Shown: positions 1 to 35,429 of the stretch, piece by piece | Numbering within the stretch: position 1 is the stretch's first letter | How the letters are laid out: each line of letters begins with the position of its first letter | Assembly: GCA_018692355.1 (NCBI GenBank) | Contig: JABHKE010000155.1 | Location: 1-35,429 of the forward strand | Origin: Fidelibacterota bacterium | Lineage (GTDB): Bacteria > Fidelibacterota > Marinisomatia > Marinisomatales > UBA1611 | Reading direction: 5' to 3' | Length of the DNA stretch: 35,429 nt | Notes under the pieces: model-generated | Seen by the model: the letters and a program-made list of their open reading frames with translations, nothing else | What the model was told of the DNA's origin: nothing | Database searches by the model: none | Translations under genes and position numbers: made by a program

Positions 1-1151
1 ATTAACTCTTCCGGATCTATCCCTTCTAAACTAACCTTATCTTTTATAATCTCGAATTGGGGTAAAGATTGATGAATTTCACTTAAAGTCTCATTTGATT
101 GGGACAAGCGGTTTAAAACCATGGTGACTGCAACAAGTGAATCTCGTCCCAAATGACATTCCCGTAATATGACCCCACCATTTCCTTCTCCACCCAAGTC
201 AGATCCAATTTTATTCATTTTATTCACAACATTAATCTCTCCCACAGCTGAACGAATTACAGAGCAATTTTTTGATTCGGCTAATTTTTCCAGTGCAAGT
301 GATGTGGAAAGATTTACAACAAATTTTTCACTTTTCACGATATTTTCCAGATACCCATCTGCAGCTAATACCAGCGTGTATTCTTCCCCCAATGGTTCAC
401 CTTTTTCATTCACAACTGCTAAGCGGTCCGCATCCGGGTCCACTGCAAACCCCGCATCTGCATCGTGGTTGATTACAGCCTGGCATAGATCTATTAAATT
501 TTCCGGAAGCGGTTCTGTCCCGCGAGTAAAATTACCATCGGGCTCACAATTTAGTTCAATTACTTCACAGCCCAACGATTCTAACATGGCCGGGAGCGCA
601 TGGGCCCCGGCACCATTTACTGCATCAATAACAATTTTATAATGGCGACGTTGGATCCGATTGAGATTGATGAATTTTAAACTCACACAAGCAATCACAT
701 GTTTTTGGATCGCATTCTGTTCAGGCCAAATAATGCCCGGGTCCTTTGCATCTTGGAGCTCTTTATTCCTATCTACCAAATCAAACAATTGTTCACACTC
801 ATTTGGATGAAAAAAGGTACTGTCTTCTCTGACAAATTTGAGCCCATTCCATTCAATGGGGTTATGACTTGCTGTAACAATAAAACCACCTACGGCTTCT
901 GTATTATTAACCATAAATTGAATAGTAGGTGTAGGAACAATGCCACAAAGAATGACTGTTCTTCCAAGTCGAACTAACTCACCCATCATTGCATGGATAA
1001 TATTTTCTCCAGATGGACGGCTATCCTGACCTGCCATTATTACACCTATTGGTAAAATTTGGTGTAGTGCACGGGCATAAACCACAGCGAGTTCGGGAGT
1101 AAGATGGGTTTTAGTAATCCCACGGACACCTGAAATACTTCTAATTATCAT
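1..1151 (-). CDS. glmM: Phosphoglucosamine mutase / phosphohexomutase, 3' end cut by window edge
   Basis: The minus strand carries an open frame from ATG at 1151 that runs off the left edge, so it is absent from the ORF track; I translated it by hand. It begins MIIRSISGVRGI, the usual N terminus of the alpha-D-phosphohexomutase superfamily. TASHNP is the phosphoserine loop, DPDADR the Mg2+-binding loop, and GGEGNGGVI the sugar-binding loop. Archaeal enzymes and those of Chlorobi and Bacteroidetes often carry GE-NGG there rather than the GEMSGH or GEQSGH of proteobacterial enzymes. The family interconverts hexose 6- and 1-phosphates; GlmM makes glucosamine-1-phosphate for UDP-GlcNAc and the cell wall. 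The C-terminal phosphate-binding domain lies outside the window. No SD precedes the ATG. It lies downstream of rpsU on the same strand but is separated from it by a terminator. Phosphomannomutase activity is an alternative. Confidence 0.85.
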   Translation of the reverse strand, partial: MIIRSISGVRGITKTHLTPELAVVYARALHQILPIGVIMAGQDSRPSGENIIHAMMGELVRLGRTVILCGIVPTPTIQFMVNNTEAVGGFIVTASHNPIEWNGLKFVREDSTFFHPNECEQLFDLVDRNKELQDAKDPGIIWPEQNAIQKHVIACVSLKFINLNRIQRRHYKIVIDAVNGAGAHALPAMLESLGCEVIELNCEPDGNFTRGTEPLPENLIDLCQAVINHDADAGFAVDPDADRLAVVNEKGEPLGEEYTLVLAADGYLENIVKSEKFVVNLSTSLALEKLAESKNCSVIRSAVGEINVVNKMNKIGSDLGGEGNGGVILRECHLGRDSLVAVTMVLNRLSQSNETLSEIHQSLPQFEIIKDKVSLEGIDPEEL

Positions 1152-1224
1152 TAAATGGATTAGGAGTTAAGAATTAGTATTATGAATTAAGTGTTAGAAA
1201 TTCGGAATAGGTAAGAAAGGTTCC
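1152..1224. other. AT-rich spacer of repeated TTAAT/AATTC-like words upstream of glmM
   Basis: Read on the minus strand this gap is built of near-repeats such as TTAATTC, TAATTC, TTAACTCC and TAATCC. It must hold the glmM promoter if the rpsU terminator works, but I see no convincing -35/-10 pair and no SD. Similar low-complexity words are common between genes in AT-rich genomes. Confidence 0.3.
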
Positions 1225-1257
1225 AAAAAGAAAAGCCCCGATGTAAAAATCGAGGCC
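1225..1257 (-). terminator. Rho-independent terminator of rpsU
   Basis: Read on the minus strand, GCCTCGAT and ATCGGGGC form an 8-bp stem with one U-G wobble around a 6-nt loop, followed directly by the U-rich run TTTTCTTTTT. On the plus strand the wobble becomes a C/A mismatch and no T-run follows, so it acts in the minus direction. It sits 26 bp after the rpsU stop codon and isolates glmM from readthrough. Confidence 0.8.
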
Positions 1258-1281
1258 TCTTTGATTTTTCCTTCAGGGAAA

Positions 1282-1527
1282 CTATCTACGACGTTTGCGA
1301 CGCCGTTGACGGCTTGCACGCGGATCGTTCCGCAATGCATCTATCCTGGCTTGCCTTTTAACGCGACGAACGGTTTTCTTTCTTGCTTCCCGTTTTGCGT
1401 CGCTTGGCTTTTCATAAAAGGAACGTGTCCGAATTTCTCGAAGAACACCTGCTCGTTCCCACATCTTTTTAAATCGACGCAGGGCACGTTCAAATGATTC
1501 CTTTTCTTTTACCTGGACTTCAACCAC
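1282..1527 (-). CDS. rpsU: 30S ribosomal protein bS21
   Basis: The 81-residue, highly basic protein contains the bS21 core [20 protein letters not shown] and ends in an Arg/Lys-rich tail (RQRRRKRRR). It is slightly longer than the roughly 65-71 residues typical of the family because of that tail. bS21 binds the 30S platform near the 16S 3' end, beside the anti-SD. The start codon is GTG at 1527. It is fixed by GGAGGTGAT ending 4 nt upstream, which matches the 16S 3' end over nine bases and is by far the strongest SD in the window. A perfect TATAAT lies about 70 bp upstream and a hairpin terminator follows. It lies downstream of ksgA, whose product also acts at the 16S 3' end. Confidence 0.96.
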
Positions 1528-1530
1528 TTA

Positions 1531-1539
1531 AATCACCTC
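1531..1539 (-). promoter_or_regulatory. Near-perfect Shine-Dalgarno of rpsU (GGAGGTGAT)
   Basis: On the minus strand GGAGGTGAT is followed by TTAA and the GTG start. Most other genes here have no purine-rich site at this position, so it is exceptional for the window. It suggests that rpsU translation depends on, and is regulated through, anti-SD accessibility. Confidence 0.85.
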
Positions 1540-1548
1540 CAAAGTGTA

Positions 1549-1617
1549 GTTTGTGGTTACTTGAATTAATTTTTATTTGCTTAAAAAAAGCTGGCGATTA
1601 TACCGGTTTGTGGTCAC
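1549..1617 (-). repeat. Pair of 12-nt direct repeats in the rpsU promoter/leader
   Basis: On the plus strand GTTTGTGGTTAC (1549-1560) and GTTTGTGGTCAC (1606-1617) differ at one base and are 57 bp apart. One overlaps the promoter spacer and the other lies in the 5' UTR just before the SD. An operator or an RNA element is possible; the function is unknown. Confidence 0.35.
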
Positions 1618-1625
1618 ACATCCTA
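1597..1625 (-). promoter_or_regulatory. Putative rpsU promoter
   Basis: The minus strand shows a perfect TATAAT (plus-strand ATTATA at 1597-1602) in the 100-bp gap between ksgA and rpsU. At 17-bp spacing the -35 position reads TAGGAT, a poor match to TTGACA, so the call rests on the -10 and its location. A 12-nt word, GTGACCACAAAC, fills the spacer and recurs with one mismatch in the leader. Confidence 0.45.
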
Positions 1626-1628
1626 GAC

Positions 1629-2396
1629 TTAAACCATAGATGCAAATTCTTCAATTGTTAAGGATTCCGGGCGACGCGTAAAATCAATTCTCTCTTTTAC
1701 TGAATCAGTGAAGTTCCACGCCTTTAAAGTATTCCTTAACATTTTCCGTCTTTGTGAAAAAGCAGTTGCGACGAGTTTATTGAATCGGACATACTTATCA
1801 TCTGGAACAATTGGTGTTTTCTTTTTGGTAAAACGGATAATAGCAGAATCCACTTTTGGTTTTGGAATAAAAACATCCGGGGGAATTGTGAAACAATAAT
1901 CCATATTTAAGTAAGCCCCAGTCACAACTGTGAATCGGCCATAGGCTTTTGTTCCTGCAACTGCTGAGAGTCTTTCCGCCACTTCTTTTTGCATCATAAT
2001 AAATGCATCATCCCAAAAATGTAATTGCTCAATGAGCCAAAAAATAATGGGTGATGTAATATTATAAGGAATATTCCCAATCACACGAACCAAATTTTTG
2101 ACAGGCAAACTTTCTATATCTTGAAGAAGGACATCTCCGTGTACAATATTTAACCCTTTCAAAGATTCTCGATTTTTTAAATGCTCAATGAGCATTGGAT
2201 CTATCTCAATGGCGACCATCTCTTTTACTAGAGGATAGATCAATTCGGTAAGTGCTCCCTCACCGGGGCCAATTTCAAGAATAGAGTCCGATTTTTTTGG
2301 ATCAATAGTTCGAACAATTTTGTCTAAGAGATTTCTGTCAGCTAGAAAATTTTGTCCCCACCTTTTTCGGAATGGATGGTCTGTTTTTTTACTCAT
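1629..2396 (-). CDS. ksgA: 16S rRNA (adenine1518-N6/adenine1519-N6)-dimethyltransferase
   Basis: The 255-residue protein is the normal length for RsmA/KsgA. The N-terminal RWGQNFLAD motif, the SAM-binding EIGPGEGALTEL loop (residues about 41-52), the catalytic-loop NIPYNITSP motif (about 109-117) and the C-terminal QRRKMLRNTL segment are all visible. The enzyme dimethylates two adenines in helix 45 of 16S rRNA, next to the anti-SD tail, late in 30S assembly. It lies 40 bp downstream of tatD on the same strand and upstream of rpsU. The start at 2396 gives the expected N terminus, but no SD is visible before it. Confidence 0.95.
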   Translation of the reverse strand: MSKKTDHPFRKRWGQNFLADRNLLDKIVRTIDPKKSDSILEIGPGEGALTELIYPLVKEMVAIEIDPMLIEHLKNRESLKGLNIVHGDVLLQDIESLPVKNLVRVIGNIPYNITSPIIFWLIEQLHFWDDAFIMMQKEVAERLSAVAGTKAYGRFTVVTGAYLNMDYCFTIPPDVFIPKPKVDSAIIRFTKKKTPIVPDDKYVRFNKLVATAFSQRRKMLRNTLKAWNFTDSVKERIDFTRRPESLTIEEFASMV

Positions 2397-2436
2397 TTAT
2401 GTATTGCTGTGAAGATTACAAAAAACGCTAAGGATA

Positions 2437-3204
2437 TTATATTATTTTAGGTAACCGAAAAAGACCCATAGCATTCGCTGTAGTTTTTTCTGCTATAACT
2501 TTCAGCGGCACATCGTGAATCTCTGCCAGTTTCTCTGCTACAAACCGTGTTCGTCCCGGTTCGTTGGGTTTACCGCGGTGGGGAACTGGACTCAGATACG
2601 GAGAATCTGTTTCAACCAAAATTCTATCTAAAGGTAACTCCTTTGCTACTTCGGGTAAGTGACTATTCTTAAAGGTGAGATTCCCAGAAAAAGAAATGAA
2701 GTACCCCAATTCCATAAACGCTTTAGCGGTTTCCAAATTGCTGGAAAAACAATGTGCTACACCCCGAACATCAGGAAATTCCTTTAATATTTTTATAACA
2801 TCATCATCCGCGTCACGATTGTGAAAAATGACCGGTTTTTTCAAAGATTGGGCAATGCCCATTTGTGCTCGAAAAACATTTTTTTGGATCTCAGGATCAG
2901 AAATGTTCCTGAAATAATCCAGTCCCATTTCTCCCACGGCGACCATAGAATCAAAGGTCATAAGGTCATAGATCTGGTCCACAAAGTCCTCCGGAGCATC
3001 CTTTGCATCGTGAGGATGTACGCCAGCTGATGCAAAAATATTTTCATGGGATTCTCCCATTAAAAGACATTCTTTCGCATCTTCCATATTAGTGGCCACG
3101 CAAATGAATCGGTTTACACCCAAATCATGGGCACGATCCAGAACGCCGGGCAGATCATTTTTCAGATCATCGTAAAATAGGTGGCAATGAGTATCGATTA
3201 GCAT
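2437..3204 (-). CDS. tatD: TatD family metal-dependent hydrolase (DNase)
   Basis: A 255-residue TIM-barrel amidohydrolase of standard TatD length. It has the N-terminal metal ligands DTHCH (residues 4-8), the GEMGLDY segment with the metal-binding Glu, FHNRDAD and AHCFS with metal His residues, and the C-terminal ETDSPYLSP signature. The family are Mg2+-dependent 3'-5' exonucleases linked to DNA repair and turnover. Pairing with ksgA is common in bacteria. It is the first gene of the minus-strand run; its 62-bp upstream gap is shared with the divergent PNGase-like gene and contains TACTTTTG, a match to the Bacteroidetes -7 element TAnnTTTG, but without a well-spaced TTG. Confidence 0.93.
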   Translation of the reverse strand: MLIDTHCHLFYDDLKNDLPGVLDRAHDLGVNRFICVATNMEDAKECLLMGESHENIFASAGVHPHDAKDAPEDFVDQIYDLMTFDSMVAVGEMGLDYFRNISDPEIQKNVFRAQMGIAQSLKKPVIFHNRDADDDVIKILKEFPDVRGVAHCFSSNLETAKAFMELGYFISFSGNLTFKNSHLPEVAKELPLDRILVETDSPYLSPVPHRGKPNEPGRTRFVAEKLAEIHDVPLKVIAEKTTANAMGLFRLPKII

Positions 3205-3266
3205 TTATCTATTTCTTCATGTAAAATGATGGGCAAAAGTAAATTGATTTTACCAATATCACGATC

Positions 3267-4937
3267 ATGAAATTTCAAAAAATGACTATGCTCCTATTTC
3301 TCCTTTCTATAGGATTCTCCATATCCTTAGAGGATGGAGATACACTGGTGGTCCACCCCATCACTTGGAAAACACCAAGTCCGGAAGGGTGGGGTGCCCA
3401 GTATAAACAGATAATCCAGTTTCCTGAAGGAAATGATTCCTGGGCAAAGATCATCATGGTACAAACGTTAAAATGTGATTCTGCCACAAAAGGAGATAAA
3501 TATCCCTGTGGAGAATGGGACTACATTTGGAATACATTTGTTGATGTTCCCAAGGGAGATTCAACAGAAACTTTTTCAATTGGCAGTTTTGTTACGCCTT
3601 ATGGCAAGCGACTTGTTCTGGGCGGTGAAAATGGTTGGGAATGGACTTATGATATGACAGATTATGCTCCAATCCTGAAAGGAGAACGTTCCGTCATTGT
3701 GGGGAATAATCAGGAATTATTAGATCTGAAATTTCTTTTTATTCAAGGGACACCGGCACGGGATATCTTGAAAGTTGAAAATATCTATCCCTATGGTCAT
3801 TATAAGTATTATGCATTATCTGACAACGAGATTTTAAAGGAAACAAAAATCCAACTTTTACCTGAAGCCAAAGGCTTCAAAATGAAAGCAGTAATTTCAG
3901 GTCACGGACATTCTGGACCAAGAAACTGTTGTGAATGGGACAGTAAAACCCACACCTATTATATGAATGGGTATGAACTTTTCCGATGGAATGTTTGGAA
4001 AGATTGCGGGAATAATCCAATTTATCCCCAAGGTGGAACCTGGCCATTTGATCGAGCCGGTTGGTGCCCTGGAACCAAAGTGGATGAATACGAATTTGAA
4101 CTTACGCCCTTTGTAATAGTTGGAGATTCCATTGCCATAGATTATGGGATTGAGCCCTATTCTGACAATGGTGAAAAAGATGGTGAATTTCGCATGGCAC
4201 ATCAATTATTTTCATATGGTAAACCAAATTTTAAAAATGATGCGGAGATCCTTGACATCATCGCGCCAAGTTCTAAAGGTCAATATTCCCGAATTAACCC
4301 ATCATTGGGGAATCCAAGAATTCTCATAAAAAATACAGGTGAATTTGATCTCCATTCACTGGAAATCCATTATGGGTTGAAAAAACGGAAAAAATCCATT
4401 TATAAATGGAGAGGAAATTTATCATTCCTTGAAAGTGAGCAAGTTTATCTCCCCATTCCCAATTGGCATGGACTATCAAAAAATCCTGTTTTTGAAATTA
4501 TGGTTTCAAATCCTAACGGTGAAACAGATGAAAACCCATTGAATAATCAACTAACATCAGTAATTACTTTACCTAACATATTTCCGAATGAATTTACTTT
4601 ACAAATCAAAACAAATAATTTAGATCGTGCTCGAGAAATTTCATTTACGGTTTCTGATCTTGATGGAGCTGTTTTGTATTCTGATGATAATTTTTCAGAT
4701 TCAACTGAATACCAGATCCCGATGATGGTTAATAACGGTGACTATCAATTCCTTTTAAAAGACTCTATGGAAGATGGTATCTCTGTTCATTGGTGGAACC
4801 GAAACAGTGCCCCGGAAGAAATTGGGATTAATGGAGAAGTCCGATTTTTATCCTTGGATGGTGATACACTGCACCAATTTAACCCGGACTTTGGGCAAGA
4901 ATTATTATATAATTTCCATGTAGGACGGATACCCTAA
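3267..4937 (+). CDS. Secreted PNGase F-like peptide-N-glycosidase with extra C-terminal beta domains
   Basis: The 556-residue protein starts with a signal peptide (about residues 1-21). Residues about 35-315 resemble the two-domain PNGase F fold: CGEWDY matches the region of catalytic Asp60, NCCEWDSKTHT the region of Glu206, and GGTWPFDRAGWCPG the conserved loop near the end of the fold. These enzymes cleave the amide bond between Asn and the innermost GlcNAc of N-glycans. After this comes a CARDB-like segment (about 330-430, LGNPRILIKNTGEFDL) and then a segment with GDYQFLLKDSMEDGIS, typical of domains appended to secreted FCB hydrolases. No T9SS sorting domain ends the protein. The equivalent of Glu118 is not obvious, so specificity may differ. 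No SD precedes the ATG. Diverges from tatD. Confidence 0.75.
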   Translation: MKFQKMTMLLFLLSIGFSISLEDGDTLVVHPITWKTPSPEGWGAQYKQIIQFPEGNDSWAKIIMVQTLKCDSATKGDKYPCGEWDYIWNTFVDVPKGDSTETFSIGSFVTPYGKRLVLGGENGWEWTYDMTDYAPILKGERSVIVGNNQELLDLKFLFIQGTPARDILKVENIYPYGHYKYYALSDNEILKETKIQLLPEAKGFKMKAVISGHGHSGPRNCCEWDSKTHTYYMNGYELFRWNVWKDCGNNPIYPQGGTWPFDRAGWCPGTKVDEYEFELTPFVIVGDSIAIDYGIEPYSDNGEKDGEFRMAHQLFSYGKPNFKNDAEILDIIAPSSKGQYSRINPSLGNPRILIKNTGEFDLHSLEIHYGLKKRKKSIYKWRGNLSFLESEQVYLPIPNWHGLSKNPVFEIMVSNPNGETDENPLNNQLTSVITLPNIFPNEFTLQIKTNNLDRAREISFTVSDLDGAVLYSDDNFSDSTEYQIPMMVNNGDYQFLLKDSMEDGISVHWWNRNSAPEEIGINGEVRFLSLDGDTLHQFNPDFGQELLYNFHVGRIP

Positions 4938-5037
4938 AGGAATCAATATGAAAGATGAACAAAGAAGAGTATGAGTATATGGCTGTTTTTTTAGATAGCA
5001 AAGGGAGCCAGGTGTCGCTTCATTCCATAAAATAAAT

Positions 5038-6294
5038 ATGAGTTTCTATATTTCATCTCTCATGGTTGCCATACCTATCTTTTTGGTTTTGATAGGCATT
5101 GAAATAGTGGCAGCAAAAAGGATGGGGATTCATGTAAATAATCCCGCGGACATGATATCCAGTTTAAGCTCCGGGATCACTAATACAGTCCGGGATGGAC
5201 TCAAGTATGGTCTGGTGATTATCAGTTATTCGTGGCTGGTTAATCATTTAACCCTTTATAAGTTGGAACCAGTTTGGGCTGCGGTATTTGTTGCTTTTAT
5301 CGTCCAGGATTTTACGGGTTATTGGCTCCATCGCTTAAACCACCGTGTGAATATTTTTTGGAATCGCCACATTATTCACCATAGCAGTGAAGAGTTCAAC
5401 CTCTCGTGTGCACTTCGACAATCCATTTCTGACACTGTAAGATTTGGTGCTATCCTCATGATTCCCGCTGCTCTCCTGGGTGTTCCCGCATCTATTTTTG
5501 CCGTTCTGGGGCCTATCCACCTTTTTATGCAATTTTGGTATCACACGCGTATCATAGATAAAATGGGCTGGCTGGAAAAGGTCATTGTTACGCCCTCCCA
5601 CCATCGTGTTCATCATGGCATAAATCCGGAATATTTGGATAAGAATTACAGCCAGATCCTCATTATTTGGGATAAACTTTTTGGCACATTCCAACCAGAA
5701 CTAGCTAATGTAAAACCGGTTTATGGTATACTACGGCCTGCCAATACATGGAACCCAATAATCATTAATTATAAACATCTTTGGCAGTTGATTCAAGATG
5801 CGTTCCATGCTGGAAGTTGGTGGGATAAAATACGAATCTGGTTTATGCCAACAGGATGGCGGCCTGAAGATGTGGCGCTAAAGTTTCCGGTTGATACAGT
5901 TGAAAATCCATTTGAACAAAAAAAATACAAAACTGAAAATTCTCTAGCGCTTATAGCCTGGAGCTACATACAAATGACTCTCTCATTGATTTTTATGTTT
6001 ATCATGTTTTATGAAGCCTCTGAACATGGAATCTTTATTACAGGATTAATTGCTATATTTTTAATGATAAATGTTTTTTCTTACACATCATTAATGGATG
6101 GTAAAAAATATTCTTTATTCGCAGATGGAATTAAAGTTTCTATTCTTTGCTTTATTATATTTTATCAAAATATTAGCATTATAGATTTGAATATGAGTCT
6201 AAAAATATTTTTAGCTTATAGTATTATTTCAACAATGGGAACATTTTACTTTTTAAAAACAGAAGTGAGACTCAATCAGGTAATAAAAGGATAA
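5038..6294 (+). CDS. Sterol desaturase/fatty acid hydroxylase family protein, alkylglycerol monooxygenase-like
   Basis: A 418-residue integral membrane protein with the diiron histidine boxes of the FA_hydroxylase superfamily: HRLNH (HX3H), HIIHH (HX2HH) and HHRVHH (HX2-3HH). The stretch HHSSEEFNLSCALRQS after the second box closely matches animal alkylglycerol monooxygenase (AGMO/TMEM195), suggesting ether-lipid or sterol-like C-H hydroxylation at the membrane. N-terminal hydrophobic segments (about 5-25 and 55-75) precede the boxes and at least three more follow residue 300, outside the core. It starts 100 bp after the PNGase-like gene on the same strand; cotranscription is possible but nothing shows a shared role. 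AT-rich sequence, not an SD, precedes the ATG. Confidence 0.85.
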   Translation: MSFYISSLMVAIPIFLVLIGIEIVAAKRMGIHVNNPADMISSLSSGITNTVRDGLKYGLVIISYSWLVNHLTLYKLEPVWAAVFVAFIVQDFTGYWLHRLNHRVNIFWNRHIIHHSSEEFNLSCALRQSISDTVRFGAILMIPAALLGVPASIFAVLGPIHLFMQFWYHTRIIDKMGWLEKVIVTPSHHRVHHGINPEYLDKNYSQILIIWDKLFGTFQPELANVKPVYGILRPANTWNPIIINYKHLWQLIQDAFHAGSWWDKIRIWFMPTGWRPEDVALKFPVDTVENPFEQKKYKTENSLALIAWSYIQMTLSLIFMFIMFYEASEHGIFITGLIAIFLMINVFSYTSLMDGKKYSLFADGIKVSILCFIIFYQNISIIDLNMSLKIFLAYSIISTMGTFYFLKTEVRLNQVIKG

Positions 6295-6322
6295 AATTTT
6301 TATTTGGTTTAGGATAATGATA

Positions 6323-7798
6323 TTAATTCATTAACGCTAAAATAATTCCCACTCCATTTTCAGGTGAAAAAAATCTTGTTTTTCCCTTCCGGTATTCATC
6401 TTCAACAACCAGCGTTACCAATTCCATATTTCCAGAATTAATCGCATACCGGCATACATCCTCTGCGCTCAAATTCAGGGTACCGGCCCGTTTGGACAAT
6501 CCAAATTGGATATTTCCTATTTCGTTATACCCGCGATAAATCACTTCGGTGCAAACCTGAGATTCCGCATCATTGAAATCGAAAGAAAAATCGTATTGAT
6601 TCCCTAAATAGGAATGGATTGTTTGAATGACACCCATAATTTCCTGATTTGAAAGGTCCGGGCGAAAGACCGCAAGACGGTTAATCTTAGTATCTAATAT
6701 TTCTTCCAAAGGTCCAGATACAACTCCTTCGGCGATAGCTTCAATATTATTATGGTTTAACTGAATCAAGGATTTTTGGTGGTCTGTAATTTGAATTTTG
6801 TCCCAATCAGATTTTTCCCAATTTTCTCTTTTACCAGTGTAAACAATACCATGTTTGAAGATTCCAGGCAGGAAAATATTGCTCATGAATCCTTCTGAAT
6901 ACGTGAGAATGATATCGCCTGGCTGCAATAAAGCCAAGAGCTGGTTTTTATCATCTTCACTAAAAATCAATGGTTCTTTTCCTGGGGCTTTAATATGTCC
7001 AACATGCGTAAATACAATAGCTTTTAAAGCTTTGAATCTTCCACCAGCTTTGCGGATCAAATTTTCCACTTTCTTTTTGACGGTGCTGTGTCGCAGGCGA
7101 TTGGTAAGCTCTGGCGTAATTAATACAAAATGGTTCAGGATTTCTTCACGTAGCTTGACATGGGTGTAATGTAGTGATTCGAGATTTGTAATTAATGGTC
7201 CATAAGTCGGGTCCATTATTAAAAGATTCAGAGGGGTTCCCGGTTCATCCATTTCAGTGGTAATTAATTCCCGGGCGATATCCAGTTTGTCCAAGTTTTC
7301 AAGATTAGTTAAACTGTGATACACTTCCCGAAACGACCCTCGTGGAATATCGCTCCGAAAATAGGCTTCATTCAATTTATCTATAACTTGGTCATCACCC
7401 ATATTTTTTGTAATGAGAATTCCGCTGTATTTATAAAGTGTGAGGGCGGATGTATAACCCACCAGGAGGGCTTTCATATTTTCATGGGGATAATCCGAGT
7501 AGGTATTATAATCCTGGTATTTGTTAATGATGTCCCAGACAGACCGCCGCAGCACTAAATACCGAAAGAGTAAATTTTCAATCTTGTCGCTTTCAACATT
7601 GGAAAAATGGCCTGTTTCATGACGGGTTGCACTTGTCTTGATTTCACCCATTTCAAGGTACATTTGATCAAAGGCTGTCTGAAAAATTGAAAGCTTTTTT
7701 ATATCATCTTCGAAAGTATTCGAAGCGCCCGAAAGAGGAAAACTGAATAAAATAAATACAGAAAAAAAGGTGAGCTGGATACTAGAACGGGAATTCAT
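6323..7798 (-). CDS. Exported YiiX/YaeF-like permuted papain-fold protein
   Basis: A 491-residue protein with an N-terminal signal peptide (cleavage likely near SGA/SNT, residue about 26). The first 270 residues are helical and unrecognised. From about residue 290 the pattern LQPGDIILTYSEG, then KHGIVYTG (candidate catalytic His), then QVCTEVIYRGYNE (candidate catalytic Cys) matches the order of permuted NlpC/P60-type amidases (YiiX/YaeF, C92), in which His precedes Cys. Known relatives act on lipid, amide or peptide bonds at the envelope; the substrate here is unknown. It begins 5 bp after the metG stop, so it is probably cotranscribed with envC-holB-metG. It converges with the AGMO-like gene. 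Confidence 0.7.
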   Translation of the reverse strand: MNSRSSIQLTFFSVFILFSFPLSGASNTFEDDIKKLSIFQTAFDQMYLEMGEIKTSATRHETGHFSNVESDKIENLLFRYLVLRRSVWDIINKYQDYNTYSDYPHENMKALLVGYTSALTLYKYSGILITKNMGDDQVIDKLNEAYFRSDIPRGSFREVYHSLTNLENLDKLDIARELITTEMDEPGTPLNLLIMDPTYGPLITNLESLHYTHVKLREEILNHFVLITPELTNRLRHSTVKKKVENLIRKAGGRFKALKAIVFTHVGHIKAPGKEPLIFSEDDKNQLLALLQPGDIILTYSEGFMSNIFLPGIFKHGIVYTGKRENWEKSDWDKIQITDHQKSLIQLNHNNIEAIAEGVVSGPLEEILDTKINRLAVFRPDLSNQEIMGVIQTIHSYLGNQYDFSFDFNDAESQVCTEVIYRGYNEIGNIQFGLSKRAGTLNLSAEDVCRYAINSGNMELVTLVVEDEYRKGKTRFFSPENGVGIILALMN

Positions 7799-7803
7799 TT
7801 GGA

Positions 7804-9297
7804 TTAATTCATTCGGGGAAATAGTGGTTCGTGGTTTTGCAATTCATTCCCAGGTGTCAAACCGCCCCAATTCAAATTGGTACCTTTCGCATTTAGGACA
7901 TCTAACAAAATAGCAGTTCTATTTGGCATGACCGGAGATAATAATACAGCTCCTATTCGAAGTGCTTCTCCTGCAGTATACAGGACGCGTCCCGCTGCAT
8001 CTTTATCATCCTTTACCAATTTCCAAGGCGCATTGTTTTCCATGTATTTATTCACACTACGGATATATTGCATAATCTCTTCAATGGCTTCATTCAGTCG
8101 CATAGCTTCTATTTTTTCTTTTACAACTTCACCTAATAATTCACCATTCGATTTGATTACTGCTTCTGCCTCAGTGAAATCGCCTGGCTCTGGGATTTTT
8201 CCGCCAAAATTCTTTTTCATAAGAGTGGATACACGGCTTAAGAGATTCCCAAAATCATTGGCTAAATCGCTGTTGTAACGCTGGATAAATGATTCCATGG
8301 TAAAACTGGAATCCTGCCCCAAGACCATTTCTCGCATGAGATAATAACGAACCGGATCTACACCATAATCATCAATCAGATCCATGGGATTGATCACATT
8401 TCCGAGAGACTTACTCATTTTAGATTCACCCATGAGCCACCAGCCGTGTGCAAAAATGGTTTTCGGTAATTCAATTCCTGCAGACATGAGCATTGTGGGC
8501 CAATAAACTGCGTGGGTAGTTAAAATGTCCTTACCAATCAAATGATAAGATGCAGGCCACCACTTATTGAAAGATTCTTCATCTCTACCAAACCCGGGTG
8601 CTGTGATATAATTAATAAGCGCATCGAACCAGACATAGGTTACATAATCTGAATCAAATGGAAGTTCTATTCCCCAGTTCAAGCGAGACTTAGGGCGGGA
8701 AATACAAAGGTCATTTAGAGGTTGACGTAAAAATCCAAGTATTTCATTTTTCCGGTGATCTGGTTGAATGAATTTTGGATTGGATTTTATGTGATCAATA
8801 AGCGCTTGCTGGTATTTGCTCATTTTGAAAAAATAATTTTTCTCTTTTAATTGTTTGATATCCCGGAATTCTCCACTCTCTGCTTCTTTTTCTGTAATGA
8901 ATCGTTCTTCCGAAACAGAATATAATCCTTCATATTCCGCTTCATAAATATCTCCCTTATCCATAACCTGCTGAAGAATATCTCGAACCACTTTTTTATG
9001 TCTCTCTTCAGTGGTGCGAATAAAATCATCGTGGGAAATGTGGAGTTGCTCCCATAACTCTGTAAATCGTGGAGCCATTTCATCGCAATGTTGCTGCGCT
9101 TCAACACCACGTTCTTCAGCCGCCTGTTGGACTTTTTGTCCATGTTCATCTAAACCCGTTAGAAAGAAAGTCTTCTTTTCTGTATTTCGGTGGTATCTAG
9201 CTAAAACATCGGCTAAAATGGTCGTGTAGGCATGACCGATATGAGGCTTATCATTCACATAATAAATGGGAGTTGTTATATAAAATGTGTTGCTCAT
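7804..9297 (-). CDS. metG: Methionyl-tRNA synthetase, short form without zinc cysteines
   Basis: A 497-residue class I aminoacyl-tRNA synthetase. TPIYYVNDKPHIGHAYT holds the HIGH signature (residues about 9-25), and KMSKSLGN the KMSKS loop. FFLTGLDEHGQKVQ and the WFDALINYI region are typical MetRS. The connective-peptide segment that carries CxxC knuckles in zinc-binding MetRS reads YSVSEERF, with no cysteines, so this is a zinc-less form. There is no C-terminal EMAP/tRNA-binding domain, consistent with the short length. The ATG overlaps the holB stop codon (ATGA), so translation is probably coupled. Confidence 0.96.
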   Translation of the reverse strand: MSNTFYITTPIYYVNDKPHIGHAYTTILADVLARYHRNTEKKTFFLTGLDEHGQKVQQAAEERGVEAQQHCDEMAPRFTELWEQLHISHDDFIRTTEERHKKVVRDILQQVMDKGDIYEAEYEGLYSVSEERFITEKEAESGEFRDIKQLKEKNYFFKMSKYQQALIDHIKSNPKFIQPDHRKNEILGFLRQPLNDLCISRPKSRLNWGIELPFDSDYVTYVWFDALINYITAPGFGRDEESFNKWWPASYHLIGKDILTTHAVYWPTMLMSAGIELPKTIFAHGWWLMGESKMSKSLGNVINPMDLIDDYGVDPVRYYLMREMVLGQDSSFTMESFIQRYNSDLANDFGNLLSRVSTLMKKNFGGKIPEPGDFTEAEAVIKSNGELLGEVVKEKIEAMRLNEAIEEIMQYIRSVNKYMENNAPWKLVKDDKDAAGRVLYTAGEALRIGAVLLSPVMPNRTAILLDVLNAKGTNLNWGGLTPGNELQNHEPLFPRMN

Positions 9298-10427
9298 GGG
9301 TTCAAATGTCTCTGAATTCGCAATAAAAGGTTTGTCAAAATTAGTGGCATGTATAGATTCATTGGAATGGATAAGATGGCATCTTCCAACTCAAAAGTAA
9401 TAGCTGAAAAATCTGCATTCGGATTTGTTGAGATCAATCGTTTCATCCCCGGTTTAAATGATGTTTCATGCAAAATATCATCAACACGTCTTGCCAAACG
9501 ATTTGCCGATCGAAACCAGATTTTCAGCATCATAAAATGGAATGAAAGTGTGGCATAATCCTGGCGAGCTAATCTTGAATAAGTTTGGGTGAATTTTCGC
9601 CAATGATCCGGGTTATCATTTGTGATCATTTTTACTAGTCCATTCACCAATTTCAAAAGATCACCAATAGGTTGAGCAATAAGGAACCGAGCTTGATGAA
9701 TATTACCTTGACTTAGTCCAGCCAGTAATTGGATTTCCGAATCTTTCACCATTTTCATTTGGAGCCAATCCTGAATAAATATGTCATTCAACCTAGGGAT
9801 TCCAACACGCTGGCATCTTGATAAGATTGTAGGAAGCAATAATTCAACATGGTCAGTTACCAGAATTAATGTTGTATTCTCCGGCGGCTCTTCCAGGATC
9901 TTTAAAAGTGCATTAGCAGCTTCACCCATTCCCACAGATAATAAATGAGCATCAAAGATGAGAACAATTTTTCGTCCGCTTGGTTCACTTTTCAAATACA
10001 GGGTTTTCCTTAATTCTCGAATAGATTGAATTAAAATTCGGCTAGATTTAGGAATTTTAATTTTATGAAAATGATCTTCTGCTTTTTTTGCAATGGCTTC
10101 CGTGACCAATTCCATATCCCCTTTACCTATTGTAGAGGATGTACCAGGCCCGTCGTCTTTTTTCTTTCTCACGGCGGGAAGTGGGAAAATGAGTTTCAGT
10201 TTTTCATGCTGTAATTGACGAAATCGTTGACAGGAAGGACAGGTATCGCAGGGCTTTTTTGAAGAAGTTTCACAGTTCAGTAATTGAGCAAATCGGATTG
10301 CCAGACTTTCTTTTCCACACCCCACCGGTCCTGAAAATAAATAGGCACCTCCAACTTGCTTTGATATCCTAATTTGAGATAACCGCTCCCAAACCCGAGG
10401 TTGAGCAGAAAAAATATCAAGGTTCAT
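9294..10427 (-). CDS. holB: DNA polymerase III delta' subunit
   Basis: A clamp-loader AAA+ protein. It has a Walker A-like GPVGCGKES, the zinc-binding cysteines CDTCPSC preceded by another Cys, then LLKILEEPPENT and ILSRCQRV, the sensor/SRC motif of delta' and gamma/tau subunits. Delta' helps load the sliding clamp on DNA. The ORF track starts six codons earlier (10445). I prefer the ATG at 10427, because it forms a TAATG overlap with the upstream envC-like stop, the junction type used at several other sites here, and gives the natural start MNLDIFSAQP. The 3' end overlaps metG by 4 bp. The weakly conserved C-terminal third is normal for this subunit. Confidence 0.93.
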   Translation of the reverse strand: MNLDIFSAQPRVWERLSQIRISKQVGGAYLFSGPVGCGKESLAIRFAQLLNCETSSKKPCDTCPSCQRFRQLQHEKLKLIFPLPAVRKKKDDGPGTSSTIGKGDMELVTEAIAKKAEDHFHKIKIPKSSRILIQSIRELRKTLYLKSEPSGRKIVLIFDAHLLSVGMGEAANALLKILEEPPENTTLILVTDHVELLLPTILSRCQRVGIPRLNDIFIQDWLQMKMVKDSEIQLLAGLSQGNIHQARFLIAQPIGDLLKLVNGLVKMITNDNPDHWRKFTQTYSRLARQDYATLSFHFMMLKIWFRSANRLARRVDDILHETSFKPGMKRLISTNPNADFSAITFELEDAILSIPMNLYMPLILTNLLLRIQRHLNP

Positions 10428-11623
10428 TATTTCTTGGTAAGCCATTTTTCCGGATCCAGCTTTTGCCCTTTACCCCAAATCTCAAAATGAAGTTTTGATC
10501 CATTAATAGAGCCGGAATCTCCCATATAAGCAATCACATCCCCATTGCGGACCTCACCGTCCACATTGGTTTGAATATTGGTAACATGGCTATAAACGGT
10601 ATAAAACCCACCACCGTGATCAATAATAATGGTTGTGCCGTAACCGCGAATATAGGTGATAGTGGTTACAACACCTCCCATAATAGATCGGATTGCAGAC
10701 CCGGGCTGGCCTTTAATATCGATCCCGGGATTTTCTGTTGTTGTTTTGAGTTTGGGATTCCATTGGCGCCCAAACTTGGCAATGATTCTTCCATTTGCTG
10801 GCCAAGGTAATCCACCTTTTAAGGCACTAAATGATTTTGTTTTAAGTGCAGCTTGCTGTTGACGGATTCGCTCTTCCCTATCAAACCGGGCTTTATCTTC
10901 TAATACTTGTTTAATAATATTTTCTAACTGATTAATTCCGGTTTCTTTTTCTCCCAGATAATTAGAAAGTGCTTTCTTATCTGTGCGAATTCTATTCAAT
11001 TCTTTTTCTCGGTTAATCCGCATATTGCGATAAGAACTCATCTGTTTTTCTTTATCTTTTTTCAAGATCAGGTTTTCCCGCAAAGAAGCTTCTAATTCTA
11101 ATTTTTGTTGACTTATTTCAATGAGAAGTTTTTCAATTTGTTTTGTCAACTTCTTTTCAATATCAGAGATAATTTTCAAATAATGTGTTCGATACATAGC
11201 TTGTCGCCACGTGGTAGATGAAAACACTTTTTCAAGATGAGTGAGTCTGCCTTTTAAATAGGAATTCACCACTCGCTGTTCATACCGAACACGGAGTATT
11301 TCCAACTCATTCTCATTTCTCAGAAGATCTTCCTTTAATTGCATAATGCGACTGCGTGTTTTTTGCTCTTCTTTTTTCAAGGATTGAATTAATCTGGATG
11401 TGAGGGCTAACTCCTCATCCAAGGATGTGATTCGGTAAGAAGCGGATTTTTCCTTTGACTCAGCCTTTTTGATTTTAGAACGTAATTGCTCGATCTCTTC
11501 CTTTAAACCGTTGATCGCTTTATTCTGGTACCGCAACTCATTATCATAATCTCGTTGGTCTGTTTGAGCAAAAACAAACGATATGAGAAACAGATGAAAA
11601 AGTATTTTAATTATAAATTTCAC
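10427..11623 (-). CDS. EnvC-like murein hydrolase activator (coiled coil + degenerate LytM/M23)
   Basis: A 398-residue exported protein starting with GTG at 11623. A signal peptide ends in FVFA with Gln at the mature N terminus. Residues about 20-250 form a long Lys/Glu-rich coiled coil, and about 270-398 a LytM/M23 domain ending KLHFEIWGKGQKLDPEKWL. In active M23 peptidases the zinc ligands are His and Asp of HxGxD and the second His of HxH. Here they read NPGID and KLH, so the first His of each motif is replaced. As in EnvC, the domain probably activates septal amidases rather than cleaving peptidoglycan itself. No ftsEX genes lie nearby; it heads the holB-metG run. An active peptidase is less likely. 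Confidence 0.85.
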   Translation of the reverse strand: MKFIIKILFHLFLISFVFAQTDQRDYDNELRYQNKAINGLKEEIEQLRSKIKKAESKEKSASYRITSLDEELALTSRLIQSLKKEEQKTRSRIMQLKEDLLRNENELEILRVRYEQRVVNSYLKGRLTHLEKVFSSTTWRQAMYRTHYLKIISDIEKKLTKQIEKLLIEISQQKLELEASLRENLILKKDKEKQMSSYRNMRINREKELNRIRTDKKALSNYLGEKETGINQLENIIKQVLEDKARFDREERIRQQQAALKTKSFSALKGGLPWPANGRIIAKFGRQWNPKLKTTTENPGIDIKGQPGSAIRSIMGGVVTTITYIRGYGTTIIIDHGGGFYTVYSHVTNIQTNVDGEVRNGDVIAYMGDSGSINGSKLHFEIWGKGQKLDPEKWLTKK

Positions 11624-11681
11624 AGCCTGAAAAATACCGGGATTTTATTTCTTTCAATAGAACAGAATTTTGTTTTACAAG

Positions 11682-13565
11682 TTATAATTCTTCAATTTTA
11701 AAAAGTTGATAATAATGGAAAGAAAGCTGAAGAGATTTCTGATTAACAAAATATATCCATAATTGTTCTTCAGGATTTGAGCCATTACTACCGATGATTT
11801 TTTCATGAGGTTCCCCCAATAATGCCTGTACCTGTGGGATCGTTTGTCCAATTTTGAGTTTCTCTGACCTGGCAATGGCTTGCTTCGTTCGAGCTAAATT
11901 CATTTTCTGTTCGATCAAGATACGTGTATTATAGTCTGATAACGTTTTTAACTTCTGATTAAGATCCAATAATAACTGTTCATTTCTTTTTCCAATACCC
12001 CCGGAAAGCTCTCGTGCAAATTCCAGGGAATAGATTGCCAATTGGATCTCTTCAAATTCATCTGCTTCTGTAGCCAATTTTGCCATTTGGATCCCCGCGC
12101 GATATTGCAGCGATTTCACTTCATAAATAAGGTCGGGATTCATCTCTAAAGCATTTGCATATTTTCCCATAGCCTTTCCAATAAATCCTGCATTTTGATA
12201 TTTTTTCCCTTCGCCCAATACAACCCAAGATTTAAATCGCCGAAGTTCTTTTTTACCGTGAATTGAAAATTCTGCTACATGTTTAACAAGATTATAGGCT
12301 TCATCATATTTGAATTCTTTTAGCATATTTTCCGCTGCTAACATCCATAATAAAGCAATTTGATCGATCCTTCGATCTAGGGTATTCATTATTAATGTAT
12401 CATTTTTTACAAGAGATTTTGCATACATATATTTATCTAATGCTTTTTGTGTTTTATTCTTTTTATCCAGCATGACTCCTTCATCCATAATGGTATAGGG
12501 TATTTTATATTCACAGTCAGCTATATATTCTTCTGCGCGGTGACGGTTCGCATGGGTTGGGTAGTCCGATAAAAATTGCATAAAGTTTTTTCTTGCATGG
12601 ACATAATCCTTTCGGTAGTAGAGTTTTTTTGCTTTATCTCCAATCGTTTTATTACCACCGTAAAATGCCGATAGTGTTAAGTACAATCCATAATTTGAAA
12701 GATCAAATCGGTTGATAGGGGTTTTATCATCGGGATCCCAAATAGTGTGGAGGCCGGAGTTTTTCTTAGTGGATCCAATCTTGGTATAAGAATATCGGAA
12801 ATCCAACCCAACCGTAAATCTGTTCTCTTTACCAGGATCCAAAATAAATCGAATGCCGGCCCCATACGCTGCTGATGTTCCGGAACCCGTTAGTGTTTCG
12901 TCCCACTGTTCATGGTCTGCAGTATAAAAAAGAGCAGATGCCAATCCATAGGAATACCGAAAGTTAATAAACCAGTTATTGAAAGGCTGATATTGGAAAT
13001 GGGTCGTGAGCATGTATTCATCTATCTTGGGAGAAAAATGAACTGTATCGCCCCAATTAACATTTGTTTGGCTCCATTCTTTGTACGGCACTTCCGCACC
13101 ATATAAAGTTTTGCTGGTACGGTAGGTGAGCCCTGTCATAACATTCATCCAACTTGAGCCTACGAGGTAATGGGGAATATTGATCAAGCCCACATCCACT
13201 TCCATGGATGACGCCCACAAATTGGAAAACTCCTGAACGATGTATTGTTCAGGATCCATGGTTTTATCATATTTGATCTTATCTGGATCATCTTTGGCGG
13301 AATTTTCACCCAAATTTGACGCACTACCGGATGTTTTACCATTAAATCCAATCCCATAATGTATTTCGACCGGGATCATATTAACCGGTGCAGCAAATTC
13401 TCTTGCATGAAACCATTTATCGAACCAGGCCCCTTCCTCATAAGCGGATTCAGTATCAAATTTGATTAGCCCAAATAGAAAGGTTTTTGGTTTCTTTTCT
13501 TCCTCTATTTGACCGCACAATCCTGATAAGATGAGTATAAAAAGGGCGTGGCGTGTTTTTTTCAT
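11682..13565 (-). CDS. Exported TPR protein with beta-rich N-terminal region and BamE/SmpA-like C-terminal domain
   Basis: About 627 residues from the ATG at 13565; the track adds three codons (MLI) at 13574, but MKKTRHALF is a better signal-peptide start. Cleavage is likely at LCG before Gln. Residues about 40-310 are rich in aromatic and Gly residues, with alternating patterns suggestive of an outer-membrane beta-barrel or porin-like domain. Residues about 315-530 look like TPR helices (one repeat reads DYPTHANRHRAEEYIADC). The last 70 residues (LKIGQTIPQVQALLGEPHEK, then WIYF) have the hallmark of the SmpA/OmlA/BamE fold. I do not recognise a named family for the whole protein. A role in outer-membrane biogenesis or scaffolding is inference from the parts. 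It is 58 bp upstream of the envC-like gene on the same strand and divergent from the DUF4159 gene. Confidence 0.65.
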   Translation of the reverse strand: MKKTRHALFILILSGLCGQIEEEKKPKTFLFGLIKFDTESAYEEGAWFDKWFHAREFAAPVNMIPVEIHYGIGFNGKTSGSASNLGENSAKDDPDKIKYDKTMDPEQYIVQEFSNLWASSMEVDVGLINIPHYLVGSSWMNVMTGLTYRTSKTLYGAEVPYKEWSQTNVNWGDTVHFSPKIDEYMLTTHFQYQPFNNWFINFRYSYGLASALFYTADHEQWDETLTGSGTSAAYGAGIRFILDPGKENRFTVGLDFRYSYTKIGSTKKNSGLHTIWDPDDKTPINRFDLSNYGLYLTLSAFYGGNKTIGDKAKKLYYRKDYVHARKNFMQFLSDYPTHANRHRAEEYIADCEYKIPYTIMDEGVMLDKKNKTQKALDKYMYAKSLVKNDTLIMNTLDRRIDQIALLWMLAAENMLKEFKYDEAYNLVKHVAEFSIHGKKELRRFKSWVVLGEGKKYQNAGFIGKAMGKYANALEMNPDLIYEVKSLQYRAGIQMAKLATEADEFEEIQLAIYSLEFARELSGGIGKRNEQLLLDLNQKLKTLSDYNTRILIEQKMNLARTKQAIARSEKLKIGQTIPQVQALLGEPHEKIIGSNGSNPEEQLWIYFVNQKSLQLSFHYYQLFKIEEL

Positions 13566-13649
13566 GATTAACATGTGATGTTAAAATTCCATGATTCCGA
13601 TGATTTTTACAAGAAGAGACTATTAAAAATCAAGTTAACTTTCCCATCC

Positions 13650-13657
13650 TAATTTTG
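13650..13657 (+). promoter_or_regulatory. Candidate Bacteroidetes-type -7 element (TAATTTTG)
   Basis: TAATTTTG matches the Bacteroidetes consensus TAnnTTTG in the divergent gap before the DUF4159 operon. A TTG at the expected upstream distance is not evident, so support is partial. If used, transcription would begin about at the first ATG (13665), favouring the second ATG (13692) as translation start. Confidence 0.35.
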
Positions 13658-13691
13658 GGAACAAATGAATCAATTATCGCATTGTTTTTAT

Positions 13692-14336
13692 ATGGTTAAA
13701 AAAACCACTTTATACTTCGTTATGCTGGGCATGATATCGGCCCAATCTTTTTCCATTGCCCGTATCCATTACAGCGGCGGTGGCGATTGGTATAGCGATC
13801 CCAGCAGTTTACCCAATTTATTAAATTACCTGAATTTGAATACACCCATGTCTGCATATGATGAAGAATTTCGTATTAAACTCACTGATGATGATGCAAA
13901 TCAATATCCTTATCTTTACATGACAGGACATGGCAATATCCGTTTTACAGATGATGAAATAATTGCATTGCGATCTATATTAATGAATGGAGGATTCCTT
14001 CATGCAGATGATAATTATGGTATGGACGATTCATTTCGACGGGAAATGAAACGTGTTTTTCCAAATAAAGACCTTGTTACTCTGCCACATGACCATCCCC
14101 TTTTCTCTTCATATTTCAAAATGTCGAATGGGCTCCCCAAAGTACATGAGCATGATAATCACCCGCCGCAGGCATTGGCATTATTCGAAGATAAACGAAT
14201 GATCTTAGTGTATACTTTTGAATCAGATCTAGGCGATGGGTGGGAAGATGCAAGCGTTCACCAAGATCCATTCCCTATCCGTGAAGCTGCATTGAAAATG
14301 GGAGTGAATATTATCTATTTTGCCCTAACTCAATAA
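13692..14336 (+). CDS. DUF4159 domain protein, exported
   Basis: About 214 residues from the ATG at 13692; the track begins nine codons earlier at 13665. I prefer the shorter start because MVKKTTLYF makes a compact signal peptide ending ISA before Gln and because of the -7 element. The mature part is a single DUF4159 domain: YLYMTGHGNIRFTDDEI, NGGFLHADDNYGMD, and DLGDGWED near the end. This domain has a flavodoxin/class I amidotransferase-like (ThuA-like) fold and is usually found in operons with DUF4175 and, elsewhere, MoxR/DUF58/Bat proteins. No catalytic triad is obvious. It heads a five-gene set; its TAA overlaps the next ATG (TAATG). Biochemical function unknown. Confidence 0.8.
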   Translation: MVKKTTLYFVMLGMISAQSFSIARIHYSGGGDWYSDPSSLPNLLNYLNLNTPMSAYDEEFRIKLTDDDANQYPYLYMTGHGNIRFTDDEIIALRSILMNGGFLHADDNYGMDDSFRREMKRVFPNKDLVTLPHDHPLFSSYFKMSNGLPKVHEHDNHPPQALALFEDKRMILVYTFESDLGDGWEDASVHQDPFPIREAALKMGVNIIYFALTQ

Positions 14337-17300
14337 TGCAAATCAAAAAACATATTCAAAATGCAAGGTCAATTCGATTTTGGCAGGATGTGATCTTAAG
14401 CTTATTATGGATAGGAATTATTGGTTCATTATTATTTTTGATCGGGATTGAACTGGAAACAGTTTTTTACTTTCTTCCTGTAATTAAGGTCAAAATTCTT
14501 ATTCTCATTTGTGCATTACTCAGTGGGTATTTATTCTTTTGGTTAATCCAGTATTTTAGAGCAGAATCCGATCAAATTGATTCATATAAAATTGAAACAT
14601 TAGCCCTTCAACTGGGCCGAGCCGCCTTCCCTGAAAAACAGGATACGATCCTGAATGCATTGCAATTGGAATCGAGTTCCGTAAAAAATGAATCGGAAGA
14701 TTTAGCAAAATCTTATATAAATAAAATATCAAAAAAGCTAAAAAACCTTAATTACAACTCACTTTTAAAAGATGAGAAATTAGATTCATTGAAAAAGGGC
14801 TTACTGGGTACTTGGATCTTATTGATTCTTATATTTAGTATGAATTATCAAGAAACCGGTGATGCATTTTACCGATGGTCGACTCCCACGATTAAATTCC
14901 AAGCACCAAAACCATTTTCTCTCTCAAGTATTTCCGGAGATATTCACATTTTAGGCGGAGAAAAAGCTGAAATTAAAATCCTGGCAAATGGGGGGAAACC
15001 AGATACAGTTTCACTACAATTGACACCTAGCCAAACATCGACCCAGAAAAGAGATTCATTGACGTTAACCTTTTTAACAGTGCTGGATACCATGGGAAAT
15101 TATCGCTTTGAATTGCCGGAACTATTTCAAGATTATTCCTACAGAGCGGTAGTTAATGCTGAATTTTTTTGGGAAGCGTGGAGGCAGGTTGCATCTGTGC
15201 CAGACACCATATTTGTTACCGATAGACCTTTTTTTGAATCATTCCTCATTACAGTTGTTCCACCCAAATACAGTGGCTTAAGTGCGGAGTCACAGGAAGG
15301 AAACGTTGCGGTAGTTCAGGGCCTAAAAGGATCTATAGCGCAAATCTATCTTTCATCCAATCGGATATTGGAATCAGCCTGGCTTATTATCAATGGAGAA
15401 CGAATAAATCTTGCTTCCACCCATCGATCTGCCTCCGGTTATTTTACCATGATAGATGAAGGTGAATTCACAGTGAATCTTGTAGATCAACGTGGGATTA
15501 CAAATCGGGATCCGGTACCCTATACTATAGAAATAATTCCAGATCACGACCCAAGTCTTTTTGTGATTAAGCCACCACCCATGATTGAATTAGGGAGCGA
15601 CCAGACCATTCCCATTCATCTTGAAATAGAAGATGATTATGGTTTTACCAATCTCCAAGTTGCTTACGAGGTGCGACGACCAATGTATCTCAAAGCTGAT
15701 CCTTATGTAGCTATGCTCACTCTAAATGATTTGAACCCTGATACAGTTGTCCAAACGATCCATAACTTATGGGACTTAGTTGATATGCTCCTTATGCCAG
15801 AAGATGAGGTACATTTCCATTTTGAACTCACGGATAATGATATTATCTCCGGTCCGAAAAAAACAGTGTCTTCCACTTTCATTGCTCGTGTACCATCACT
15901 AGCCGATCTTTATGAAACAGCTGAAAACACGGAATCGGATTTCATGGAAGAAATAACAACCGGGACAGAAAATTTTCAGGAGTTGAAAGAATTGTTTGAA
16001 ACATTGGAACTAGAAGCCCTAAAAACTAAAGACCTAGATTGGAATCAACAGCAATCTGTAAAAAATGCCATTGAAAAGACAAAAGAACAATTTGCTAATA
16101 TGGAAAAAATGGCTGAAACCATTGAATCCATCACCGAACAGGCAGATAAACATGACCTCTTTTCACCTGACCTCTTAGATAAATTCAAGGAGTTGTCGGA
16201 CTTGGTCCGCGATGTAATCCCGGAAGATATGCTTACCAATATGGATAATCTTCAGGAATCACTTGAAAATATGGATATGAAACAACTCCAGAATACGCTG
16301 AACGATCTTGCGGAAAATATAAATCAAATTGAGCAAGACCTGGATAGGTATTTGGAAATTTTCAAACGACTGCAAGCTGAGCAAAAAATGGATGAACTCC
16401 AAACTCGCATGGAACAACTTTTTGACCAACAACAATCACTAGACCAGGAAATCAACCAAACCAACGAACAGACAGACAAATCCACATTAAAAAGACTAGA
16501 GCAGGAAGAAAAAAGGAATTTGGAAGAATTCGAAAACCTTAAATCTCTTATGGAAGAGGCATCTGAACTGGTGGAAGATTATAGTCAAAAAACATCCGAT
16601 GATTTATCCGAACTGGCGGAATCTCCTTTGACGGAGCAAACTAAATCTTCGCTTATGGAAACGATGAATAGTTTATCACAACAAAATTTGCAACAGTCTC
16701 AAAATAGCAGTGAGCAATCTCTGGATAATATGCAAATGATGATGCAGGAATTGATGCAGATGCAACAGCAGTTCCAACAAGAAACAGTGGCAGAAATGAC
16801 AGAAAAATTCCAAGCATTAATGCAGGATATGCTCTATCTATCTTCGCAGGAAGAGCAATTGCGATCGGAGGTCAAATCCGCATCAAGGAATTCACCGCGT
16901 CTTCGTGAAATGGCGGCAAGACAACAAGTCCTGCAAGACCAACTACAATCCATAATGAATCAAATGATGGATCTCTCTAAGGAAACATTTGCCATCACGC
17001 CCGAGATAGGACGAAGTGTTGGAAAGGCAAATGCGGGAATGCAAGAAGCAAAAAATAAATTGACAGATCGGAACGTGAGTCAAGCCGGAGAAAATCAAAA
17101 TATGGCTATGGAAGGGTTGAATGAAGCTGCGTTGGGACTGTTTAACAGCATGCAAAGTATGCAGCAATCTGGATCTGCAAGTGGATATTCACAATTTTTG
17201 AAAATGATGCAGCAAATGGCCGGTCAACAACAGGGATTGAATCAACAAGGAATGCAATTAAGTATGGGACAAATGGCTGCGGCAGCCCAACAACAAATGA

Positions 17301-17764
17301 TGCAACAAATGCTCCAGAAACAACAAGGTCTCCGAAAATCCTTAGAACAAATGATGAATGAGATGCGACATTCCGGGCAAAAAGGTATGGGGGATCTAGG
17401 TGGTATTGGTAAAGAAATGGATGAGGTAATCAAGGACCTTCAGCGACGTCGATTCACCCGAAAAACTAAAGAACGGCAACAACGGATATTGTCCCGAATG
17501 CTAGATAGTCAAACATCAATGACTCAACGTGGATTCAAGGACGAGCGAAAATCAACATCTGCGGAATCTACAGTAGCATTCGAAGGCCCTGGTGGGTTAC
17601 CAGCCGATATGGGACAACGGCAAAGTCTTGCTCTTCAGGCTTTAAATAAAGCCATTAATGCGGGATATTCTCGGGAACATCAAACAATGATTAAGCGATA
17701 TTTTAACTCATTGAGCCAACTCCAAACTGAGCAAAAAAGCATGGAGACTGACAATGAAAAATAA
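14336..17764 (+). CDS. DUF4175 family large membrane protein
   Basis: An 1142-residue protein. Two transmembrane segments (about 18-40 and 47-67) and a third (about 152-170) anchor it. Residues about 190-530 are beta-rich, with repeats like PPKYSGLSAES and YEVRRPMYLKADP typical of the periplasmic part of DUF4175. From about 540 to 1000 it becomes a long coiled coil and then an extreme Met/Gln-rich tract (MMMQELMQMQQQ, MQQMLQKQQG). The basic C-terminal portion RRRFTRKTKERQQ is typical of the family. The architecture suggests a scaffold from the inner membrane into the periplasm. It overlaps the DUF4159 stop by TAATG and the next gene by 11 bp. Function unknown in the literature as I know it. 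Confidence 0.8.
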   Translation: MQIKKHIQNARSIRFWQDVILSLLWIGIIGSLLFLIGIELETVFYFLPVIKVKILILICALLSGYLFFWLIQYFRAESDQIDSYKIETLALQLGRAAFPEKQDTILNALQLESSSVKNESEDLAKSYINKISKKLKNLNYNSLLKDEKLDSLKKGLLGTWILLILIFSMNYQETGDAFYRWSTPTIKFQAPKPFSLSSISGDIHILGGEKAEIKILANGGKPDTVSLQLTPSQTSTQKRDSLTLTFLTVLDTMGNYRFELPELFQDYSYRAVVNAEFFWEAWRQVASVPDTIFVTDRPFFESFLITVVPPKYSGLSAESQEGNVAVVQGLKGSIAQIYLSSNRILESAWLIINGERINLASTHRSASGYFTMIDEGEFTVNLVDQRGITNRDPVPYTIEIIPDHDPSLFVIKPPPMIELGSDQTIPIHLEIEDDYGFTNLQVAYEVRRPMYLKADPYVAMLTLNDLNPDTVVQTIHNLWDLVDMLLMPEDEVHFHFELTDNDIISGPKKTVSSTFIARVPSLADLYETAENTESDFMEEITTGTENFQELKELFETLELEALKTKDLDWNQQQSVKNAIEKTKEQFANMEKMAETIESITEQADKHDLFSPDLLDKFKELSDLVRDVIPEDMLTNMDNLQESLENMDMKQLQNTLNDLAENINQIEQDLDRYLEIFKRLQAEQKMDELQTRMEQLFDQQQSLDQEINQTNEQTDKSTLKRLEQEEKRNLEEFENLKSLMEEASELVEDYSQKTSDDLSELAESPLTEQTKSSLMETMNSLSQQNLQQSQNSSEQSLDNMQMMMQELMQMQQQFQQETVAEMTEKFQALMQDMLYLSSQEEQLRSEVKSASRNSPRLREMAARQQVLQDQLQSIMNQMMDLSKETFAITPEIGRSVGKANAGMQEAKNKLTDRNVSQAGENQNMAMEGLNEAALGLFNSMQSMQQSGSASGYSQFLKMMQQMAGQQQGLNQQGMQLSMGQMAAAAQQQMMQQMLQKQQGLRKSLEQMMNEMRHSGQKGMGDLGGIGKEMDEVIKDLQRRRFTRKTKERQQRILSRMLDSQTSMTQRGFKDERKSTSAESTVAFEGPGGLPADMGQRQSLALQALNKAINAGYSREHQTMIKRYFNSLSQLQTEQKSMETDNEK

Positions 17765-19616
17765 ATGCCTGATTTTCATATGTCTGTTTTTCTGCTATGC
17801 CCTTTTGGGACAAAATAAATCATCTATAAATGCATCTATAAAAACAGCAAAAATGCTGGAAAGAAAAGGAGATGTGGATGGAGCAATCGCAATCTATGAA
17901 GCGGTACTATTAAAAGATCCCAAAAATCATCGAACCATACGAGATATGAAATCTATATTAAAGATAAATCAACGGTATGATGAAGGAATTCTATTCATTC
18001 GTGAAAGGCTTATTCACACTCCAAATGACATTCAACTTTATTCCGAGTTGGGAGAATTATACTTTTTAAATGGGCAGCAAAAGGAAGCAAAAACTATCTG
18101 GACTGCAGGGACAGAAAAATTTAAAAATAATCGTTCCTATTACCAAATCATGGTTTCGCTTTATAGCCGGCTCAGTCTGGATAAAGAACTAATCTCATTA
18201 TTAGATATAGGCAGAGAAAAATTTGGTAAATCTTTTATGGCCTATGAAGTGGGAATCCATTACCAAGCCCGGCGAGTTTATGACAAAGCCATGGACCAAT
18301 TCATTCTTCAACTTTCCCATAAGCCTAAACATAATGAAGTCATCCAGCGTAGAATTCTTCTCATGAGCGATGATGAAGATGCAGTTCCAATCATAGAGAA
18401 TAAACTTAAAATAGCATCACAAAAATATCCAGGTATACTACTTAACGTCTTGAGTGAATTCTATTTTAAACAGCGAGAATATGATCACGCCTTCGATGTA
18501 AAAAAAGATGGGTCTGAATCTGGAAGAATCAATATTAATGATTGGCTGACATTTGCAAATGAATGTCGGAAAGAAAATCAGTATAAAATTTCAATCGAGG
18601 CATACAATTTTATTCTTGGTCAAAAAATTAATTCGAATTGGGTAGGGAAAGCATTATTGGGACTCGCCCAAACATTTGAAGATCAAATTATTCCAAGTCA
18701 AGAATCTCATTTGATTCCATACTTTTTCGATAACAATTTGTTTTTCGAAGATCCATTCCAGTTGAATTCAACTCTATCATCCGAGCATCTTGAATCCAGC
18801 CTTGCTCTGTATGATTCTCTCTTGATTTCTCTTCCAAAATCTCCCCTTTTGGCAGAAGCATATTTCCGCTTAAGCGAAATAAAATATAGGATTCTCCATG
18901 ATTTTGATCAGGCATACAATCTGCTTCATAAAGCTATGCAAAATAAACCGGATAAGAGATTAAGATTGAAAATTGTGTTAAGAATTGCAGATGTTTTAAT
19001 GGCAAAAGGACAATCAGAAGAAGCTTTAATGTTTTTAAATAGACAATTAAAGCAAAACTATTTGCCTGCAATTGAACAAAAAATGATACTGGTCCACTTT
19101 TTAACGGATGATCCTGATTCCACCATTAAAATTGTTCAATCATCATTCATAACCATGAGTCCTATTGATCCGTCTTTCAATGATCTGATGGAACTGAAAA
19201 ATATCCTTACACAATATTATAACAATGATCCTTCTGAGAAAATAACCTTTCAACATTTTCTAAAAGCAGAATGGTATTTAAGACAACGGAAAATTGGTGA
19301 TGCGATCCGGGAGTTAAATTTTCTTTCGAATCAGGATTCTATGGCAGCTATCGCCCCTTTAGCCACGCTTCGAAGGGGACTTTTACATTATAGACTCAAA
19401 GAATATGACAAATCACTGAATTTGGCATACTCTCTTGGTGGGACTCCGTTGGAAGATAGAGGTATCATCTTGGCCGGACAAATCTACGAAACAAAATATT
19501 TAGATGTTGATAAAGCCATGGAACAATACATGCGAATCCTTGATGAATTTCCCGAATCCATTTTTTCTGAACCCATTCGGTATCACATACGGACGCTGCA
19601 ACAAACGGAAAGTTAA
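17754..19616 (+). CDS. Exported TPR-repeat protein
   Basis: A 620-residue protein with a signal peptide (MKNKCLIFICLFF, cleavage at LLG before Gln). Nearly the whole mature chain is helical repeats; clear TPR-like units include KGDVDGAIAIYEAVLLKDPK near the N terminus, FDQAYNLLHKAMQNKPDKR in the middle, and DVDKAMEQYMRILDEFPESI at the C terminus. TPR arrays dock partner proteins, so a scaffold for the neighbouring DUF4159, DUF4175 and AsnB-like proteins in the periplasm is plausible but inferred. The start overlaps the DUF4175 gene by 11 bp with GGAG 7 nt upstream, one of the few SD-like sites here. Its TAA overlaps the next ATG (TAATG). Confidence 0.8.
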   Translation: MKNKCLIFICLFFCYALLGQNKSSINASIKTAKMLERKGDVDGAIAIYEAVLLKDPKNHRTIRDMKSILKINQRYDEGILFIRERLIHTPNDIQLYSELGELYFLNGQQKEAKTIWTAGTEKFKNNRSYYQIMVSLYSRLSLDKELISLLDIGREKFGKSFMAYEVGIHYQARRVYDKAMDQFILQLSHKPKHNEVIQRRILLMSDDEDAVPIIENKLKIASQKYPGILLNVLSEFYFKQREYDHAFDVKKDGSESGRININDWLTFANECRKENQYKISIEAYNFILGQKINSNWVGKALLGLAQTFEDQIIPSQESHLIPYFFDNNLFFEDPFQLNSTLSSEHLESSLALYDSLLISLPKSPLLAEAYFRLSEIKYRILHDFDQAYNLLHKAMQNKPDKRLRLKIVLRIADVLMAKGQSEEALMFLNRQLKQNYLPAIEQKMILVHFLTDDPDSTIKIVQSSFITMSPIDPSFNDLMELKNILTQYYNNDPSEKITFQHFLKAEWYLRQRKIGDAIRELNFLSNQDSMAAIAPLATLRRGLLHYRLKEYDKSLNLAYSLGGTPLEDRGIILAGQIYETKYLDVDKAMEQYMRILDEFPESIFSEPIRYHIRTLQQTES

Positions 19617-20863
19617 TGAAACAGTTAATTCTATTTCTCTCTATCTCATTCGTCTTCGGACAAAAAATCCTTATTCCAATGGATCAGTCACAAAACGACC
19701 ATTTAAAAGCATATGGTATTGCCTATTTCACATTAACAAAAAATACTACAATTGAATGGCTGTTAAATTACCGCGGAGGTTCCTTTTTAATTGATGCGCA
19801 TCAATTTGTTCAAACAGAGTGTAGAATTCGTGGAGTCACTTTTGAACCGATAAATGTAAATGATTTGGTTAATATTTATTCAGAAATAGACCAAGGCAAT
19901 ATGGATATTGTTCTCTTGGAAAAGAAACCGAAAATTGCTATTTACACGCCACCTAACAAACAACCCTGGGATGATGCTGTAACATTGGCGCTTAATTATG
20001 CAGAAGTGGATTATGAAACACTTTGGGATAATGAAGTTCACTTGGGGAAATTAGCAGATTATGATTGGCTCCATTTACATCATGAAGATTTTACAGGGCA
20101 ATACGGAAAATTTTACCGCAGTCATCACAACGCCCAATGGTATCGGGATCAGCAAAGACAATTTGAATCTGTAGCCACTAATTTAGGATACCGCAGTGTC
20201 CACGAACAAAAGAAAGCCATTGCACGGAATATTAAAAATTATGTGGGCAATGGCGGATTCCTTTTTGCCATGTGCTCCGCCACAGACTCATACGACATTG
20301 CACTTTCCATGGAAAATGTAGATGGGGCACATTCCGTTTTTGATGGTACACCCATCGATCCCAGCCTTCATTCAAAATTGGATTATTCGCTACCATTTGC
20401 TTTTACTGGATTCAAGCTTTTACCGGATCCCATGGTATATGAATTTTCTGATATTGATATTCCACCCAGCCATAATCCTGTAACTCGTGGAGCAGAAGCA
20501 GATTACTTTTCACTATTTGAATTTTCCGCCAAATATGATCCGGTGCCCACTATGCTTACCCAAAACCATGTGACCATTGTGAAGGGATTCATGGGACAAA
20601 CAACTGGATTCCATAAAAATAGAATTAAAAATCATATTGTGATCATGGGCGAAGACCCTGCATCAGATCAGGTAAAATATCTGCACGGAAACTTCGGAAA
20701 AGGGACATTCACTTTTTATGGTGGGCATGATCCGGAGGATTATCAACATTTTGTTGGAGACCCGCCAACAGATCTATCACTACATCGAAATTCACCAGGT
20801 TATCGATTAATCCTAAATAATATTTTATTCCCTGCTGCTCGAAAAAAAGAACGAAAAACTTGA
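19616..20863 (+). CDS. Exported 'asparagine synthetase B-like' protein of unknown function
   Basis: A 415-residue protein. Homologues in FCB genomes are, as I recall, often labelled asparagine synthetase B, recognised here by IPMDQSQNDHLKAYGIAY and EWLLNYRGGSFL. The label looks wrong: there is a signal peptide (SFVFG before Gln), no Cys at position 2 for a glutaminase domain and no SGGxDS ATP-pyrophosphatase motif. Instead DWLHLHHEDFTG, a GNGGFLFAMCSATDSYD segment with a possible nucleophile-elbow Cys, and a late GGHDPEDY segment recall class I amidotransferase/ThuA-like folds. The NGGFL word is shared with the DUF4159 protein at the head of the operon. Probably a periplasmic enzyme or binding protein; substrate unknown. 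It overlaps the GNAT gene at TTGA. Confidence 0.65.
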   Translation: MKQLILFLSISFVFGQKILIPMDQSQNDHLKAYGIAYFTLTKNTTIEWLLNYRGGSFLIDAHQFVQTECRIRGVTFEPINVNDLVNIYSEIDQGNMDIVLLEKKPKIAIYTPPNKQPWDDAVTLALNYAEVDYETLWDNEVHLGKLADYDWLHLHHEDFTGQYGKFYRSHHNAQWYRDQQRQFESVATNLGYRSVHEQKKAIARNIKNYVGNGGFLFAMCSATDSYDIALSMENVDGAHSVFDGTPIDPSLHSKLDYSLPFAFTGFKLLPDPMVYEFSDIDIPPSHNPVTRGAEADYFSLFEFSAKYDPVPTMLTQNHVTIVKGFMGQTTGFHKNRIKNHIVIMGEDPASDQVKYLHGNFGKGTFTFYGGHDPEDYQHFVGDPPTDLSLHRNSPGYRLILNNILFPAARKKERKT

Positions 20864-21297
20864 TTCATATTCGCAAAGGGGCATTTCAGGAATGCGTGGA
20901 TTTATCATCCAAAATCCCCGAATTCACCTCTCCCTACAAAATAGAAGTATATAAAAAACGGTGTGCAGGAAAGTATCTTGCTCTTATTGCTGAAATAGAC
21001 AATCAGTCGGTTGGATTTAAAATTGGCTATGACCGACTTAACGATGGCAGCTTTTATAGTTGGATGGGTGGCGTTTTACCGAAATTTCGCCGAATGGGGG
21101 TTGCTTATTCCTTAGCAAATTTCCAAGAGAAATGGGCAACCAATAATAAATTTAGTTCAATCTTATTAAAGACACGGCAAAAACACGATGGAATGATAGC
21201 ATTTTCCTTAAATCGTGGTTTTATAATTACAGAAGAAACTCAAATAACTCCAGCTGAAGAAACTCGCATCTGGATGCAAAAATCATTAAACCACTAA
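20860..21297 (+). CDS. GNAT family N-acetyltransferase
   Basis: The 145-residue protein has the GNAT core: a beta strand SFYSWMGGVLPKFRRMGVAY containing the acetyl-CoA pyrophosphate-binding pattern (R-R/x-x-G-V-A; RRMGVA), and a later NRGFI segment. GNAT enzymes transfer an acetyl group from acetyl-CoA to an amine; the substrate is unknown. The start is TTG, and it shares bases with the upstream TGA (TTGA). No ATG lies further upstream in frame without deep overlap, and the next Met lies within the core fold. It is the fifth gene in the DUF4159 run, and as a predicted cytoplasmic protein it is unlike its exported neighbours. Confidence 0.8.
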   Translation: MIHIRKGAFQECVDLSSKIPEFTSPYKIEVYKKRCAGKYLALIAEIDNQSVGFKIGYDRLNDGSFYSWMGGVLPKFRRMGVAYSLANFQEKWATNNKFSSILLKTRQKHDGMIAFSLNRGFIITEETQITPAEETRIWMQKSLNH

Positions 21298-21357
21298 AGA
21301 CATTAAGGTATGTTAAGTTCAAATTATTTCTTTGTGTTTCTTAGTGAAGTTCGTGGC
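21289..21357. repeat. Imperfect inverted repeat between GNAT and yjbQ
   Basis: CCACTAAAGACA at the end of the GNAT gene and TGTTTCTTAGTG near 21340 are near reverse complements around an AT-rich middle. The phrase 'ctttgtgtttcttagtg' resembles dispersed intergenic repeats seen in many genomes. It may be a degraded repeat element or a weak bidirectional hairpin. Confidence 0.3.
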
Positions 21358-21368
21358 AAATTAAAATA

Positions 21369-21791
21369 GTGTGGATTCAAAAAACAATTACTCTTTCTCC
21401 CAAGTCTCGCGGATTTCACATCATCACCCATGATGTATTGGAAAATATTCCTGAAATAAAAGATTTCAAGACTGGGATTCTTCAATTATTTATAAAACAT
21501 ACATCCGCTTCCTTAACCATTAACGAAAATGCGGACCCAACTGTTCGGACTGATTTCGAATCTCATTTCAATATGCTGGCACCAGAAAACCAAAGTTATT
21601 ACCAGCATACTTTTGAAGGGTCTGATGATATGCCTGCTCATTTGAAAGCTTCTCTGTTGGGATCGTCAGTTTCAATACCTATCACAGATGGGAAACTCAA
21701 CTTGGGCACGTGGCAAGGAATTTATCTCTGTGAACACCGGAACCGTGGATCTGACAGAAAATTGATTATAACGATCCAAGGATCAATATGA
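21369..21791 (+). CDS. yjbQ: YjbQ/UPF0047 family protein (secondary thiamine-phosphate synthase-like)
   Basis: The 140-residue single-domain protein matches UPF0047. FIKHTSASLTINENADP holds the conserved HTSASL motif, and GTWQGIYLCEHRNRG the second conserved block with its Glu-His. The family is compact and trimeric, and E. coli YjbQ has weak thiamine-phosphate synthase activity; the physiological role is uncertain. Start is GTG at 21369; no SD is visible. It follows the GNAT gene by 71 bp on the same strand and converges with mazG, with no hairpin terminator in the 77-bp gap. Confidence 0.88.
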   Translation: MWIQKTITLSPKSRGFHIITHDVLENIPEIKDFKTGILQLFIKHTSASLTINENADPTVRTDFESHFNMLAPENQSYYQHTFEGSDDMPAHLKASLLGSSVSIPITDGKLNLGTWQGIYLCEHRNRGSDRKLIITIQGSI

Positions 21792-21868
21792 AAAGGGTAT
21801 TAAACGCAGATAAAATTAAATCAAACAATTTGAATCTATTAAATATGTAAAATATAATTATTTACGAG

Positions 21869-22651
21869 TTACACTTTCTCTTTCGCCCGTTCCCATATTT
21901 CTTCCATTTCTTCTAAAGTGGATTCTTCCAGCTTTTTCCCTTTTGCCTTTAATTCTTCTTCTATTTTTTGGAATCGGGTCGTGAATTTTCGATTCGTCGC
22001 CCGGAGCATATCTTCAGCCGGAATATCAAAAAACCGCGAAAGATTCACTACCGAAAAAAGGACATCACCAATCTCTTCTTTAAAATTTTCCATATCCCCA
22101 GTTTCATGGGCTGATTTTAATTCATCTACTTCTTCATGAAGTTTTGCCCAAACATCATCCACATTGTCCCAATCAAATCCAGCATAGGCCGCTTTTTGTT
22201 GGAGCCGTTGGGCCCGAGTAAGCGCTGGTAGAGCCAAGGGAACACCATCCAATCGGGATTTTCTATTTTTCTCTACATGTTTTGTGGCTTCCCAATTTTG
22301 TTTGGCTTCAAAAGCAGCATCAGCTTTTTTATCCCCAAAAACGTGCGGGTGGCGCCGGACCAGTTTTTCATTCACTGTGTCCAATGAGTCAGAAATATTG
22401 AATTTTGAATCTTCTGATGCAATTTGTGACTGTAACGCTACATGAAGCAATATATCACCCAATTCTTCCTGGAATGTTTCAAAGTCGCCTTTGTCCACGC
22501 TTTCCATTACTTCATACGCTTCTTCAATAAAATAAGGGAGCAATGATGCATGTGTTTGTTCTTTATCCCAAGGACACCCATCTGGCCCACGAAGTTTTTC
22601 AACGATCTCCAAAAGTTTAATAAACTTGTCTGCAGCATCCAGTTTTTTCAT
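21869..22651 (-). CDS. mazG: Nucleoside triphosphate pyrophosphohydrolase MazG
   Basis: The 260-residue, two-domain MazG has the usual length. The first domain shows GPDGCPWDKEQTHASLLPY, EEAYEVME and EELGDILLHV (EExxE...ExxD metal sites). The second has the matching EEVDELKSA and KEEIGDVLFSVVNL motifs. MazG hydrolyses NTPs/dNTPs to monophosphates and pyrophosphate, cleaning aberrant nucleotides and lowering ppGpp in some species. The ATG directly follows the ybeY TAA (TAAATG), so translation is probably coupled. It ends the pgpH-ybeY-mazG run and converges with yjbQ. Confidence 0.95.
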   Translation of the reverse strand: MKKLDAADKFIKLLEIVEKLRGPDGCPWDKEQTHASLLPYFIEEAYEVMESVDKGDFETFQEELGDILLHVALQSQIASEDSKFNISDSLDTVNEKLVRRHPHVFGDKKADAAFEAKQNWEATKHVEKNRKSRLDGVPLALPALTRAQRLQQKAAYAGFDWDNVDDVWAKLHEEVDELKSAHETGDMENFKEEIGDVLFSVVNLSRFFDIPAEDMLRATNRKFTTRFQKIEEELKAKGKKLEESTLEEMEEIWERAKEKV

Positions 22652-23095
22652 TTAAGTCCCAAAAAGTTTATGCCAGTTTAATTGGCTTAATAAATTATTT
22701 TCTATTTTTGTCATTTCTATTTTTTCTTTTTCTGATTCGTCATTAAACCCAACCAAATGTAGGCATCCGTGAATGATGAGCCTTGCTACTTCCTTTTCAT
22801 AGAGTTCCCCAAAAGATATAGCATTCTCATTTGCTCGTGGAAGGCTAATATATATTTCACCTTCTAAATCTTTTTCATCATATTCATTTAATCGAAAAGC
22901 TATCACATCTGTCCAATGATCCCTTTGGAAAAATTCTTTCTTCAGATTGGACAACAATTCATCAGATCCAAAAATAAAGGAGATATTTCCACTGGGGGTT
23001 TCATATTTATTTAAGACCGATTTGGTTAAATTTATAACTAATTTTTTATTAGGGCATTCCAGCGTTGGATCGCAATCCACGGAAACAATGATCAT
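22652..23095 (-). CDS. ybeY: Endoribonuclease YbeY
   Basis: A 147-residue protein with FGSDELLSNLKKEFFQRD, TDVIAF and the metal site HGCLHLVGFNDESE. The usual bacterial motif is HGxLHLxGYDH; here the third His position is Asp, a variant also common in Bacteroidetes enzymes. YbeY is a zinc endoribonuclease in 16S 3'-end maturation and 70S quality control. Its ATG overlaps the pgpH stop (ATGA), matching the frequent phoH-pgpH-ybeY order, though phoH is not here. Downstream mazG abuts it. Confidence 0.93.
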   Translation of the reverse strand: MIIVSVDCDPTLECPNKKLVINLTKSVLNKYETPSGNISFIFGSDELLSNLKKEFFQRDHWTDVIAFRLNEYDEKDLEGEIYISLPRANENAISFGELYEKEVARLIIHGCLHLVGFNDESEKEKIEMTKIENNLLSQLNWHKLFGT

Positions 23096-25413
23096 GCAGA
23101 AGCAGTGCTTTTGGGATCATCGGGGTATTCCACCCGAATATGATAAATTCCCCGTAGTACAGGTAACATTCCCGTGGTACCATCCACAGTTCCCTTGATC
23201 TTATTCAATTCGTCTAACGTAAGGGGACATTCATTCAATTGACCATCATCAATGCGTCCCTTAATAATCTTATCGATCATAGCTTCGATCTTGAAAATAT
23301 CCGGTTTCTTGATAGATCGAACGGCTGCTTCTACTGCTTCGCAGATCATGAGAATGCCCGTCTCTTTTGTGTTTGGTTTTGGGCCAGGATATCGGAAGGC
23401 ACTTTCATCAACTTTGGCACCTGAGTCTTCAGCTTCTTTCAATGCCATTCGATAAAAATATTCTACGCGGGTTGTTCCATGGTGCATGGGAATAAAATTA
23501 GAAACAACTTTTGGGAGAGCATATTCCTGTGCAAGATTTAATCCTTCTTTCACATGTGCTCGGATAATACGTGCACTCATGGTATGTGTAAGTGAATCGT
23601 GTTTATTTTCCCCGCCGTATTGGTTTTCAATAAAATATTCTGACTTCGCCATTTTTCCAATATCATGATAATAAGCACCCACGCGACAAAGCAATGCATG
23701 TGCTCCAATCGCATTTGCACATGATTCTGCAAGATTGCCAACCACGATGCTATGATTAAAGGTCCCATTTGTTTCTTGTTGAGCTCGTTTTAATAGTGGA
23801 TGATCATAATCTAATAATTCAATCAAAGTTAAATTGGTGGTTACTTCAAACAAGATCTCAAATAGACCAATCAATCCATAAGTCACAATTGGTGCTAAAA
23901 TACTGTTGATGGTTAATAATTGAATATCACTTAACATGGTAATCCAATTATGTTCTTTAAAAAGCCCCAATCCAATAATGACAAAAACACTAGCAGCAAT
24001 GAGAGCAAACATTGTGGTGAATAATTGGCTCCTTTTTCTCAATTGCCTGATATTATAAACGGCAATTGTTGCTGTGAAAAGTGAGACAATGACAAGATCA
24101 ATGTTTTGTCCCATCATGAGCCCCATGAGAATTGCCATAGAAGTTGTGGCCATAAATCCGATTCGTGCATCAAATAAAATAGTAAGGGTCATGGCACCAA
24201 CAGTTACCGGAATTAAATATTCCGACCATTCCAACCTAATCACGAATATATGAGCCAATCCCAATTGCAGTAAAAAAACGATTGAGATTAATAAAACCAA
24301 TTTCCAATCTTGGAAAATGGTAATTCGGTACACTACTAAAAATGCAAAGAACAGGGAGACCACTACCGAGAGCATCATGATTCTCCCAAGAAAGCTCAAG
24401 GCAATTTTCGCCCAGCCAGAATTGGTTTCCTGTTTTGTGATTGCCACAGATAATGAGTTTAATTTTTGAAGGACATCATCAGTAATCCGGATATTGGCAT
24501 CCACAATTAATTCATTTTCTAACACTACACCTTGGCTACGGGGAACTTTATTTAAACTCTCAATTTGATGGCGCTCAGTAAGTTGTCGATCAAATAACAG
24601 ATTTGGTTTCATAAACTCAACAATGAGATCATATCCCAGATCACGGAAAAAATAACCTTCAGAAAAAATGGAAAGCAATTCTTTTCTTGCTTTTGTCCAT
24701 GCAGACTGAAGATCATTAAAACTCTCTGGTGTTGCTAGATCCGGAACATCGCTTTGATTAATCATAACTTGGTGACTAGCAATATCACTGACTACAATAT
24801 CATAAATACCTTCTGTCCATCTATTTTTGCAAATCTGAATCACATGATCTCTATTCCGATCTAAATCCTTCATATTTTTCGGATCTTGGTCCGCTGTCAC
24901 ATAGGTAATCCATTCGGGCTTTTTTACAGTGAATGAATAGATTCGGTGGAATTCATTTGTTAGAATAGATAGATTAGCACTGTCAGACACAAATTCGGAG
25001 TGAGCTTTTTCATATTGCTTGTTATAACGACGTTCATAGACCAATCTCTTGGATTCTTCAAGTCGCCAAATGGCATGCCGTAACTCGTTTGTCATAGCAA
25101 AGAATTCACCCAAAGCATCTATCTGTTTTGCTACAATTTCATCATTTCGGTTAAAAATATAAGGTACGGACTTTTTCTGTTCATCCAAATCACTCTGTAG
25201 CCGTCCTTCAGTTTTTAAAATGGAAAAAGTAAAGGGGGCAATAATGGGTTCCCTAGTGATGTCATTGATTTGATAGGAATATTTTAACGCTTTCCCATGG
25301 GGAAAAAGAATAGAGATCAGCATTATCAAACCAAAAATAATCAGGTATTGTCTCCAATATTTATCAAATAAAAAATATAGAAAAAGTGGGTTGGGGTTTT
25401 GTTTTTCAGTCAT
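23092..25413 (-). CDS. pgpH: 7TM-HD (PgpH-type) HD phosphohydrolase, putative c-di-AMP phosphodiesterase
   Basis: A 773-residue protein with the full 7TM-HD layout: an N-terminal membrane anchor (about residues 18-36), a long extracytoplasmic domain (about 45-330), seven clustered transmembrane helices (about 335-520) and a C-terminal HD domain. The HD domain shows FNHSIVVGNLAE, GAYYHDIGK (the HD dyad) and FIPMHHGTTRVEYFY. PgpH proteins in Firmicutes hydrolyse the second messenger c-di-AMP; this is the likely but untested role here. The ATG overlaps the ACAD stop (TAATG) and its TGA overlaps ybeY, indicating one transcript. No SD is visible. Confidence 0.9.
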   Translation of the reverse strand: MTEKQNPNPLFLYFLFDKYWRQYLIIFGLIMLISILFPHGKALKYSYQINDITREPIIAPFTFSILKTEGRLQSDLDEQKKSVPYIFNRNDEIVAKQIDALGEFFAMTNELRHAIWRLEESKRLVYERRYNKQYEKAHSEFVSDSANLSILTNEFHRIYSFTVKKPEWITYVTADQDPKNMKDLDRNRDHVIQICKNRWTEGIYDIVVSDIASHQVMINQSDVPDLATPESFNDLQSAWTKARKELLSIFSEGYFFRDLGYDLIVEFMKPNLLFDRQLTERHQIESLNKVPRSQGVVLENELIVDANIRITDDVLQKLNSLSVAITKQETNSGWAKIALSFLGRIMMLSVVVSLFFAFLVVYRITIFQDWKLVLLISIVFLLQLGLAHIFVIRLEWSEYLIPVTVGAMTLTILFDARIGFMATTSMAILMGLMMGQNIDLVIVSLFTATIAVYNIRQLRKRSQLFTTMFALIAASVFVIIGLGLFKEHNWITMLSDIQLLTINSILAPIVTYGLIGLFEILFEVTTNLTLIELLDYDHPLLKRAQQETNGTFNHSIVVGNLAESCANAIGAHALLCRVGAYYHDIGKMAKSEYFIENQYGGENKHDSLTHTMSARIIRAHVKEGLNLAQEYALPKVVSNFIPMHHGTTRVEYFYRMALKEAEDSGAKVDESAFRYPGPKPNTKETGILMICEAVEAAVRSIKKPDIFKIEAMIDKIIKGRIDDGQLNECPLTLDELNKIKGTVDGTTGMLPVLRGIYHIRVEYPDDPKSTASA

Positions 25414-26567
25414 TAAATCTGAATTTCTTTTAGGATTTCTCTTGAAATGATAAGTCGCTGTATCTCGCTAGTCCCCTCACCAATCTCTAGTATCTTAGCA
25501 TCTCTGAAAAAGCGCTCCACATCATACTCTTTTACATAGCCGTATCCTCCATGAATTTGGATAGCTTCAGTGGTTACTTCCATGGCTGTTTCACTGGCAA
25601 AAAGTTTTGCCATGGCTGCTTCTTTAGTAATGTCCAATCCTTGATCTTTCATCCACGCCGCATGGAAAACTAGCAATTTTGATGCTTCTATCTTGGTTGC
25701 CATATCTGCCAATTTGAATCCAACAGATTGAAAATTATTGATTGGTTTTCCAAATGCAATTCGTTCAGTGGAATAGGCTAATGCACGCTCATACGCACCT
25801 AAAGCCGTTCCTATAGATAATGCACCGATAGAGACTCGACCGGATGTCAATGTTTTCAAAAATGTTTTAAAACCATTTGCGGGCGTTCCTAGTATGGATG
25901 TCGCTTGAATCCGCATATCCTTGAAAAATAGTTGCCGTGTGTCACTAGCACGCCATCCCATTTTTTTTTCTTTAGGACCAATTTCCAAACCCGGTGTATT
26001 TGTAGAAATTGAAAATGCGGCAATACCCAGATTTTTTCCATTCTCAATCACTTGAGATGTGAAAGATAACACACCTGCTTTTCCAGCATTTGTAATAAAA
26101 ATCTTTCCGCCATTTACCACATATTCATCACCATCCCGAACTGCTTTTGTTTTTGTGGCACCTGCATCACTACCGGCATCCGGCTCTGTGAGGCCAAATG
26201 CACCCAACATTTCGCCAGTTGCCAGTTTGGGAAGATAGGTATTTTTCTGCTCATCCGATCCAAACATCAGGATGGGAAGTGAACCCAATGATGTATGTGC
26301 TGCCATAGTAATAGCCACTGATGCATCGGCCCGTGCCAATTCAATAATAGCTGTGGCAAAGGCAACCATATCCAACCCTGAGCCACCGTATTCTTCCGGA
26401 ATCAAGATGCCCATGAGACCCAATTCACCCATTTTATTCACGAGAGCCGTGGGAAATTCTCCTTGTTCATCCAAGTCCCGGGCAACCGGCGTGATTTCGG
26501 TATCAGCAAATTCACGAACCATATCACGAATCATGATATGTTCGTCAGTAAAAAACAATTTATCCAT
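25413..26567 (-). CDS. Acyl-CoA dehydrogenase (short/medium-chain type)
   Basis: A 384-residue flavoprotein of normal ACAD length. FGLTEPDAGSDAGATKT is the FAD/substrate signature near residues 125-140, SGRVSIGALSIGTALGAYE the second conserved block, and QIHGGYGYVKEYDVERFFRD followed by EIGEGTSEIQRLII the C-terminal FAD region with the presumed catalytic Glu (EGTSEIQ) of the butyryl-CoA dehydrogenase type. It removes two hydrogens from acyl-CoA and passes electrons to ETF. No other beta-oxidation gene is nearby, so the chain length is unknown. It heads the pgpH-ybeY-mazG run, an unusual place; a candidate promoter lies just upstream. Confidence 0.93.
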   Translation of the reverse strand: MDKLFFTDEHIMIRDMVREFADTEITPVARDLDEQGEFPTALVNKMGELGLMGILIPEEYGGSGLDMVAFATAIIELARADASVAITMAAHTSLGSLPILMFGSDEQKNTYLPKLATGEMLGAFGLTEPDAGSDAGATKTKAVRDGDEYVVNGGKIFITNAGKAGVLSFTSQVIENGKNLGIAAFSISTNTPGLEIGPKEKKMGWRASDTRQLFFKDMRIQATSILGTPANGFKTFLKTLTSGRVSIGALSIGTALGAYERALAYSTERIAFGKPINNFQSVGFKLADMATKIEASKLLVFHAAWMKDQGLDITKEAAMAKLFASETAMEVTTEAIQIHGGYGYVKEYDVERFFRDAKILEIGEGTSEIQRLIISREILKEIQI

Positions 26568-26581
26568 TGAAAAGGTGTTCT

Positions 26582-26611
26582 ATTTTAAAGGGGTTAAGTT
26601 TGAATTTACAA
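26582..26611 (-). promoter_or_regulatory. Candidate promoter for the ACAD-pgpH-ybeY-mazG run
   Basis: On the minus strand TTGTAA and TAAAAT are separated by 18 bp in the 50-bp gap after recJ. Both hexamers are fair matches to sigma-70 consensus. No SD lies between it and the ACAD ATG. Confidence 0.4.
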
Positions 26612-26617
26612 CAAGAG

Positions 26618-28327
26618 TTATTCAGTCGAAGACAATCGAATATCTCTGGCATTTAGTTGAATTGATTCTTTCCCTCTCCATACATTTGTCTCTACAATGC
26701 ATGCGATATCTATAGGAACTCCCAAAATGAGATTCTGATAATGATGAGCTAGTCCGAATCCCACCACATCAATGACGGATTGTTTTTGTTTCACTTGGAA
26801 TCTAATATGATCCCCATTTCCGATCACCTTTGGGTTTCCAATTACATTTGCATTTGTAACAAAAAATTTTGGACGCATGTTTCCAGGTCCATAGGGACCC
26901 AGTTTTTTTATGAACTCCATAAACCGACGATTCAAATCAAATAATCTAATTTCCGCATCCAAATATAATTGAGGCTCAAGGTCATTAACATTTAATGCTG
27001 AATCAGCATAAGCTAAAAAAGCATTCCGAAAATCATTTAGTTTTGATTCATGAATTGCCAACCCTGCCGCCATGGCATGGCCGCCGTAATTCTCTAAATG
27101 CTCACTAGCTGCTGTTAAAGCATTGTAAAGATCCAACCCTTTTATACTTCGAGCAGATCCTTTTCCATTTCCTTCTTCATCAAAAGAAATGATAATGGAT
27201 GGTCGGTTGAATTCTTCTTTTATCTTGGATGCAGCAATACCAACCACCCCTTGATGCCACCCTCTAGATCCTAACACAATGGCTTTATCTTTTTCCAAAT
27301 CCACTTCTGAATTCACTAAAAATAACGCATCGTCCACAACACCTTGCTGGATTACTCTTCTTGATAAATTCTCCTGATCTAATTCTTGAGCCAGTTGATT
27401 AGCTATGTCAGTATCCGTTGTGGTTAATAATTCTACAGATCTATTTGCATCTCCCAATCGACCTGCTGCATTTATTCTTGGTGCTACATGAAACACAATT
27501 TGTGTAACAGACAAATCCCTATCTAAATCCACTTTTGCTACTTTTAATAATGAGCGAAGTCCGGGTCGCCTCGTTGTTCTCAAGGTTTTTAGTCCAATAT
27601 GAACAAACACCCGATTTTCGTCTTTCATGGGAACAAGATCAGCTGATGTCCCTAATGCTGCCAAATCCATGAGGTCGGTTATCAAATCAAATGAAAACCC
27701 CATCTTTTTCACTAGTCCTGATAAAAGTTTTAATGCAACGCCGCCGCCACATAATCCCTTAAATGGATAATCGCAATCCACTTGTTTGGGATTTAAAATA
27801 GAATACGCATTTGGAAGTATTTCTCCAGGAATATGGTGATCAGTGATAATCACATCAATACCTTTCTCATTTGCATAATTAACACGGTTGATGGCATTAA
27901 TACCACAATCGCAAGTGATAAACAGGTCTGCACTAAATTTTCCTGCTTTATCAATTCCCATTTCTGAAACGCCATAGCCTTCCTTTTCACGATTCGGAAT
28001 ATAGGTTTTCACCTTTGCACCCAAATTGGAGAGCCCTGTATAAAGAATTGATGCACCTGTGGTACCATCCACATCATAATCTCCAAAAATAAAAATGGGT
28101 GTTTCAGATTCTATATTTCTGATGATCCGGTTCACTGCTTTTTCCATCCCTTTCATTAAAAAGGGATTATGAAGTTGGGAAATACTCGGTGAGAAAAATT
28201 CTTTAGTTTGAGCCAAATCAGTCAATTTTCGAGAAACCATCACTTTCGCAATTGATTCTGGAACTTTGTAATGTTCCATGGTTGTTCTGACTTGATCAGA
28301 TTGAAGATTTGGGAATATCCAACGCAT
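26618..28327 (-). CDS. recJ: Single-stranded-DNA-specific 5'-3' exonuclease RecJ
   Basis: A 569-residue DHH-family nuclease of standard length. FIFGDYDVDGTTGASILY carries motif I, DCGINA motif II, and DVIITDHHIPG the DHH motif; SRGWHQGVVGIAASKI and GGHAMAAGLAI are the DHHA1 motifs, followed by the C-terminal OB domain (GPYGPGNMRPKF). RecJ degrades single-stranded DNA 5' to 3' in recombination and repair. The ATG at 28327 lies 16 nt after the 3' end of rnpB on the same strand with no separate promoter or terminator visible, so it may share a transcript with rnpB. Confidence 0.96.
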   Translation of the reverse strand: MRWIFPNLQSDQVRTTMEHYKVPESIAKVMVSRKLTDLAQTKEFFSPSISQLHNPFLMKGMEKAVNRIIRNIESETPIFIFGDYDVDGTTGASILYTGLSNLGAKVKTYIPNREKEGYGVSEMGIDKAGKFSADLFITCDCGINAINRVNYANEKGIDVIITDHHIPGEILPNAYSILNPKQVDCDYPFKGLCGGGVALKLLSGLVKKMGFSFDLITDLMDLAALGTSADLVPMKDENRVFVHIGLKTLRTTRRPGLRSLLKVAKVDLDRDLSVTQIVFHVAPRINAAGRLGDANRSVELLTTTDTDIANQLAQELDQENLSRRVIQQGVVDDALFLVNSEVDLEKDKAIVLGSRGWHQGVVGIAASKIKEEFNRPSIIISFDEEGNGKGSARSIKGLDLYNALTAASEHLENYGGHAMAAGLAIHESKLNDFRNAFLAYADSALNVNDLEPQLYLDAEIRLFDLNRRFMEFIKKLGPYGPGNMRPKFFVTNANVIGNPKVIGNGDHIRFQVKQKQSVIDVVGFGLAHHYQNLILGVPIDIACIVETNVWRGKESIQLNARDIRLSSTE

Positions 28328-28343
28328 AATATATAGAAAAATC

Positions 28344-28724
28344 GAGTCGGTCTATAAGCCGAGTTCTGTCCTTTAGTCTCAAGATTCAAAACCAAAGGGA
28401 TGGTCATTCATCTAGCCATAATGTTACCATCATGGTCGAGCAACCTACCCGCTTCTTTAACGATGCGAACAACATCTTGAAGACTATTCGATCTTGCACC
28501 GGATGGGGTTTACAAGCATCCTGAATTTATTCACGACCTGGTGGTCTCTTACACCACCCTTTCACCCTTACCCCGCAAATAACGGGGCGGTTTACTTTCT
28601 GCTGCACTTTCCATGATTCGCGAATGCGAACCTCCCCTCATTAGGGGGCATCCTGTTCTGCGGTGCCCGGACTTTCCTCTCTTAGACCGCTCACGCGGGC
28701 CAAGAGTAACCATCCGACCGACTC
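28344..28724 (-). ncRNA. rnpB: RNase P RNA, type A-like
   Basis: The minus strand holds the full RNase P RNA: GAGGAAAGTCCGGGC (P4 5' strand region), AGGGTGAAAGGGTGGTGTAAG, CGGTGCAAGATCGAATAG, GCGGGTAGGTTGCTC, TGGCTAGATGAATGACC and the 3' ACAGAACTCGGCTTATAG. The ends are set by a perfect 9-bp P1 helix, GAGTCGGTC with GACCGACTC, giving about 381 nt. P1 can extend outward with AAAAATT pairing to the downstream GATTTTT, which would also leave a U-rich terminator-like tail. The region equivalent to L15 lacks the GGU that pairs with tRNA CCA in E. coli. The gene is wedged between the zinc-ribbon gene (17 nt gap) and recJ (16 nt gap), all on the same strand. Confidence 0.96.
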
Positions 28725-28741
28725 AATTTTTAAATAACCAT

Positions 28742-29452
28742 CTAATTTAAAGAATTATTTTCACTATAAAGAAATCTTCCACAAACATCACATCTATGAA
28801 TAGCAGAATTGGCACGAACTTCTGTCACTTTTTGCAAAGGGACATGTGCACCACACCCTCCACAACCGTTTCCAGAAAGATTCACAACGGCCAATCCATC
28901 TCGCGCCTGAAATACACGATTATAAATTGACAAAGTATTAAGATCAAGACTTTCCACTTTATTTGAGCGCTTTTGTTCTAAAGATGATTTTTCTTCAGCA
29001 GAATCTGAAATAACTGATTCTAGTTTTTCACGACGAACAGTTATTTCATTCGATAAAGATCCTAGATCTGATTCCATAGTTTCAACAGATTCCGTTAAAG
29101 TTTCACTTTCTTCTAAAAAAGATAACGTTTCTGTTTCGATAGTGGACCGTTCTTCTTTCATATGATCCATTTCATGCATCAATGCATCATATTGTTTATT
29201 GTTTGTAACTAGGAAGAGTTGGTCTTTTAATTTATTGACCTTGTCATTGATTTCAGCAATACGAACCTCCCCTTTATGACATTCGACAGCAAGTTCTTTC
29301 AATCTTTCTTTCTTTTCTATAAGTGAATTTTTAATAAATTCTTCCTGCTGATTTAATTCGTTAACCTTAAATGGTAAATCACCTAGAAGATCATTCAGAT
29401 CTCTTAGTTTTGTATCAATTCCTTGTAATTCGATTAGTTTTTCCATAGACAT
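28742..29452 (-). CDS. C4-type zinc ribbon coiled-coil protein (zf-RING_7/DUF164 type)
   Basis: About 236 residues from the ATG at 29452, which has GAGG seven nt upstream. The track's start at 29491 lies inside the terminator-like palindrome, so I reject it. Residues about 1-165 are a long antiparallel-type coiled coil (MSMEKLIELQGIDTKLRDLN onward). The C-terminal zinc ribbon has two knuckles, CGGCGAH and CDVCGRF. This family occurs widely, often near rnpB or a Nif3-like gene, and is thought to bind nucleic acid or act in RNA/DNA metabolism; its function is not settled. It is directly upstream of rnpB (17 nt), and the structured leader lies before it. Confidence 0.85.
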   Translation of the reverse strand: MSMEKLIELQGIDTKLRDLNDLLGDLPFKVNELNQQEEFIKNSLIEKKERLKELAVECHKGEVRIAEINDKVNKLKDQLFLVTNNKQYDALMHEMDHMKEERSTIETETLSFLEESETLTESVETMESDLGSLSNEITVRREKLESVISDSAEEKSSLEQKRSNKVESLDLNTLSIYNRVFQARDGLAVVNLSGNGCGGCGAHVPLQKVTEVRANSAIHRCDVCGRFLYSENNSLN

Positions 29453-29466
29453 AATTACCTCAATGT

Positions 29467-29571
29467 AAAAAAAATGCACCGTACGGTGCATTGTAAAAAT
29501 TGTTTTTAGGTCCCAGTTTCCTGCGTCAACCTTGATTTCACCCCCACAAGAAAAATCATTGTGGTTCTTGT
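29467..29571 (-). promoter_or_regulatory. Structured leader/small RNA candidate with terminator-like palindrome
   Basis: Upstream of the zinc-ribbon gene, read on the minus strand, are three elements. First, CCACAA/TTGTGG (9-nt loop), which competes with an alternative ACAAGAA/TTCTTGT stem over shared bases. Second, AGGTT...GACCT enclosing CAG-GAAA-CTG, a GNRA-capped hairpin. Third, the perfect 20-nt palindrome AATGCACCGTACGGTGCATT followed by eight T residues, a rho-independent-like hairpin just before the SD. It matches no RNA family I can name. It could be an attenuator or a discrete small RNA. Confidence 0.5.
29473..29492 (-). terminator. Perfect-palindrome intrinsic terminator or attenuator before the zinc-ribbon gene
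   Basis: AATGCACCGTACGGTGCATT is self-complementary and can fold as an 8-bp stem with a GTAC loop. On the minus strand a run of eight T follows; on the plus strand only TTGT follows. It ends the upstream small-ORF/leader transcript, or attenuates the zinc-ribbon gene. Confidence 0.65.
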
Positions 29572-29658
29572 TTGAATTATTTTATTCATATTTAGCCTGA
29601 AAATTTACCCATTTAATCTATCAATATGAATGGTTTAATGATGGATTCGTTTTCTATC

Positions 29659-29862
29659 TCAAGTCTTTTTAGAAACAAGAGTTTTAACTTCCTTGACTGT
29701 CTTTTGAATGGTGTGACTTTCACCCCCAATACCCTCTCGGTAAAGAGTCACTATATCATTAATTACTTCAGCCGCTTTCCATTCAACGTCATCAATAAAA
29801 ACCCGTTCTCCTATCTTAATCAAAACTTCTTTTTTAACTTGGAACTCTTTGTTTTTTCTCAT
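29659..29862 (-). CDS. Small hypothetical protein (67 aa)
   Basis: I do not recognise this protein. The sequence is charged and alternates polar and hydrophobic residues (KKEVLIKIGERVFIDDVEWK, then VKEVKTLVSKK), as expected for a small soluble alpha/beta fold. The opposite-strand 88-residue ORF is Phe/Asn-rich and looks like its shadow. AGG lies about 12 nt before the ATG, a weak and distant SD. It stands between gcvP (divergent) and the leader element on the same strand. It has no signal peptide, membrane segment or cysteine. Medium-low confidence that it is translated. Confidence 0.45.
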   Translation of the reverse strand: MRKNKEFQVKKEVLIKIGERVFIDDVEWKAAEVINDIVTLYREGIGGESHTIQKTVKEVKTLVSKKT

Positions 29863-29987
29863 AATCGTAGATTACCTAATAATAACCCATAAAAACAAGG
29901 GACACTGATGAAAATCTAAATAGGCTAAAAGATGGAATTTCTTTAATCTTACTCCATTATTTTAACCATATTTTTCCCATTTGATCT
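29863..29987. other. Divergent intergenic region before gcvP, no riboswitch seen
   Basis: A 125-bp AT-rich gap that must contain the promoters for gcvP and perhaps for the 67-residue ORF. I looked for a glycine riboswitch, which often precedes gcv genes, and found none of its conserved blocks. No convincing -35/-10 pair or SD precedes the gcvP ATG. Confidence 0.4.
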
Positions 29988-32801
29988 ATGTTCAATTCTT
30001 TTGTTAAACGACACCTTGGCTCCAGTGATGCCCATATCCAGGCAATGCTTTCTGAACTGGGGCTCACATCTTTAGACGAGCTTTCTACAACTGTGGTTCC
30101 TGAAAATATTCTTACCAAAAGATCTTCGAATTTTCTACCTAAAAAATCCGAGCCAGAAACCATTAAGCGACTACAAGAATTTGCTAGAATGAATTCTGTA
30201 TTTCGGTCTTACATAGGGATGGGATATTATGGGACAATCGTTCCTGCCGTTATTAAACGAAATATATTAGAGAATCCCGGCTGGTACACTTCATATACGC
30301 CTTATCAAGCGGAGATTAGTCAAGGACGCTTGGAAGCGTTGTTAAATTTCCAAACTATGGTTTCTGATCTCACCGGGCTTCCGTTAGCAAATTCATCCTT
30401 GCTTGATGAAGGTACCGCAGCAGCAGAAGCTATGCTCATGTTTTTTAACGCTACCCGAGATCCAAATAAGAAGACTTTTTTGGTGTCATCTAAATCCCAT
30501 CCACAAACTATTGATATTTTAAAAACTCGATCTGAACCATTAGGTATTGAATTAATAATATCAGATCACAGTCGGTTCGAATTTAATGAGTCTGTCTTTG
30601 GTGCTCTGATTCAATATCCAGATACGGACGGCTTTATTCAAGACTATTCTGATCTATGTGATTCTGCTCATGAAAATCAATCTTACGTATGCGTGGCTAC
30701 GGATCTTTTGGCGCTGACGCTTCTCAAATCACCAGGAGAAATGGGTGCCGATGTAGCAGTTGGAAATGCACAACGATTTGGCGTACCCATGGGCTACGGC
30801 GGACCCCATGCAGCTTTTTTTTCCACAACAGCAGAATTCAAACGAAAAATCCCTGGACGTATTATTGGTGTTTCACAGGATGCTCAAGGAAATCCAGCAT
30901 TTCGAATGGCACTTCAAACCAGGGAACAACATATACGCCGCGAAAAAGCAACTTCCAACATCTGTACCGCACAGGTTTTGTTGGCAATCATGTCTGGGAT
31001 GTATGCGGTTTATCACGGCCCCGAAGGATTAAAAAAGATTGCAGAACGAGTAAACTATTTATCAGCAAAATTAGCAAAATCACTAGAAAAAGCAGGATAT
31101 GAAATTATCTACGGATATTTCTTTGATACAATTCGATTTAAGGCAGATGGTTGGAATGATAAAGCCAAAAACCTTGAAGTAAATCTTCGAGATTATGGAG
31201 ATGGAACCGTTGGGATTTCTTTAGATGAAACAACCACAGAAGACCATCTTGATGAATTGCTTTCTGTTTTTAAAGCACCAAAAATTGAGAAAACAGGAAA
31301 TACCATTCCATCTGATTTAGATAGAAAATCTTCATATTTAGATCATCTTGTGTTTCATTCATACCATTCGGAGACAGAAATGCTCCGCTATCTCCATCGA
31401 TTAGAGACAAAAGATTTATCTCTGAATACGAGCATGATCCCTTTAGGGTCCTGCACTATGAAACTCAATGCAACTACGGAAATGGAAGCAATCACCTGGA
31501 ATGAATTTAGCAATATCCATCCATTTGCTCCTAATAATCAGACGGATGGCTACCATAAATTAATTGGTGAATTAGGCAATTGGCTTACTGAAACAACTGG
31601 CTTCGATAAAATCTCCATGCAACCCAATTCTGGTGCTCAAGGTGAATATACCGGGCTTATGGTCATCCGTGCATTCCATAAAGAGAATGGCAATGATCAT
31701 CGGAATATATGTTTAATTCCAGCATCCGCACATGGAACCAACCCGGCATCGGCTGTCATTGCAGGATTGAAAGTTGTAATTGTTGAATGTGATAAACATG
31801 GAAATATCTCTAAAGATGATTTAGCAGAAAAAGCCAAAATCCATTCTGATAATCTGGCAGCAATCATGGTTACTTATCCTTCGACTCATGGTGTTTTTGA
31901 ACACTCTATCAAAGAGATTTGTCAGATCGTTCATGACTATGGTGGTCAAGTCTATTTAGATGGCGCCAATCTCAATGCCATGCTGGGATTATGTAAACCG
32001 GGAGCATTTGGAGGGGATGTAATGCATATTAATCTCCATAAAACTTTTTGCATTCCCCATGGTGGCGGTGGTCCCGGGATGGGGCCCATCGTTTGTAAAG
32101 ATCATTTGGCGGCCTTTCTACCCGGACATTCACAAATTAAAACAGGTGGAGAAAAGGCTATTCATGCTGTGTCTTCTGCTCCCTTTGGAAGTAGTAGCAT
32201 ATTACTCATTCCCTGGGCTTATATAGTAATGATGGGTGGCGATGGCCTTAGAAAAGCAACTCAAGTCGCTATACTGAATGCCAATTACATGGCAAAAAAA
32301 TTAGAGAATCATTTCCTAATTCTTTATAGGGGAATTGGTGGATATAATGCCCACGAATTCATTATTGATTTAAGACAGTTGAAAAACCAATCTGGAATAT
32401 CTGATGAGGATGTTGCCAAACGGCTCATGGACTATGGTTTCCATGCGCCAACTATGTCATTTCCGGTTCCTGGAACTCTCATGATTGAACCCACAGAAAG
32501 TGAGTCAAAAAGAGAAATGGATCGCTTCTGTAATGCCATGATTTCTATTCGACAAGAAATCCAAGACGTCATTGATGGTACAATGGATGCTAATGATAAT
32601 CCGTTAAAAAATGCGCCGCATACTGCTTCTGTCGTTACTGTTGATAAATGGAAGCATTCCTATTCTCGGCAAATAGCAGCTTACCCGGCACCGTGGCTTA
32701 AAGAACATAAATATTGGCCAACAGTTGGCAGAATTGATAATGCATTTGGGGATAGAAACTTAATATGTACATGCCCGCCGATTGATAGTTATGAAAACTG
32801 A
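29988..32801 (+). CDS. gcvP: Glycine dehydrogenase (decarboxylating), fused single-chain P protein
   Basis: The 937-residue protein is the fused, full-length form, not the split gcvPA/gcvPB version. The N-terminal half begins [17 protein letters not shown], and [21 protein letters not shown] is the classic conserved block. The C-terminal half has [14 protein letters not shown], the [14 protein letters not shown] loop, and [18 protein letters not shown] with the PLP-binding Lys. It decarboxylates glycine and transfers the aminomethyl group to the H-protein lipoamide. gcvT and gcvH are not in the window, so the cleavage system is split elsewhere. No SD before the ATG. Confidence 0.97.
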
Positions 32802-32818
32802 AATATTATTGCTATGTT

Positions 32819-32848
32819 TTGATAGATACCCTGGCAACCCCGTATATT
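32819..32848 (+). promoter_or_regulatory. Candidate sigma-70-type promoter for the propeller lipoprotein gene
   Basis: TTGATA and TATATT are separated by 18 bp in the 107-bp gap after gcvP. Both hexamers are close to consensus, and the ATG follows 61 bp after the -10. No terminator for gcvP is visible upstream. Confidence 0.45.
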
Positions 32849-32908
32849 AGATTATAAATAAAATTATAATAACGCTATGCTAGATGGGATTTAACTTTCC
32901 TGAATAAT

Positions 32909-34381
32909 ATGAAAACATCAATTTTAATACTATCAATTGTGTTATTGATCTTTTGGTCCTGTGAAGAGAAAAAAGATGATGAAAGTGTAGATACATATCC
33001 TCCTAGCGTCTTAATTACATCTCCAAATAATAATTCAATAATTAATGACACGGTCGTTGTTGCCTGTGAATCAATTGATAATGATGAAGTAGTAAAAGTT
33101 GAACTCTGGATCAATAGTGATTCAACTGGGATTACCGACAGCACTGCTCCCTACACTCTTACATGGATAACAAATAATTATGAGAATGGCGAGCACACAT
33201 TATTTGTCCGTTCTTATGATAAATCTGGCAATACCGCAGATAGTGAAACAATAATTTTATCAGTATATAACTTTTTAGTTTTTAATGCTACTTTTGGATT
33301 GGATTATATAGATGACGCAGGATATTCTATTTTACAGACAGCAGACAGTAGCTATGTCATCTTAGGCAGTACTGGAAATAACATTTCGCTGATCAAGGCA
33401 GATTATAAAGGTACTGAACAATGGAATCATAATTATGGTGGCAGCGAAAATGATGATGCTCGGCATATCTTACAAACATCAGATGGTGGATATATTATTT
33501 CTGGTACAACAGAATCGTATGGTTTTGGTGGCAGTGATATTTGGCTGATTAAGACAGATCCTACTGGTTTAATGGAATGGGATACCTATTTTGGTGGTTC
33601 TAATACAGATCAAGGCGGGGCGATACAACAAATGACAGACGGCGGTTATATTATTATAGGGAATAGTGACTTTTCAGGTGATGGAGATCAGGATATATGG
33701 TTAATTAGAACAAATTCTCAAGGAGATTCACTTTGGACAAAAACATTTGGTGGGGCAGGTTTGGATCTTGGGGCTGATGTTCAGATACTTGAAGATGGTG
33801 GGTTCATTCTTCTAGGAAGTACAGAATCTTTCGGAAATGGTAGTTCTGATATCTGGTTAATCAGGACAGATTCACAAGGAGAAACAACGTGGGCCAAGAC
33901 TTTTGGTGATAATAGTAGTGATTATGGAAAATCCATACTTAAAACACCTGATGACGGTTACATTATAAGGGGTGTTACGGATTCGTTTGGATATGGGAAT
34001 ACAGCTCTGGTCTTGATTAAAATAGATTCAACTGGTGACAAAATATGGGATAACGCATTCGGTGGTAGTAATGGTGAAGGTGGCAATGCTCTGCGGGAAA
34101 CTAATGATGGTGGCCATATTTTGATTTGCCATTCTTATGTTCATGAAAATAGTGCTTATGATATCCGGTTAATTAAAATTGATGGCAATGGTAGTGTCGA
34201 CTGGGATAAAACCTTTGGAGGTATAACCAACAATTATGGGTTTTCAGTTTTGCAGACATTTGATGGAGGATTCGCCCTAACCGGTAGCATTGATATCTTA
34301 GGTAACGGAGATGAAAATCATAGTGACATTTGGCTCATCAAAACTGACCCAGAAGGGAATACCGTATCCTTATCAGAATAA
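32909..34381 (+). CDS. Putative lipoprotein with Ig-like domain and seven propeller-type repeats
   Basis: A 490-residue protein. The N terminus MKTSILILSIVLLIFWSC is a signal peptide ending in a lipobox-like Cys (residue 18; W-S before Cys is atypical), so lipidation is probable. Residues about 30-115 form a bacterial Ig-like domain (PPSVLITSPNNNSII, then YTLTW and NGEHTLFVRSYDKSG). From about 125 to the end come seven tandem units of about 52 residues with consensus TFGGSxxDxG...QTxDGGYIIxGxT...DIWLIKTDxxGxxxWD. Seven such units suggest a seven-bladed beta-propeller, with the blades' outer strand ending in the conserved Trp. Surface anchoring with protein or glycan binding is plausible; the ligand is unknown. 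Convergent with the T9SS gene. Confidence 0.75.
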   Translation: MKTSILILSIVLLIFWSCEEKKDDESVDTYPPSVLITSPNNNSIINDTVVVACESIDNDEVVKVELWINSDSTGITDSTAPYTLTWITNNYENGEHTLFVRSYDKSGNTADSETIILSVYNFLVFNATFGLDYIDDAGYSILQTADSSYVILGSTGNNISLIKADYKGTEQWNHNYGGSENDDARHILQTSDGGYIISGTTESYGFGGSDIWLIKTDPTGLMEWDTYFGGSNTDQGGAIQQMTDGGYIIIGNSDFSGDGDQDIWLIRTNSQGDSLWTKTFGGAGLDLGADVQILEDGGFILLGSTESFGNGSSDIWLIRTDSQGETTWAKTFGDNSSDYGKSILKTPDDGYIIRGVTDSFGYGNTALVLIKIDSTGDKIWDNAFGGSNGEGGNALRETNDGGHILICHSYVHENSAYDIRLIKIDGNGSVDWDKTFGGITNNYGFSVLQTFDGGFALTGSIDILGNGDENHSDIWLIKTDPEGNTVSLSE

Positions 34382-34419
34382 ATCAACTGGCCATTTATAT
34401 TAGATTAATTAGAAAAACC

Positions 34420-35429
34420 TTATTTCAACATTAACATTTTTTTCGTCTGGCCAAAATTCTTAGTTGTCAATCTTGCAAAATAAACCCCTGAAGCCACCTG
34501 TTTACCAATTCTATCAGTTCCGTTCCAAGTGACTGTGTGGTATCCATAATCTTGTTCTTTGTTTAAAAGAGTTGTTACTTCTTGACCCAACACATTGTAG
34601 ACGGAAATAATTACTCTTGATCGTTTAGGAAGTGCATAGTTCATCTTAGTGATCGGATTAAATGGATTGGGATAGTTCTGACTTAAAGAATATACTGAAG
34701 GAATATTATTTAATATTTCTTCAGTCATTGTAGCCACATAATCTATATCACCAGCCACAAGCTTTAGATCGTAGTCAAGATTTGGATCCTTTTTAATTGC
34801 TAACCCCTGGTTTAAAATATCATGCGATACTTTACGTTCCTGAATATCAACAATAGCTATACGAAGACCTTCTGGGATAGAACCCTTTAATACGCCTGAA
34901 AGTACCATTGATCTTTCGTCATTATTCCCATCTAAGCGCAGATTCCAAACACCATTAAACTCGTCTAAATCACGAATGTCTTTTGTATAGCGAAATGATG
35001 AATTCCCGTTAAGATCCATGAGCAAGGAGATTGTTTCATTAATATCCGGTAACTGAGGAGTATCATAGAGATCTTGTCCATTAGAAGCATTCTCGTGGCG
35101 ACCGATTTGTGCAGCATGATGAAAAAAGTTTGGACTTTCTGCTTTTAAATTCAGATACCAACCATCAATATTGGCAACCCTTTGCGCAGAAGAGTCTTGT
35201 TCCTGAAACGGAATTAGAACCAAGTCCGATTCTGCTGAAGCATAGACCGCATAACCATTCCAAGGTTGTAATTCAGTTTGTGGGCCACTCCAACCATCTT
35301 TATCAGAATTCCCATATGTGATTGGATCATCTATATTACTATCTTTTACATATTGAACAGGGAATGAGAATGGGTTACCCACCATATTCCAGCCTTGTTC
35401 AAGTTTGATGGTATAATTCTCCAAAGGCA
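34420..35429 (-). CDS. T9SS type A sorting-domain protein, C-terminal part only (5' end beyond window)
   Basis: The reading frame is open to the right edge; the listed start is a TTG (Leu) codon with the frame still open upstream, so the true N terminus lies outside. The visible part begins with a GWNMVGNPF domain common in FCB secreted proteins and the PWNGYAVY element, then a second beta domain. It ends with the SQNYPNPFNP linker and a FlgD-like/Por-secretion sorting tail (VYNVLGQEV, GKQVASGVYFARL, MLMLK). The tail routes the protein across the outer membrane through the T9SS and is usually cleaved or used for anchoring. The N-terminal function cannot be seen. It converges with the lipoprotein gene across a 38-bp gap with no clear hairpin. 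Confidence 0.85.
   Translation of the reverse strand, partial: PLENYTIKLEQGWNMVGNPFSFPVQYVKDSNIDDPITYGNSDKDGWSGPQTELQPWNGYAVYASAESDLVLIPFQEQDSSAQRVANIDGWYLNLKAESPNFFHHAAQIGRHENASNGQDLYDTPQLPDINETISLLMDLNGNSSFRYTKDIRDLDEFNGVWNLRLDGNNDERSMVLSGVLKGSIPEGLRIAIVDIQERKVSHDILNQGLAIKKDPNLDYDLKLVAGDIDYVATMTEEILNNIPSVYSLSQNYPNPFNPITKMNYALPKRSRVIISVYNVLGQEVTTLLNKEQDYGYHTVTWNGTDRIGKQVASGVYFARLTTKNFGQTKKMLMLK

Follow-up and report, generated by a model that had tools for sequence, protein, structure and literature searches.

Why should one ribosomal protein gene carry an extended Shine–Dalgarno (SD) sequence in a genome where few genes seem to have one? This question is raised by rpsU on a contig of a Fidelibacterota bacterium (JABHKE010000155.1 of assembly GCA_018692355.1, analysed over its whole 35,429 nucleotides and hereafter called the window), which belongs to a draft genome of 2.05 Mb in 215 contigs. 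The gene occupies positions 1282–1527 of the minus strand and encodes an 81-aa product, identified as ribosomal protein bS21 by its match to PF01165 (E-value 6e-16, 58.3 bits, cut-off 27). Reading along the minus strand, GGAGGTGAT (1532–1540) is followed by TTAA and then by a GTG start codon (1527–1525), which places an extended SD complementary to the 16S rRNA sequence AUCACCUCC 4 nt before the start. With the 16S tail taken from a genome of the same genus (L099, ending in GGATCACCTCCTTTT; the window's own assembly contains no 16S), this pairing reaches −15.0 kcal/mol, an energy computed as a ViennaRNA duplex and not with free_scan. The SD and GTG start singled out in a preliminary description of this DNA are thus borne out. 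GGAGGTGAT is present once in the whole window and at least once in 23 of 100 shuffles of it; the 9-mer by itself is not rare, and it is the exact position ahead of a start codon that is rare.

Upstream of rpsU lies ksgA (PF00398; 1629–2396, minus strand), whose start has no SD (+1.2 kcal/mol). A functional link between these neighbours had been proposed, and it appears weak, a sigma-factor gene separating the two in another family of the order. There (L058, 6844–7698), the intervening gene is sigma-70-like by its translation, and it is missing from this position in the window. The 101-nt leader between ksgA and rpsU (1528–1628, minus strand) matches no Rfam family at gathering score; an S15-leader match of 18.2 bits, against a gathering score of 39.5, fell on the opposite strand and was dropped as due to chance.

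SDs are scarce at the other genes of the window, where 24 further starts, including those of the ORFs described earlier as recJ, gcvP and a lipoprotein gene, score from +2.9 to −6.4 kcal/mol, and a TPR gene alone reaches −6. For the genome, we called genes on about 597 kb (29% of the genome), which yielded 402 genes, 400 of them scorable, using a crude caller of our own that agrees with the E. coli annotation on the share of SD starts (38.5% by either); an earlier caller with too strict a cut-off had given 220 genes only and was replaced. Energies of −6 kcal/mol or lower were found at 17.5% of these 400 starts versus 7.5% of mock sites (p = 2.5e-5), or 19% versus 6% for unambiguous ATG starts only, and at 45% of starts versus 10% of mock sites in E. 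coli with the same pipeline. Across the whole genome, GGAGGT-N4-9-DTG occurs 128 times and its reversed pattern 133 times, i.e. at chance level, and AGGAGG-N4-10-ATG occurs 49 times versus 29 for its reverse, a small excess of 20. Start scoring and motif counts thus agree that strong SDs are scarce genome-wide, and the genome is SD-poor, not SD-less. The preliminary description of a nearly SD-less gene set fits the 24 starts of the window, and needs partial correction for the genome, in which SDs remain above the mock level.

The best of the 400 called genes reaches −12.9 kcal/mol, compared to −15.0 at rpsU. Both rpsU and rpsR were absent from these calls and were scored separately; no start scored in this 29% of the genome equals rpsU, the nearest being rpsR (bS18) at −14.1, followed at a distance by the modest SDs of rpsF and rplI (about −7.7), so that rpsU exceeds all three within a sample that holds few ribosomal genes. 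We report ranks, since an exponential extrapolation modelled on that of McNutt et al. fitted poorly, real SDs falling within the fitted range. The rpsR SD, AGGAGGCTGAATAATG (L192, 10907–10922, on contig C104 of the window's genome G000), is the second strongest seen in the genome; it sits within the final codons of rpsF, where the rpsF stop and the rpsR start overlap, and the rpsF–rpsR region gave no Rfam match. Strong SDs on both rpsU and rpsR are also the pattern of Bacteroidia.

The guess that this DNA comes from Marinimicrobia proved right, the matches of ksgA being labelled Neomarinimicrobiota, Marinimicrobia or plain "bacterium", and the strong rpsU SD is kept in relatives as the preliminary description had anticipated. 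Among 57 genomes from 14 families of the order (family f15 excluded), 51 have an rpsU SD at or below −13 kcal/mol, the cut-off applied to Bacteroidota by McNutt et al. 2023 (PMC9976891), and 55 at or below −12. The anti-SD is intact in the 16S of four relatives (L099 and three others). Hence, SDs are not outright common elsewhere in this genome, nor are relatives outright lacking the strong rpsU SD. The GTG start is found in all 31 rpsU genes sampled from the window's family, and families with ATG starts have rpsU SDs that are equally strong or stronger. Family f15, with genomes of 0.8–1.0 Mb, has lost the rpsU SD (+0.1 kcal/mol in nine genomes: L005, L006, L162, L165–L169 and L171), and the 16S is intact in one member. 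In one other f15 genome checked, rpsR retains an SD at −11.0.

SD use is low in the order and normal in deeper classes of the phylum. The AGGAGG-N4-10-ATG count minus its reverse is +3, +10, +36, +18 and +38 in five genomes of the same order (G001, G004, G007, G039 and G044, respectively), and −5 and −4 in two streamlined f15 genomes; among six deeper genomes it ranges from +52 to +122. Start scoring gave 45% versus 12.5% mock in G112 and 48% versus 12% in G075, both from deeper classes whose higher G+C inflates start and mock counts alike. Most rpsU genes of these deeper classes also have a strong SD (e.g. −16.3 in G112), with exceptions in f18, f19 and f25. Genomes of f25 often have two bS21 genes, and the two of G078 (L181, L182) differ in their SDs, extended in one case (−16.6) and modest in the other (−9.8). 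The strong rpsU SD is thus older than, or independent of, the fall in SD use, and since classes that use SDs have it too, the SD alone is no proof of anti-SD sequestration.

In the window's family (f1), the leader has a second feature, a predicted hairpin that would pair the start region with an upstream element. Its 5′ arm, AACCAC (1553–1558, minus strand), faces the 3′ arm GTGGTT (1522–1527, minus strand), which includes the start codon; the SD lies between the arms, and a small inner hairpin, CACTT/AGGTG (1534–1546, minus strand; about −2 kcal/mol), is predicted to cover part of it. Of 28 distinct family sequences, 26 retain the CCAC that can pair with the GTGG of the start region; its last base precedes the start by 26–28 nt (by 23 nt in G006), a variable distance, and its flanks are only about half conserved. 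MAFFT placed no gaps in these leaders, and the sequences were therefore aligned manually with CCACA and the SD as anchors, which favours the outer arm. In this alignment the consensus fold reaches −5.0 kcal/mol, whereas shuffling the columns gives −0.7 ± 1.1 and attains −5.0 in 5 of 500 cases, and outer stem pairs 1–5 are kept in 27–28 of the 28 sequences. When the upstream part is shuffled sequence by sequence, the mean fold z is a modest −0.84, and the 28 sequences contain little covariation: G020 changes stem pair 4 from C-G to T-A with pair 3 broken, and the genus g7 (G010, G020) breaks the stem. Stem pair 6, which had seemed to covary (A-T, T-A), was dropped, as 6 of 28 sequences have T-T mismatches there. 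Within its own genome, the start-codon pairing of rpsU ranks in the top 2% of the 400 starts, and a start codon faced by six complementary bases is seen at 16 of the 400 (4%), a background at which a single sequence says little. Families f2, f3 and f9 do not have such start-codon pairing, and the SDs of f2 and f3 are near −17. Taken together, this makes the f1 leader hairpin likely, if unproven. Initiation in Bacteroidia has been reported to prefer reduced structure, and a paired start codon could represent a barrier that strong SD pairing would overcome.

The bS21 protein itself differs at one position of interest. Tyr54 of bS21 reportedly stacks on A1534 and redirects the 16S tail, and its conservation has been described as unique to Bacteroidia. 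Indexed without gaps from a shared KPS motif, against an F. johnsoniae reference identical to chain z of 7jil, 55 of 59 proteins at the order level, including that of the window, have Arg at position 54; one has Pro, three short ones end before it, and none has Tyr. Chlorobia also lack Tyr54 and have strong rpsU SDs (PMC9976891). The protein is 76–88 aa long in the window's family versus 53–67 aa elsewhere in the order, and in the window's family it ends in a long Arg-rich C-terminal tail (1282–1400 in the window).

We consider autoregulation by bS21, as in Flavobacterium, to be the best explanation of the extended rpsU SD, and a reasonably probable one. The SD would tie bS21 synthesis to pairing with the 16S anti-SD, on which most other messages would not rely. 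A 30S subunit lacking bS21, and perhaps also bS18, whose gene has a strong SD, would have a freer anti-SD and initiate better on rpsU, which would bring bS21 back; in family f1, the hairpin on the start codon may further discourage SD-independent initiation. We infer anti-SD masking, feedback and the role of the hairpin in Marinimicrobia, the feedback itself having been shown in Flavobacterium only. The earlier suggestion that the mechanism extends to this lineage thus agrees with the layout, its conservation and the scarcity of SDs, and less well with Arg in place of Tyr54 and with SDs above the mock level. Because SD use is reduced and not abolished, masking of the anti-SD is probably incomplete. 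The strong SD may also predate masking or be independent of it, given the strong rpsU SDs of SD-using deeper classes. A more specific version, which we regard as speculative and on balance improbable, is that f1 rpsU forms a two-part switch in which a start-hiding hairpin, with the extended SD in its loop, is opened only by bS21-lacking ribosomes with a free anti-SD, the masking having arisen with Arg54 separately from Bacteroidia.

The same SD might instead secure high bS21 expression from a non-ATG start, or offset the leader hairpin, with no feedback involved. The strong rpsU SDs of classes with ordinary SD use, the invariant GTG start of the 31 family members and the residual SD use across the genome are all consistent with this reading. 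However, families with ATG starts have SDs at least as strong, rpsF and rplI make do with about −7.7 kcal/mol, and the same layout in F. johnsoniae proved to be feedback (PMC9976891), and we therefore consider expression alone a rather unlikely explanation, although one to be taken seriously.

Two further readings of the SD were weighed. It could be a relic of an SD-using ancestor, without present function and on its way to being lost as in f15, where nine genomes are without it despite the intact 16S of one member; yet it has been retained in 14 other families amid little SD use elsewhere, and in SD-poor families it is stronger than that of E. coli rpsU (−8.5), which makes a relic very unlikely. 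Alternatively, the leader may be a structured regulatory element, for instance a temperature- or protein-controlled hairpin, which the strength of the SD merely serves to open. That CCAC and its pairing with the start codon are conserved in f1 would fit such an element, but f2, f3 and f9 do without this pairing, f2 and f3 nevertheless having SDs near −17, and no Rfam family matches at gathering score; we rate this as the most improbable of the explanations considered.

If bS21 autoregulation does operate here, initiation control by ribosomes lacking one protein would reach an uncultured marine phylum, beyond Bacteroidota. A phylum with both SD-using and SD-poor classes could also allow SD loss, anti-SD masking and rpsU feedback to be placed in order, a difficult task in Bacteroidia, nearly all of which are poor in SDs. 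McNutt et al. 2023, whose genome set comprised complete genomes only, do not mention Marinimicrobia in their main text (PMC9976891), and in the open-access literature searched a single paper contains both Marinimicrobia and Shine-Dalgarno, naming each of them once, which is weak evidence of novelty.

In F. johnsoniae, ribosomes without bS21 translate rpsU better (McNutt et al. 2023, PMC9976891), and the same loop has been predicted for much of Bacteroidota, including Chlorobia (PMC9976891). Autoregulation of this type would involve sequestration of the 16S tail by bS21 together with bS18 and bS6. The locus studied here shares with F. johnsoniae and Bacteroidota rpsU autoregulation (Jha et al. 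2021; PMC9976891) an extended rpsU SD of about −15 kcal/mol, an SD-poor genome, an anti-SD that is intact (here in relatives) and, as in several Bacteroidia orders, an rpsR SD. Loss of the rpsU SD in reduced genomes is likewise common to both, through Blattabacteriaceae in Bacteroidota and f15 in Marinimicrobia. Unlike the Bacteroidota system, it belongs to another, distantly related phylum, has Arg54 where Tyr54 is found there, and includes a predicted start-codon hairpin in the window's family; its other SDs are above the mock level, whereas those of Flavobacteriales are below it (PMC9976891), and a strong rpsU SD extends to SD-using classes of Marinimicrobia. Class Chlorobia (PMC9976891) resembles the present lineage in having a strong rpsU SD, in lacking Tyr54 and in genes that are otherwise SD-poor, and the mechanism is unproven there too; contact residues beyond Tyr54 were compared in Chlorobia, and Tyr54 alone in Marinimicrobia. 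E. coli K-12 rpsU also has an SD, but its genome is one where SD use is common, and the same scoring gives it only −8.5 kcal/mol. Overall, the rpsU of this marine lineage likely represents a variant, outside Bacteroidota, of a known mechanism, its function being inferred.
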